Assembly (NCBI RefSeq): GCF_000381825.1
Contig: NZ_KB907128.1
Coordinates: 62,001 to 126,000 of the forward strand
Source of the DNA: Thioalkalivibrio sp. ALJT
GTDB lineage: Bacteria > Pseudomonadota > Gammaproteobacteria > Ectothiorhodospirales > Ectothiorhodospiraceae
Reading direction: 5' to 3'
Length of the DNA stretch: 64,000 bases
In this document: one piece after another, positions 1-64,000 of the stretch
Layout of the letters: each line of letters starts with the position of its first letter
Numbering within the stretch: the stretch's first letter is position 1
Program-made: the position numbers and the translations under genes
The notes under the pieces: generated by a model
Seen by the model: only the letters and a program-made list of their open reading frames with translations
What the model was told of the DNA's origin: nothing
Databases searched by the model: none

Positions 1-276
1 AAGTTCCGAGGCGAACACCACCACATCCGCGCGGTTGCGGTAGCGCTCCGCCTCCAGCTTGGCCATGACCTGTCCGGTCGTTGCCGCAAACAGTTCGATC
101 TCCACGCCTTGTCGGGTCTCGAACTCTCGAACGATATGTTCGATCAGCGGGCGCGGACCCGCGGAGTAGACCACTAGGGTGTTGTCATCAGAAGCAGATC
201 CGGAGCACCCGCTGATCAGAGCTGTGAGTGTGATCGCGACCGCGGGAAGCCAAAGGGTCCACCGCATGGTCATCAT
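1..276 (-). CDS. ABC transporter substrate-binding lipoprotein (partial, C-terminus outside window)
   Basis: Only the N-terminal ~90 residues are present; the gene runs off the left edge. It starts with a hydrophobic signal segment ending in a lipobox (LISGC), so it should be a lipid-anchored, periplasm-facing protein. The mature part begins with a short beta strand (TLVVYSAG), followed by a helix and a VEIELFAATTGQ segment, as in family 1 solute-binding proteins of the ferric iron/2-aminoethylphosphonate type. The ATG at 276 overlaps the TGA of the upstream ATPase gene (ATGA), which suggests translational coupling; an in-frame ATG at 267 gives a more typical signal peptide. The substrate cannot be told from this fragment, and no permease gene is visible. 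Confidence 0.78.
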   Translation of the reverse strand, partial: MMTMRWTLWLPAVAITLTALISGCSGSASDDNTLVVYSAGPRPLIEHIVREFETRQGVEIELFAATTGQVMAKLEAERYRNRADVVVFASEL

Positions 277-1355
277 CCACGGACGACATGAGCGCGTTGC
301 AAGTCCAGTCGGATGCCGACTTTCTCGCCACAGGAAAATCCGGAGCGGTGAAAGGCCCGCAGGCTGACGCCGCGCTCCAGATCCAACAGGATCTCGTGGC
401 GGTCACCGAGGAAACGCGAGTGGCGGACGGCTCCCGGCAGGATGCCGTTGGGAGTCTTGTTGGCTGCTGTTGCCTCGCCGGGACACAGGTCGATATCTTC
501 GCGCCGAACTACCAAGTGTCCGCTGGCTGGGAGGCCGTTGGTGGCGGCCATTCGGAGAGTGTCCTCAAGAACGATCTCGTCGCCTTGGCGCTGGAATGCC
601 AGGACATTTGCGCTGCCGATGAACTCGGCGACGAAGCGACTGCTCGGGGTCTGGTAGATCGCCTCGGGAGTGCTGTTTTGCGCGATGCGGCCGTCCGACA
701 TCAGCGCAATCCGGTCACCGAGTGCGAACGCCTCGCCCTGATCATGAGTTACATACAGTACGGTCTGTCCGGTATCGCGGATGAGCATTGCGATCTCGGA
801 CTTCAGCTCCTCCTTGAGACGGGCATCCAGCGCCGAGAGGGGTTCGTCCATCAGCAATAGGCGCGGTTGGACTACCAGTGCGCGTGCGATCGCCACCCGC
901 TGTTGTTGGCCTCCAGAAAGTGTCCCGATTGGCCGCTCGGCGAATTCCTCCATCTGAAGTCGCTCGAGGGTTCCCATTACCTGTTTGTGTCGTTCGGATG
1001 GATCGACACCACGCAGCTTCAATCCGAACTCCACGTTCTGTGAGACGTTCATGTGTGGCCAAAGAGAGTGGTGCTGAAACACCATCGCCAGACCGCGCTG
1101 CTGCATTGGCCGATGCATGCCTCGGGTCGGGTCATCAACGAGTTGACCGGCGATGGAGAGCGATCCAGCGTCGGCCTGGAGGGATCCAGCGACGAGATTG
1201 AGAAGGGTGGTCTTGCCGCAACCGGAGGGCCCAAGCAGTACCTGGCACTCCCCTGGTTGAACCGTTAGATCGATGGAGTCGAGGGCGGTTTTCGCCCCAA
1301 AGGTTTTCTTCAGCTGCCGACACTCAAGCAGCGGGGAACCGTTGGGCGTTTGCAT
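273..1355 (-). CDS. ABC transporter ATP-binding protein (FbpC/PotA-like)
   Basis: A 360-residue importer ATPase. Visible motifs are Walker A (GPSGCGKTT), the signature LSGGQQQRVAIARAL, Walker B with D-loop (LLLMDEPLSALD) and the switch His (VTHDQGEA). About 110 C-terminal residues form a TOBE-like domain, typical of ATPases for iron, spermidine or sulfate importers. An in-frame ATG lies upstream at 1373, but the ATG at 1355 is preferred because a GAGG lies 7 bases before it. The solute-binding lipoprotein gene follows with a 4-base overlap, so the two form one operon that probably continues left to a permease. Iron is the commonest substrate for this pairing, but that is only a guess here. 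Confidence 0.9.
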   Translation of the reverse strand: MQTPNGSPLLECRQLKKTFGAKTALDSIDLTVQPGECQVLLGPSGCGKTTLLNLVAGSLQADAGSLSIAGQLVDDPTRGMHRPMQQRGLAMVFQHHSLWPHMNVSQNVEFGLKLRGVDPSERHKQVMGTLERLQMEEFAERPIGTLSGGQQQRVAIARALVVQPRLLLMDEPLSALDARLKEELKSEIAMLIRDTGQTVLYVTHDQGEAFALGDRIALMSDGRIAQNSTPEAIYQTPSSRFVAEFIGSANVLAFQRQGDEIVLEDTLRMAATNGLPASGHLVVRREDIDLCPGEATAANKTPNGILPGAVRHSRFLGDRHEILLDLERGVSLRAFHRSGFSCGEKVGIRLDLQRAHVVRG

Positions 1356-1479
1356 GGCACGGCCTCGGAGCAAAAGCGAAGGCCTAGCTTAGGGCAGTAC
1401 CGTTACGACCAATTTTCGCCTTTGTTGCGCGGCAGTGAAGCTTTTGTTTCGGGGCGCTGGGATGTTGAAAGAGTGCGTT

Positions 1480-4400
1480 TCAGGCCAGGCGTGGGTCGTG
1501 CTGACGCGGTTCGTCGGGGTGCGGGCGCGGGATGATGCAGTGGTTGACACGCTGAAGTTCGCGCTCGGCCCAGGACCGAATCCGGGCATCGGTGGCGAGG
1601 CGTCCGTAGTCGAGCAGGGCCTGACGTTCGATGTTCGGGTTGCCTTGCTGATGGGCGATATCGCGGGCGCGTTCCAGCTCCTGCCAGCCTGCGTCCATGC
1701 ACTCATCGCCTGCTGCGAACAGCGCGGTCGCGCGCAGACGGCGAAGTGCTGGTTCAAAACATGCATCACCGTACTGTTTGCAGCCCGCAAGAGCCGCGTC
1801 GGCCAGTTCCAGGCGTCGGGTCGGGTCGGTGTCGCAGGCCTGCAGGGCGTCCAGTAGCAGCAACTGGAAGAGGGTGCTCACCCCGTCCATGATCTGCCGT
1901 ATCGCCTCGATCTGTTCCTCAATGACGGGGATGGGATCGGATTGCCCCAACCGCGCCAGGGCCCAGCTCTCGAGGGTGATGCCGGCGGCACGCCATAGCG
2001 GATAGTCGTACTCGCGGGCGAGCGCCAGTGCCCGACGCGCGGCGGGCAGGGCGCCCTCGGCGTCGCCAGCGTAGAAGGCCAGGACCGCCTGGAAGCTGTT
2101 CATGAACGCCTCGGTGGGGCGGTGGCCGAGGTGGTGGGCCTGTTCGCATGCGACCTCGATTTCTTCCCAGGCGCGGGCATGGTTGCCCATGTGGAGCAGG
2201 GTCCAGGCGCGGAAACCGCGGGCGCTGATGGCCGGGTTCTCGGTATGTCGTGCGACCAGCGTTGCGTGGTCCTCGTCGCGATACAGCTCGATGGCCCGTG
2301 TCTGGTGTTCCATGGCCTCGGCGAACTGGCCGGTCCAGAAGTGGGTGTTGCCCTGGACGTAATGGGCGGCAATGCGCAGCAGGCGGTCGCTGGAGTGCTC
2401 CGCCAGGCGTTCCATCTCGTCGGCCAGGCGGTGTGCCTCGGTGAATCCGTGCCAGGAGCCGGCGCCGTGCCACAAGCCCCACAGAACCCGGAAGTACTGG
2501 ACGGGGTCTTGCTCCGGAGCCGTCAGGCGCATTGCGCATTCGAAGATGTTGTTCACGGTGCGCGATCCATAGCCGAGCAGAGCCAGGTTGGATGCACCAA
2601 GGCCGCCCAGGGCGCGCAGGGTGTTGTGCTCGTATTCGGACGGGTCCGTTTCGGTCCGGTGTGCGTCCGGAAACCGTTCGAGGCAGGTGAGGGCGTCCTC
2701 GAAGTATTGCGAGGCCTCCGGCAGGGTGCCGCGGGCAAAGGCCGCTTCACCCGCCTGCAGCCAGGCATGGGTCGCCTCCGGGTAGCGTGCTGCGTGGTAG
2801 AGGTGGTATGCGATCTGCCCCCAGTCGGGCGTCTGTATGCCGTTCTCGCCGTCTTCCTGCAAGAGGTCGGCCAGCTGACCGTGGAGCCGGGTGCGTTCAG
2901 TGAGCAGCATGGATTCGTAGGCCGCCTGACGGAACAGCACGTGGCGGAAGCGATAGCGCACGCCGTCGACCATGCCGGCTGGCTCGATGAAGCCCTTTCC
3001 GGTCAGACGCGTGAGCTGGCGCCGGATGGTGTCGGCCGGTTGCCCGCGCAGGCGGCTGAGGGTGCGGGTGTCGAAATCGCGGCCAATGACGGCCGCCGAG
3101 TGGGCCAGTTCGCGCGCGCTTCCGAGTTGCTCCAGACGCGCGACCAGCAGATTCGAGAGGCCGGGTGGCAGGCTCTCGGGAGACGACCCGGTGTGCGCGG
3201 CGTCCAGGGCATAGCGCGTGAGTTCCTCCAGAAATAGCGGAACGCCCTCTCCGTGTGCGACCAGCTGCTGGCGCAGGTGGGCGGAGAGCCGGTGATGGGG
3301 GTCGAGCTGGTCCACCAGGCGATGGGCGGCGTCGGCGTCGAGACCATGCAGGCGGAGATGTTCGATGGTCAGGTCACGCCAGGAGGAGCGATAACTCATG
3401 CGTGCGGTCAGTACAGCCAGCAGCGGTTGCCGGTGCAGCCGCTGGTAAAGCCGGCGCAGTAACTCGGCGGTTCCCGAGTCCATCCAGTGGAGGTCGTCGC
3501 AGATCAGCAGCGTGGGGCCATGAGCCGAGCGGCGGCGGACGAGTTCGACCAGGGTGTCGATGATGCGGTCGCGGTCCAGCCCTGTCCGCGCAAGATTCTC
3601 CGGCCCTTCGGTATCGGGGTGAGTCAGCCAGAGGGTGAGCCGTGCGGCCGCGTCAGCGGCCAGGCCTGTTTGCACCAGGGCGTGCTGGAGATGTCGTTGC
3701 CGTGCCTCACGCAAGCGGTCCTGACCGATCCAGGCGGCAAAGGCCTGACGCACCGGGGCGAGCAGCTGACGCGAACGGTCTTCGCGACATTTCAGCAGAT
3801 AGCGAGAACGGGCCTGGCCGCGGACCTGGAGATCGAGGCTTCGGGCCAGGCGGCTCTTGCCCAGACCGGCCTCGCCCTGAATCAGGACGAAGCGGACGGC
3901 CCCGGTCGTGAGTACCTGATCCCAGTGCGCGCGCAGGCGTTCCCGCTCGGGACAACGCCCCGTGAGGGGCGTCATGCCGTGTTGGGTTTGCGCGTCCACG
4001 CGGTCCAGCGGTCCGGGATCGGCGGTAACCCGGTAGACGCCGTTGTCCTCGGGGCTGAAGCCGAAGTAACCACCGATGCGAGCGTAGGTGGGCGCACTGA
4101 CGCGCAGGCTGCCGGGGTCGCCGCGTTGAGCGCAGTCCAGAGCCCGGGCCGTCAGCTGTCCGGCGGGGTCCGGCCAGTCGGGATCGGTGCCGGTCACGAT
4201 GAGGTCCGTATCGACCGCGAGACGTAACTGACATTCCCCGGGTGCGGTGGTGAGTGCCTGCCAGGCGGCGTGCACGGCGTCCACCGTGGCCTCTTCGCGA
4301 CCGGTCGGGTAACCGAAGTAGGCCAGCAGGCCATGCCCGGGCGAGGGCACCACGTGGCCATGGTGACTGAGGAGCACGAAATCGACGTGTTCCAGGCTCC

Positions 4401-5343
4401 GGGTGACCTGTTGCTGCTGGATCTCGCAATCGGCAGTCGGGTCGGGCTGTACATGGCAGGCCACCACGGTGACGCGACGGCGCTCGGGGCGCAGGGCAGG
4501 GGGTTCGGCGGCGTCCGCCCCGGTATGTTGCTGGCTGGCCTCCGCGCGTTCTGCGCCCAGGATCTCTTCGCGGGTTCGGGCCAGCAACTCGCCGGGACTT
4601 TTGCCGGCTTTGGCCTCCAGGTGGGCGTAATGTTCCAGCGCGCGCTTGGTGTGGCCGAGATGGGCCAGCGCCTTCATCAGCAGGTGGTGCAGGGTCTCGT
4701 CGTCTGGCGCCATCACCAGCAGGCGATGCAGCTCGGCCAGCAGTGGTTCGCCCTCGTTCGGTTTGGCCAGTGCGGCCAGATGCTGGCTGATGAAGACCAG
4801 CAGGTTCTGCCAGTGGTGATCCCGTTGTGACTGGGCCCAGGCCGCCAGCTCCGGCAGGTCCTGCAAGGCCCTCAGACCTTCGAGGAAGTGGCCGCGATAG
4901 CCGGAGACAATGGCCAGGTCGGGCGGCGGCGCGCTGGTTTCGCGGCCTTCGGTCGTGCGCCGTTCGGCACGCGACCGGTGCAGGATCAGGAAGTCGATCC
5001 GGGATTCCGGTTGTGGCTGGAAGCGGACATAGCGAGGCGTGGTGTCCAGCAGGGGGGGCTCGCTGGCGGGGAGCTGACGGCGCAGCTGAAACAGGCCCTG
5101 ACGCAGGTTGACCCGGGCGCTGTCGGCATCGAGCTCCGGCCAGAACAGTCGCGCCAGTTCTTCGCGCGGGATGCGGCGGGGGCTTTCGGCGGCAACGTAG
5201 GTGAGAAGCAGACCAAGCTTGGTACAGGAAAGGGCGGGTACGTCGCGTTCGCCAATGCGCACCCCCACGGTGCCGAAGGTGGTGATCTCCATCTGCACCA
5301 ACGGGTGTTCATTCTTGCCGTCTCGGCCCTTGTTCGTCGCCAT
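1480..5343 (-). CDS. BTAD/SARP-type regulator with cyclase-like, AAA and TPR regions
   Basis: A 1287-residue multidomain protein. Residues ~18-120 look like a winged-helix DNA-binding domain and ~145-260 like a bacterial transcriptional activator domain (BTAD). Residues ~285-450 resemble a degenerate class III nucleotide cyclase homology domain without the usual metal-binding pair. A P-loop ATPase follows (GEAGLGKSRLAR at ~490; Walker B LLICDDLHWMD at ~625), and residues ~780-1287 are TPR-like helical repeats. The architecture matches large STAND/AfsR-type activators in which ATP binding and TPR ligand sensing control transcription. An alternative start is Met18 (5292). It lies 125 bp upstream of, and co-directional with, the ABC importer operon, so control of that operon is possible but unproven. 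Confidence 0.85.
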   Translation of the reverse strand: MATNKGRDGKNEHPLVQMEITTFGTVGVRIGERDVPALSCTKLGLLLTYVAAESPRRIPREELARLFWPELDADSARVNLRQGLFQLRRQLPASEPPLLDTTPRYVRFQPQPESRIDFLILHRSRAERRTTEGRETSAPPPDLAIVSGYRGHFLEGLRALQDLPELAAWAQSQRDHHWQNLLVFISQHLAALAKPNEGEPLLAELHRLLVMAPDDETLHHLLMKALAHLGHTKRALEHYAHLEAKAGKSPGELLARTREEILGAERAEASQQHTGADAAEPPALRPERRRVTVVACHVQPDPTADCEIQQQQVTRSLEHVDFVLLSHHGHVVPSPGHGLLAYFGYPTGREEATVDAVHAAWQALTTAPGECQLRLAVDTDLIVTGTDPDWPDPAGQLTARALDCAQRGDPGSLRVSAPTYARIGGYFGFSPEDNGVYRVTADPGPLDRVDAQTQHGMTPLTGRCPERERLRAHWDQVLTTGAVRFVLIQGEAGLGKSRLARSLDLQVRGQARSRYLLKCREDRSRQLLAPVRQAFAAWIGQDRLREARQRHLQHALVQTGLAADAAARLTLWLTHPDTEGPENLARTGLDRDRIIDTLVELVRRRSAHGPTLLICDDLHWMDSGTAELLRRLYQRLHRQPLLAVLTARMSYRSSWRDLTIEHLRLHGLDADAAHRLVDQLDPHHRLSAHLRQQLVAHGEGVPLFLEELTRYALDAAHTGSSPESLPPGLSNLLVARLEQLGSARELAHSAAVIGRDFDTRTLSRLRGQPADTIRRQLTRLTGKGFIEPAGMVDGVRYRFRHVLFRQAAYESMLLTERTRLHGQLADLLQEDGENGIQTPDWGQIAYHLYHAARYPEATHAWLQAGEAAFARGTLPEASQYFEDALTCLERFPDAHRTETDPSEYEHNTLRALGGLGASNLALLGYGSRTVNNIFECAMRLTAPEQDPVQYFRVLWGLWHGAGSWHGFTEAHRLADEMERLAEHSSDRLLRIAAHYVQGNTHFWTGQFAEAMEHQTRAIELYRDEDHATLVARHTENPAISARGFRAWTLLHMGNHARAWEEIEVACEQAHHLGHRPTEAFMNSFQAVLAFYAGDAEGALPAARRALALAREYDYPLWRAAGITLESWALARLGQSDPIPVIEEQIEAIRQIMDGVSTLFQLLLLDALQACDTDPTRRLELADAALAGCKQYGDACFEPALRRLRATALFAAGDECMDAGWQELERARDIAHQQGNPNIERQALLDYGRLATDARIRSWAERELQRVNHCIIPRPHPDEPRQHDPRLA

Positions 5344-5455
5344 GTGCCGTCAGCTGCCGCGGGGCAGTCCGGTCGCGCGGGGTGGCACCCGGTATCGTTC
5401 CGGCCGCTACCACGAATTGATTTGCCGCAATTGTATCGAGATTCCGTAGGCGGGG

Positions 5456-5947
5456 TTAATCGATCCGAATGGTGGTGTAGCCCTGATTCTCGTAGCCCAT
5501 GATGGACAGGAAGGTGTTGCCTACAAGGTACACCCCGGGGATCAGGTCATCCTGGCTCAGGTCGAAGCGGCGCGTGGCGATCTGGCAGGCCTCCATATGG
5601 ATGCCCTCCAGTTCCATCAGCGCCTGCAGGCGTTCGTGGATATGCCGTGCAGCTGAAACGTCCTCGATCTCCAGGTGATCGGTGTCGTGGGCAATCAGGG
5701 CGGCGGCCCCGCCGCGAAAGGCAAACACCATGTCCGGTTCCAGGCCCTGGCGCTGCATGTCTTGGTAGGTCTCGTGGATCACGCTGAGGCGCGGGATCAG
5801 GCGTTCCGGTTCGCCGATGGTGATGTCCCACAGGATGCGGCCGTTGTCCATGCCGGCGATGGCGCGCTGGTCGTCGGGCTTTTCGGCCAGGGCAAGTCCC
5901 GGCAGCAGGAGGGCACAGTACAACAGGGAGGCAAGCAGGTTTTTCAT
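5456..5947 (-). CDS. Exported DsrE/DsrF-like family protein
   Basis: 163 residues. Residues 1-21 form a signal peptide (MKNLLASLLYCALLLPGLALA), followed by a domain that resembles the DsrE/DsrF-like fold: a WDITIGEPERLIPRLSVI first strand and helix, MVFAFRGGAAAL, and MEACQIATRRFDL with one conserved-type Cys. Cytoplasmic DsrE proteins carry sulfane sulfur; the exported relatives are mostly uncharacterised. The ATG at 5947 was chosen over a much longer open frame because the signal peptide begins there. It stands alone, with the large BTAD regulator starting 112 bp away on the same strand. The call rests on fold-like motifs only; the role in sulfur metabolism is inference. Confidence 0.75.
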   Translation of the reverse strand: MKNLLASLLYCALLLPGLALAEKPDDQRAIAGMDNGRILWDITIGEPERLIPRLSVIHETYQDMQRQGLEPDMVFAFRGGAAALIAHDTDHLEIEDVSAARHIHERLQALMELEGIHMEACQIATRRFDLSQDDLIPGVYLVGNTFLSIMGYENQGYTTIRID

Positions 5948-6218
5948 GGCGTTGGTCCCCCGGGGGCGGTCTTTGGTTCTGCTTTGAGAGTAGCAGGAGG
6001 GGATGCACTGCGCCGGGACGGGGGGCGCCGTCGCAGGCCATTGTCGGGAGGGTTGGTCGCGTCCCGGGGAAACGTTGAACAGGGGAACGCTGAATAAAGT
6101 CATCCTGGAGGGGCGGTCGGATGCGGGACGGCTCACCTGCCCCGCGCGCGCCGCTGGCCCGAATTCGATCGGCGGCACGTCCTTGTGCCGCGGGAAACGT
6201 CGGGCAATCCGTGTTTCC

Positions 6219-6482
6219 TCAGTGGCCGTGATACCCCTTGTGCAGGTATTCGACGCCGTCGAGGCTTTGCACTTCGATCTCGCGAACCGGGGTGTAGCGG
6301 GAGGCACCGGGCTGGACGATCTCTTCGGTCAGACGGATGCGGAACGGGGCCTCGCAGTTCAACAGCTGACCGACATAGCGCTTGCCCTCGTGGTTGACCC
6401 GTACCGGCGAGGTGGTCTCGTAGCGGCTGAAGTTGTAGCTGACGTCCTTGGGGTACTGCAGGTTCTGTTCGGAAAAGGTCAT
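6219..6482 (-). CDS. Conserved-looking hypothetical protein, 87 residues
   Basis: I do not recognise a family. The protein has no Cys, no membrane segment and no signal peptide. It looks like a small beta-rich cytoplasmic domain (SPVRVNHEGKRYVGQLLN, FRIRLTEEIV, VREIEVQSLDGVEYL). It ends with a His-rich GYHGH. It starts 15 bases after the end of the photolyase gene on the same strand, so it may be the last gene of the regulator-photolyase operon. The opposite-strand open frame through this stretch has no plausible protein character. Confidence 0.6.
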   Translation of the reverse strand: MTFSEQNLQYPKDVSYNFSRYETTSPVRVNHEGKRYVGQLLNCEAPFRIRLTEEIVQPGASRYTPVREIEVQSLDGVEYLHKGYHGH

Positions 6483-6497
6483 GGTCGGCCTCGGTTT

Positions 6498-7904
6498 TTA
6501 CGTGTTTTTGATGGCGTTGAAGGCCTCAAGAGCCGCTTGGCGGCTGGTCTTCAGGTCCACGATGGGCGCCGGGTAGTCGCGTGCGCCTCCGGCGCCTGGC
6601 GCGTGAATATACCGCGTTTCGGTGTTCTTGAGGGCGGGCAGGAAGCGGCGCACGAAATGGCCTTCCGGGTCGTACTGCTCGCCCTGGCGCTGCGGGTTGA
6701 AGACGCGGAAATAGGGTGCGGCATCGGCGCCGCAGCCGCCGGCCCACTGCCAGCCGAGGGTGTTGGCGGCCAGGTCGGCGTCGACCAGGGTGTCCCAGAA
6801 CCAGCGTGCGCCGTGGTGCCAGTGCAGGCGCAGGTTCTTGGTCAGGAAGGAGCCCACCACCATGCGCAGGCGATTGTGCATCCAGCCTGTTTCCCACAGT
6901 TGCGCCATGGCCGCGTCGACCACCGGTACCCCGGTGCGCCCGCGTTGCCAGGCGACGAGGTCGGTCCCGGACTCGCGCCACGGGAAGGCCTCGAAGCGCG
7001 GGTTCAGGGGGCGTTCCGGTGTGTGCGGAAAGTGGTAGAGCACATGATGGGCGAAGTCGCGCCAGCCGAGTTCGCGCACAAAGGCCTCCCCGCCCCCGTG
7101 TTCCGTATCCAGCCCCGTCTGGCGCAGGGCGCGCAGGATCTGGCGGGGCGAGATCTCGCCGAAATGCAGATGCGGTGACAGCCTCGAGGTCCCGTCCTGA
7201 TCCGGCCGGTCCCGAGTCCCGGCGTAATCCCGGGCGGTGCGGTCGAGGAAGTCCTGCAGGCGCGCGAGCGCCGCGGCCTCGCCGGGGTTCCAGGCGGCGC
7301 GCAGGCCGCCGGCCCAGTCGATGCCGGGCAGGAGCTGCAGTTGCTCGAGGGCGAGCGAGTCCGGTCGGCGTGCGGGTGGCTCCAGTGCGCCCGGTGCGGG
7401 CAGCGGGTCGTGGTCGATGCCGCGCTGGCGGCAGGCCTTCCAGAACGGCGAGAACACCCGGTAGGGCTGTCCCTGCCCGGTCGCGACCGCCCAGGGTTCA
7501 AGCAAAAGCGCGGCATTGAAGCTGCGCACCTCGAGGCCGTCGGTGCGCAGTGCGGCCTTGATGCCCTGGTCGCGCAGCACGCAGGCGGGGTCGTAAAGCC
7601 GATTCCAGTACACCGCGTCGGCACCAGTCTCCGCGACCAGGGTGCGCAGGGTGTCCAGGCTGGGGCCGGCGCGCAGGATCAGCGGGCTGCCGGCCTGCTC
7701 GAGTTCGGCGGCCAGCGCCTGCAGGCTGTGATGCAGCCACCAGTTGGAGGCGGCGCCCGGCTGCCAGGGCGCCTCTTCTTCCGGTGCATGGATGAATACC
7801 GGGATCACCGTTTCGCCGCGGGCGGCCGCCGCGTGCAGCGCGGGCTGGTCGGCCAGGCGCAGGTCGCGTCGCAGCCAGACCAGGGTGGGGCCAGGGGTGG
7901 TCAT
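6498..7904 (-). CDS. phrB: Deoxyribodipyrimidine photolyase (class I CPD photolyase)
   Basis: 468 residues, close to E. coli PhrB (472). It repairs cyclobutane pyrimidine dimers with blue light, using FADH-. Visible features: N-terminal Rossmann antenna-binding domain (LVWLRRDLRLADQPAL), the FAD-binding stretch TSRLSPHLHFGEIS, GWMHNRLRMVVGSFLTKNL, and DADLAANTLGWQW near the C-terminus, which contains the conserved Trp residues. The ATG at 7904 overlaps the stop of the upstream FeS-type photolyase gene (ATGA), so the two are probably translated in a coupled way. The longer open frame upstream is shadow sequence inside the neighbour. Confidence 0.95.
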   Translation of the reverse strand: MTTPGPTLVWLRRDLRLADQPALHAAAARGETVIPVFIHAPEEEAPWQPGAASNWWLHHSLQALAAELEQAGSPLILRAGPSLDTLRTLVAETGADAVYWNRLYDPACVLRDQGIKAALRTDGLEVRSFNAALLLEPWAVATGQGQPYRVFSPFWKACRQRGIDHDPLPAPGALEPPARRPDSLALEQLQLLPGIDWAGGLRAAWNPGEAAALARLQDFLDRTARDYAGTRDRPDQDGTSRLSPHLHFGEISPRQILRALRQTGLDTEHGGGEAFVRELGWRDFAHHVLYHFPHTPERPLNPRFEAFPWRESGTDLVAWQRGRTGVPVVDAAMAQLWETGWMHNRLRMVVGSFLTKNLRLHWHHGARWFWDTLVDADLAANTLGWQWAGGCGADAAPYFRVFNPQRQGEQYDPEGHFVRRFLPALKNTETRYIHAPGAGGARDYPAPIVDLKTSRQAALEAFNAIKNT

Positions 7905-9514
7905 CAGATGCGGTCTCCTGCTGCCAGGGTCTTGCGCAGCGCGCCCGCGCGCTCGCGGATCGCCAGCAGACGTTCGGGGGCCATCTTTTCCAGGTGTTTC
8001 CATTGCAGCGCGGTTCGCGGGTGGCGGGCGAAGCGGTCACGGTGGCGCGCGAGGAAGTCCCAGTACAGGGTGGTGAACGGGCAGGCCTTTTCGCCCACGG
8101 CCGCGCCCGGATCGAACGCGCAGTGCTGGCAGTAGTTGCTCATGCGCTGGATATAACGGCCACTGGCGACATAGGGCTTGGAGGCCATGCGGCCGCCGTC
8201 GGCGTATTGCGACATGCCGATCACGTTGGGCAGTTCCACCCATTCCACGGCGTCCACGTAGATGCCGAGATACCAGGCGTGGATGGCCTCGGGGCGCACG
8301 CCAAGGAGCTGGGCAAACAGTCCGGTCACCATCAGTCGCTGGATGTGGTGCGCGTAGCCCAGCCGCAGGGTCTGACCCACGGCCTGGTGCAGGCACTGCA
8401 TGGAGGTGTTGGCGTCCCAGTACAGGGCAGGCAGGGGTTCGCCCGCATCGAGGGTATTCCACTCGTGCCAGTCGGTGCCGAAGTGGTAGTACAGCCCGCG
8501 CACGTACTCGCGCCAGCCAAGGATCTGGCGGATGAATCCCTCGGTCGCGGCCAGCGGTGCATCGCCGTCACGCCAGGCCTGTTCCGCAGCCGTAATGACC
8601 TCCCGCGGGTGGATCAGGTGCAGATTCAGCGCGGCACTCAGGCGGGCATGGTAGAGCCATGGCTGATCGGTCCACATCGCGTCCTGGTAGGTGCCGAAAT
8701 GCGGCAGGCGCTGGGTGATGAAGTCGTCCAGGGCCGCACGCGCCTGTTGTGGGGTGACCGGCCAGTCAAAGGCGGCATCCTCACCTGGCAGGTCCGGGAG
8801 GTGATGCCGGATGTCCTGCTGGCATTCGCGGGTGATGGCGTCGGGTGGGAAGCGCAGGGGTTCCGGCAGCAGGCCCGGGCCCTGGCGCCCGAAGTGGCTG
8901 CGGTTGTTGGCGTCGAAATTCCATTGTCCCCCGGCCGGCTCGTCGCCTTCCATCAGGATGTCGAGGCGCAGGCGCTGTTCGCGGTAGAAGTACTCCATGC
9001 GCAGTTGCCTGCGGCCCCGGGCCCAATTCGAGAAGGTGGCGAGCGGTACTAGGAAATGCGGGTCCTCGTGGATCCGGAGTGGTGTGGCCGCGGTGTGGCA
9101 GGCGGTCTCCAGCAGGCTCCGGACGCGGTGTTCCCCCGGTTGCAACACCTGGACCTGGCGTGGTTGCAGGCGTTCGAGGTCGGCCTGCAGCGCAGTGTCC
9201 AGGGTTGACTCGGGGTGTTGCCCCAGCCGCCGGTAGTGGACCGTCAGACCGCCTTCCTGACGTTCATGGGCAAAGTGCCGCATCGCGGCCAGGAAGAGGG
9301 TGGTGCGGGCCATGTGCGAGGCTACGTGCCGTGACTCGGCGGCGACTTCGGCCATCCAGAGGGCGTCCTGTTGCGGGTCAAGCTGCGCGAGGATGGGATG
9401 CTGCGGATCGAGCTGATCTCCGAGCACCACCAGCAGGGTGCGCAACCGGGCGCCCGGGCGTGACGATGCAGGAGGGATCACGAGGCTGGACGGGGCGACA
9501 TCAGTTGAGCGCAA
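7904..9514 (-). CDS. FeS-type cryptochrome/photolyase (CryB/PhrB-related family)
   Basis: 536 residues. The protein belongs to the photolyase-related family whose studied members repair (6-4) photoproducts and carry a 4Fe-4S cluster. N-terminal VVLGDQLDPQHP is typical of that family. The four cluster cysteines can be placed: one in SMQCLHQAVGQTLRLGYAHH, two in NYCQHC and one in EKACPF. HIQRLMVTGLFAQLLG and WVELPNVIGMSQYADGG are the conserved flavin-domain segments. It is the middle gene between the MerR-type regulator (91-bp gap) and phrB (4-base overlap). The pairing suggests that both UV photoproducts are repaired by one light-regulated operon. Confidence 0.9.
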   Translation of the reverse strand: MRSTDVAPSSLVIPPASSRPGARLRTLLVVLGDQLDPQHPILAQLDPQQDALWMAEVAAESRHVASHMARTTLFLAAMRHFAHERQEGGLTVHYRRLGQHPESTLDTALQADLERLQPRQVQVLQPGEHRVRSLLETACHTAATPLRIHEDPHFLVPLATFSNWARGRRQLRMEYFYREQRLRLDILMEGDEPAGGQWNFDANNRSHFGRQGPGLLPEPLRFPPDAITRECQQDIRHHLPDLPGEDAAFDWPVTPQQARAALDDFITQRLPHFGTYQDAMWTDQPWLYHARLSAALNLHLIHPREVITAAEQAWRDGDAPLAATEGFIRQILGWREYVRGLYYHFGTDWHEWNTLDAGEPLPALYWDANTSMQCLHQAVGQTLRLGYAHHIQRLMVTGLFAQLLGVRPEAIHAWYLGIYVDAVEWVELPNVIGMSQYADGGRMASKPYVASGRYIQRMSNYCQHCAFDPGAAVGEKACPFTTLYWDFLARHRDRFARHPRTALQWKHLEKMAPERLLAIRERAGALRKTLAAGDRI

Positions 9515-9605
9515 CGCAGGCTCAGGAACATGTCTGCGGCTTGGTGGCCTTCATTGTGTGCCAGGAGCCTGTCGGATTGGGGACGGATCGGCTGCGCGTA
9601 CGCGA

Positions 9606-10583
9606 TCATGGGCCCGCGTTTCCCTGTGGCGTGAGCCGTTGTGTCAGGTGCCGGGCGGCCTCCAGCGGAGGTCGCGGCAGGACCTCGACCTCGCGTCCAT
9701 GCGCCATCTGTGCCAGTTCCGGTGCGGCAGAGCCGGCGAGGAAGCAGGGCGGCCCGGACTGCTTCAGGATGGACTCGATACGCGGCAGTTCGGGGCTGCG
9801 TTTCAGCTGCGACGAGGCATGGATGATCACGGCCGGGGCGCCCAGACGCCGGACCAGGATCTCCAGCCCCTCCGGACTCATCGCATCGAACAGGGGTTTG
9901 GTCTTCAGCCCCTTACGCGCGCAGGCCAGTTGCAGGAGCAGTCCGCCGACCTGCTGGTGGCCTCCGCCAAGTACGAGAAAGGGGCAGGACGGGCCTTCGC
10001 AGGCACGCAGCGCAGTCCGCAGCTGGTCGGCGAGCGATGCGGTGGCCCAGGCGGCGAAGATGGCGAGGTGGACTTCGCCTTCGGCGCTTTGTCGGGATGC
10101 CTCGCGCAGATGGTGGTAGACCTCGAGAAACGCGCTGGCATGGACCCCCTTCCAGCCGAAACGCATTACCAGGCGGGAGTAGCTGCGGTCCAGTTCGGTG
10201 ACGTTCAGGCCGGTGACCGCCCGATAAAGGGTTTCCACGATCGGGTCAGTCGTATGGGGTGGCACGCCCGGGCCGGGGGTTTCCCGGCTTGGGGACGCGA
10301 CCGTATCCTCTTGTGTGGCGGGTGTGGGTTCATCGTTGAGTACGCGGTGAACCTGCGAGACCGGAATTCCCTGATCCAGTAATTCCAGGATGCGCTTGAT
10401 GCGGGCGATGTCCCCGGCGCTGTAAAGGCGGTGACCCTTGGGGGTGCGCATCGGACGCACAAGCCCGTAACGACGCTCCCAGGCGCGCAAAGTCACGTCG
10501 GTGACGCCGGTCTCTGCACAGACATGCCGAATCGGGTAGAGCCCGTCCTGATCCTGCGAGTCGGTATGGGTCGTGCTGGTCAT
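9606..10583 (-). CDS. MerR-family regulator, LitR/CarH-like
   Basis: 325 residues. Residues ~15-85 are a MerR winged helix (LYPIRHVCAETGVTDVTLRA, then WERRYGLVRP and a GHRLYSAGDIARIKRI segment). The rest resembles the two-part cobalamin-binding region of CarH/LitR: a four-helix bundle and a Rossmann-like domain (CPFLVLGGGHQQVGGLLLQL). The W-x9-EH motif of CarH is not present, and the ligand His of the H-x-x-G motif appears shifted (GHQQVG), so cobalamin binding is doubtful. The ATG at 10583 is preferred to the one at 10601, which lies inside the operator-like repeats. Its adjacency to two photolyases fits a light-responsive repressor. Confidence 0.85.
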   Translation of the reverse strand: MTSTTHTDSQDQDGLYPIRHVCAETGVTDVTLRAWERRYGLVRPMRTPKGHRLYSAGDIARIKRILELLDQGIPVSQVHRVLNDEPTPATQEDTVASPSRETPGPGVPPHTTDPIVETLYRAVTGLNVTELDRSYSRLVMRFGWKGVHASAFLEVYHHLREASRQSAEGEVHLAIFAAWATASLADQLRTALRACEGPSCPFLVLGGGHQQVGGLLLQLACARKGLKTKPLFDAMSPEGLEILVRRLGAPAVIIHASSQLKRSPELPRIESILKQSGPPCFLAGSAAPELAQMAHGREVEVLPRPPLEAARHLTQRLTPQGNAGP

Positions 10584-10591
10584 GGGATAAT

Positions 10592-10619
10592 TGTACAACA
10601 TCTATACAAACTTTGTGCA
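10592..10619. promoter_or_regulatory. Triple 11-bp-spaced TnTACA operator-like repeat
   Basis: Three hexamers start exactly 11 bases apart: TGTACA (10592), TATACA (10603) and TGTGCA (10614). CarH-type regulators bind head-to-tail 11-bp repeats containing TnTACA, one per DNA-binding domain. The site begins 9 bases upstream of the regulator's ATG. On the minus strand a -10-like TACAAT (10595 to 10590) overlaps the first repeat, so bound protein would block RNA polymerase. This supports autoregulation of the regulator-photolyase operon. Confidence 0.75.
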
Positions 10620-10736
10620 CGACAGCGGATCGGGCCCGCGGCCTGCGAGGCATGCCCGTCCGAGGATGAACCTTCGCGCTGCTGGCGTCGACCAAACATC
10701 ACAGTGACCCTTTCCAATCTGGTGCAAGGAGCCGGT

Positions 10737-12632
10737 ATGCCGACACGAACCGAAACCCCTGGCCCCGCGGCTGCGCTGCTCGCTGTCTTGCTGAGCGGCC
10801 TGCTGGGTCTGTCTGTTGAAGTCCGGGCCAATCCGGAGATGGCCGACAGCATTTCGCCCTACCTGCGTCTGCATGTGGACGACCCGGTACAGTGGCGCGC
10901 GTGGGACCCGGCCCTGCTGGAGAAGGCGCGCGAGCAGGGGCGTCCTCTGCTGATCTCGAGCGGCTACTATTCCTGCTTCTACTGCCATGTGATGCAGGAA
11001 GAGAGCTTCCGCGACGAAGGGATTGCACGGCGTCTGAACGAGCATTTCATCCCAGTGAAGATCGATCGCGAGGTGGATGGTGCGCTGGATGCCTACCTGC
11101 TGGAGTTTCAGCGGGCGACGGCGGGCAGTGCCGGCTGGCCGCTGAATGTGGTGGTGACCCCGAACGGGCATGGCCTGACCGGCGTGGTCTACGTCCCGCG
11201 CGATGGTTTCGCCGAGTTCCTGGACCGCATTGCCGAACGCCTCGACGCCGATTACGACGCCTTGCTGGACCTGGCCCGGCGGGGCAGTGAAGAACTCTCG
11301 CAGCGGCTGCGTGAAGGCGAGGCGCCCCTGTCCGCAGGGCGGGCCGGGCGGTTGTCCGAGGTCCTCTGGAGCCGTCTGGAACGCGAGGCGGATGACCTCG
11401 GCGGCGGCTTCGGGCAGTCCGTCAAGTTCCCGCATTCGCCCTGGCTGCGGGCCATGCTCGAGGCCGAACAGGCGGGGACGGCGCCGGGCTGGGTCGCCGA
11501 GTTCCTGGAGATCACTCTGGATGAGATGGCGGGGGCGGGACTGCGGGATGTCCTCGGCGGCGGGTTCTTCCGCTACTCCGAATCGCCCGACTGGAACGAG
11601 CCTCATTTCGAGGTGATGCTGGAGGATCAGGCCCAGTTATCCTGGATCTATCTGCAGGCGGGGGCGCACTATGGCCGCGATGACTGGGTCGCGCTGGGTC
11701 TGGAGAACCTCGACTTTGTAAAGCGCGACATGGCCTTGCGCGAGGACGACATGGGGGCTTCGGCCAGGCCTGCAACGGATGGCTTCCGCGGCTACGCGTC
11801 CAGCCTGTCGGCGGTCGATGAGCAGGGTCGTGAGGGTGGAGCCTATCTGTGGCCGACGGATGACCTGGAGGCGGCGCTGGCCGATCACCCCAACCCGGAG
11901 CTGGTGCGCGCCCGGTTTGGCATGGAGGGGCGTTCGGTGTTCGAGCTGGGGTACCTTCCGCGCAGCGGGGCAGGGGTTGCCGCCCTGGCCGAACGCTTCG
12001 ATGTGCCGGAGGACCGCGTGCGCGCACAGGTCGAGGCCGGTCGTAATGCCCTGATCCGGGCGCGCGAGGCGCGCGGGTTGCCGCGAGACGAGAAGGTCCT
12101 GACAGGAGCACATGGCCTGCTGCTGTCGGCCCTGTCGCTGGCGGCAGACCACGATGCGCGCTTCAAGGATGCCGGGGTAAGAGTGCGCGACTGGCTGCTC
12201 GAGGTGAGTGCCGACCCGGATCGCCTGCCGGCGCTGATGGGGTTGCCGGAAGATCAGGCGGGGGTGGCCACGCTCAATGACTATGCCTACGTCGCCCGGG
12301 GCCTGTATGACTGGGAACGCCGGCAGGGGGGGCGGGACTACGCGCGGCCAAGGGCACTGCTGGAAGCCGCCTGGGGGCGTCTGCGTGACGCGGATGGCTT
12401 TCGGGCAGAGCCGGAGCCGACGCTGCCGGGGATGATCTCCCAGCGCTTCCACCCGGCGGTACACCGGCCGTCGCCGACGACCCTGATCCTGCGGCTGAGC
12501 GATGAGCTGCAGGGAGAGAGCGAGGCGCTGACCACGGCCTTTGGCGGGTATGATCGACGTCCGGGACGGGCGCTGGAAAGCGAGCCGCTGCATCATGCAC
12601 GACTGATCCTGTGGCTGGAGGGGCGCGACTGA
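10737..12632 (+). CDS. Exported DUF255 (YyaL/SPATA20-like) thioredoxin-fold protein
   Basis: 631 residues. After an N-terminal signal-like segment (AAALLAVLLSGLLGLSVEV) comes the DUF255 thioredoxin-fold domain, with NPEMADSISPYLRLHVDDPV and the redox motif CFYCHVM. The remainder is a long alpha/alpha-barrel-like region, as in N-acylglucosamine-2-epimerase-type folds. The family's role is poorly known. The start at 10737 has a clear AAGGAG 5 bases upstream, ruling out the longer frame. It is transcribed away from the photolyase regulator, with about 150 bp between the start codons. Export to the periplasm is inferred only from the hydrophobic N-terminus. Confidence 0.85.
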   Translation: MPTRTETPGPAAALLAVLLSGLLGLSVEVRANPEMADSISPYLRLHVDDPVQWRAWDPALLEKAREQGRPLLISSGYYSCFYCHVMQEESFRDEGIARRLNEHFIPVKIDREVDGALDAYLLEFQRATAGSAGWPLNVVVTPNGHGLTGVVYVPRDGFAEFLDRIAERLDADYDALLDLARRGSEELSQRLREGEAPLSAGRAGRLSEVLWSRLEREADDLGGGFGQSVKFPHSPWLRAMLEAEQAGTAPGWVAEFLEITLDEMAGAGLRDVLGGGFFRYSESPDWNEPHFEVMLEDQAQLSWIYLQAGAHYGRDDWVALGLENLDFVKRDMALREDDMGASARPATDGFRGYASSLSAVDEQGREGGAYLWPTDDLEAALADHPNPELVRARFGMEGRSVFELGYLPRSGAGVAALAERFDVPEDRVRAQVEAGRNALIRAREARGLPRDEKVLTGAHGLLLSALSLAADHDARFKDAGVRVRDWLLEVSADPDRLPALMGLPEDQAGVATLNDYAYVARGLYDWERRQGGRDYARPRALLEAAWGRLRDADGFRAEPEPTLPGMISQRFHPAVHRPSPTTLILRLSDELQGESEALTTAFGGYDRRPGRALESEPLHHARLILWLEGRD

Positions 12633-12689
12633 TTCGGACCCGGTGCCCCGCAGGAGTGGCCATGGCCGGAAAATCAGGAGACAAAACAC

Positions 12690-13346
12690 ATGGACGAACG
12701 TTTCTGGTGCGAGCGCTGGGAGAACAACCAGATCGGGTTTCATGAAGGGAGAGTGAATGCCCACCTGGAGGCCTGGTGGCCAGGGCTCGGGCTGGCACCG
12801 TCGGCGCGGGTGTTCGTGCCATTGTGTGGCAAGGCGGTGGATTTGTTGTGGCTGCGTGCCCGCGGTCATGAGGTGCTGGGCGTAGAGATCTCGGACATCG
12901 CCGTGGGCGATTTTTTTCGCGAGAATCGGCTCGATGCCACGGTCACACCCGGTGCGTGCGGTGAACGCTGGGAGGCGGACGGCCTGGTGATTCTGCGCGG
13001 CGATTTCTTCGACCTCGGGCCGGAAGATGTCGGTGACTGCGCGGGGGTGTTCGACCGCGCCTCGCTGATTGCCCTGCCGCCGGCTTTGCGTCGCGATTAT
13101 GCCGCCCACCTGAAGGCGATCCTGCCGCCGGCGGCCGAGACGCTGCTGGTGACCCTGGATTACCCGCCGGGGGAAATGAACGGACCGCCCTTCGCCGTCA
13201 CCGAGGCGGAGGTGCAGGATCTTTACGATGATCGTTGGTCGATCCGCCGTCTGTGGCAGCAGGACGTGCTCGCGGAGCATGGCCGCTTTCGCGAGCGCGG
13301 CGTGACCCGGCTGCTGGAAACCGTCTACAGGCTGAGTCCGCGATGA
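12690..13346 (+). CDS. tpm: Thiopurine S-methyltransferase
   Basis: 218 residues, the usual length of bacterial TPMT. It transfers a methyl group from S-adenosylmethionine to thiopurines; bacterial enzymes also methylate selenium and tellurium species. Family features are the N-terminal FWCERWENNQIGFHEG, the SAM-binding VFVPLCGKAVDLLWL and GHEVLGVEIS, and FDRASLIALPP. It follows the DUF255 gene by 57 bp, and its stop overlaps the next start (ATGA), so it is co-translated with the DUF3422 gene. Confidence 0.93.
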   Translation: MDERFWCERWENNQIGFHEGRVNAHLEAWWPGLGLAPSARVFVPLCGKAVDLLWLRARGHEVLGVEISDIAVGDFFRENRLDATVTPGACGERWEADGLVILRGDFFDLGPEDVGDCAGVFDRASLIALPPALRRDYAAHLKAILPPAAETLLVTLDYPPGEMNGPPFAVTEAEVQDLYDDRWSIRRLWQQDVLAEHGRFRERGVTRLLETVYRLSPR

Positions 13347-14668
13347 AGGAAAATCCGCTAATGCCGCCGAGCCACCCGCTGCGGGAGGTCATTCACGATG
13401 AAGTCCATGCGCGTTTCTACGAGCCGCTGGACGCACCGGCCCGTGCCTCCTGGCTGGCCCTGCTGTCCCCGCGCGAGGCGATCGAGCGCGAGCGCGAGCT
13501 GGTGGTGGAACTGTGCCGCCGCCATGGCAGGGAGGCGCCGCCGCCGGAGGAGAACTTCTTCGCCTGCGATCTGGGACCGTTCCGCCTGCGCTGGGAGCGC
13601 CACAACGAGTTTTCCACCTGGGCGTTCTTTGTGAACGACGGGCCATTCCGCGACCCGTTTGCCGACCCGCCGATCAACCAGGCGCCGCTGGACTGGCTGG
13701 GCAAGCTGCCGGGGGAGACCATCGCCGCGATTCATCTCGCGCTGGAATCACGAGACATGCCGGAGCGCTCGCTGGAGGAAATCGAGGCGTTGTTCGCCCC
13801 GCATCCGTTCGTGGGGAACGCCGTGTCCGGCGGCGATGGCCTGGTGTGGACGGATTTCCGTGTCCACGACGACGGCTTTTCGCGTTTCCTGATGCGCGAA
13901 GTCGATCTCACCCGGCGTCAGGCCGGGCGTCTGGCGCAGCGTCTGTTCGAGCTGGAGACCTACCGGTTGCTGGCGTTGCTGGCGGTACCGCTGGTACGCG
14001 AGCTGATGCCGGAGCTCAACGAGCTGGAGACGCGGCTGAACGACATCAACGATGAAATGGCGGGCATTACCGAGCAGTTCGCGGCATCGGAGCGGGAACA
14101 GCAATTGCTGGCGGCGCTTTCCGATCTGGCGGCCGATGTCGAACGCCTGAGCAGTTATTCCGGCACCCGGTTCCACGCCTCGCGCGCCTATGCCTCGCTG
14201 GTGGACAAGCGATCCGGAGATTTGCGGCCGGTGCGCATCCCGGGGCTGCAGACCCTGTGCGAATACCTCGGTCGGCGCCTGGACCCGGCCATGCGCACCT
14301 GCGAGTCACAGGCCGAACGCCTGGAAGCCCTTTCGACCCGCATCCACCGTACCGGCTCGCTGCTGCGCACCCGCGTGGACGTGGCGCTGGAACAGCAGAA
14401 CCGTGACCTGCTCAGCTCGATGAACCGACGCGCCGACCTGCAGCTGCGTCTGCAGCAGACGGTGGAAGGGCTTTCGGTGGTGGTGATCAGCTACTACCTG
14501 ACCAGTCTGGTGGCGTATCTGCTGCGCGGCGTGGATGAGGCGGTCGGGTTGCCGCTGCCAGTGAACATTGCCATCGGGATGGCCGTGCCGGTGGTGGTCG
14601 GCGGGGTGTGGTACGCGCTCAGGCGGATGCGCGCGCGGATCGAACGCAAGGCCGAACACACGGACTGA
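13343..14668 (+). CDS. DUF3422 family membrane protein
   Basis: 441 residues. The N-terminus (HPLREVIHDEVHARFYEPL) and the FFACDLGPFRLRWERHNEFS segment match DUF3422. A long helical, probably coiled-coil middle (ELNELETRLNDINDEMAGIT) leads to two C-terminal membrane helices (VVVISYYLTSLVAYLL and IAIGMAVPVVVGGVWYAL). The function of the family is unknown; the layout suggests a cytoplasmic domain anchored to the inner membrane. The ATG at 13343 overlaps the tpm stop; the longer upstream frame only overlaps tpm. It is convergent with suhB, 75 bp away. Confidence 0.88.
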   Translation: MKENPLMPPSHPLREVIHDEVHARFYEPLDAPARASWLALLSPREAIERERELVVELCRRHGREAPPPEENFFACDLGPFRLRWERHNEFSTWAFFVNDGPFRDPFADPPINQAPLDWLGKLPGETIAAIHLALESRDMPERSLEEIEALFAPHPFVGNAVSGGDGLVWTDFRVHDDGFSRFLMREVDLTRRQAGRLAQRLFELETYRLLALLAVPLVRELMPELNELETRLNDINDEMAGITEQFAASEREQQLLAALSDLAADVERLSSYSGTRFHASRAYASLVDKRSGDLRPVRIPGLQTLCEYLGRRLDPAMRTCESQAERLEALSTRIHRTGSLLRTRVDVALEQQNRDLLSSMNRRADLQLRLQQTVEGLSVVVISYYLTSLVAYLLRGVDEAVGLPLPVNIAIGMAVPVVVGGVWYALRRMRARIERKAEHTD

Positions 14669-14743
14669 GATCGGGGGTTCAGGCTCCCCGCCAGCGATGT
14701 TGGGAGGCGAGGCAGGGCGCCTGGTGGCGGGGCGCGGTGTCCC

Positions 14744-15553
14744 TCAGGCGCTGTCGGACGCGCGCTCCCTCTCGGCCAGATGCAGGCGCTGGAGCATGGC
14801 CTTCAGGATCTTTGGATTGGCAGCGACGACGTCGCCACGTCGCATCACCTCCGGGTTGCCGGACCAGTCAGAGACGACGCCCCCGGCTTCCTGGACCAGC
14901 AACAGGCCGGCCGCGATGTCCCAGGGCTGCAGGCCCATCTCCCAGAAACCGTCGAAGCGGCCACAGGCCACCCAGGCCAGATCCAGCGCGGCCGAACCGG
15001 GGCGGCGCACGCCGGCGGTGCCGGGTACCAGGTGGCGCAGGCTGCTCAGATAGCGTTCCAGGTCCTGTCCCTCGCGGAACGGGATGCCGGTGCCGAGCAG
15101 GGCGCCTCGCAGGTCCTTGCGTTCCGATACCCGGATGCGGCGACTGTTGAGGAACGCGCCAGCGCCACGGGTTGCGGTGAACAGCTCTTCCTTCAGCGGG
15201 TCGTAGACCACCGCCTGTTCCAGTCGGCCCTTGTGTTTCAGGGCGATGGAGACGGCGTACTGCGGGATCTCGCGCAGATAATTGGTGGTGCCGTCCAGCG
15301 GATCGATGATCCAAACATAGTCATGATCGGTACCGCTTTGCTCGCCACCTTCCTCGGCCATAATGGCGTGGTCGGGGTAGGCCCGGCGCAGGGTCTGGAC
15401 AATGGTCTGCTCCGCGGCCAGGTCGATATCCGACACCCAGTCGTTGCGGGCCTTTTCGCGGGTGTTCATGCGATCCGGCCGACCCCAGGCGCGGGTGGTG
15501 ATGCGTCCGGCCTCGCGGGCCGCCGATACCGCCGTGTTCAGCATGGGATGCAT
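14744..15553 (-). CDS. suhB: Inositol-1-monophosphatase SuhB
   Basis: 269 residues (E. coli SuhB has 267). The metal and substrate motifs of the inositol monophosphatase family are visible: EEGGEQ, WIIDPLDGTTNYL, and WDIAAGLLLVQEAGG. In E. coli the protein also acts with Nus factors in rRNA antitermination. The start at 15553 (MHPMLNTAVSAAREAG) matches family starts; the longer frame crosses the promoter region. It is divergent from trmJ, as in other gammaproteobacteria. Confidence 0.95.
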   Translation of the reverse strand: MHPMLNTAVSAAREAGRITTRAWGRPDRMNTREKARNDWVSDIDLAAEQTIVQTLRRAYPDHAIMAEEGGEQSGTDHDYVWIIDPLDGTTNYLREIPQYAVSIALKHKGRLEQAVVYDPLKEELFTATRGAGAFLNSRRIRVSERKDLRGALLGTGIPFREGQDLERYLSSLRHLVPGTAGVRRPGSAALDLAWVACGRFDGFWEMGLQPWDIAAGLLLVQEAGGVVSDWSGNPEVMRRGDVVAANPKILKAMLQRLHLAERERASDSA

Positions 15554-15716
15554 GGGGTGTCTCCTGGTGTCCTGGGGGTGCCCGGCGGCGCGTGTCTCCG
15601 CCCGCGGGAAGGCCGCGAACAATACACAAGCAGCTCTTTTTTGGGAAGTCGCGGCCACGTCCGTGTACAATCCCGCCGCATTTTGCGGCGCGCGCTGGCG
15701 GGATAGCGAGGACAGG

Positions 15717-16451
15717 ATGGAACAACGTTTGGCACATCTGCGGGTGGTCCTGGTGGGGACCACCCATCCCGGCAATATCGGTTCCGCCGCACGGGCGATG
15801 AAGGCGATGGGCGTGACCGATCTGGTGCTGGTAGCGCCGGAAAAGTTTCCGCATGCCGATGCCACGGCGCTGGCGTCGGGCGCCGATGATTTGCTGGGTG
15901 GCGCGCGTGTCGTCGACGACCTGGCGGCGGCCTTGGCCGATTGTGTCTGGGTGGTGGGCACCAGTGCCCGCCTGCGCACCCACTCGGTGCCGGTGCTGGG
16001 GCCCGATGTGGCCGCGGAGCAGGCCCTGACGCATGCGGCCGCGGGCCCGGTCGCGCTGGTTTTCGGTCGCGAACACAGCGGTCTGACCAATCACGAGCTG
16101 GACCACTGCAACGCCTTCGTGCAGATCCCGACGGTCCAGCACTTTTCCTCGCTCAACCTCGCGGGCAGCGTGCAGGTCATGACCTACGCCTTGCGCATGG
16201 CCGCGCTCGGTGCAATGCCGCAACAGGCTCCGGCGCAAGAGGAGCTGCGCGACCCCCCGGCCACTCAGGTGGAACTGGAGGGGTTGTTCGCGCACTTCGA
16301 GCAGGCCCTCACCACGATCGAGGTGCTCGACCCCGAGAATCCGCGCCACCTGATGCGCCGGTTGCGTCACCTGTATCTGCGCGCCGGCCTCAGCACCAGC
16401 GAGGTCCGCATGCTGCGCGGTATATTGACGCACACGGAACGGGGCCGCTGA
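15717..16451 (+). CDS. trmJ: tRNA (cytidine/uridine-2'-O-)-methyltransferase TrmJ
   Basis: 244 residues of the SPOUT class. It methylates the ribose of C32/U32 in certain tRNAs. Motifs: VVLVGTTHPGNIGSAARAMK at the N-terminus, VALVFGREHSGLTNHEL, and the knot segment VQIPTVQHFSSLNLAGSVQV. The start at 15717 has a weak GAGGA (15708-15712) upstream. A TACAAT hexamer at 15666-15671 could be its -10 box. It begins the trmJ-cysE-isc run and has the conserved position next to suhB. Confidence 0.94.
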   Translation: MEQRLAHLRVVLVGTTHPGNIGSAARAMKAMGVTDLVLVAPEKFPHADATALASGADDLLGGARVVDDLAAALADCVWVVGTSARLRTHSVPVLGPDVAAEQALTHAAAGPVALVFGREHSGLTNHELDHCNAFVQIPTVQHFSSLNLAGSVQVMTYALRMAALGAMPQQAPAQEELRDPPATQVELEGLFAHFEQALTTIEVLDPENPRHLMRRLRHLYLRAGLSTSEVRMLRGILTHTERGR

Positions 16452-16507
16452 GGTTGCGTGCGCGGCGCGTGATAACCTAGTGCAATACTCAGGATTGGGG
16501 CCGCAGG

Positions 16508-17332
16508 ATGTTTGAAAGAATGCGCGAGGATGTTCGTTGCGTGTTTGCCCGGGACCCGGCGGCACGCAATGCCTTCGAGGTGCTCACGGCGTACCCCGGA
16601 CTGCATGCGCTGTGGTATCACCGCATCGCTCACTGGCTGTGGACGCATCGCATGCGCTGGCTGGGGCGGGTTGTGGGCAACGTTGGCCGCTGGCTGACCG
16701 GTATCGAAATCCATCCCGGTGCCACCATCGGCAGACGTTTCTTTATCGACCACGGCATGGGCGTCGTGATCGGCGAGACCGCCGAGGTGGGCGACGATTG
16801 CACGATTTATCACCAGGTCACCCTCGGCGGAACCACCTGGGAGGGGGGCAAGCGCCATCCGACCCTGGGCAACGAGGTCGTGATCGGGGCCGGGGCGAAG
16901 CTGCTGGGGCCGATCCACATCGGAAATCACGCCCGTATCGGTTCCAATGCCGTCGTGCTGAAAGACGTCCCGGCCGACGCCACGGCGGTGGGTATCCCGG
17001 CACGGGTGATCGGGCCGCGTCCGGAGCCCGACCCGCGTTTTCAGCAGATGGCCGACCGCATGGGGTTCGATGCCTACGGTCTGTCGCGTGACATGCCGGA
17101 CCCGGTCGCGAATGCGATCCATCGCATCGTGCAACGGGTACATGACCTGGACGAGCGCATGGAGCTCGCCTGCCAGGCGTTGAAGCGCGCCGGCATCGAT
17201 CCCGGCGATGCCCTGGGGGATGACGTATCCGGCCCGCTGGAGGCCTGCGATCTGGAGGGACTGGAACCGGACGAGTGCGACGTCCCGGCGGCGAATGCAC
17301 AACAAGGACGTAAACAGCAGGGGAATACTTGA
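16508..17332 (+). CDS. cysE: Serine O-acetyltransferase CysE
   Basis: 274 residues. It makes O-acetylserine from serine and acetyl-CoA, the committed step of cysteine synthesis. A short N-terminal helical part is followed by left-handed beta-helix hexapeptide repeats ([40 protein letters not shown]) and the acetyl-CoA site [17 protein letters not shown] helical tail of ~75 residues extends beyond the beta-helix. Located just before iscR, it supplies cysteine, the substrate of IscS. Its last codons overlap the IscR-binding site. Confidence 0.95.
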
Positions 17333-17349
17333 TCGTTTTTGTCAGGTAT
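17325..17349 (+). promoter_or_regulatory. Type 1 IscR-binding site
   Basis: A 25-bp element with half-sites ATACTTGA (17325-17332) and GTCAGGTAT (17341-17349). Against the type 1 consensus ATASYYGACT-RRWWY-AGTCRRSTAT I count 21 of 25 matches. A -35-like TTGTCA (17339-17344) lies inside it. Occupation by holo-IscR would repress the isc operon, giving the usual feedback by cluster status. The site overlaps the end of cysE. Confidence 0.8.
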
Positions 17350-17390
17350 TGCTAAGCTTGCCTGCAAATGAACGACAAGTGCACTCAACC

Positions 17391-17903
17391 ATGAAGCTGA
17401 CGACCAAAGGCCGCTACGCCGTGACCGCGATGCTGGACGTGGCGATGCATACCCGTAACGGGCCGGTTTCCCTGGCTGAAGTGGCGCGGCGACAAAAACT
17501 GTCGTTGTCCTATCTCGAACAGCTTTTTTCGAGGCTGCGCCGCAAGGGGCTGGTCAAGAGCAGTCGCGGTCCGGGCGGGGGCTATGCCCTCAGCGGTGAT
17601 CCCGACGGCATCAGCGTCGCCGACATCATCGTGGCGGTGGACGAACCCGTGGACGTGACCCGCTGCGGTGGCAAGGCCAACTGCAATTCGGACTCGCGCT
17701 GCCTGACGCACGACCTCTGGGCCGATCTGAGCGATCAGGTCTACGACTTCCTCAGCACCCGTTCCCTGGCGGATGTGCTGCAGCGTCACCAGGAACAAGT
17801 TGAAAAAGACGGTGTGCAGGAGGTCGTGTTGCACGGCGCCTCCCTGCAGGCCGCGACCGAACAAAGCCATGTGCCCGCGAAGGCGGCCGCCGAAAGGAGC
17901 TGA
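17391..17903 (+). CDS. iscR: Fe-S cluster-responsive regulator IscR
   Basis: 170 residues, Rrf2 family. The winged helix includes [18 protein letters not shown] and [19 protein letters not shown]. The 2Fe-2S ligands fall at exactly the E. coli positions: Cys92, Cys98, Cys104 and His107 (in [17 protein letters not shown]). It represses its own operon when loaded with the cluster. The ATG at 17391 is the family start; the longer frame overlaps cysE. iscS follows after 6 bp. Confidence 0.97.
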
Positions 17904-17909
17904 GACGCA

Positions 17910-19133
17910 ATGAGTGACCTTAAACTGCCCATCTACCTGGACTACTCCGCGACCACGCCGGTGGACGAGCGTGTGGCCGAGAAGATGACGGCCTGCCTGA
18001 CCAAGGATGGCCTGTTTGGCAACCCCGCCTCGCGCAGCCACAGCTTCGGCTGGGATGCGGAAAAGGCTGTCGAGAACGCCCGCGAGCAGGTGGCCGCGGC
18101 GGTGGGTGCCGACCCCAAGGAGATCGTGTGGACCTCCGGGGCGACCGAATCCGACAACCTGGCGATCAAGGGTGCGGCGCACTTCTACCAGCGCAAGGGC
18201 AAGCACATCATCACGGTCAAGACCGAGCACAAGGCCGTCCTGGATACGGCACGCCAGCTCGAGCGCGAGGGTTACGAGGTGACCTATCTGGGCGTGAAGG
18301 ATAACGGCCTGGTAGACCTGCAGGAACTCCGGGATGCGATGCGTGATGACACCATCGTGGTCTCCGTGATGCACGTGAACAACGAGATCGGCGTGATCCA
18401 GGATATCGAGGCGATCGGCAACCTCTGCCGCGAGCGCGGGATCGTGTTTCACGTCGACGCGGCGCAGTCGGTGGGCAAGGTCGCGATCGACCTGTCCCGC
18501 CTGCCGGTAGACTTGATGAGCTTCTCCGCGCACAAGGCCTACGGGCCCAAGGGTATTGGTGCCCTGTACGTGCGCCGCAAGCCGCGGGTGCGCATCGAGT
18601 CCCAGATGCACGGCGGGGGGCACGAGCGCGGCATGCGCTCCGGCACCCTGGCACCCCACCAGATTGTCGGCATGGGCGAGGCCTTCCGCATCGCCAGTGC
18701 CGAGATGGGGGCCGAACTCGAGCGCATTCGTATGCTGCGTGACCGCCTGTGGTCCGGCCTTGACGGCATGGAAGAGGTCTACCTGAACGGTGACGCCGAG
18801 CAGCGGGTCGCCCACAACCTGAATGTCTCTTTCAACTTCGTCGAGGGCGAGAGCCTGATCATGGCACTGCGCGACATCGCGGTGTCCTCCGGCTCGGCCT
18901 GTACCTCGGCGAGCCTGGAGCCGTCTTACGTGCTGCGTGCCCTGGGGCGCGACGATGAACTGGCACACAGCTCGATCCGCTTCTCCATCGGTCGCTACAC
19001 CACCGTGGAAGAGATCGACCATACAGTCGAGATCGTGCGTGCCGCGGTCGCCAAGCTGCGCGAACTCTCCCCGCTCTGGGAGATGTACCAGGACGGCATC
19101 GATCTGAGCACCGTCGAGTGGGCGGCCCACTAG
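17910..19133 (+). CDS. iscS: Cysteine desulfurase IscS
   Basis: 407 residues (E. coli 404). A PLP enzyme that takes sulfur from cysteine and passes it as persulfide to IscU and other acceptors. Visible are [17 protein letters not shown], the PLP-Lys region [20 protein letters not shown], and the mobile-loop Cys in [18 protein letters not shown]. It is the second gene of the isc operon, in the standard order. Confidence 0.98.
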
Positions 19134-19187
19134 GCCGCCGGCTCGATATCACGAACCCAACGCGTACTACGCAACAGGAGAACGGTC

Positions 19188-19598
19188 ATGGCTTACAGTG
19201 ACAAGGTTCTGGACCACTACGAAAATCCGCGCAACGTCGGCAGCTTCGACAAGAACGACGACACGGTTGGCACCGGCATGGTCGGCGCACCCGCCTGCGG
19301 CGACGTGATGAAGCTGCAGATCAAGGTCAACGACGACGGCATCATCGAGGACGCCAAGTTCAAGACCTACGGCTGCGGCTCGGCCATCGCCTCCAGTTCG
19401 CTGCTCACCGAATGGGTGCGCGGCAAGACGCTGGAAGAGGCGAGCCAGATCAAGAACACCCAGATCGCCGAAGAACTGGCCTTGCCGCCGGTGAAGATCC
19501 ACTGCTCCGTGCTGGCCGAGGACGCCATCAAGGCGGCGGTGTCCAACTACCAGGAGCGCCACGGCCAGGCCGCGGAAGCCGAGAAGAAATCTGCCTGA
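19188..19598 (+). CDS. iscU: Iron-sulfur cluster scaffold IscU
   Basis: 136 residues. The three cluster cysteines are in [19 protein letters not shown] and KIHCSVLAE. The HscA recognition motif LPPVK directly precedes the third Cys. Clusters are assembled here with sulfur from IscS and released with help from HscA/HscB. The spacing to iscS is 54 bp with an AGGAG-like RBS (caggagaac). Confidence 0.98.
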
Positions 19599-19605
19599 GG
19601 GCCCT

Positions 19606-19929
19606 ATGGCGATTACAGTGACCGAACCCGCGGCCGAGCGCATCCACAACTTCCTCGAAAAAAGAGGCAAGGGTGTGGGCGTCCGGCTGGGCGTCAGGAC
19701 GACCGGCTGCTCCGGCATGGCCTACGTGGTGGAGTTCGCCGACGATATCGAGGACACCGATACGGTGTTCGAGGATCGAGGCGTGAAGCTGGTCGTGAAC
19801 CCGAAGTCCCTCGTGTACCTGGATGGCACCGAGCTGGACTTCGGCAAGGAAGGCCTGAACGAGGGGTTCAAGTTCAACAACCCGAACGAGAAGGCTCGGT
19901 GCGGCTGCGGTGAAAGCTTTAATATCTGA
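19606..19929 (+). CDS. iscA: A-type iron-sulfur carrier IscA
   Basis: 107 residues with the three conserved cysteines, in [11 protein letters not shown] and CGCGESF. A-type carriers deliver clusters, chiefly 4Fe-4S, to apo-targets. It follows iscU by 7 bp. Confidence 0.97.
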
Positions 19930-20038
19930 CTGAGCCTCCCAACACGGGGTGGTGCATGGCGGTTGCCCGGGGGTGTGTCCCCGGCCGGTGGCTGTCGTAC
20001 CACCCCTTTTCTTTTGCAAGCCCGTTGCAAGGGACCCA

Positions 20039-20566
20039 ATGAACGACCCATTCGAGCAGTTTGACCTGCCGGTGGCCTTCGAGGTCGACCGGCAAAGGCT
20101 GGACGAGCGCTTTCGTCGTTTGCAGGCGGAACTGCACCCGGACCGCTTCGTGCGCCAGGGCGACCAGGCGCGACGCATGGCGGCGGCGGTGGCGGCCGAT
20201 GTGAACGAGGCCTATGCGATCCTGGGCGACGATTACCGCCGGGCGGTGCACTTGCTGGAGCGGACCGGGGTGACCTTTGACCCCGAACGCGATACCAGTC
20301 AGGACATCGAATTCATCGAGGCCCAGATCGAATGGCGCGAACGCCTGGAGGAGACCGCGGCGAGCAGCGATGCGGCCGGACTGGAAGCGGTGGCGACCGA
20401 GCTGGCGCAGGCCCGCGCCGAGGCACGGGCGAAGGTCGCGGACGCCCTGAAGGAGCCGGGGACCCCGGCGGCCGATGCCAAGGACCGGGTGCTGGAACTG
20501 CGCTTCTTCGACCGCCTGCTGGAAGAAACGAAACGAACCCGACAGAACCTGGCGCGCGGCAAGTAG
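20039..20566 (+). CDS. hscB: Co-chaperone HscB
   Basis: 175 residues (E. coli 171). An N-terminal J-domain carries the HPD motif (AELHPDRFVRQGD), followed by a C-terminal three-helix region that binds IscU. It stimulates the HscA ATPase. The start at 20039 gives the family N-terminus MNDPFEQFDLPVAFEVD. The 109-bp gap after iscA contains a GC-rich stretch but no gene. Confidence 0.96.
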   Translation: MNDPFEQFDLPVAFEVDRQRLDERFRRLQAELHPDRFVRQGDQARRMAAAVAADVNEAYAILGDDYRRAVHLLERTGVTFDPERDTSQDIEFIEAQIEWRERLEETAASSDAAGLEAVATELAQARAEARAKVADALKEPGTPAADAKDRVLELRFFDRLLEETKRTRQNLARGK

Positions 20567-20602
20567 CCCCCGCCGCGCCCGTGTGAAGGAGCCGAATACC
20601 CG

Positions 20603-22486
20603 ATGGCGTTATTGCAGATCACCGAACCCGGAGTTGAGTCCGCGCCGCACCAGCGCCATCTCGCGGCCGGGATCGATCTCGGCACGACCCACTCGCTGGT
20701 CGCGACCGTGCGTAGCGGCGAGGCGGACACGCTGCCCGACGAACAGGGTCGGCATATCCTGCCGTCGGTGGTGCACTATGCCGCGGATACGGTGAGCGTG
20801 GGTCATGCCGCCGCCGAGCATGCCGCGGATGACCCGCACAACACCATCGCCTCGGTGAAACGGCTGATCGGGCGCGGCGCGGCGGATGTCGCCACGCTGT
20901 CGGGCGAGCTGCCGTTCCGTCTCAAGACTGGCGCTTCCAGCGTGCCACGCATCGAGACGGCGGGCGGCGACAAGACCGCAGTCGAGGTGTCCGCGGAGAT
21001 CCTGCATACCCTGCGCCAGCGTGCCGAGGCGACTCTGGGCGACGAACTCGAAGGTGTCGTGATCACCGTCCCCGCGTACTTCGACGATGCCCAGCGCCAG
21101 GCCACGCGGGACGCCGCACAGCTGGCCGGCCTGAACGTTTTTCGCCTGATCAGCGAGCCGACCGCGGCGGCGGTCGCCTACGGGCTCGATCAGGGCGAGG
21201 AGAACACCATCGCCGTCTATGACCTGGGCGGCGGTACCTTCGATATCTCCATTCTGCAGCTGCGCCGTGGGGTGTTCGAGGTGCTGGCGACCGGCGGTGA
21301 TTCCGCCCTGGGCGGCGACGACATTGACCGCGCCATCGCCGACTGGCTGCTGAACCAGGCCGGCATGGCCGGAGAGACCGATCCGCAGCGCCTGCGTCGC
21401 GTGCTGCTGGCCGCCCGCCAGGCCAAGGAGGCCCTGACCGATGCCGCGCGTACCCCGGTCGAGGTCGGGCGCGCCGACGGCTCCGCCTGGTCCGGCGAGC
21501 TGGATCGCGACACCCTGGTGGAGCTGGCGCGGCCGCTGCTGGAGCGGACCATGGCCGCCTGCCGGCAGGTGCTGGAGGATGCCGGGCTGGAGCCCGGCGC
21601 CATCGACGAGGTGGTGCTGGTCGGTGGTTCCACCCGCATGCCGGCGGTGCGCGAGGCGGTGGAGGGCTTCTTCGGCCGCACCCCGCACGCCGGTATCGAC
21701 CCGGACCGCGTGGTCGCGATCGGGGCCGCGCAGCAGGCGGACATCCTGGCCGGCAACAAGCCGGATACCGAACTGGTGCTGCTGGACGTGATCCCGCTGT
21801 CGCTGGGGCTGGAGACGATGGGTGGACTGGTCGAGTTCATCGTCCCGCGCAACACCACCATTCCGGTCACGCGGGCGCAGGAATTCACCACCTTCAAGGA
21901 CGGCCAGACCGCGATGTCGCTGCACGTGGTGCAGGGCGAACGCGACGTGGTGGATGCCAACCGCTCGCTGGCGCAGTTCACGTTGTCCGGCATCCCGCCG
22001 ATGGTCGCCGGGGCCGCGCGTATCCGTGTGACCTTCCAGGTGGACGCCGACGGCCTGTTGAACGTAACGGCGCGCGAGCAGACCCAGGGCGTGGAGGCGC
22101 ATATCGAGGTCAAGCCGAGCTATGGCCTGACCGATTCCGAGATCGAGCAGATGCTGCGCGATTCTGCCTCCTCGGCACGCGAGGACATGGAGGCGCGGCG
22201 CCTGCGCGAGGAGCAGGTCGAGGCGGACCGCGTGCTCGAGGCACTGGATGCCGCGCTGGCGACGGACGGCGATCGCTACCTCGAGGCCGACGAGCGCCAG
22301 ACCATCGAACAGGCGCGCGATGCGCTGCGCGCCGAACGCGAGAAGGGTGTCGATCCCGACGCCATCGAGGCCGCGCGCAAGCGCGTGGAACAGGCCTCCG
22401 AGGCCTTTGTCGCGCGGCGCATGAATGACAGCATCCGGCGCGCGCTCGCCGGACACAACGTTAGCGAATACGACGCAGGGAACTGA
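20603..22486 (+). CDS. hscA: Fe-S assembly chaperone HscA
   Basis: 627-residue Hsp70-family protein. ATPase-domain motifs are [29 protein letters not shown] and [17 protein letters not shown]. The substrate domain follows the linker at [17 protein letters not shown]. It binds the LPPVK motif of IscU and drives cluster transfer in an HscB-dependent cycle. The whole isc chaperone set is intact and in order. Confidence 0.97.
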
Positions 22487-22490
22487 CGAC

Positions 22491-22829
22491 ATGCCCCAGG
22501 TAATCTTTCTGCCCCATGAAGAAATCTGCCCGGAGGGGGCCTCCATCGAGGCCGAGCCGGGTATCAGCATCTGCGATCTCGCCTTGAAGAACGGGATCGA
22601 GATCGAGCACGCCTGCGAGAAGTCCTGTGCCTGCACCACCTGCCACGTCTATGTGCGGGAGGGGCTGGACAGCCTGGAGGAGGCCACCGAAGACGAAGAG
22701 GACATGCTGGACAAGGCCTGGGGCCTGGAACCGGACTCCCGACTCTCCTGTCAGGCGCTGGTGGCCGAAACCGACCTGGTCGTCGAGCTGCCGAAGTACA
22801 CCATCAATCAGGTCTCCGAGAACCACTGA
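22491..22829 (+). CDS. fdx: 2Fe-2S ferredoxin of the ISC system
   Basis: 112 residues. The adrenodoxin-type cluster ligands are C-x5-C-x2-C in HACEKSCACTTC and the fourth in RLSCQAL. It supplies electrons to cluster assembly on IscU. The start at 22491 is 4 bases after the hscA stop. Confidence 0.97.
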   Translation: MPQVIFLPHEEICPEGASIEAEPGISICDLALKNGIEIEHACEKSCACTTCHVYVREGLDSLEEATEDEEDMLDKAWGLEPDSRLSCQALVAETDLVVELPKYTINQVSENH

Positions 22830-22839
22830 GGGCACGGCT

Positions 22840-23043
22840 ATGAAGTGGACCGATACCCAGGAAATCGCGATTCAGCTGGCGGACGAACACCCCGATGTCG
22901 ACCCGCGCAACATCAACTTCGTGGACCTGCGGCAATGGGTGATGAACCTGCCGGAATTCGACGATGACCCCAACCGCTCCGGCGAACGCATCCTCGAGGC
23001 GATCCAGGCCGCCTGGATGGACGAGGCCGACATCGACGACTGA
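22840..23043 (+). CDS. iscX: IscX (YfhJ) small acidic ISC protein
   Basis: 67 residues, strongly acidic, with the family pattern MKWTDTQEIAIQLADEHPDV and FVDLRQWVMNLPEF. IscX binds IscS and modulates desulfurase activity and iron supply. It is the last gene of the isc operon, followed by a terminator-like hairpin 10 bases later. Confidence 0.95.
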   Translation: MKWTDTQEIAIQLADEHPDVDPRNINFVDLRQWVMNLPEFDDDPNRSGERILEAIQAAWMDEADIDD

Positions 23044-23052
23044 CCGGGTGCC

Positions 23053-23078
23053 GCCCCGGCAGTCCGGGGCGTTTGTTC
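23053..23078 (+). terminator. Terminator-like hairpin after iscX
   Basis: Perfect 7-bp stem GCCCCGG / CCGGGGC with a CAGT loop, followed by GTTTGTTC. The U-tract is short and interrupted, but the position just after the operon end fits. Confidence 0.6.
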
Positions 23079-23455
23079 ATCACAAGGCCCACGAAAGCGG
23101 GAAGCAAGTCAAAAGCGGTCACCAGGAAGACCGGAAGCTTCCGGATGCAGGCCTTAGTGCCATGCCCGGAGGGGCGGGCGCGCCGTGTCGTCCATCGACT
23201 TGCAGGCGCACCAAAAACCAAAGCCTGCCGATCTTCCCGTTTTCCTGTGCGCCCTTGAACTTCGTTCGCGGGCGGCGTGGTGGAAGCGCGGTTTGCGGCG
23301 GCCAATTGCCGCGGCGGCGGCGGACCGCTAGACTACGCGCCGCACGTTGTGTCCGCGTCGTTTTGCGTTGGGAACCCGCCGTCCGGCGGGTTCTCGCGTT
23401 TGTGGCGGGACCTGACCATCGCCTTATTCAACCCAAGTAGCAGGAGAGCCGTCCC
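23079..23455 (+). promoter_or_regulatory. ndk leader: sigma70-like promoter and hairpin in a gene-free gap
   Basis: No gene seen in this gap. A promoter candidate is TTGCCG (23306-23311), 17 bases, TAGACT (23329-23334), giving a leader of ~115 nt before ndk. Within that leader lies a perfect 9-bp hairpin, GAACCCGCC (23372-23380), loop GTCC, GGCGGGTTC (23385-23393), with no proper U-tract. The hairpin could be an attenuator, an mRNA-stabilising stem or incidental. Confidence 0.5.
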
Positions 23456-23887
23456 ATGGCCGTAGAACGCACCCTTTCCATCATCAAGCCCGATGCCGTT
23501 GCCAAGAACGCCATCGGCGACATCATCGGTCGCTTCGAGAAGGCGGGCCTGAAGGTCGTCGGCGCGCGCATGATGCACCTGAGCCGCGAGCAGGCCGAAG
23601 GCTTCTACGACGTGCACAAGGAGCGTCCGTTCTTCAATGATCTGGTGGAATTCATGATCTCCGGCCCGGTGCTGGTTCAGGTCCTGGAAGGCGAAGATGC
23701 CATAGCCCGGAACCGCGACATCATGGGTGCGACAAACCCGAAGGAAGCGGCCCCGGGCACCATCCGCGCCGATTTCGCAGTGTCCATCGACGAGAATGCC
23801 GTCCACGGTTCCGATGCCCCGGAAACCGCCGAGCGCGAGATCGCCTTCTTCTTCGGCGATGACGGCGTCTGCCCGCGCACCCGGTAA
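23456..23887 (+). CDS. ndk: Nucleoside diphosphate kinase
   Basis: 143 residues. It transfers the gamma-phosphate of ATP to NDPs by way of a phospho-His. Family motifs: [15 protein letters not shown] at the start and the active-site His in the [16 protein letters not shown] segment. It has its own promoter region and precedes rlmN, a common gammaproteobacterial arrangement. Confidence 0.97.
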
Positions 23888-23916
23888 TCCGCCCGGATCT
23901 TGTCTGTATGCACTGC

Positions 23917-23943
23917 GGACCCGGTGACCGGTTTGCCGGGTCC
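23917..23943 (+). terminator. Weak hairpin after ndk
   Basis: Perfect 8-bp stem GGACCCGG / CCGGGTCC with an 11-base loop, 30 bases after the ndk stop. No U-tract follows, so it is a weak terminator candidate. Confidence 0.35.
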
Positions 23944-23972
23944 GTAGGCAGGCATCCCTTCCGCGCAGTACA

Positions 23973-24033
23973 CTAGGAAAACACTGAAACGCGACGTGTA
24001 CGCGAGCCTGTACATTTCTCAGTGTTTCCCTAG
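23973..24033. repeat. 61-bp inverted repeat between ndk and rlmN
   Basis: Outer arms at 23973-23987 and 24019-24033 (15 bases, one mismatch; both end in CTAG). An inner repeat, TGTAC/GTACA, sits in the 31-base loop. The whole could fold into a long hairpin immediately upstream of rlmN. It may be a palindromic mobile element remnant or a regulatory structure; the sequence alone does not decide. Confidence 0.55.
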
Positions 24034-24059
24034 CGGGCTTCAGTCAATCGGTCCCTGTC

Positions 24060-25193
24060 ATGGCACACGTATCCTCCTTCCCTCCGAATCTTCTGGGTTA
24101 CAGCCACCAACAGCTCGTCGAGCTGCTGGCCGAGTGGGGTGAGCCGCGTTTCCGGGCCACCCAGCTGGTGAAATGGATTCACCAGCGCGGGGTGATCGAC
24201 TTCGATCAGATGACTGACATGTCGCGCAAGCTGCGCGAACGCCTGGCGCGTGAGACCGAGATTCGGGTGCCGGAGATTGGCCTGGAAAAGGCCTCCGCTG
24301 ACGGTACCGTCAAGTGGGTGCTGCGTCTGCCGGATGGTAATGCCATCGAGACCGTATTCATCCCCGAGGGCGGTCGTGGCACGCTGTGCATCTCCTCCCA
24401 GGTGGGTTGCGCCCTGGACTGCACCTTCTGTTCGACCGCCCAGCAGGGATTCAACCGCAACCTGACCAGTGCCGAGATTATCGGCCAGGTGTGGCTGGCG
24501 ATGCAGCGCCTGCCGGCCCCGGAGGGGCGCAAGCGGGCGGTCAGCAATGTGGTCCTGATGGGGATGGGCGAGCCGCTGGCGAACTTCGATGCGGTGGTGA
24601 CGGCCTGCCAGTTGATGACCGACGATAATGCCTATGGCCTCAGTCGACGCCGGGTGACCCTGTCCACCTCCGGGCTGGTGCCGGCCCTGGACCGACTCAG
24701 CGAGCACACCGATGTGGCACTGGCTGTCAGCCTGCACGCGCCCAACGATGCCCTGCGGGACCGCCTGGTGCCGATCAACCGCAAGTATCCGATCGCCGAA
24801 TTGCTGGCGAGCTGTCGCCGTTATGTCGAGGCCACGGAGGCCCACAGCGGTGTAACCTTCGAGTACGTGTTGCTGGCGGGCATTAATGACCAGCCGGAGC
24901 ATGCGAACGAGCTGGCGGGCCTGCTGCGGGGCATCCCGGGCAAGATCAACCTGATACCGTTCAATCCGTTCCCGGGGGCGCCGTTCGACCGCCCGCGGGA
25001 AGAGGATGTCCTGGTGTTCGAGCGGCGTCTGCAAAAAGCCGGGTATGTGACGACCGTACGCCGTACCCGGGGTGACGACATCGATGCCGCCTGCGGGCAG
25101 CTGGTGGGACAGGTCGAGGATCGCACCAACCGTGGCATGCGCATGTTCCGGCTGCATGCGGAACTGCCCCGGACGGATCGGAGCGTTCTGTGA
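24060..25193 (+). CDS. rlmN: Dual-specificity RNA methyltransferase RlmN
   Basis: 377 residues, radical SAM. It makes m2A2503 in 23S rRNA and m2A37 in some tRNAs. The 4Fe-4S/SAM motif is [11 protein letters not shown], and the C-terminal catalytic Cys is in [27 protein letters not shown] is a typical SAM-site segment. The stop overlaps the GTG of pilW (GTGA). Confidence 0.97.
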
Positions 25194-25960
25194 CGGCGCA
25201 GACGGGATATCGGGGGGCCGGGGTGCTGGCCCTGGCGCTGCTGGTGGGCGGGTGCACCGCCACTGCCGAGCGGCCGGTTACGGGCGAGCGTGCGGAGGCC
25301 GCCGAGGTCTATGCCGAGCTGGGCCTTGGCTACCTGCGTGAGGGAGAGTTCGAACAGGCCGAGCGGAACCTGGATCGAGCGCTCGACTACGCGCCGGAGG
25401 ATGCACTGGCGAATATCGGCATGGCAGCCGTCATGGAACGCAAGGGTGACACTGCAGCCGCGGAGGGTCACTACCGGCGTGCGCTGCAAAGCGATCCGGA
25501 TAACCCCTTTGCCCAGACCAACCTGGGGGCGTTGCTGTGCGGTCGCGGCGACTTTGAAGAGGCGCAGACGCTGTTCGCCAGGGCGCTGGACAACCCGGAT
25601 TATGAGCGCCGTGACATCGCCTATATGAACTCCGGGGTCTGTCATTTTGATGCGGGCGACCGTGATGAGGCAGAGCGCCAGTTGCGGCGCGCCCTGGAGT
25701 TGAATCCGCAATATCCGCGGGCCTTGCTGGAGATGGCCCGCCTGACCTACGAGGATGGACGTCCGATGCAAACCCGCGCTTTCCTTCAGCGCCTGGACGG
25801 GCAGGGTGTGCAGAACGCCGAAACGCTGCTGCTTTGCTACCAGGCGGAGATGGACCTTGGCAACCGCCGTTCGGCCAGCGCCTGTGCCGATCAGCTCAAC
25901 CGCCAGTTCCCGGACAGTCCGGAACTGGATGAACTGCGTCGTCTGGAGCGTAAAGAGTGA
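25190..25960 (+). CDS. pilW: Type IV pilus pilotin PilW/PilF (TPR lipoprotein)
   Basis: 256 residues. The signal peptide ends in lipobox LLVGGC, followed by about six TPR units ([40 protein letters not shown] and others). In related bacteria it brings the PilQ secretin to the outer membrane. It starts with GTG overlapping the rlmN stop, and its stop overlaps the rodZ GTG, so the three genes are translationally coupled. The position between rlmN and rodZ is conserved. Confidence 0.9.
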
Positions 25961-27108
25961 CGGACCCAAGGGACAAGGAACCGGGCCTGGGCCGGGTCGA
26001 TGCCGTCGATGATTCCGTTGGTTCGATGGATCCCCTGCGTGCGGGAGCCGCAGATCCCGATCCCGACCCGGGTCCGGCGTTGTCGGCCGCCACCGGCCTG
26101 ACCAGCCGAGACCAGCCCCCGCAATACGTGGTTGATCAGAGCGATGAAGAGCCGGGCGCAGGCCTGCGTCGGGCGCGCGAGGCAGCCGGGCTCGACACCG
26201 CCACGATGGCGCGGCGCATCCATCTCGGCCGCGGCATCCTGGAAGACCTCGAGGCGAACCGGTTCCAGCACATGCCACCGGCGTATGTCCGGGGCTATCT
26301 GCGTTCCTGCGCGAACGAACTCGGTGTGGACGCGGGGCCCTGGATCGCGGCCTTCGAACAACACGGGATGATGGACCCCGAACTGCGCGCGGTCGCGACG
26401 CCATCGGGGCGCGGGCGCCAGCGTCGCCTCGGGCGCGGGATTTACGGACCCGCCATTTTGCTGGCGCTGGTGCTGCTCGGTCTCGGTGTGTACGCGTGGA
26501 CGGAGCGCAGTGATCGCGCGGACCTGCCCGCATTGAGCGAGGATGACGCCACCCCCGCGGCCCCGCACACCGAACCCGGGCGTGAGGACGCGGCGGTCGC
26601 GGCCGTGCCCGACGTCGACGAGGCCGAAGGGCCGGAAGCGGTTGCCGAACCGGCGGTCGAGCAGCCCGAGGTGCCCGCTCGCCAGGAAGAAGAGGCCGTC
26701 GGGGCCGATGCAGTACCCGAGGATCCGGTTGTGACCCCCGAGGCACTGGCCGAGCCGGTAACGCCACGCCCGCAGCCCGAGGCGGCAGAGCCGGCCGGGG
26801 TCGCGCCGGAACCGCTGGAGGCGCCGAGCCCGGCGCTGGCCAGCGTCCCGGCGCAGACCGACCCCGAAGCGGCTCTGGTGCTCGAGATCAGCGAGACCTC
26901 CTGGGTGGAGGTGCGCGATGCCGCGGACGCGGTCATCCTGACCGGCGTGCTGAGTCCGGGTGATCGCGAGGAACTGCGCGTGGAACTGCCGGCCCGGGTC
27001 GTGCTGGGCAATGCGGCCGGGGTCTCGCTGAGCGTGGACGGCGAGGACTTCGATTTCGCGCAGCATATTCGGGGCGACCGTACCGCCCGCTTTGATCTGG
27101 AGCCCTGA
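25957..27108 (+). CDS. rodZ: Cytoskeleton protein RodZ
   Basis: 383 residues. A Cro-like helix-turn-helix (GAGLRRAREAAGLDTATMAR, then IHLGRGILEDLEANRFQHMP) is followed by one membrane helix (IYGPAILLALVLLGLGVYAW), a Pro/Ala/Glu-rich linker of ~130 residues and a C-terminal DUF4115 domain (VLEISETSWVEVRDAADAVI). RodZ links MreB filaments to the elongation machinery. The GTG start overlaps the pilW stop. hisS follows directly; ispG, which often lies between them, is missing. Confidence 0.9.
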   Translation: MTDPRDKEPGLGRVDAVDDSVGSMDPLRAGAADPDPDPGPALSAATGLTSRDQPPQYVVDQSDEEPGAGLRRAREAAGLDTATMARRIHLGRGILEDLEANRFQHMPPAYVRGYLRSCANELGVDAGPWIAAFEQHGMMDPELRAVATPSGRGRQRRLGRGIYGPAILLALVLLGLGVYAWTERSDRADLPALSEDDATPAAPHTEPGREDAAVAAVPDVDEAEGPEAVAEPAVEQPEVPARQEEEAVGADAVPEDPVVTPEALAEPVTPRPQPEAAEPAGVAPEPLEAPSPALASVPAQTDPEAALVLEISETSWVEVRDAADAVILTGVLSPGDREELRVELPARVVLGNAAGVSLSVDGEDFDFAQHIRGDRTARFDLEP

Positions 27109-27150
27109 GCTGCGCCGGCTCGTGAATCACGCAATGAACCAGAAGGCCAC

Positions 27151-28425
<1,275 letters not shown>

Positions 28426-28461
28426 TAACCCACGCGCGACGCGCAACCGACAGAGAAAAGC

Positions 28462-29076
28462 ATGAGCTACCTCACTGACGAAGAGAAAGCGGAACGTATC
28501 AAACAGTGGTGGTCCGAAAATGGCATGGCCATTGTCGCGGGTCTGGTGCTCGGGATTGCCGGCCTGTTTGGCTGGAACTGGTGGAGCGACCGCGAGGAGA
28601 CCCGGGCCCAGATGGCATCCGAGATGTATCAGGCCCTGCAGTCTGCCGGTCAGGTGGGGCATACCGAGCGCGCCGCCGAGCTGGCGGATGCCTTGATCGA
28701 ACAGGGCCGCGGGACGCCGTATCGTGCGCTGGCCTGGGTTTACCGTGCGGATGCCGCGCTGGCGCAGGACGATCGCGATGCCGCGATCAATGCCCTGCAG
28801 GCGGCCCGTGATAGCGCGTCCGATCGCGGCTACCGCGAGGTGTTCAGCCTGCGTCTGGCGCGGCAGTTGATCCTGGCCGAGCGCCTGGACGAGGCCGAGG
28901 ATGTCCTCGCGGCGATCCAGGGAGAGGCCTTCGCCGGCCTGCGGCTGGAACTGGAAGGTGACCTGGCACGGGCGCGCGGAGACCGTGACCTGGCGCGCGA
29001 GCACTATGGCGCTGCGCTGGATACCGGGCATCGCCCGGAGTACCTGCAGCTGAAATACGAAGAACTCTCGGTCTGA
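28462..29076 (+). CDS. yfgM: YfgM, ancillary SecYEG translocon subunit
   Basis: 204 residues. A short cytoplasmic N-terminus (MSYLTDEEKAERIKQWWSEN) precedes a single membrane helix (GMAIVAGLVLGIAGLFGWNW) and a TPR-like periplasmic domain. In E. coli YfgM associates with PpiD at the Sec translocon. It lies between hisS and bamB, as in the conserved gene order. Confidence 0.93.
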   Translation: MSYLTDEEKAERIKQWWSENGMAIVAGLVLGIAGLFGWNWWSDREETRAQMASEMYQALQSAGQVGHTERAAELADALIEQGRGTPYRALAWVYRADAALAQDDRDAAINALQAARDSASDRGYREVFSLRLARQLILAERLDEAEDVLAAIQGEAFAGLRLELEGDLARARGDRDLAREHYGAALDTGHRPEYLQLKYEELSV

Positions 29077-29226
29077 TGCCACGATGCACACGCCCGCGTA
29101 TGGCCACCGCAGGACCGAATGAACCTTGCCGGCGTGCCCTTGCACGGGCGAGTACGCCTTGAGTGCAGGCGTGCCCGTTACCCCGTGTTTTTCCCGTCCG
29201 TCTTTTCCCGGAGGATTCGTCTCCCG

Positions 29227-30417
29227 ATGTCAGTGCCTTCCCTAACGAGTTCGGCCGTACGCCTGCTGTTTGTCAGCGCGTTGATTCTGTCCCTGAGCGC
29301 CTGTGGTCTGTGGCAGCGCGATACCACGGAGCCCCCGGCCAGCCTGCCGGAATTCGAGGCAGAAGGTGACGCGGAGCGCCTGTGGTCGCAGTCCGTGGGG
29401 CGCGGCGGCGAGCGCTTTTTGTGGCAGATGTATCCCGGCACCGACGACGACCTGGTGGTGATCAGTGACGCCGCTGGTCGGGTGACGGGCCTGGACCCGG
29501 AAAGTGGCAGCCAGCGCTGGGAAATCCGGCTGGATGACGCCCGGATCTCGGCAGGTGTCGGCGTCGGCGAGGACATCGCCGTGGTCGGCACGCTGGACGG
29601 TCATGCGATCGCGCTGGATCTGGAAGGGGACGGCGAGCGCTGGCGTGTCACGCTCTCCAGCGAGGTGCTGGCGGTGTCCGACGTAACCCGCGGCCTGGTG
29701 GTCGTGCGTACCAACGATGGCCGTGTCCATGCACTGGATGCCGCATCCGGCGCGACCCAGTGGACCGCGCTGCGGACTACGCCGTCACTCAGCCTGCGTG
29801 GTGCCCACCGTCCGCAGATTACCGCCGGGCGGGTGCTGGCCGGTTTCGATAATGGCCGCTTGCTAATGCTGGGGCTTAATCGTGGCAATGTGCTGTGGGA
29901 GACGACCCTCGGCGTTCCCAGCGGGCGTACCGAGGTCGAGCGCATGGTGGACGTGGATGGTTACATCCCGCTGTATCGCGGGGCTGTGATTGCCACCACC
30001 TACCAGGGTCGCCTGGCGGCGCTGGACCTGAACTCCGGCGAGATCTTCTGGACCCGCGATTTCTCCTCCTACCAGGGGGCGGATGTCGACACTGCATCCG
30101 ATGTGCTGGTGGCAACCGATGCCGAGAGTCATGTCTGGGGCCTGGACCCGCGCAACGGGGCCGATCTGTGGCAGACGGATGCCCTGCGCCTGCGCGGGGT
30201 GACCGCCCCGGTGGTGGTCGGTTCGCATGCGATTGTCGGCGACTACCAGGGGTATCTGCACTGGCTGGATCTCGAGGACGGGCGCATCGTGGCACGCGTT
30301 CGTGCGAGCTCCGGTGCGGTGGTCACGCGTCCCGAGCTCGTCAATGGCGTACTCTATGTGGTGACCGACAACGGCCAGATCACCGCGGTGAACCCCGAAC
30401 TCGGGGGCCACGAGTGA
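29227..30417 (+). CDS. bamB: Outer-membrane assembly lipoprotein BamB
   Basis: 396 residues (E. coli 392). The lipoprotein signal ([12 protein letters not shown]) is followed by PQQ-like beta-propeller repeats, seen as recurring AxDxxxGxxxW units such as [15 protein letters not shown] and [13 protein letters not shown]. It is part of the BAM complex that inserts beta-barrel proteins. The ATG at 29227 was chosen because the signal peptide begins there; GGAGG lies 12 bases before it, which is rather far. The frame stays open upstream to 29119 but without a signal peptide. Confidence 0.93.
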
Positions 30418-30445
30418 ACAACCGCCTGGCGGCCCGGATCGGCAC

Positions 30446-31954
30446 ATGATCCCGGTCATTGCTCTGGTGGGTCGGCCGAATGTTGGCAAATCCACCCTGT
30501 TCAATCAGCTCACGCGTACGCGCGATGCGCTGGTGGCGGATGTCGCCGGCCTGACCCGTGACCGCCAGTACGGGATTGGCAAGGTGGGCGGTTTTCCCTA
30601 TCTGGTGGTGGATACCGGCGGTTTGTCGGGCGAGGGCGCGGAGATGGACCGGGCCATGGCTGAACAGACCCGGCGTGCGGTCGCCGAGGCCGATCATGTG
30701 CTGTTTCTGGTGGATGCCCGTGACGGTCTGACCCCGCAGGATCAGGCGATTGCGGACCAGCTGCGCAGTGCCGGTGTCCGGGCGCGTCTGGTGGTCAACA
30801 AGACCGACGGGCTGGACGCCGATTCGGTCAGTGCCGAGTTCTATGCGCTGGGGCTGGGACAGGTCACGCCGATTGCCGCCGCCCATGGACGCGGCGTGCA
30901 GGGCCTGATGCAGGCTGTGCGCAAGGATGTGGCCGCCTTGCGCCGCAGCGCCGCGGGTGAGGTCCGGATCGAGGACGCCGGGGCTGAAAAGGCCGGTTCC
31001 GAAGACATCGGGGCCGACGCTGCCGAGGCGGGGCTGGTGAGTGATGGCCTGGACGAGGCCTCACAGCAGGCGGCCCTCGACGACTGGCCCGGCATCCGCG
31101 TGGCGATCGTCGGACGCCCGAACGTCGGCAAGTCCACGCTGGTCAATCGCATCCTTGGTGACGAGCGGGTGGTGGCCACCGATGTGGCCGGCACCACGCG
31201 CGACAGCATCTTCGTGCCCTTCGAACGCGACGGGGTGGATTACACCCTGATTGATACCGCCGGTGTACGGCGCCGCGCCCGGGTCCACGAGGCCATCGAG
31301 AAGTTCAGTGTCATCAAGACCCTGCAGGCCATTGAAGCCGCGCACGTGGTGATCCTGGTGGTGGATGCGCAGGCCGGTCTGTCCGACCAGGATGCCCACC
31401 TGCTGGGCATGGTGATCGAGGCAGGCCGCGCCCTGGTGCTGGCGGTGAACAAGTGGGACGGGATGCAGGAACATGCCCGCGAGCGCGTCCGGGACGAACT
31501 GGATCGGCGGCTGGGGTTTGTCGATTTCGCGCGCATGCGCCTGATCTCCGCACTGCACGGGACCAATGTCGGGCATTTGCTGGATGACGTGCGCGAGGCC
31601 CATGCCAGCGCCTTTCGCAAGGTCTCCACGCCGGAGCTCACACGGCTGCTGGAGGCTGCGGTCGCCGAACATGCCCCGCCGATGGTCAGCGGGCGCCGCA
31701 TCAAGCTGCGTTACGCCCACCAGGGTGGCCAGAACCCGCCGGTGGTCGTGCTGCACGGCAATCAGACCGATGCGCTCCCGGGCAGCTACAAGCGCTATCT
31801 GGAGAACTTCTTCCGCAAGCACCTGAAGCTGGTGGGGACCCCGCTGCGGCTGGAATTCCGCTCCGGCCGCAACCCCTACGCCGGGCGCCGCAACAAGCTC
31901 ACCCCGCGCCAGCAGCAAAAGCGCAAACGGCTGATGCGGCACGTTCGCCGCTGA
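30446..31954 (+). CDS. der: Ribosome-associated GTPase Der (EngA)
   Basis: 502 residues with two tandem GTPase domains, each with a [10 protein letters not shown]-loop (residues ~8 and ~220), and a C-terminal KH-like domain ending in a basic tail. It acts in 50S subunit maturation. The linker between the GTPase domains is acidic and somewhat long ([18 protein letters not shown]). It closes the housekeeping run after bamB. Confidence 0.96.
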
Positions 31955-31968
31955 TATCGTTCCCGACC

Positions 31969-33156
31969 GTGGTGCGCACCCCCTCTGATCGGCTCGCGAG
32001 TGGCCCGGCGCTGTCGGCCTTTGCCGAGGTGGTCGAGCCGTTCCGGGTCATGGATATCCTCGCGCGGGCCCAAGCGGCCGAGCGTGCCGGGGCCGATATT
32101 ATCCATCTGGAGGTGGGGGAACCGGACTTTCCGACGCCACCGGGGGTGATCGCTGCCGGGGGCTCTGCGCTGGCGGACGGGGACACGCGCTACACCCCCG
32201 CCCATGGCACCGGCGCCCTGCGCGCGGCGCTGGCCGCCGATTATGGTGCGCGCCATGGGGCCGAGATTGATCCCGAACGCATCGTGATCACGGCGGGCGC
32301 ATCCGCCGCCATCCTGCTGGCGCTGGCGGCGGGAGTGAACCCGGGTGAGGAGGTACTGCTGCCGGACCCCGGCTATGCCTGCAACCGCCAGTTTGTGGCT
32401 GCCCGCGGGGCCTGCCCCGTGGCCATTCCGGTGCATGCGGAAGACGGGTTCCAGCCGACTGCAGAGGCGATTGCGGCGGCCTGGGGCGCAAACACGCGTG
32501 CGGTGCTGCTTGCCTCGCCGGCGAATCCGACCGGGACCTGCCTGTCGCGGGCGCGGCTGGCCGCGATCGTCGAGGTCGTACGTGCCCGTGGCGGGCTGGT
32601 GATCATGGACGAGATCTATGCCCAGATCGTGTTCGAGGACCCGGAGCCCAGCGCCGCTGCCGCATTCCCCGACGTCGTGGTGATCAATTCGTTCTCCAAG
32701 TATTTCGCGATGACCGGCTGGCGGCTGGGCTGGATGGTCGTGCCCGCGGCCTGGGTGGAGCCGGTGCGGCGCCTGGCGCAGAATCTTTTCGTAGCCCCGG
32801 CGACAGTGGCCCAGACCGCAGCCCTGGCGGCCTTCGACGCTGGGACCGAGGCCCTGTTGCAGGCGCGGGTGCAGGAGCTGCGCCAGCGCCGCGACCTGCT
32901 GCTGGAGGCGCTTCCGGGGCTGGGCCTGGAGGTGCAGGCGCGGCCTCAGGGGGCGTTTTACCTGTATGCCGACTGTACCGCCCATGGGCCGGATTCCGAG
33001 GTCCTCTGTGCCCGTATCCTGGACCGCGCGGGGGTGGCGCTGACGCCGGGTACGGATTTCAGTCCCTCGCGCGGGCGCGACTACCTGCGTATTGCCTACA
33101 CGCAGTCACAGGATCGCCTGCGCGAGGCCGTGGAACGTCTGGCCCGGGTGCTTTAG
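31969..33156 (+). CDS. PLP-dependent class I/II aminotransferase
   Basis: 395 residues, fold-type I. Features: IIHLEVGEPDFPTPPGV, ASPANPTGTCLSRARL, MDEIYAQIVF, and the PLP-Lys in NSFSKYFAMTGWRLGWMV. The substrate is not predictable from these motifs; related genes are annotated as aspartate- or alanine-type aminotransferases. The GTG at 31969, 14 bases after der, is the likely start; there is no strong RBS. It is convergent with pgm. Confidence 0.88.
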   Translation: MVRTPSDRLASGPALSAFAEVVEPFRVMDILARAQAAERAGADIIHLEVGEPDFPTPPGVIAAGGSALADGDTRYTPAHGTGALRAALAADYGARHGAEIDPERIVITAGASAAILLALAAGVNPGEEVLLPDPGYACNRQFVAARGACPVAIPVHAEDGFQPTAEAIAAAWGANTRAVLLASPANPTGTCLSRARLAAIVEVVRARGGLVIMDEIYAQIVFEDPEPSAAAAFPDVVVINSFSKYFAMTGWRLGWMVVPAAWVEPVRRLAQNLFVAPATVAQTAALAAFDAGTEALLQARVQELRQRRDLLLEALPGLGLEVQARPQGAFYLYADCTAHGPDSEVLCARILDRAGVALTPGTDFSPSRGRDYLRIAYTQSQDRLREAVERLARVL

Positions 33157-33550
33157 GGAACGCGGATGGATTGGCGTTTCCTCGCGGTACCGGGCTGTGC
33201 GGCCGGAATCGGCCGCGGCCAGCCGTCTGTCGAGTTTGGGTGATCGTCGCGAGCGTGGTGCAGGAGAGTGGGAAAGGGACTGCTCTGCTGCCCACGCGCA
33301 GCAGGTCAGCCCCCAATCCGCCAGGCTCCCGGACCCGGCGAGTGGCGGAATCTCGTTGCCAGGCAAGAAACCCTTGCAATGCCGCCCGCGTTGAAAAAGC
33401 CAGGATGGCTTTGTTCAGCGCTGCCTCGGGAGGCAAGGGGCATCTGCACGCCCGCCATGAATATCCCCATCGGCCAGCCCTGCGAAGGTGTTGCCACGGC
33501 GCTGGCAGTGCCGTGGCGGTGATGTGCGTGGCGTGCTGGCGCGGCTGTGG
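33157..33550. other. Gene-free gap with a hairpin between convergent genes
   Basis: No coding sequence or RNA gene recognised. A perfect 8-bp hairpin, GCCACGGC (33493-33500) / GCCGTGGC (33510-33517) with a 9-base loop, lies 34 bp from the pgm stop and may act as a factor-assisted terminator. It has no U-tract. Confidence 0.4.
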
Positions 33551-35188
33551 TCAGGTGATGACGTCGGGTCTTTCGCGACCGGTAAGCCCCGGGATGTCAC
33601 CCAGTTGCGCGGCGGCGTCGATCAGGGGCCGCAGCAGGACCTGGGGGTCGGCATCCAGGTGATCGGGGCGGGTCTCGTGTTGCTCGATATACAGGCGCAG
33701 GGTGGCCCCCTCGGTGCCGGTGCCGGATAAGCGGAATACGATGCGCGCCCCCCCCTCGAACAGCACGCGCAGTCCCTGGTGTTCGGTCAGGCTGGCGTCG
33801 ACCGGGTCACGGTAGGCAAAGTCGTCGGCCGCCGCCACCTGCATCCCCGCAAGGGACTGGCCGGGCAGGGCCGAGAGCTGGTCGCGGATGCGGGCCATCA
33901 CCCGCTCCGCGCGTTCGCTGTCCACGGCTTCGTAGTCGTGTCGGGTGTAGTAGTGGCGGCCGTACTGGCGCCAGTGGTCGCGCACAATCTCCTCTACTGA
34001 TTGGCGGCGGGCGGCCAGAAGGTCGAGCCAGAACAGCACGGCCCAGAGACCGTCCTTCTCGCGCACGTGGTCGGAGCTGGTGCCAAAGCTCTCCTCCCCG
34101 CACAGGCGGATGCGGCCGTCATCCAGCAGGTTGCCGAAGAATTTCCAGCCGGTCGGGGTCTCGTAGCAGGGGATACCCAGGGCCCGGGCGACGGCATCCA
34201 CGGCCTGACTGGTCGGCATGCTGCGGGCAACGCCCTTCAGACCGTCGGCGAATGCAGGGATCCGATGGGCGTTGGCGGCCATCACCGCCAGGCTGTCGGA
34301 GGGCGTTACGAAGAAGTGACGGCCCAGGATCATGTTGCGGTCGCCATCGCCATCGGAGGCGGCGCCGAAATCCGGGGCATCGCGCCCGAACAGGGCCTCG
34401 CGCAGTTCGCGCGTATGGGACAGGTTCGGGTCTGGGTGGCGGCCGCCAAAGTCGGCCAGCGGCTCTGCGCGCAGGATGGTCTCGGGGGGCGCACCCAGGC
34501 GCTTGACCAGGATCTCTTCGGCATACGGGCCGGTGACGGCATGCATGGCGTCGAAGCGCATCGCGAAGAAGTCGGAGCGAAGCAGCTCGCCAATGCGCTC
34601 GAAGTCGAACAGCGCTGCCATGGCATCGGCATAGGGGCCCACCGGGTCCAGGACCTCCACCTGCATCTCGGCCAGCGTCCGGGTGTGTAGGTGATCGATG
34701 TCCACATGTTCCGATCCGTTGACGATGCGGTAGTGGCTCAGTTGGGTGCTGCGTGCGTGGATTGCGTCGGTGACTGCCGGGGTGGCCGGGCCGCCGTTGG
34801 CGGTGTTCAGCTTGATCCCGAAGTCGCCCTCCGGGCCCCCGGGGTTGTGCGAGGCCGAGAGGATCAGCGCGCCGGTCGCACCACGGCTGCGAATCAGGTG
34901 GGAGGCGGCCGGCGTCGACAGCAGGCCCCCCAGACCCACGCTGATCTTCTGTGCACCATTCGCCGCCGCCATGCGCAGGATGATCTGGATGGCCTCGCGG
35001 TTGTGGAAGCGCCCGTCGCCGCCCAGCAGCAGTTCGCCGCGCAGCAGTTCCGGACAGGCGTCGAAGATGCTCTGAATGTAATTCTCGAGGTAATGCGCCT
35101 CGCGGAACTGCTGGACGCGCTTGCGCAGACCGGAGGTACCGGGCTTCTGGTCGGGGAAGGGCCGGGTCGTGATGACGCTGATATCCAT
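33551..35188 (-). CDS. pgm: Phosphoglucomutase (alpha-D-glucose phosphate-specific)
   Basis: 545 residues. It interconverts glucose-1-phosphate and glucose-6-phosphate. The phospho-Ser loop is LSASHNPGGPEGDFGIK, the metal loop DGDGDRN, the sugar-binding loop CGEESFGTSSDHVREKDG, and the phosphate-binding segment FRLSGTGTEGATLRLYIEQ. It begins with VITTRPFPDQKPGTSGLRKR, typical of the long PGM type. It stands alone, convergent with the aminotransferase. Confidence 0.95.
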   Translation of the reverse strand: MDISVITTRPFPDQKPGTSGLRKRVQQFREAHYLENYIQSIFDACPELLRGELLLGGDGRFHNREAIQIILRMAAANGAQKISVGLGGLLSTPAASHLIRSRGATGALILSASHNPGGPEGDFGIKLNTANGGPATPAVTDAIHARSTQLSHYRIVNGSEHVDIDHLHTRTLAEMQVEVLDPVGPYADAMAALFDFERIGELLRSDFFAMRFDAMHAVTGPYAEEILVKRLGAPPETILRAEPLADFGGRHPDPNLSHTRELREALFGRDAPDFGAASDGDGDRNMILGRHFFVTPSDSLAVMAANAHRIPAFADGLKGVARSMPTSQAVDAVARALGIPCYETPTGWKFFGNLLDDGRIRLCGEESFGTSSDHVREKDGLWAVLFWLDLLAARRQSVEEIVRDHWRQYGRHYYTRHDYEAVDSERAERVMARIRDQLSALPGQSLAGMQVAAADDFAYRDPVDASLTEHQGLRVLFEGGARIVFRLSGTGTEGATLRLYIEQHETRPDHLDADPQVLLRPLIDAAAQLGDIPGLTGRERPDVIT

Positions 35189-35384
35189 GGGTCGTGCATC
35201 CTTGTTGTTCCATGCGAAGTTACCAAAAAGCCCCGGGGGTGTCCTGCCTCGTGCTGCGCGGACGGGCGACGGGGTGGATGCCCGAAACGGGAGGACGGTG
35301 TCCCCTCCAGCGTGCCGGTCCTCGAAAAGTCCGGGCTGCCAACGTGGATGTGTACATTGATCGGCCTTTCCTTACACTGTCGCG

Positions 35385-35867
35385 ATGCTGCTGGAACGCC
35401 GGAACCCCGCTTACCTCGATTCCCGGCCCGCGACGTTCGCGGCGCTGATGGAGATGTACGAGGAGAACTACCTCGCACTGCGGCGCCTGTGCCCGGAACC
35501 GGCGCGGCTGCCGCCGCAATCGGTGTCGCGGGTGTCAGGGGCGCTGGATCTGCATCTGGAGGTTCTGGAACGCACGCGCTATACCACGACCCTGCACCTG
35601 ACTTACCACTTTGACCATGACGGCGAGCCGCGGCGGCAGCCGGACGTGCGAGTGCGCATGTTCCACGATGCGCATCAGGCAGAGGTGCTGGAATTGCACT
35701 GCCGCGGGATCGGCGCCGAGCTGGCCGCGGAGATGCGTACCGGGCATCCGGGCCTGATGTGTCGCTGGCGGCACAACCGCTTCCTCTACAAGTGGCTGCG
35801 TTATTGCCTGCGTCAGGGCCACCGGTTTCGGGTGGATGCCAGCCCGGAGGTGGTCGCGCTGGACTGA
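35385..35867 (+). CDS. DUF1249 (YqiB-like) protein
   Basis: 160 residues of a family without known function. Recognisable parts are the N-terminal YEENYLALRRLCP, the central VRMFHDAHQAEVLE and the C-terminal HNRFLYKWLRYCLRQGHRF. There is no membrane segment. In E. coli the homolog lies next to cpdA; here it stands between pgm and an HDOD protein gene. The start is the first ATG of the frame. Confidence 0.88.
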   Translation: MLLERRNPAYLDSRPATFAALMEMYEENYLALRRLCPEPARLPPQSVSRVSGALDLHLEVLERTRYTTTLHLTYHFDHDGEPRRQPDVRVRMFHDAHQAEVLELHCRGIGAELAAEMRTGHPGLMCRWRHNRFLYKWLRYCLRQGHRFRVDASPEVVALD

Positions 35868-35925
35868 CCGCGGCGGGTTCGCACGGGCGAGTCGCGATGT
35901 ACGCGCCGGGCGCCGTGGGGCGGGG

Positions 35926-38019
35926 TTATGGCCGCGTCGGTTCTGTTGGTGAGGCGGGCAGGGCAAGGTCAAAGCGGGTACCGACACTGGTGCTGGTGAA
36001 GGACAACTGGGCTCTGACCTCTTCGGAGAGGCGCTTGACGATACTGAGCCCGTGACCGGAATAGCCGCTCCCCTTGGTGGAGGCGGCCGGTGTGACGGCC
36101 GCGGCCTGAACCTCGGGTGGCAGGCCCGGTCCGCGGTCAGCCACCGAGAGCGGTACCATCCGGTTCCCGCCGATCGTCGTCGGCGCCTGCGTGGCAACGA
36201 TAATCTCGCCGCCACGGGGCTGTGCCTCCGCAGCGTTCTTCAGCAGATTGGTCAGGATCTGGCGCAGGTGGTTGGCGGGCACGGTAAGCGGCGGGTCTGC
36301 CGGGCTCAGGTCGAGATAAAGGCGGATGTTGCGGGTTCGGCATAACGAGGTGTCGACGATGTCCGCGATCTGGCGTACCAGGGCATTGAGCGAGGCCGGA
36401 CCCCGGTCTTCGCCGGGCGTCGCGTCCGGGTCCCGCAGCCGCAGCAGGATGCGGCCGACGTGATCAATCTCTGCCTTGACCAGGTCCGGTTCGAGGCGGG
36501 CCTCGGTGTCCGGGTCCAGCCCGCGATGCAGCACGTTGAGATAGTTCCGGATGAGTTCGATGGGGGTGCCGGCCGCGTGTCCCTGCGCGTGGATGCTGCG
36601 ACTCGCCGCGCCCCGGGGGGTGCCGGTGAGCGCCCGGGCGATCTCGCCGGTCAGTGCCGGGATGAAGTCTCTGCGTGCCTGCAGGTGCTCGGCCTCGTGT
36701 TCGCTCAGGCCCAGGATCAGTACCCCGGACGGCCGGCCACTGTCGGCCAGCAGGGGGTAGCTCCACAACCGCTCGGCCTGGCACAGGCGCAAAAGCTGCT
36801 GGTCGATGGGCGGGAGTCGGTCGGCACGGGTTACTTCGTGTCGCAGGGTTGCGCGGTCCAGCAGGGTATCCGTGACCAGGCTGCGTCCGGGCAGCAGCGG
36901 CAGGGTGAGAGCCGGCGTTTCCTGGCCCTCCACCCAGGTGCAGACGGCCTGCTGGTCGGCGTCCGCCAGGAACAGCAGCGAGTGGCGGACCCCGAAGGTG
37001 AGAGACAGGGCGCGCCGGGCGGACAGGCAGCGCGCCCGCAGTCCGGCCGTCTGCGCGCCCCCGACGTCGGATCGGTTCGGTTCGCTGACATCGTGCACCC
37101 GGAGGTCGCCGGCATCTCCTTGCGCGCAGTCATGAGTCCCTGCGACCGGCGCGGCAGCGGTTGTGCCGGCCGGCAGATCAATCTCCAGCGCCCCCGCCAT
37201 GCGGCGTATGTCGTGGTCGGCGCGGCTGCGCAGCTCGCGTGTGAGGCCCTCGTTCAACCCGAACAGCGTATCCGCCGCGGCCAGGGCCACCTCGTTGCAC
37301 TCGGGTTCCGCGGTTGGGGACAGGGTGGTGGGCAGACAGCCAAGCGTATGGGCGAGGTTCACCAGTTTGACCAGGTGATGGCCCTTGCACACTCGGCTGA
37401 CCGGGTCCAGGTGGCCGCGAACGGCGTCCGCCAGGGGCGGCCCCAGGCCCCAGGCAGCCAGGCAGTCGCCTCCCAGTTCGCCATAGTGGCGACCGTAGGT
37501 CTCCTGTTCGATCGCCATCAGGTGCCAATCGTCCACGGCTGTCTGCAGGAGTGGCCAGTAGTGCCCCTCATCCTGCGTGAGCCGAACCAGACGGCCGATG
37601 TCGATGAGCAGCCCGGCCAGATAGGCCTCCTCGGGATGGCGATAGCGGGTGAGTGTCGCCAGGGAGCGGGCCAGCCCGGCGCAGGTCAGGGCCCGTTGCC
37701 AGACACTGCGAAGATACGCGCGATGGCGCATGCGGAACGCGCCAAACAGCGGCTGGATCGCGGCGGTCAGGGCGAGGCTGCGGACGGTATCCAGGCCTAG
37801 ACTGAACAGGGCGCGGTCGATGGTGCGGCAGGGCGAACCACGGGAGTAGAACGGGGAGTTGGCGGCCTGCAGCAGACGGCTGGAGATGTCGGCATCCTGC
37901 TCGATCGCGCGTGTCAGGGGCTGGAAGTCGGCCTCGTTGGCCCGGGTGGCATCGAGCACGGCGGTCAGGGCCCGGGGCAGGCTGGGGAGACCCTGCATTA
38001 CCGTGTTGACATTCGTCAT
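35926..38019 (-). CDS. HDOD domain / sensor histidine kinase hybrid
   Basis: 697 residues. The N-terminal HDOD domain includes LPSLPRALTAVLDATR, AIEQDADISSRLLQAANSPF and LGLDTVRSLALT. A middle GAF-like part follows (LSLTFGVRHSLLFLADADQQ). An H-box-like helix (GHAAGTPIELIRNYLNVL) precedes a HATPase domain with LRQILTNLLKNAAEA, DRGPGLP and GYSGHGLSIVKRL. The H-box has HAAGT where kinases of this type have HExxN, so kinase activity is uncertain. The ATG at 38019 has GGGGAGAG just upstream. There is no partner response regulator nearby. Confidence 0.85.
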   Translation of the reverse strand: MTNVNTVMQGLPSLPRALTAVLDATRANEADFQPLTRAIEQDADISSRLLQAANSPFYSRGSPCRTIDRALFSLGLDTVRSLALTAAIQPLFGAFRMRHRAYLRSVWQRALTCAGLARSLATLTRYRHPEEAYLAGLLIDIGRLVRLTQDEGHYWPLLQTAVDDWHLMAIEQETYGRHYGELGGDCLAAWGLGPPLADAVRGHLDPVSRVCKGHHLVKLVNLAHTLGCLPTTLSPTAEPECNEVALAAADTLFGLNEGLTRELRSRADHDIRRMAGALEIDLPAGTTAAAPVAGTHDCAQGDAGDLRVHDVSEPNRSDVGGAQTAGLRARCLSARRALSLTFGVRHSLLFLADADQQAVCTWVEGQETPALTLPLLPGRSLVTDTLLDRATLRHEVTRADRLPPIDQQLLRLCQAERLWSYPLLADSGRPSGVLILGLSEHEAEHLQARRDFIPALTGEIARALTGTPRGAASRSIHAQGHAAGTPIELIRNYLNVLHRGLDPDTEARLEPDLVKAEIDHVGRILLRLRDPDATPGEDRGPASLNALVRQIADIVDTSLCRTRNIRLYLDLSPADPPLTVPANHLRQILTNLLKNAAEAQPRGGEIIVATQAPTTIGGNRMVPLSVADRGPGLPPEVQAAAVTPAASTKGSGYSGHGLSIVKRLSEEVRAQLSFTSTSVGTRFDLALPASPTEPTRP

Positions 38020-38496
38020 CGCTCTCCCCGGTGGTGATGCGGGCGGCTCGTCGTTACCACGCACGAATTGTCCGGGCCCCTGCGTGAGCTCCGCGCACGG
38101 GACACCGACTCGAAAGACTGAATATAAGGTTCGATCTTGCCCGACGCCAGCGAATCCGGCGGCCCGGGTGTGAGTTGGTCGTCATTCTCCGGCCCGGGCG
38201 CCGGCTCGCCTGACGTGCGGTGGCGGTACGGCCGTCACCGCAGTATCCCGCCCGCGCAACAGCGACGCAGCCACAAGCGGCGCAACGCAGGATCGGGCCA
38301 TATTCATTCAGAATCGGGGGGCACCAACCCCACGTGCCATTGAAAGCAGGGGCTTGGCCGCCCGTTGTTGATCAAGCACGGGCGCGCGCACGGCGTTGGG
38401 GTTCACCTGTAGCAGAGTGACTGCACGGCAGTCACCGCGCATTAAACGCACGCAAAAGCGACTCGAGCGCGGACGCGCGATTCAATCAGCGTCTCC
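38020..38496. other. Gene-free gap with one short palindrome
   Basis: No gene or RNA was recognised. The one clear structure is GTGACTG (38417-38423), 5 bases, CAGTCAC (38429-38435), a 7-bp perfect inverted repeat that could be an operator or a small hairpin. The stretch is somewhat less GC-rich around 38280-38320. Confidence 0.35.
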
Positions 38497-38673
38497 CTAG
38501 CGTGGTCCGAGCAGGAGCCAAGCGATCAGGCCCAGCAGGGGCAGAAACAGCAGGATAAGTATCCACAATACCTTCACGATCGGGCCGGCCGGGCTTTGCG
38601 CCGTTTTTACAATCGCCCAGATCAGGACGAGCAGCCAGAGCAGGCCCAGAATGCCGGTCACTTCGATGATCAT
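38497..38673 (-). CDS. Small PLDc_N-type membrane protein
   Basis: 58 residues with two hydrophobic helices, [20 protein letters not shown] and [20 protein letters not shown], joined by a short loop: the layout of the phospholipase D N-terminal (PLDc_N) family. The ATG at 38673 has AAGGAG 8 bases upstream. The function of such stand-alone proteins is unknown. Confidence 0.8.
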
Positions 38674-38898
38674 GCGAGGCTCCTTGGAGAGACACTGACG
38701 AGTGTACACCCTCGCGTTGGCACACAGGGGTGCGAGCGCCGCTGCGCTGTGCGGCGGGACGTGGTTTCGGGCGGCGCTGGCAGCGGTGATCCCGGGCCTC
38801 GAGGACGCGTCGTTGCTGACCACATCCGTGGCATGAGGCGGGGGAAGTCGGATGCAAAAAACCGATATCCTGCAATCAATGCAAAACGGACGAACACA

Positions 38899-39357
38899 AT
38901 GAAAATCTGGGTGGATGCGGATGCCTGTCCCGTTGTGATCAAGGAGATCCTGTTTCGTGCCGCGAAGCGCACGGAGACCCCGTTGACCCTGGTCGCCAAT
39001 CAACCCATGCGGACGCCGCCGTCGAAATGGATCGATTCGATCCAGGTGGGGGCGGGATTCGATGTGGCCGATAACGAGATCGTGCGCCGGCTCGGTCCCG
39101 GCGATCTGGTGATTACCGCCGATATCCCGCTGGCCGCGGAGGTGATAGAGAAGGGCGGACAGGCGCTGAACCCGCGCGGCGAGCTTTACACCCGGGACAA
39201 CATTCGCGAGCGCCTGAGCATGCGCGATTTCATGGATACCCTGCGCAGTAGCGGTGTCGAGACCGGCGGTCCCGCCGCCCTGGGCCCGCGCGATCGCCAA
39301 GCCTTCGGGAATGCCCTGGATCGCTGGCTGGCGCAGAACGGTCCGGGCCGGGGCTGA
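38899..39357 (+). CDS. YaiI/YqxD family protein (DUF188)
   Basis: 152 residues with the family's PIN-like features: [31 protein letters not shown] and [20 protein letters not shown], then [20 protein letters not shown]. Homologs are usually annotated UPF0178; the acidic residues suggest a nuclease-like fold but no activity is established. The start at 38899 gives the family N-terminus; the longer frame upstream is non-coding. Confidence 0.92.
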
Positions 39358-39367
39358 CGACAGGCTC

Positions 39368-39562
39368 CTAGGCGCGGAGCTGGCGGATCAGCTGCAGGGT
39401 CTCGTGGGCGATGCGGAGACAGTCGTCCGTCGTGTCGTCGGGAGGGTGGTGCGGGCTCGAGGGCGTGTGTTCCGTCTCCGGCGCAGCAGCGTCCTCGGGG
39501 CCCCGGGAGCCGGTGCGACGTTGCGGCTGCGTATGGCGATGGCGGTTCGGTAGCGGATTCAC
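39368..39562 (-). CDS. Possible small hypothetical protein, 64 residues
   Basis: Low-complexity N-terminus rich in Pro, Arg and Thr, then a helical end (CLRIAHETLQLIRQLRA). A GAGGAG lies 10 bases before the ATG. No family is recognised, and the gap (39358-39783) otherwise holds no gene. It is supported only by the RBS and a protein-like C-terminus. Confidence 0.35.
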   Translation of the reverse strand: MNPLPNRHRHTQPQRRTGSRGPEDAAAPETEHTPSSPHHPPDDTTDDCLRIAHETLQLIRQLRA

Positions 39563-39783
39563 GGGGGCTCCTCGAAGCGGATGGCACCAGGCGGTGTGAT
39601 ATGTCGGCGTAACGGCACTACGGGGACGGACTTGAATCGGGGTGTGGATCGATCCCGATCAGGCGCCCACGACAGGATTGTCCGGGGTCCCCATGGGGTA
39701 CGCGAACCGGGGTTAATCGACGTGGCGAGGGTGGATTCCGGTAGGGTGGCGATCTTCGCGACGATCGCAAAGGAGTCATCGCA

Positions 39784-40140
39784 GTGGGTAATCGATCAAG
39801 ACTGCTGGTGTTGGGCATGCTGGCCGGGTACCTGCTGGCCGGCTGTGGCGGCGAGCGGGTCTCGCCGGTCACGCTGGAACAACTGGCGGCGTCCGCACCG
39901 GCCTTCAATGGCGAACTGGTGGAGACCGAAGGGGTCGTGAGGCGGTTCGAGGACCCGGAGCATTACTGGCTGGAAGACGACGCCATTAACCGCGTTGCGG
40001 TGACGCCGAAGTCGGCCGTGCGCGATCACGTTGGCGATAGCCTGCGTGTGGTCGGGCGTTTTTCCTACCACCCGGCGGAAGGCCGCCGGATCGAGATCGA
40101 CCCCGCGGCAACGGCCGCGCTGCGCGCCTCTGCGCGTTGA
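39784..40140 (+). CDS. Hypothetical lipoprotein
   Basis: 118 residues. The signal peptide ends in a lipobox (AGYLLAGC), then comes a ~90-residue beta-rich domain (LVETEGVVRRFEDPEHYWLE, VGDSLRVVGRFSYHP) that looks like a small OB-fold. The GTG at 39784 has AAAGGAG 8 bases upstream. The Rieske ferredoxin gene follows by 39 bp and may be co-transcribed. No family is recognised with certainty. Confidence 0.75.
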   Translation: MGNRSRLLVLGMLAGYLLAGCGGERVSPVTLEQLAASAPAFNGELVETEGVVRRFEDPEHYWLEDDAINRVAVTPKSAVRDHVGDSLRVVGRFSYHPAEGRRIEIDPAATAALRASAR

Positions 40141-40179
40141 ACGACCGGTTATCAAACGAGAATTGAAAGGCTGGTGCGC

Positions 40180-40503
40180 ATGTCGGAATGGATTGACGTC
40201 GCCCCGCTGGGGGACATCGAGGACGGTGATCATCGCCTGGTGGAGGCGGCGGATACCGAGATCGCCGTGTTTAACCTGGGTGGCGAGTACTTCGCGGTGG
40301 AGAACCTCTGTACGCATGAGGATGTGCCCATTGCCGATGGCGAGATCGACGTAGATGACTGTATCACCTGCCCGATGCATGAAGCCCAGTTTTGCCTGCG
40401 TACCGGCGCGGTGATGGCGCCGCCGGCGGAGGATCCGCTGACCCGGTTTCCGGTCCGTGTTGAGGGGGCCGTGGTCCAGGTGGGTGCGCAGCCGCTGGAC
40501 TGA
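40180..40503 (+). CDS. Rieske-type 2Fe-2S ferredoxin
   Basis: 107 residues. The Rieske ligands are in NLCTHEDVP (C-x-H) and CITCPMHEAQF (C-x2-H). The length and sequence resemble the ferredoxin component of non-heme iron dioxygenases (NirD/BphF-like), but no oxygenase gene is nearby, so the partner is unknown. The ATG at 40180 is preferred over an in-frame GTG at 40174 because GAAAGG lies 9 bases before it. Confidence 0.9.
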   Translation: MSEWIDVAPLGDIEDGDHRLVEAADTEIAVFNLGGEYFAVENLCTHEDVPIADGEIDVDDCITCPMHEAQFCLRTGAVMAPPAEDPLTRFPVRVEGAVVQVGAQPLD

Positions 40504-40514
40504 CAGCCGCCTAT

Positions 40515-40529
40515 GCCCCGGCCCGGGGC
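40515..40529. terminator. GC hairpin between convergent genes
   Basis: GCCCCG, 3-base loop, CGGGGC, 12 bases after the Rieske gene and 50 bp from the CysZ-like stop. There is no U-tract on either strand, so it is a weak bidirectional candidate. Confidence 0.3.
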
Positions 40530-40578
40530 CCGTGCTCCGCGTTGGGCGACCCCGCCGCATGCCCCCTGACGGTGTGCA

Positions 40579-41340
40579 TCACAGGGGATCGCCAGTGCCG
40601 CGACTTGGCTGACGCAGCTGGCGGCGAACGTGCAGGTGGGTGGCGCCAATGACCGCTGCGGGGACCAGCAGGAGATTGAGCAGCGGCACCATGGCCAGCA
40701 GCGTGGTGCCCGCACCAAAGGCCAGGGTCTCCAGCCGCCGGTGGCGCAGGGCCGCAAGCACCGTTGCAAAGTCCGGCCCGTCATTGGCCAGCGGCGGTTC
40801 CTGGAACTCCACCGCCAGTACCCAGCTGCCGAAGATGAACCAGGCGATCCCGGCCAGCAGGTTGAGCCCGGGTATCGCCGTGATCAGTAACACCGGGATG
40901 AACAGCAGCGCGTAATAGCCCGTTTTGCGCAGCGCCGTGATGCCGGCATGGCCCGTTTCCGCGAGGAAGGACCGTGCGGGGCGCTGTGGCGGGTAGCCGA
41001 GATGGCAGGCAGTGCGGTAGGCCAGCGGCCCCGCAAACGGGCTGGCGATGATCGCCGCGAGGGCGACTGCGGACACCGAGAACGCCACCAGCAGGGCCAG
41101 TGCGAACAGGGGCCACAGCAGCCAGGCCAGCCAGTCCCAGCCACCCGGGAGCCAGGTGGCCAGCAGCGCCTCGAAGCCGAACGCGGCCGCCGTGGCGAGG
41201 CCGATCACCACGGCGCTATTGATCAGCAGCGGGATGATGACCAGACCGCGCAGGGCCGGGTCGAACACACGCGAAAGGCCGCGAAACGGTGCCAGAAACG
41301 CGAACAGGGGGTTTGCGACCCCGGGCACTCGCTGCGCCAT
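40579..41340 (-). CDS. cysZ: CysZ-like (EI24 domain) inner-membrane protein
   Basis: 253 residues, the same length as E. coli CysZ. Several hydrophobic stretches are visible (GLVIIPLLINSAVVIGLATA, LAWLLWPLFALALLVAFSVS, YYALLFIPVLLITAIPGLNL, LLAMVPLLNLLLVPAAVIGA). CysZ takes up sulfate for cysteine synthesis. The start at 41340 (MAQRVPGVANPLF) is family-like; the longer open frame upstream is not coding. A DUF3185 gene ends 8 bp upstream. Confidence 0.82.
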   Translation of the reverse strand: MAQRVPGVANPLFAFLAPFRGLSRVFDPALRGLVIIPLLINSAVVIGLATAAAFGFEALLATWLPGGWDWLAWLLWPLFALALLVAFSVSAVALAAIIASPFAGPLAYRTACHLGYPPQRPARSFLAETGHAGITALRKTGYYALLFIPVLLITAIPGLNLLAGIAWFIFGSWVLAVEFQEPPLANDGPDFATVLAALRHRRLETLAFGAGTTLLAMVPLLNLLLVPAAVIGATHLHVRRQLRQPSRGTGDPL

Positions 41341-41348
41341 GGTTTGCT

Positions 41349-41558
41349 TCAGCGGCGGATACCGAAAACGGCCAGCAGCAATCCGACGACGGTCAGGACG
41401 CCACCCGCTATCAGATACCAGCGCGTCTCGTCGGTGTAACGCCCCGTGAATTCCCGGTGCAGCTCCTCGCCCACACTTCCGGTCGCGTTGTAGCCCATCA
41501 GCAGCAGGATGATCCCGCCGACCAGCAGGCCAATGCCGAGAATTCGCGTCCAGTGCAT
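41349..41558 (-). CDS. Small DUF3185-type membrane protein
   Basis: 69 residues with two membrane helices (ILGIGLLVGGIILLLMGY and WYLIAGGVLTVVGLLLAVFG) around a short polar loop (ATGSVGEELHREFTGRYTDE). This matches the DUF3185 pattern. It is immediately followed by the cysZ-like gene on the same strand, so the two are probably co-transcribed. Confidence 0.78.
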   Translation of the reverse strand: MHWTRILGIGLLVGGIILLLMGYNATGSVGEELHREFTGRYTDETRWYLIAGGVLTVVGLLLAVFGIRR

Positions 41559-41623
41559 GCAGTGTCCCTTTGTCGTGATCGCCCCTTCCGAATGTAGCAT
41601 CGGTCGCCGCCACGGGGGGCACG

Positions 41624-41690
41624 GCAGGAGCGGCCTCGGGATTGTCGATTCTGGCGTTGGCGCGGGCAGCACGGCCAGGGCCGCTCCTGC
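41624..41690. repeat. REP-like inverted repeat
   Basis: Perfect 12-bp arms GCAGGAGCGGCC (41624-41635) and GGCCGCTCCTGC (41679-41690) with a 43-base centre. It lies between the FGGY kinase end and the DUF3185 start, both on the minus strand. The GGAGC core recalls the REP units near 43.5 and 51.5 kb. Confidence 0.6.
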
Positions 41691-41714
41691 AAGGGCTTTC
41701 CCGGCGGGGGCGGG

Positions 41715-43010
41715 TCAGTCGGTGAAGCCGGGCTCCAGACCGACGCCAATCCGTGCCAGGCGGGCCGCACCACGGGCCGCGTCGTCGTCTGCGGCCGGGG
41801 ATACCGGCAGTCCCAGGACCCGGCTGCGGATGCGCGTCCATACGCGGTTCCGGGCACCGCCGCCAAGCGAGATCACACGTTCCACAGGCGGGGCGCCCAG
41901 CTCGGTCAGGCGCTGGTATCCGTCGCGTTCGATGCGGGCGATCCCCTCGAACAGCCCCTGCAGGAAGCGCGCGTCGTCCTCGGCCCGGGGGGTCAGGCGC
42001 GGCTGCAGTTCGGGGTCGTTGACCGGGAAGCGCTCGCCCGGGCGGGGCAGGGGCAGGTAGTCCAGCCCGCTGTCGGTCTCCGGGTCGATGGCGGCGCTCA
42101 GGCGGTGCAGGGCGGCATCGTCGAAATACTGGCGCAGCACGGCGCCGCCGCTGTTGGAGGCGCCGCCGACCAGCCAGCGCCCCAGCAGATGATGGCTGTA
42201 GATGCCCAGTTTCGGGGCGTAGACCGGTTCCGGCGCGAGTTGCTTGATCACCAGGGTCGAACCCAGGCTGGTGACACCGGTGCGGTCGTCGTCCACGCCT
42301 GCGGCCAGAAACCCCGCGATGCTGTCGGTCGTCCCCGCCACCACGCGGCAGGCCGGGTTCAGGTGCAGGGATTCCGCCATGCCGGGGTCCAGAGGACCGA
42401 GCACGGTTCCGGCAGGCACGACCGTCGGCAGCAGGGCCGCATCCGTCCCCAGGATGTCCTGCAGCCAGTCCGGCCAGCCGCCCCACAGCGCGTCGTAGCC
42501 CAGCTTCAGGGCGTTGTTTTCATCCATGCGATCAAAGCGGCCGCGCAGGCGCCCGGCGATCCAGTCCGCCTGGTGCAGCACGTGGCGTACCCGGGACAGA
42601 CCCTCGTGGCGGCGCAGCCAGAGCAGCTTGGCGGCCGAGGAACTGGGGCTGTGTACGGCGGATTCGGTCGGGGCGACCCCGGCCAGCACCGACTGCATGT
42701 CCGTGGCACGGGCATCGTTGTACATCAGTGCCGGATGGGTGGGCCGGCCCTCGTGATCCACGCGCAGCAGTGTGGCAGAGGTGCCGTCCACCGCGATGGC
42801 TGCGGGTGCCCCGTGCAGCCACCCGGCAGCCTCGCGCAGCAGATCGCGTACATGGCCCCACCACAGCATCGGGTCCTGTTCCGCGTGGCCTTCGGCCGCG
42901 CCAGCGGCTGCCGGCAGCGCGCGCCGGGCCGTATGGAGGTGGCGCCCGTCCGGATCCAGCAGGGCCAGACGGATGCCGGAGGTGCCGAGGTCGAGGCCGA
43001 GCGCGTACAT
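41715..43010 (-). CDS. FGGY-family carbohydrate kinase
   Basis: 431 residues, shorter than typical xylulokinase (~480). The N-terminal phosphate-binding loop is ALGLDLGTSGIRLALLD, and the FGGY-type C-terminal domain includes VVAGTTDSIAGFLAAGV, TSLGSTLVIKQL and VISLGGGARNRVW. It phosphorylates a sugar or polyol with ATP; the substrate (e.g. ribulose or xylulose) cannot be assigned from motifs. It is followed by a REP-like repeat; queF lies 10 bp upstream on the same strand. Confidence 0.88.
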   Translation of the reverse strand: MYALGLDLGTSGIRLALLDPDGRHLHTARRALPAAAGAAEGHAEQDPMLWWGHVRDLLREAAGWLHGAPAAIAVDGTSATLLRVDHEGRPTHPALMYNDARATDMQSVLAGVAPTESAVHSPSSSAAKLLWLRRHEGLSRVRHVLHQADWIAGRLRGRFDRMDENNALKLGYDALWGGWPDWLQDILGTDAALLPTVVPAGTVLGPLDPGMAESLHLNPACRVVAGTTDSIAGFLAAGVDDDRTGVTSLGSTLVIKQLAPEPVYAPKLGIYSHHLLGRWLVGGASNSGGAVLRQYFDDAALHRLSAAIDPETDSGLDYLPLPRPGERFPVNDPELQPRLTPRAEDDARFLQGLFEGIARIERDGYQRLTELGAPPVERVISLGGGARNRVWTRIRSRVLGLPVSPAADDDAARGAARLARIGVGLEPGFTD

Positions 43011-43020
43011 CGCAGTGGCG

Positions 43021-43443
43021 TCAGCCGTTCATGTCCAGCGGGCTGCGGGCCGGAGCGGGCAGCTGGACCGGCGCCGGCGGATTCCAGCCCGGCTTGCGGT
43101 GTTCCGCCACCACGCTCGTGTAGATCCCGCCGCGCACGTTGAAATACGCCGTCAGACGCATGTAGCGCGGGTCGGTTGCCGCCACCAGGTCGGCCAGGAT
43201 GCGGTTGGTGACCGCCTCGTGGAAGGCGCCTTCCTCGCGAAACGACCAGATGTAGGTCTTCAGCGATTTCAGTTCCACGCATTTCTGATCCGCCACATAT
43301 TGCAGGTGCAGTTCGGCGAAGTCCGGCTGGCCGGTGGCGGGACACAGGCAGGTGAATTCCGGAATGCGCATGTAGATCGCGTAGTCGTTCTCCGGTGCCG
43401 GATTGTCGAAGGTTTCCAGGGTCTTGCTCGGCTGGCTTGGCAT
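43021..43443 (-). CDS. queF: NADPH-dependent preQ0 reductase QueF (type I)
   Basis: 140 residues, the short unimodular YkvM type. It reduces 7-cyano-7-deazaguanine to preQ1 in queuosine synthesis. The catalytic Cys is in [16 protein letters not shown], and the QueF motif is [13 protein letters not shown]. The start at 43443 gives the family length. It may be co-transcribed with the FGGY kinase gene 10 bp downstream; there is no functional link. Confidence 0.95.
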
Positions 43444-43485
43444 GTCGCGTTCTCTTTCGTGGATGAATGACTCGCGCTGACCCTG

Positions 43486-43570
43486 CCCCGTAGGAGCCTG
43501 CTTGCAGGCGAAGGCCCTGCCAAAGTCGGACATGTGCAGGGGCCTCGCCTGCAAGCAGGCTCCTACGGGG
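43486..43570. repeat. REP-like inverted pair between queF and smc
   Basis: Two 26-bp arms, 43486-43511 and 43545-43570, are perfect inverted copies of a unit with core TAGGAGCCTGCTTGCAGGCG, itself containing the small palindrome GCCTGC-TT-GCAGGC. The spacer is 33 bases. It sits between divergently transcribed genes, inside their shared upstream region. Related units occur at 50654, 51474 and 51690. Confidence 0.85.
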
Positions 43571-43662
43571 GCAGAGGACAGGTGTTCGGGGGCAGGGCAC
43601 GGTCGGGTTGTAAGCGTGTACCATTCTAACCCCGAGATTCCTGACCGCGGATAGCGCCGAAC

Positions 43663-46600
43663 GTGCGACTCGCCCGAATCAAACTGGCTGGCTTCAAGTC
43701 GTTTGTCGACCCGACCACCCTCGTGCTCCCCGGCAACCGGGTGGGCGTGGTCGGGCCGAATGGCTGTGGCAAGTCCAACACCATCGACGCGGTGCGCTGG
43801 GTGATGGGCGAATCCTCGGCCAAGCATCTGCGCGGCGACTCCAGCGAGGACGTGATCTTCAACGGTTCCTCCAGTCGCAAGCCGGTGGGGCAGGCCTCCA
43901 TCGAACTCGTCTTCGACAATTCCGACGGCCGCCTGGGGGGCGAGTACAGCGGCTATGGCGAGATCGCCGTCAAACGCGCGCTGACCCGCGACGGCCAGTC
44001 CAAGTACTTCCTCAATGGCCAGCGCGCCCGCAAGCGCGACGTGGTGGACCTGTTCCTTGGCACCGGCCTGGGGCCGCGCAGCTACGCCATCATCGAGCAG
44101 GGCATGATCGCGCGCCTGATCGAGGCGCGGCCGGAAGAGCTGCGCGTGTATCTGGAGGAGGCCGCCGGCATCTCAAAATACAAGGAACGCCGGCGCGAGA
44201 CCGAAAACCGCGTGCGCCACACCCGCGAGAACCTGGAACGCCTGGACGACGTGCGCGGGGAGGTGGCCAAGCAGGCCGAGCGCCTGAATCGCCAGGCCGC
44301 GACCGCCGAGCGTTACCAGACGCTGGCGGCCGAGCGCCGGCGCAAGCGCGCCGAGGCCATCCTGCTGCGCCTGCAGGCACAGGAACGGGAGATGGAGTCC
44401 GGCCGCAGCCGGTTGCATGACGCCGAGACCGCACTGGCCGCAACCCAGGCCGAGGCGCAGAAGGCGCAAACGGGTACCGAGCAGGCGCGCCAGCAGCGGG
44501 TGGACCTGGAGGCCGCCACGACGCAGGCACAGAGCGCCTATTACGACCGTGCCGCGGAAGTCTCGCGCCTGGAGCAGTCCATCCGCCACGCCGAGGATGA
44601 ACTGGCGCGCGAGCAGGCCGAACTGCGCCAGCTGGACACTCGCATCGAGGCCGCTGCCGGCGAGTATCAGGCGGTGGAGGCGCGCATCGCCCAGGCCGAG
44701 CAGGAAAGCGCGCAGTGTCAGCAGGCCGCTGCGAGCGCCGAAACCGAGCGCGAACGCCTGGAGGCCGCTGCCGAGCAGGCCGAAAGCGGATATCAGACCG
44801 CGCGCGAGGCACTCACCGAATGGGAACGGTCGCTGGCCGAACCACGCCAGAACGCCCAGCTCGCGCGTTCGCGCATGGACAGTGCGGAACACCTGCTCAA
44901 GCGCGTGGGACAGCGCCGGGAGCGTCTCGAGGCCGAGCGCGCAGCCCTGCCCCAGACCCACCCGGGCACCGAGGCGGACCGCCTGGATACGGAACTGACC
45001 GGCCTGCGCGAACGGCGGCAGACGCTGCAGGGCGACCGTGACCAGCAGCAAACCGCGCTGGCAGAGCTGGAACAGGCGCAGCGCGAGGAACAGGAGCGCC
45101 TGCATGCCACCGAACGCGAGGCGCGCGAAATCGCCGGCCGGCTGGCGGGTCTGGAGGACTTCGCCGGCGAGGATGACCCGCAGGAGACGCGGGCCCGGCG
45201 CGAGGCCTGGGCGCGTGAACACGGGCTGGACCTGTCGCGTCCGCTGGTGCAGCAACTGGAGGTGGCCGAGGGCTGGGATACCGCGGTCGAAATGGTGCTC
45301 GGCGCCTGGCTGGAGGCCGCCGTTACCGAGCGGCCGGAGGCGGCCCCGGATCTGCCCGCGGCGATGTTGCGCCTGGTCGGCACGGAGGCACTACCCACGG
45401 CGCCGCCCGCAACCGGCAGTCTGGCCGCGTGCGTACAAGGTTCGCCGGTCGTCACCGCCTGGCTGGCCGCAGTGCATTGTGCGGAGGATCTGGATGCCGC
45501 GCGGGCACAGGTGGCAACGCTGGGGCCGGGCGAGAGCGTGATCACGCCCGATGGCACCTGGCTGGGACCGGGCTGGGTTGCACATCGTACGCTGGAGGGC
45601 GGGGCCAGTGGTGCCGTCGCGCGCGTGCGCCTGGCGCGCGAGCTGCGTGAACGCCAGGAAGAACTGGCCACCCGGGTGAATCAGCTACAGGCGGCACTGG
45701 ACGAGCGCAACGAGGTGATCGCCGCCACCCGTGCCCGGCGCGAGGCACTGGACGCGCAGATCCGCGAACAGCAGGCGCAGATCGACGATCGCGAACGCCG
45801 TGTGCAGCGTTTGCGCGACCAGGCACGGCAGCTGGAACAGCAGCAGGAGCGCATCGACCGCGATGCCGGCGAGCTGGACGAGGAGGCCGCGCGTGCCCGA
45901 GAACAGTTCGGAGCCGCGGAGGCCGAGCGCAATGAGGCGCTGGCGCGCATCGAGACCCTGGAGGCCGATCGCGCCGCGCTGGAGGCCCGGGTCGAGGCGG
46001 CCCGCAGCGCCCAGTCCGAGGCCCGCGATGCACTGCGCACGGCGCGTGACGCGGCGAACCAGGCACGCATGGCCGAACAGGAGGCGCGCCACCGCCTCGA
46101 GCGCGAACATCATGAGCGCGAGCGCCTGGAACGTCAGCGCGAGGATGATGCCCAGCGGCGCGCACGTCTGGCGCAGGGGCTGGGCGAGCGTCAGGGGCCG
46201 CTGGAGCAGTGGCGCGTGGATCTGCAGACCGCCGCAGAGCAGCGCCAGGAGGCGGAGGCGCGTCTGACCCGAGCGCGCGCCGATCTGGAGGCCTGCGATG
46301 CGCGCTTGCGCGACCTGGCCGGGACCAGCAGCGAGCTTGGCAACCGTGTGGAGGGACAGCGTGCCGCCTGCGAGGAGCTGCGCCTGGACCTGCGCGAGCG
46401 TTCCGTGCAGATTGAGCAGTTGAAGTCGCAGTTCCAGGAATCCGGCTTTGCCAGCGAGGCGCTGGCCCCGGAGCTACCGGAGGATGCCAGCGTCCCGGCC
46501 TGGGAACAGGCGATTGGAGAACTGGATCGCAAGATCGAGAAGCTGGGGCCTATTAACCTGGCAGCGATCGACGAGGCGCGTAGTCTGGAAGAGCGTTCGC

Positions 46601-47157
46601 GTTATCTTGAAGAACAGCACGCCGACCTGATCGAAGCGCTGGAGACACTGGAGGCGGCGATGCAACGCATCGACCGCGAAACCCGGGCCCTGTTCAAGCA
46701 GACCTTCGACCAGGTCAACGCCGGGCTGGGGCACAAGTTCCAGCGTCTGTTCGGCGGCGGGGAGGCGCGCCTGGAAATGACGGGCGACGATCTGCTGGAT
46801 ACCGGCGTCACCATCATGGCGCGCCCGCCCGGCAAGCGCCTCTCCACCATCCATTTGATGTCCGGTGGGGAGAAGGCGCTGACGGCATCGGCCCTGGTGT
46901 TTGCAATCTTCGAGCTGAACCCGGCGCCGTTCTGCATGCTGGACGAGGTGGATGCGCCGCTGGACGAGGCCAACGTGGGTCGCTTCTGTGACCTGTTGCG
47001 CGAGATGTCGGAGCAGATCCAGTTCATCTTCATTACCCACAACAAGGCCACCATGGCGATGGCCGAGCAACTCATAGGCGTTACCATGCACGAGCCGGGC
47101 GTGTCGCGCCTGGTCAGCGTGGATATCGACGAGGCCGTGGAGCTCGCTGAGGCCTGA
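43663..47157 (+). CDS. smc: Chromosome segregation ATPase SMC
   Basis: 1164 residues. The N-terminal Walker A is [20 protein letters not shown]; long coiled coils (~170-490 and ~670-1000) flank a hinge (around [20 protein letters not shown]); the C-terminal signature is [20 protein letters not shown] and Walker [17 protein letters not shown]. It works as a dimer in condensin with ScpA/ScpB. The GTG start is supported by the family N-terminus [17 protein letters not shown], despite a weak RBS. The order smc-zipA-ligA is conserved in gammaproteobacteria. Confidence 0.97.
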
Positions 47158-47277
47158 ATGCCTCCCGGGCGCGCGGACCCGTGGACCACCCGACGGCAAT
47201 CTTCGGGGCTGGCAAAGCGGGGGGCCGCATGGCCCGGAGACCCTGCGGCATAACACTGCAATTAAACGAGGTATTGC

Positions 47278-50615
<3,338 letters not shown>

Positions 50616-50653
50616 GCATCCCGGCGGATACCGCGCTCCAGTGCGGGCAGGGG

Positions 50654-50681
50654 CTTCGCCTGCAAGCAGGTTCTTACGGGG
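50654..50681. repeat. Single diverged REP-like unit over the aat stop
   Basis: Matches one arm of the 43.5-kb pair with changes (TCGCCTGCAAGCAGG then TTCTTACGGGG). It lies between convergent ligA and aat, and its TTACGG part supplies the TAA stop of aat on the minus strand. Confidence 0.65.
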
Positions 50682-51429
50682 TGGTTTGCCAGTCGGGATC
50701 GAGGGGACTCAGGGCCGGATCGGTGTGCCAGGGGCCGGGGATGGCGGGGGCATGGGCAATGTCGCGGATGCGGGTGATGAACTCGCGTCGGGGGAGGGTG
50801 ATAGAGCCGAGGCTGCGCAGGTGTTCGGTCTCCATCTGGACGTCTACCAGGGGCCAGGCCCAGGCGACCAGGTGCCGGCTGAGCCAGGCCAGCGCGATCT
50901 TGGAGGCGTCGCGCTCGCGGGAGAACATCGATTCGCCGCAAAACAGCCGTCCCACGGCTACGCCGTAGAGCCCGCCGATCAGGCGCGGGCCGTCCCAGAC
51001 CTCCACCGAATGTGCGTGTCCGGAGCGGTGCAGGGCGATGTAGGCCTGTTGCATGCTGGTGGTGATCCAGGTGCCGTCGGCGTAGTCGCGCGGTGCGGCG
51101 CAGGCGTGGATGACGGCCTCGAAGGCGCGATCGAAGCTGACGGTGTAGCCGCGATTGCGCAGGGTCTTCCTCAGGCTGCGGCGTAGTCGAAAATGGCGCG
51201 GTTCCAGTACCGCGCGCGGGTCCGGGCTCCACCACAGGATCGGCTGCCCGGCCTCGAACCAGGGAAACACGCCGGAGCGGTAGGCATTCAGCAGCCGCGG
51301 CACCGAGAGATCGCCCCCGGCGGCCAGCAAGCCGTTCGGCTCGACCAGGGCATGCGCCGGGTCCGGGAAAGGGGCCTCCGGGTGTTCCGGGTCCAGCCAG
51401 GGCAGCGTGATCTGCGGACCGGAACTCAC
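50674..51429 (-). CDS. aat: Leucyl/phenylalanyl-tRNA-protein transferase
   Basis: 251 residues. It adds Leu or Phe to N-terminal Lys/Arg for the N-end rule pathway. Motifs: [60 protein letters not shown] and [15 protein letters not shown]. The GTG at 51429 has GGAGG 6 bases upstream and gives a normal N-terminus; the longer frame reads through a REP element. A FemAB/GNAT-like gene is upstream, a common pairing. Confidence 0.95.
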
Positions 51430-51473
51430 GGCGTACCTCCTTTGGGTGCGCGCGATGGGAGACCCGGGTTCCT

Positions 51474-51555
51474 TAGGAGCCTGCTTGCAGGCGAATGGCC
51501 TGTGGCAGAGCCCCGCGCGGGCAGGGACTTCGCGGGCAAGCCCGCTCCCACGGGG
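51474..51555. repeat. REP-like doublet, copy A
   Basis: Two facing units: TAGGAGCCTGCTTGCAGGCG at 51474-51493, and an inverted relative (TCGCGGGCAAGCCCGCTCCC) at 51530-51549 plus flank. The second is a variant of the same hairpin plan with GCGGGC-AA-GCCCGC instead of GCCTGC-TT-GCAGGC. It is nearly identical over ~78 bases to copy B at 51690. It fills the aat upstream gap. Confidence 0.8.
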
Positions 51556-51619
51556 TGGTCGGGGGTCCTTGCGGGTGCCCATGGTGTGACGATGGTTAGG
51601 GATGTCGTCGAGGTCTGGA

Positions 51620-51653
51620 GATCCCGGCTCTGCGCTGCGCTGCGGCCGGGATG
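51620..51653. repeat. Short palindromic element between REP doublets
   Basis: Arms ATCCCGGC (51621-51628) and GCCGGGAT (51645-51652) around a GC-rich loop with a repeated TGCGC. It is a further intergenic hairpin, different from the neighbouring REP units. Confidence 0.5.
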
Positions 51654-51689
51654 ACCAAAACCCGGGCCCCGGTGGGTGGCCAAGCCGTG

Positions 51690-51770
51690 TAGGAGCCTGC
51701 TTGCAGGCGAATGGCCTGTGGTGGAGCCCCGCGCGGGCAGGGACTTCGCGGGCAAGCCCGCTCCCACAGG
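51690..51770. repeat. REP-like doublet, copy B
   Basis: The same two facing units as copy A, in the same orientation 216 bp downstream, with few differences in ~78 bases (CAGAG replaced by TGGAG in the spacer). It ends 11 bp before the stop of the FemAB-like gene, so it lies in that gene's 3' flank and aat's 5' flank. Confidence 0.8.
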
Positions 51771-51780
51771 CGGGTGGCGG

Positions 51781-53004
51781 TCAGGTGCGCGGCGCATCGT
51801 CGGGTTGGGGCTGGCGGTAGGGTGAATGTTCGTGCAGGCGTTCGCAGTGGGCGCGCATCATGGCCGCCTCGCGTTCGCAGAAGTCGCGCACGGGCTGGTC
51901 GAAGCCCTCGGTCAGGATCATGTGGGCGGAGTAGGTGGGCGTGGGCAGGAAGCCGCGCGGGATCTTGTGTTCGCCCTGGGCGCCGGGCTCGAAGCGGGCC
52001 AGGCCTTCGCGGATGCAGAACGCGATGCCCTGGTAGTAGCAGGTCTCGAAGTGCAGGTCGGCCAGCTCCTCGGTGCAGCCCCAGAAGCGCCCGTACAGGG
52101 TGTCGTGGCTGCGGTAGCAAAGGGCGGCGGCGATGGTCTCGTCGTCGCCCGTCTCGCCTGGCCGGCGGGCCTCGAACAGCACCACCTGATCGCCCAGCGC
52201 CGCCGCTGTCTCCACAAAAAAGGCCTCCGAAAGCGTCGGGATGCCCATGTGCTTCTCGAAGGTGTCGACGTAGAAGCGGTGAAAACGCGCCCAGTCCTCG
52301 GGTGACCCGGTGGCCCCGGTCAGCGTACGGAACTCGATGCCGGCCTCGGTGACGCGGCGGCGTTCGCGCTTGATGTTCTTGCGCTTTTTCGAGCTGAGCG
52401 CGGCCAGGAAGTCGTCAAAGCTCGCGTAGCCGGCGTTGCTCCAGTGGTACTGGCAGCCCATGCGCTCGGCCAGCCCCAGTTCGCGGGTCACGTCCAGATC
52501 ATCCTCGTTGGGGAACAGGATGTTCATGCCCGAGGCGTTCAGCTCGCGCCCGCGGGTGACGAGGGCGCGCACGAGCAGGGTGCGCAGGTGATCGAAGTCC
52601 GGCGCCTCCGGGTGCACCAGCAGGCGCGGCCCGGTGGCCGGGGTGTAGGGCACCGAGACGACCAGCTTGGGGTAGTAGTTAAGCCCCTGGCGGTTCCACG
52701 CGCCTTCCCAGGCGAAGTCGAACACGAACTCGCCGTAGTTGTTGGTCTTGGCGTAGGCGGGTGCCGCGGCCACAAGCTGATCCTCACGGAAGACCAGCAC
52801 ATGCTGCGGGAACCAGCCGAACTCGCGGCCCAGGCAGCCGTGGCGCTCCAGGCCCTCCAGGAAGGCATGGCGCAGGAACGGCTCGCTACCGCCAGTGAGG
52901 GCGTCCCAGGCGGCCGGGTCCACGTCGGTCAGGCCGTCGCGCAGTTCGATGCGTTCGGCCGGGTCTTCCGGCCCGGCCGTCGGGGTGTCGCCCTCGGCGC
53001 TCAC
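51781..53004 (-). CDS. FemAB/GNAT-like N-acyltransferase (peptidogalycan family)
   Basis: 407 residues of the family often annotated as GNAT or peptidogalycan biosynthesis protein. Typical segments: FLRHAFLEGLERHGCLGREF, FVFDFAWEGAWNRQGLNYYP, SSKKRKNIKRERRRV and the C-terminal ETCYYQGIAFCIREGLARFE. The double acyltransferase fold suggests aminoacyl or acyl transfer, but no substrate is known. It is followed by aat, with REP elements between. Confidence 0.85.
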   Translation of the reverse strand: MSAEGDTPTAGPEDPAERIELRDGLTDVDPAAWDALTGGSEPFLRHAFLEGLERHGCLGREFGWFPQHVLVFREDQLVAAAPAYAKTNNYGEFVFDFAWEGAWNRQGLNYYPKLVVSVPYTPATGPRLLVHPEAPDFDHLRTLLVRALVTRGRELNASGMNILFPNEDDLDVTRELGLAERMGCQYHWSNAGYASFDDFLAALSSKKRKNIKRERRRVTEAGIEFRTLTGATGSPEDWARFHRFYVDTFEKHMGIPTLSEAFFVETAAALGDQVVLFEARRPGETGDDETIAAALCYRSHDTLYGRFWGCTEELADLHFETCYYQGIAFCIREGLARFEPGAQGEHKIPRGFLPTPTYSAHMILTEGFDQPVRDFCEREAAMMRAHCERLHEHSPYRQPQPDDAPRT

Positions 53005-53007
53005 GGC

Positions 53008-54240
<1,233 letters not shown>

Positions 54241-54367
54241 TTACGCACGTTGCGGGAACCGTGGTGACCGGGTCTCCGCGCACGGGTTTGGTATTGATGG
54301 ACCATAAAACATTTTCATGAACGCGCGGGCCAGGAGCGGTCACCACGCAGTCACTACATCAGCCTCT

Positions 54368-54432
54368 GGTGGATAACCCGCCAGCCCCGCCAAGAACGGC
54401 TACAGAACAGCGAATCGGCATTTTTATCCACA
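54368..54432. promoter_or_regulatory. Two DnaA boxes upstream of nrdA
   Basis: TTATCCACA at 54424-54432 is a perfect DnaA box. GGTGGATAA at 54368-54376 (minus-strand TTATCCACC) differs from the consensus at one base. In E. coli DnaA regulates nrdAB, so these boxes in the nrd leader are likely regulatory. Two boxes alone do not suggest a replication origin. Confidence 0.65.
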
Positions 54433-54471
54433 GGTTGCTCACCGCTTGTGCAAGGTTTGTTCCTGATCGAT

Positions 54472-54519
54472 ACACAATATGTAGTGTCTATGCAGATCAC
54501 AATCCCCGATCTATAGTAT
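54472..54519. promoter_or_regulatory. Tandem NrdR boxes
   Basis: Box 1, ACACAATATGTAGTGT (54472-54487), fits the NrdR consensus (ACAC-wAtATaTw-GTGT) except one position. Box 2, CCCCGATCTATAGTAT (54504-54519), is weaker; the start-to-start distance is 32 bp, three helical turns, as is typical of NrdR targets. A -10-like TATAGT overlaps box 2. NrdR would repress nrdAB when dATP is plentiful; the nrdR gene is not in this window. Confidence 0.8.
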
Positions 54520-54554
54520 TCGCCGTTCGATCCTACACCAGCGCGAGGCCCGTC

Positions 54555-57449
54555 ATGCACAGCGATACCCAGACCGTCGAAGCCCCCGAGGCCACCCAGT
54601 ACCCGCCGCAGGCCGAACCGTCGGCCGAGGTCCTGGCGACCAGCCCGGGCCAGCACCAGGTGATTCGCCGTAACGGCAAGGTCACCGGCTTCGATGCCTC
54701 CAAGATCGAGGTCGCGGTGACCAAGGCCTTCCTCGCGGTGGAGGGCGGTAACGCCGCGGCCAGCCGCCGTATCCATGACATCGTGAAAGAGGTGGCCGGG
54801 CAGGTGGTGGACAGCCTGTTCCGCCGCGCCGGCACCCAGGGCATGACGGTGCATATCGAGGATATCCAGGACCAGGTGGAACTGGCCCTGATGCGCGGCG
54901 GCCACCACAAGGTCGCGCGGGCCTACGTGATCTATCGCGAGCAGCAGGCGCAGAAGCGCGCCGCCGAGGCCGCGGAGCAGTCCCCGGAAGAACAGGAGGC
55001 CGCCGCCAGCCTGAACGTGACCCGCGCCGACGGCACCCAGGCCCCGCTGGACGAGGCACGCCTGCAGGCGGTGGTGGACGAGGCCTGCGCCGGCATCGAG
55101 CAGGTCGACGGCCAGAAGATCCTGACCGAGGCGCGCCGCAACCTGTTCGACGGTGTGGCCGAGAAGGACGTGGCCACCGCGCTGGTGATGGCCGCCCGTG
55201 TGATGATCGAGCAGGAGCCGAACTACTCGCAGGTCACCGCGCGGCTGCTGATGGACGCGCTGCGCCGCGAGGCCCTGAGCTTCGTGCACGGCCGCCCGGA
55301 AGAGGCCACCCAGGCCCAGCTGGCCGAGCGCTACGCCGAGTACTTCGGCGCCTACATCAAGCGCGCCGCTGACCTGGAGCTGGTCGACAGCGAGCTGACC
55401 CGCTACAACCTCGACAAGCTGGGCGCGGCGATCAAGCCCGAGCGCGACCTACAGTTCACCTACCTGGGCCTGCAGACCCTGTACGACCGCTACTTCATCC
55501 ATAGCGATGGCACGCGCTTCGAGCTGCCGCAGGCATTCTTCATGCGCGTGGCGATGGGCCTGGCGATCAACGAGATCGACCGCGAGGCGCGCGCGATCGA
55601 GTTCTACAACCTGCTGAGCTCGTTCGACTTCATGAGCTCCACGCCGACCCTGTTCAACTCCGGCACCCTGCGCCCGCAGCTCTCCAGCTGCTACCTGACC
55701 AGCGTGCCGGACGACCTGGACGGCATCTACAGCGCCATCCGCGACAACGCGCTGCTGTCCAAGTTTGCCGGTGGCCTGGGCAACGACTGGACCCGCGTGC
55801 GCGGCATGGGCGCCCACATCAAGGGCACCAACGGCAAGTCGCAGGGCGTGGTCCCGTTCCTGAAAGTGGCCAACGACACCGCCGTGGCGGTGAACCAGGG
55901 CGGCAAGCGCAAGGGGGCCGTGTGCGCCTACCTCGAGACCTGGCACATCGATGTCGAGGAGTTCATCGAGCTGCGCAAGAACACCGGCGACGACCGCCGC
56001 CGCACCCACGACATGAACAGCGCCAACTGGATCCCGGACCTGTTCATGAAGCGCGTGGCCGAGGACGGCGACTGGACCCTGTTCTCCCCGAACGAGGCCC
56101 CGGACCTGCACGACCTGGTCGGCGCCGAGTTCGAGAAGCGCTATTGCGAATACGAAGAGAAGGCCGCGCGCGGCGAGCTGCGCGTGCACAAGACCATGAA
56201 GGCCGTGGACCTGTGGCGGAAGATGCTCGGCATGCTGTTCGAGACCGGCCATCCGTGGATGACCTTCAAGGACCCGTGCAACCTGCGCAGCCCGCAAAGC
56301 CACACCGGCGTGGTCCACAGCTCGAATCTCTGCACCGAGATCACCCTGAACACCTCGGATGACGAGATCGCGGTGTGCAACCTGGGCTCGATCAACCTGG
56401 CCGCGCATATCAACGAGGCCGGCGAGCTGGACCGGGGCAAGCTGGAGCGCACGGTGAACACCGCCATGCGCATGCTCGACAACGTGATCGACTACAACTA
56501 CTACTCCGTGCCGCAGGCGCGGCGCTCCAACCTGCGCCACCGTCCCGTGGGGCTGGGGGTCATGGGCTTCCAGGACGCGCTGTACAAGCTGCGCGTGCCG
56601 TATGCCTCCGAGGCGGCGGTGGAGTTTGCCGACACCTCCATGGAGGCGGTCTCCTACTACGCCATCAAAGCCTCGACCGACCTGGCCGAGGAACGCGGCC
56701 GCTACGAGAGCTTCCCCGGCAGCCTGTGGAGCCAGGGCATCCTGCCGATCGACTCGATCGACAAGCTGGCCGAGACCCGCGGCGACTACCTGCAGATGGA
56801 CACCACCCAGCGCCTGGAGTGGGACAAGCTGCGCAAGCGGGTGAAGAAGGTCGGCATGCGCAACTCCAACACCATGGCGATCGCGCCGACCGCGACCATC
56901 TCCAACATCTGCGGGGTCAGCCAGTCGATCGAGCCGACCTACCAGAACCTGTTCGTCAAATCGAACCTGTCCGGCGAGTTCACCGTGATCAACCCGTATC
57001 TGGTGCGCGACCTGAAAGACCGCGAGCTGTGGGACGAGGTGATGGTCAACGACCTCAAGTACTACGACGGCTCCGTGCAGCCGCTGGACCGCGTGCCGGA
57101 GGACATCAAGGCCCTGTACGCCACCGCGTTCGAGCTGGACACCCGCTGGCTGGTCGAGGCCGCCTCGCGCCGGCAGAAGTGGATCGACCAGGCGCAGAGC
57201 CTGAACCTCTACATGGCCGAGCCCTCCGGGCCCAAGCTGGACGCCCTGTACAAGCTGGCCTGGATCCGCGGCCTGAAGACGACCTACTACCTGCGCTCCA
57301 TGGGTGCCACCCACGTGGAAAAGAGCACCGTGGCCGACTCCTCGCGCGCCAACAAGCTGAACGCCGTCTCCGGCGGCCAGCAGGCGGCCGAGCCCGAGGC
57401 CCCGAAAGCGTGCTCCATCCTCGACCCGGACTGCGAGGCCTGCCAGTAA
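54555..57449 (+). CDS. nrdA: Class Ia ribonucleotide reductase, alpha subunit
   Basis: 964 residues, long for NrdA because of what looks like two N-terminal ATP-cones (~35-135 and ~150-245), as in Pseudomonas-type enzymes. Active-site parts: [13 protein letters not shown], the catalytic Cys/Glu segment [33 protein letters not shown] and [20 protein letters not shown]; the C-terminal redox pair is DCEACQ. It reduces ribonucleoside diphosphates. The ATG at 54555 (GAGG 7 bases upstream) lies downstream of the NrdR boxes; the longer frame crosses the regulatory region. Confidence 0.96.
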
Positions 57450-57558
57450 GGCGGCCCCGCCCACGGGCACCGAATACGCACCACAGACCGATCACAACGC
57501 ACTGAACAAGAGGCCCGGTTACCGCGCCGGGCCGCCACCGAAAAGAAGAGGGGACACT

Positions 57559-58797
57559 ATGCTTTCCTGGGACGATCCGATCGCAGCCATCAAAGGCGAA
57601 GGCCAGAAAGAACCCGCCGTCCGCCCCGGCATGGGCTTTCAGGAGAACGAAGCCCTGATGAGCACCGCCGGCGCCGCGCCCAGCGTCTCGCCGGACCCGG
57701 AAAACGCCGGCCAGCCGCTGGCCGAGCCGAACGAAGACGCCCTGACCGGCACCGGTTTGGAAGACATCGAGATGGGTGCCGAGCGCATCCGCGTGGATGA
57801 CAAGAAGATCATCAACTGCCACGCGGACCTCAACCAGCTCGTGCCCTTCAAGTACAAGTGGGCCTGGCAGAAGTACCTGGACGGCTGCGCCAACCACTGG
57901 ATGCCGCAGGAAATCAACATGAACGCGGACATCGCCCTGTGGAAGGACCCGAATGGTCTGACCGAGGACGAGCGCACCATCGTCAAGCGCAACCTGGGCT
58001 TCTTCTCCACCGCCGACTCGCTGGTGGCGAACAACCTGGTGCTGGCCGTGTACCGCCACATCACCAACCCCGAGTGCCGCCAGTACCTGCTGCGCCAGGC
58101 CTTCGAGGAGGCGCTGCACACCCACGCCTACCAGTACTGCGTGGAATCCCTGGGCCTGGACGAAGGCGAGATCTTCAACATGTACCGCGAGGTGCCCTCC
58201 GTGGCCACCAAGGCGGAATGGGCGCTGCCGTTCACCAAGCACCTGGCGGACCCGAACTTCCGCACCGGCACGCCGGAGGCGGATCAGAAGCTGCTGCGCG
58301 AACTGATCGCCTTCTACGTCGTGTTCGAGGGCATCTTCTTCTACGTCGGCTTCGTGCAGATCCTCTCCATGGGCCGGCGCAACAAGATGACCGGCGTGGC
58401 CGAGCAGTTCCAGTACATCCTGCGCGACGAGTCCATGCACATGAACTTCGGCATCGACGTGATCAACCAGATCAAGCTCGAAAACCCGCACCTGTGGACC
58501 GAAGACTTCAAGAACGAGATGCGCACCCTGATCTCGGATGCCGTCGAGCTGGAGGCGCAGTACGCCCGCGACACCATGCCGCGTGGCGTGCTCGGCATGA
58601 ACGCCGGGATGTTCGAGGAATACCTGCACTTCATCGCCAACCGCCGCTGTGCGCAGATCGGCCTGGCCGAGCTGTACCCGGGAGCTGATAACCCGTTCCC
58701 GTGGATGAGCGAGGTGCTCGATCTCAAGAAGGAGAAGAACTTCTTTGAGACGCGGGTTACGGAGTATCAGACGGGTGGGGCGTTGAGCTGGGATTGA
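57559..58797 (+). CDS. nrdB: Class Ia ribonucleotide reductase, beta subunit
   Basis: 412 residues. The dimetal ligands are traceable: [16 protein letters not shown], and later [11 protein letters not shown] and RDESMHMNF. The radical Tyr is four residues after the ligand His (HTHAY), where the Chlamydia class Ic enzyme has Phe. The C-terminus [18 protein letters not shown] docks to NrdA. It follows nrdA by 109 bp and is closed by a strong terminator. Confidence 0.96.
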
Positions 58798-58804
58798 GGC
58801 CTTA

Positions 58805-58833
58805 TTGACGAAAATTCGAATCATCTGTTTAAT
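58805..58833 (+). promoter_or_regulatory. Sigma70-like promoter nested between nrdB and its terminator
   Basis: TTGACG (58805-58810), exactly 17 bases, TTTAAT (58828-58833): each hexamer matches 5 of 6 consensus bases. The expected start (~58840) falls at the inner end of the terminator's left arm, so transcripts from here would lack most of that arm. It is placed to drive the HEPN gene at 58882. Confidence 0.6.
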
Positions 58834-58834
58834 T

Positions 58835-58856
58835 GGGGGCTTCGGCCCCCTTTTTT
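58835..58856 (+). terminator. Rho-independent terminator of nrdAB
   Basis: 6-bp stem GGGGGC / GCCCCC closed by a TTCG tetraloop, then six T and A. A textbook intrinsic terminator, 38 bases after the nrdB stop. Confidence 0.92.
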
Positions 58857-58881
58857 ATTATTCCGAGCCCTCCAAAGCTTT

Positions 58882-60702
58882 ATGAAATATCGAAATCTTG
58901 TTGCGCCTGGTTCGAATCTCTACACACGAGCAGAAACGTATTTTGCTCAGCTAATGGATGAAATGCTTTTCGATTTCACGGTCGATACCTATAAACCCTC
59001 TCTTATGCATGCGGGCCTATTAGCGGAAGAAGCTCTTGGTGTTCTGAGAGATGTCGAGTCAGGCATCATCCAGAAACCTAACATCCAACATGTTACCGCC
59101 GAATTTCACGATCATTTTTTAAATGATCCCGTCGCGCAAGAGCTGGTTCCTTTAAGCGAGTCCACTGTAGCGAGCGTTGTTGCGGGAGATCTTCCCTCTA
59201 TTCCCAACCTGCGCGCTTTCTTTGAGATCGCGTCTGTTCATCTGGCGCCTTCAAGGTATAAGCCCAAGCTTGAGGAGTCCTTGTTGTCGGTGTGTTTAGA
59301 TCCCGCATCTGACCTTGCATTGGTCCGACGCTTGGCTCGCTTATACGTAACCACTTTGTTAGGTATTGGTTATCATCAAAAATATATTCATTCGGTTCTA
59401 GAGGAGCGTTTCTTTCGCGAGGGGCTCGATCGCACGCGAGGTGTGCAATCGTTTCTCAGCGTTTTTGGAGGCGACCCGCGAAAATATGCGGTCACTTTCC
59501 GTGTTGGCCGTCTGTTCGATGATCGTTCTGGTGTCTTCTCGGATTTCGGGTTTGAGATCGCTCAAAATTCGCCAGCTGTGCTGCCGCCATTGTCAAAGTT
59601 TAGCGCTGACGACTGCACGAATTACCCATTTTTTGCCACGATTGAAGATGTTAAGGCTAAAGATCCTTATTCAGCTCGTGTTGTGGCGGAGAAAAGGCTT
59701 GATCTTATCGCAAGCTTCTTGTCAATTTACCACCATGGCGGACCAGCCGACTGGTCCCAGGGATGCTATGTTCTTGAAGATGGCGATTCAAGCGTAACCT
59801 GGGTTGGTGACGACGTTAGTCCAATGCGGAAGTGTGATGACCTTAGGCATCATGTCGCCACTAGAAGGCTGCGAGAGTTTTTGGGAGGGTTTTCGTTAAG
59901 GGACGGGTCTCTGTCGAAGTTTATTAGTAGCGTTCGACTGCATGCTATGGCTATGAAGGCGGGCGGCGATGAGAATCAAATTTTGAATTTATGGACTGCT
60001 TTAGAGTCGCTGGTCCCGTCGGATCTGAAACATGAGAAGGTTAGTCAGATTGAGCACATAGCGAATTCCGTTATACCTTTTGCGAATGTAGGCTATATCG
60101 AAAAACGTCTCAATACTCTCGTTAAGGACCTGTTGCGCTGGGATAATGCGGGTGCGAAGGCTTGTTTCAGGGAGGTTGCGGGCCGGAAGTTTACGCATAG
60201 GCTAGGTAAGATATTGGCGTTGGATAATCTTTCGGAGGTGCGCCAGGAGCTGTTTAACATCGCATCGGGATATGTGTTGCTTTCGGAACGGCTTAAGGAT
60301 GTGGCGGATGCCATGAAGAGCCCTGCTGGGGTAGCTAATGCGCTCGATCGACATGCGTTGCGTGTGGAATGGCAAATACGCCGGATTTATCGCACTAGGA
60401 ATATGATCGTGCATGCGGGTTCTACACCGCCGTACACACGGGACCTGATTGAGCATTGCCATGGGTACCTTGATGTGGTTTTAGAGGAATTGATTGAGTT
60501 GGCATCGGAGCCTAGAAGTGTGGATTCAGTGGAGCAAGGGTTTGAGCTTATTCGGTTGCGGTACGAGATGTATTTGAGGGAGTTAAAGCGGGGTGGAAAT
60601 GGGTTTTCAGAGGGTGGGATTGATAGGCTTCTGTTTAGTCATAGTAGGTTTGGTCGGACAGAGTGGAGTCGTCAGGGGGTAACGAAGGAGCTTTTTACCT
60701 AA
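58882..60702 (+). CDS. Large protein with C-terminal Apea-like HEPN domain (putative defence RNase)
   Basis: 606 residues. The DNA is clearly richer in A and T than its neighbours and uses different codons (many AAA, TTT, TTA), a sign of transfer. Residues ~1-330 match nothing I know; no signal or membrane segment is visible. From ~350 on it resembles Apea-like HEPN domains: NQILNLWTALESLVP, FNIASGYVLLSERL, then IYRTRNMIVHAG with Arg506-N-x3-His511, the R-x4-H motif of HEPN ribonucleases. HEPN proteins commonly cut RNA in defence or toxin systems. No antitoxin-like partner is adjacent. Start chosen as the first ATG; there is no clear Shine-Dalgarno sequence. Confidence 0.75.
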   Translation: MKYRNLVAPGSNLYTRAETYFAQLMDEMLFDFTVDTYKPSLMHAGLLAEEALGVLRDVESGIIQKPNIQHVTAEFHDHFLNDPVAQELVPLSESTVASVVAGDLPSIPNLRAFFEIASVHLAPSRYKPKLEESLLSVCLDPASDLALVRRLARLYVTTLLGIGYHQKYIHSVLEERFFREGLDRTRGVQSFLSVFGGDPRKYAVTFRVGRLFDDRSGVFSDFGFEIAQNSPAVLPPLSKFSADDCTNYPFFATIEDVKAKDPYSARVVAEKRLDLIASFLSIYHHGGPADWSQGCYVLEDGDSSVTWVGDDVSPMRKCDDLRHHVATRRLREFLGGFSLRDGSLSKFISSVRLHAMAMKAGGDENQILNLWTALESLVPSDLKHEKVSQIEHIANSVIPFANVGYIEKRLNTLVKDLLRWDNAGAKACFREVAGRKFTHRLGKILALDNLSEVRQELFNIASGYVLLSERLKDVADAMKSPAGVANALDRHALRVEWQIRRIYRTRNMIVHAGSTPPYTRDLIEHCHGYLDVVLEELIELASEPRSVDSVEQGFELIRLRYEMYLRELKRGGNGFSEGGIDRLLFSHSRFGRTEWSRQGVTKELFT

Positions 60703-60744
60703 TTAGCTGTCAGGTCCCGGCTGGTTATATACACCCAAGATATC

Positions 60745-60796
60745 GAAGAAGAGGACACCCATGATTTCTTGACGGTCTGAGGCGGGCTGTCTAGGT
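60745..60796 (+). repeat. 52-bp module, copy 1
   Basis: Begins GAAGAAGAGGACACCCATGA and ends GGGCTGTCTAGGT. The same module recurs in full at 63048-63099 and 63214-63265 and in partial form near 61287-61352. It precedes a transposase fragment each time, suggesting it belongs to the mobile unit. Confidence 0.8.
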
Positions 60797-60800
60797 TTGG

Positions 60801-60968
60801 CAATGACGGGGTCGGACCAAGGTAACCCACGGAAAGATCGAAGGAAAATGGTCTAGAAAGGGTGTAATTGGAGCTTATCGCGGCCATTTTGGCCAGGAAA
60901 TGGGTCTTCCAGGGAGGGAAGCCATGCCACGGGCGAATCGCGATCACTTGCCGGGCCATGTCTGGCAT
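60801..60968 (+). repeat. ~167-bp duplicated segment, copy 1
   Basis: Starts at CAATGACGGGGTCGGACCA and includes the leader and first codons of the transposase at 60924. A second, diverged copy lies exactly 320 bp downstream (61121-61286). Confidence 0.8.
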
Positions 60969-61119
60969 ATCACGCACCGGTGCCATAAGCAGGAGTTTCT
61001 ACTGAAGTTCGCGCGCGACCGCCGGTTGTGGCGGTACTGGTTGTATCAGGCTCGGCGGCGCTACGGGCTGTGTGTGTTGAACTACATGGTGACGTCCAAC
61101 CACGTGCATCTGCTGCGAC
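60924..61119 (+). pseudogene. Truncated REP-associated (Y1) transposase
   Basis: Codes for MPRANRDHLPGHVWHITHRC and on to NYMVTSNHVHLL: the N-terminal part of an IS200-like/RAYT transposase, including the His-x-His metal motif (HVH). The family-like sequence stops at ~61116, where the second copy of the upstream repeat begins. The catalytic Tyr region is missing, so it is inactive. A GGAGGGAAG lies before the ATG. Confidence 0.8.
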
Positions 61120-61120
61120 T

Positions 61121-61286
61121 CAATAACGGGGTCGGACCATGGTAACCATCGGAAAGATCGAAGAAAAATGGTCGAGAAAGGCTGTAATTCGAGCTTATAG
61201 GGGGCATTTTGGCCATGAATTGGGCCTTCCAGGGAGGGAAGCTATGCCACGGGCGAATCGCCATCGGTTGCGAGGCCATGTCTGGT
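61121..61286 (+). repeat. ~167-bp duplicated segment, copy 2, with a transposase start stub
   Basis: Second copy of the 60801 segment. From the ATG at 61244 it codes for only 14 transposase residues (MPRANRHRLRGHVW) before a TAA at the junction with the next repeat. It broke the first transposase copy when it arose. Confidence 0.75.
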
Positions 61287-61352
61287 AAAGAAGAGGACAC
61301 CGATGATTTCTATGGTCCGAGGCGGAACAGATAAAGAGGACACCCATGATTC
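61287..61352 (+). repeat. Partial copies of the 52-bp module
   Basis: Two incomplete copies follow each other: AAAGAAGAGGACACCGATGA to GGTCCGAGGCGG (61287-61325), then AAAGAGGACACCCATGATTC (61333-61352). Both have substitutions and internal deletions relative to the full module. Confidence 0.65.
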
Positions 61353-61388
61353 CTTGGTCGAAAGTGTCACCCTCTGGTGCTTTCTGCC

Positions 61389-62156
61389 ATGCCGGAGCCG
61401 AAGCAGACGCTGACCGTCGCCTTTCTCGCCGTTCCGGAGTCCACCGGCTCGACGCTCTACGGTATGTACGACCTGTTCGCGGCCGTCGATCGCGATTGGG
61501 GTTTGATCGCCCGGGGCGAGCCGGCGGTCTCACCCTTCCGCCCGGTGACCGTCGCCGCCGACACGGCCGGCTTCCGTATGGCCAACGGTGTCCATCTGCT
61601 GCCGGATCTCGACATCGATCAGGCGGGTTGTCCCGACGTCGTCTGTGTACCGGAACTGCTGGTGCCTCCCGGCACGGACATCACGGGCCGCTATCCGCGG
61701 GAGGTGGCCTGGCTGCAGACTTGTTACGAGGCAGGCAGCTTCCTCGGCACGGCGTGCTCCGGTGCGCTGATGGTGGCCGAAGCCGGCCTGCTGGACGGGC
61801 GGGACGCGACCACGCATTGGGGCTACTGCGAGGCACTGGCCGCCCACTATCCACAGGTCCGCGTGCATCCGCATCAGGCCCTGGTCACTGCCGGCGATGG
61901 CCAGCGCATCGTGATGGTCGGCGGGGGCTCGTCGTGGCAGGATCTGGCGCTTTTTCTGATCGCCCGCATGGTCGGTCTGGAACGGGCGCTGCAGGTGGCC
62001 AAGATCTATCTGATCGACTGGCACCACGTCGGCCAACAGCCCTACGCTACCCTGATGGGTAGCGCCCAGACCGAGGATCCGAGCACCATGGGGGTCAGAC
62101 CTTGCCTTTTGCCGCTGTGGTGGTACGGAGGACAAAAGGCAAGGTCTGACCCCTAA
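61389..62156 (+). pseudogene. Truncated GlxA-like (DJ-1/PfpI-AraC) regulator
   Basis: The first ~234 residues form the DJ-1/PfpI-type sensor domain of GlxA-like AraC regulators: VAFLAVPESTGSTLYGMYDL, CVPELLVPPGTD, and the elbow LGTACSGALMVAEAGLLDG. Such proteins end with an AraC DNA-binding domain; here the frame instead enters the 62091-62153 inverted repeat and stops, giving a foreign tail (GVRPCLLPLWWYGGQKARSD). Without the DNA-binding part it cannot act as an ordinary regulator. An in-frame GTG at 61377 is also possible. The base composition is high-GC like the host. Confidence 0.8.
62091..62153. mobile_element. 63-bp perfect inverted repeat (MITE/REPIN-like)
   Basis: Perfect 21-bp arms, 62091-62111 and 62133-62153, starting GGGGTCAGACC and ending CTGACCCC, with a 21-base centre. 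It joins the truncated regulator to a truncated transposase gene. The compact palindrome next to Y1 transposase relics suggests a non-autonomous element mobilised by such an enzyme. Confidence 0.75.
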
Positions 62157-62306
62157 GCAGCACTCCTGCTCCCGGGCCTTCCGGCGCCAGTTGTACAGCG
62201 TGGCGGCCGAGATCCCTTCTTCTTCGGCCAGTTGGACCACGGTCCGGTTATGCGGCGGCAGCAGCTTCTTCAGCACCGCCTCCTTGCGTTCATCAGAGTA
62301 CTTCAC
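62154..62306 (-). pseudogene. IS3-type transposase OrfA remnant
   Basis: The first ~48 residues of a helix-turn-helix transposase subunit from a GTG at 62306: VKYSDERKEAVLKKLLPPHN and LAEEEGISAATLYNWRRKAR. The frame then runs into the inverted repeat and the antisense of the GlxA-like gene, so the rest of OrfA and OrfB are lost. Confidence 0.75.
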
Positions 62307-62395
62307 AGGAACCTCTCTTCGCCCCCGGTCGTTGATAACACCCTAACATCGGGTGAGGTTCCAACTAGCCTGACAGTGGGGGGAGGGGATGCGAG

Positions 62396-62998
62396 ATGGA
62401 TCTGAAGATACGTGCGGCAGAGATCGGGGATGCGCGGCGACTGGCGGAGCTCATGGACTTCGCAGGCGAGGGGATTCCGATGTATCTGTGGCGGGAGTCC
62501 GCCGGTCCGGATGGGGATCCCCTGGAGTTCGGGGCGCGCACCGTAAGCGGGACAGACGGCGGCTTCAGTTACGTGAATGCCCATGTGGCCGAGATCGGGG
62601 ACGAGGTCGTCGGGATGCTGCTCGGGTACCGTCTGCCCGATCCGCATGACGTCGAGCCGTTGAGCGAGGCCCCGGTCGTGGTGCGTCCGTTGCTGGAGCT
62701 GGAGGCGCTGGCCCCGGGGTCCTGGTACGTGAACGCCGTGGCGGCCGATCCGGCTTGGCGCGGCCGCGGCGTGGGAAGCGCATTGATGCAGCGCGCGGAG
62801 GACGTGGCGGCCGGGAGCGGCGCGGAGGTGCTCAGTCTGATCGTGGCGGAAGAAAACCGGGGTGCACGGCGGCTTTACGAGCGGCTCGGTTATGCCGACG
62901 TGGCGCGCAGGCCGCTGTTGCCCTGGCCCGGTTGTCGGCATTCCGGCCACTGGGTCCTGATGACGAAGCCCGTCCCGGGAAGTGCCGGGCCTGTCTAG
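62396..62998 (+). CDS. GNAT-family N-acetyltransferase
   Basis: 200 residues, apparently complete. The acetyl-CoA site is NAVAADPAWRGRGVGSALMQ (R-G-x-G-V-G), followed by LSLIVAEENRGARRLYERLG, the usual GNAT C-terminal half. The substrate is unknown. The first ATG follows a GGGAGGGG stretch ~6-13 bases upstream. Composition is host-like; it stands between transposon remnants as the only intact ordinary gene of the right end. Confidence 0.85.
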   Translation: MDLKIRAAEIGDARRLAELMDFAGEGIPMYLWRESAGPDGDPLEFGARTVSGTDGGFSYVNAHVAEIGDEVVGMLLGYRLPDPHDVEPLSEAPVVVRPLLELEALAPGSWYVNAVAADPAWRGRGVGSALMQRAEDVAAGSGAEVLSLIVAEENRGARRLYERLGYADVARRPLLPWPGCRHSGHWVLMTKPVPGSAGPV

Positions 62999-63047
62999 CC
63001 GGGCTCCGAGGGGGAGGTTTTCCACTCGTTCGCGAAGCGCGGCCGCT

Positions 63048-63099
63048 GAAGAAGAGGACACCCATGATTTCTTGACGGTCTGAGGCGGGCTGTCTAGGT
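63048..63099 (+). repeat. 52-bp module, copy 2
   Basis: Full copy of the 60745 module, identical as far as I can compare by eye. It opens a 165-bp unit that is repeated once in tandem. Confidence 0.8.
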
Positions 63100-63135
63100 G
63101 TCAGGGGGAGTGCATGGGCCAGGGAGGGTCCGGAG

Positions 63136-63213
63136 ATGACGCGAGCCAGGAAGGAGCTCGTCTCGGTCGAGACGACGCCGTATTACCACTGTATCTGTCG
63201 CTGTGTGCGCCGC
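63136..63213 (+). pseudogene. Transposase N-terminal stub
   Basis: Codes for MTRARKELVSVETTPYYHCI and CRCVRR, then runs into module copy 3 and stops. It is the same N-terminus as the larger transposase pseudogene at 63301, produced by tandem duplication. Confidence 0.75.
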
Positions 63214-63265
63214 AAAGAAGAGGACACCCATGATTTCTTGACGGTCTGATGCGGGCTGTCTAGGT
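63214..63265 (+). repeat. 52-bp module, copy 3
   Basis: Full copy with two differences from copy 2 (first base, and TGATGCGG for TGAGGCGG). It starts the second 165-bp tandem unit, whose transposase frame continues past the stub. Confidence 0.8.
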
Positions 63266-63300
63266 TTCAGGGGAATGCATGGACCAGGGAGGGTCCGGAG

Positions 63301-64000
63301 ATGACGCGAGCCAGGAAGGAGCTCGTCTCGGTCGAGACGACGCCGTACTACCACTGCATTTGTCGCTGTGTGCGCCGCGCGTTCCTGTGTGGCGAGGATT
63401 CCTATTCGGGCAGGAACTACGAGCACCGGCGGGGCTGGGTGCTGGAGCGTCTTCGCGAGCTGCAGGGCGTGTTCGGGGTGGACGTGTGCGCGTAGGCGGT
63501 GATGTCGAACCACTATCACCTGGTGGTGCGGCTGGATTCGGATCGGGGCGCGGCATGGAGCGAAGGCGAGGTGATGGAGCGCTGGGCGCGGCTGTTCTCG
63601 TTGCCGGTGTTGGTAGCCCGCTATCGGGAGGGGCAGACGAAGACGGTGGCGGAGCGCGAGCGGGCGCAGCTGCAGATTGCCGAAATGGCGGGCGCGCCTG
63701 CAGGACCTGTCCTGGTTCATGCGCAGCCTGAACGAACATCTGGCGCGGCGGGCGAATGCAGAGGATCGCTGCAAGGGCCGCTTCTGGGAAGGCCGCTACA
63801 AGAGCCAGGCGCTGCTGGACGACGCGGCGGTGCTGACCTGCATGAGCTACGTGGATCTGAACCCGGTGCGCGCCGGGATGGCGGATACGCCCGAGGCTTC
63901 CGATTTCACGTCGATCCAGCAGCGTATTCGGGCACTGGCTCGTAAGGATCAGGGGCATGAAGGTCCGGCGTGCGAGGGGGACGAGCCTCGCCTGACGGTA
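63301..64000 (+). pseudogene. REP-associated (Y1-type) transposase with stop and frameshift, cut by window end
   Basis: Residues 1-64 (MTRARKELVSVETTPYYHCI ... GVFGVDVCA) are followed by an in-frame TAG at 63493, where homologs have Tyr or similar, and then by AVMSNHYHLVVRLD carrying the His-x-His motif. Near 63690 the frame changes from 1 to 2; the new frame gives [40 protein letters not shown] and [13 protein letters not shown], typical of the family's C-terminal half. Two lesions mean it is inactive unless recoded. The 3' end lies outside the window. Confidence 0.85.

Follow-up and report, generated by a model that had tools for sequence, protein, structure and literature searches.

What three TGTACA-like hexamers spaced exactly 11 bp apart are doing directly in front of a regulator gene and two photolyase genes is the question raised by this locus of Thioalkalivibrio sp. 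ALJT. The window referred to below is the whole stretch of 64,000 nucleotides that was analyzed. An earlier note on this DNA read the hexamers as an autoregulatory, light-responsive operator bound by a CarH-type repressor; it made no mention of the LOV protein, of a regulon beyond this operon, of the promoter and leaderless geometry, or of how the spacing contrasts with the 18 bp of Pseudomonas and Halomonas. The reading favored here, to which we assign a probability of roughly 75%, is an autoregulated blue-light repressor operator that combines the operator grammar of CarH with a regulon like that of class II LitR and control by a LOV protein. The array consists of:

10592..10597, operator core 1, TGTACA; positions 10592-10595 belong to the -10 hexamer, and the core is kept in 26 of 26 genus genomes
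10603..10608, operator core 2, TATACA (TGTATA on the minus strand); within the promoter spacer
10614..10619, operator core 3, TGTGCA (TGCACA on the minus strand); identical with the -35 hexamer, and TGTACA in several close relatives

The three hexamers begin at 10592, 10603 and 10614 as originally reported, but their common description as TnTACA fits only the first two, since TGTGCA departs from it, and the perfect TGTACA is present in just one of the three cores in the window strain. Because TGTACA is palindromic, a reading along the regulator's own strand gives the equivalent array TGCACA-N5-TGTATA-N5-TGTACA. The exact three-hexamer pattern is found once in the window and, even at a tolerance of three mismatches, was absent from all 100 dinucleotide shuffles; an 11-bp array of three cores with at most four mismatches to TGTACA was seen once against approximately 0.02 expected per 64 kb. 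The array adjoins the regulator gene, its first hexamer being separated from the ATG at 10583 by 8 bases, not 9. A longer in-frame open reading frame begins at 10601, its ATG falling inside the repeats; the ATG at 10583, not 10601, is the start common to relatives, and by this comparison it is the start codon of the regulator.

The cores are also built into a predicted promoter:

10590..10619, minus strand, predicted sigma-70 promoter of the regulator operon, TGCACA-N18-TACAAT; the sole promoter-like site in 6100-10900
10583, minus strand, predicted transcription start at the A of the ATG, placed from spacing only

Core 3 is the -35 hexamer (TGCACA) and core 1, shifted by two bases, is the -10 hexamer (TACAAT), with a spacer of 18 bp. 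Six bases separate the -10 hexamer from the ATG at 10583, which places the predicted start at the A of that codon. Since a -10-like hexamer lies in the proximal core 6-7 nt from the ATG in all 26 Thioalkalivibrio orthologs, the regulator mRNA is probably leaderless; a Shine-Dalgarno-like motif was seen in only two of the 26. The same geometry bears on the idea that the repeats serve the divergent DUF255/thioredoxin-like gene (window 10737-12632) and not the regulator operon. The repeats do lie in the intergenic region shared by the two genes, and this neighbor is kept there in several members of the genus; however, its distance of 6-7 nt to the regulator ATG is constant, the array forms the -35 and -10 of that gene and is 117 bp from the other start, and it is kept beside other neighbors in distant relatives, so that this is the least probable of the readings considered.

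Downstream of the array, the genes on the minus strand are:

9606..10583, minus strand, regulator with a MerR-type helix-turn-helix (HTH) and a CarH-like helical bundle/Rossmann C-terminal half lacking the B12 residues
7904..9514, minus strand, CryB/PhrB-type FeS (6-4) photolyase (DPRP, PF04244); start codon uncertain
6498..7904, minus strand, class I photolyase (PhrB); one base of its ATG is shared with the stop codon of the preceding gene
6219..6482, minus strand, 87-amino acid protein without known function, lying 15 bp beyond phrB and possibly encoded by the last gene of the operon

The order regulator-CryB-PhrB on one strand is the same in a relative (G029), and the arrangement of the genes suggests that the photolyases are likely co-transcribed with the regulator. 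Beyond the operon lies a gene for a 1287-amino acid BTAD/AAA/TPR regulator (window 1480-5343), and a similar gene is found in the same place in L134 and L146.

Relatives were collected by a search with the regulator protein. Looking upstream of orthologous regulator genes for the same repeats, as the earlier note had proposed, found TGTACA-like cores at 11-bp spacing in all 26 Thioalkalivibrio genes with a readable start, and two or three cores at 11-bp steps extend across the genus and other Ectothiorhodospiraceae (Ectothiorhodospira-type). The claim of an operator of 11-bp repeats before its own regulator and upstream of two photolyases is thus supported, the repeats being kept in relatives and overlapping the promoter. 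In a census of whole loci, which are related to each other so that the counts are not independent events, 11-bp pairs were found in 31 of 31 loci of the Thioalkalivibrio type and 18-bp pairs in 0 of 31; other gammaproteobacterial LitR loci favored 11 bp (23/55), and the Halomonas/Pseudomonas type had exact 18-bp pairs in 12 loci and exact 11-bp pairs in none. When gaps from 0 to 30 were scanned across the genus, N5 was the commonest among the matches listed. The published operator consensus of PplR1 and PmlR2, T(G/A)TACA-N12-TGTA(C/T)A, corresponds to 18 bp (PMC9758184). A few other gammaproteobacterial LitR genes (L121, L122, L123, and L102/L159 from Arhodomonas) have cores at 19-bp or 13-bp spacing, and additional operator spacings therefore exist in the family.

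The 11-bp step is that of CarH. CarH repeats have been described as nnnnTnnACAn (PMC9304148); as a positive control, the T. thermophilus carH promoter gave TGTACA-N5-TTGACA-N5-TATACA, which matches that description. Taking a CarH-type operator to be at least three tandem 11-bp TnnACA repeats over a promoter, the window has two full repeats and one near-repeat, and known CarH operators likewise mix full and partial repeats (PMC9304148). The array could also be read as a classic MerR-type inverted repeat, in which a dimer grips the outer cores across the long spacer and, in the light, activates rather than represses. The near-symmetry of the array about its middle core, the 18-bp spacer, and the MerR HTH of the regulator agree with this, and flanking bases do not settle between direct and inverted orientation (0.34 direct versus 0.27 inverted at the regulator sites, and 0.28 versus 0.31 at the LOV sites). 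Many operators of the family, however, are just two cores 11 bp apart, and 11 bp is too short a distance to fit both heads of an ordinary MerR dimer. The characterized LitR and CarH proteins are, moreover, repressors (PMC9758184, PMC9304148), and we consider the inverted-repeat reading unlikely, if the most credible of the alternatives.

The regulator protein has a MerR-type HTH (PF13411, E 9e-17; aligning to 3WHP and 5C8D), and its structure model, with a mean pLDDT of 88, has CarH structures as first matches (target TM of approximately 0.8 over the cobalamin domain); the C-terminal half is thus predicted to fold like CarH, as a four-helix bundle followed by a Rossmann cobalamin-domain fold. 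A true CarH would bind adenosylcobalamin (AdoCbl), tetramerize in the dark and be its own green-light sensor, leaving the LOV protein unrelated, and the predicted fold, the 11-bp operator as in T. thermophilus, and adenosyltransferases in the genome would all be in keeping with it. The AdoCbl signature of W131, E141, H142, and H177 corresponds to the motifs GxxW, EH, and GxxH (PMC11796333). In alignment with T. thermophilus CarH, these four residues of the window protein are replaced by S, L, A, and Q; the genus lacks the signature. All four residues are retained in several other gammaproteobacterial LitRs that have 11-bp operators. The NCBIfam CarH equivalog model scores 75 bits against a cut-off of 400. 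With the binding and sensing residues gone and the score far under the cut-off, the assignment to CarH in the B12 sense is not supported, and a true CarH is very improbable, though slightly less so than an operator for the DUF255 neighbor. Independence from B12 through lack of an adenosyltransferase was ruled out, since both cobalamin adenosyltransferase families are encoded in the genome; B12 may accordingly be available, and the case for B12 independence is made by the missing residues alone. Judged by residues only, the regulator would have lost the capacity to bind B12, a loss that defines class II LitR.

The regulator nevertheless does not fit either LitR class as these have been drawn: without the B12 signature it is outside class I, and by both clade and spacing it is outside the class II clade. 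In the tree, the Halomonas/Pseudomonas group was supported at 100/99 with Thioalkalivibrio outside it, and the spacing label changes once. The data allow all B12-less regulators to form a single clade, although with weak support (p-AU 0.52), and a clade of only Thioalkalivibrio/Ectothiorhodospira and Halomonas/Pseudomonas is not rejected (p-AU 0.28). No second LitR was found in the genome, just another MerR HTH. The sequence features taken together suggest a regulator that would work like a class II LitR with a CarH-type operator.

A search of the 2.66-Mb genome for a wider regulon found four sites that match TGTACA-N5-TGTACA with no more than one mismatch (none for a reversed-pattern control), and three that match all three cores with no more than two. 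The four sites are:

the photolyase operon of the window
the region separating DUF3429-folE from a divergent FAD oxidoreductase gene, which is followed by a ufaM-like methyltransferase gene
the operon of a Tll0287-like (PF11845) protein and a short LOV protein
C1:229125, near tsaD, probably a chance site

Pfam confirms folE, DUF1365, CMAS (ufaM-like), and the FAD oxidoreductase, with DUF1365 and CMAS found in a relative; where the region was read in the relative G025, DUF1365 lies between the FAD oxidoreductase and the ufaM-like gene. In the Pseudomonas class II LitR system, folE, ufaM, phrB, and cryB are light-induced (PMC9758184). All four gene kinds stand behind 11-bp sites here, and by gene kind the set matches that light regulon. 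Of 30 LOV loci in the genus, 25 have an 11-bp pair (at most two mismatches) ahead of the LOV operon, at a similar distance in those measured. Two of the remaining five loci are ended by contig ends, no 11-bp pair was found in the LOV upstream regions of two genus members (G010 and G012), and in G029 the pair is further off because a transposase-like ORF (L131:4838-6088) has inserted and now stands between the LOV gene on one side and the Tll0287-like gene and the 11-bp operator on the other. In other members of the family with a related regulator and a PpSB-type LOV protein, no 11-bp pair was found near the LOV gene.

The light-response reading proposed originally is well founded, and the array is common to the operon of a blue-light photoreceptor. 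The LOV protein matches PpSB1-LOV (3SW1) over the whole LOV core (E 1.5e-55) and has the reactive cysteine motif DCRFLQ, a likeness to PpSB1-LOV and PmSB-LOV from which it differs in being encoded behind the Tll0287-like protein and its own 11-bp operator. All 30 genomes of the genus encode this short LOV protein. Outside the genus, with B12-type and B12-less labels set by motif and by hand, PpSB-type LOV proteins (>180 bits) were found only with LitRs that lack the B12 residues (8 genomes versus 0 of 14 B12-type; p 0.0006, or 0.014 when collapsed by genus). Five genomes have a B12-less LitR without a PpSB-type LOV protein, and the link between LOV and B12 loss is therefore one-way. In P. mendocina, light leads the LOV protein to interact with the HTH half of LitR and to inhibit DNA binding by LitR, so that LOV acts as a blue-light anti-repressor (PMC9758184). 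By analogy, we infer that the LOV protein anti-represses the Thioalkalivibrio regulator.

On this view, the three cores would make up the operator for the neighboring regulator, which is B12-free and related to CarH and LitR. In the dark, the regulator would sit on the 11-bp repeats and cover both the -35 and the -10 of its own probably leaderless promoter, shutting off the regulator together with both photolyases, (6-4) and class I; the same 11-bp code at the folE/FAD oxidoreductase-ufaM-like and Tll0287-like/short-LOV promoter regions would bring these under joint control. In blue light, the LOV protein would bind the regulator and lift it off the DNA, as PmSB-LOV does to PmlR2, and release would induce the photoprotection genes and yield more LOV sensor. 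This predicted self-induction differs from P. mendocina, where light does not induce the LOV gene (PMC9758184).

Compared with known systems, the locus resembles class II LitR (PplR1 of P. putida and PmlR2 of P. mendocina; PMC9758184) in the absence of B12 residues, in its TGTACA-type cores, in a regulon with PhrB, CryB, UfaM, and FolE, and in a PpSB-type short LOV protein in the genome. It differs from class II LitR in its 11-bp spacing, compared with 18 bp both in the published operators and in the Pseudomonas and Halomonas loci studied here, in a regulator outside the Halomonas/Pseudomonas clade, and in a LOV gene with the same operator. With CarH of Thermus thermophilus and Bacillus megaterium and the myxobacterial CarH/CarA (PMC9304148), it shares the MerR HTH, the CarH-like C-terminal fold, and tandem 11-bp TnnACA repeats over the promoter, but the B12-binding residues are gone, a LOV protein is the likely light sensor, and the regulon is of photolyase, folE, and ufaM-like genes while that of CarH systems is mainly of carotenoid genes. 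CarA is also B12-independent, yet its light input is the CarS antirepressor.

One operator grammar joins two known light switches, the B12-based CarH and the LOV-controlled LitR. Whether this lineage preserves an intermediate stage of a chromophore swap, in which a CarH-type repressor lost its built-in B12 sensor and acquired separate LOV control while keeping the 11-bp operator of CarH, with Halomonas and Pseudomonas later re-spaced to 18 bp, is an even bet; the single spacing change on the tree and the 11-bp operators also found with B12-type gammaproteobacterial LitRs are consistent with it. The contrast of 11 bp and 18 bp is a natural one for how regulators change DNA spacing in evolution. 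The locus also offers a compact, probably leaderless promoter, predicted to be self-repressing, in which the operator supplies both the -35 and the -10. For soda-lake sulfur oxidizers the reading predicts a blue-light regulon of DNA repair and photoprotection; a literature search on Thioalkalivibrio and photolyase found no relevant paper.

Further arrays were seen elsewhere in the genus. Several Thioalkalivibrio (L130:5378, L136:5581, L139:4735) have a TGTACA-N5-TGTACA pair approximately 250 bp ahead of a priA-like gene; this pair was not found in the genome of the window at that stringency. Two- or three-core 11-bp arrays are near a lipoprotein-like gene in other Thioalkalivibrio (L132:7615, L135:5110, L137:5621), and those in L135 and L137 face a PAS-type gene (PAS/MCP in L135). 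An 11-bp pair at L138:5758 (G025) lies between a CheY-like/CheA-like cluster and a 642-amino acid ORF, with identical sequence in G026.
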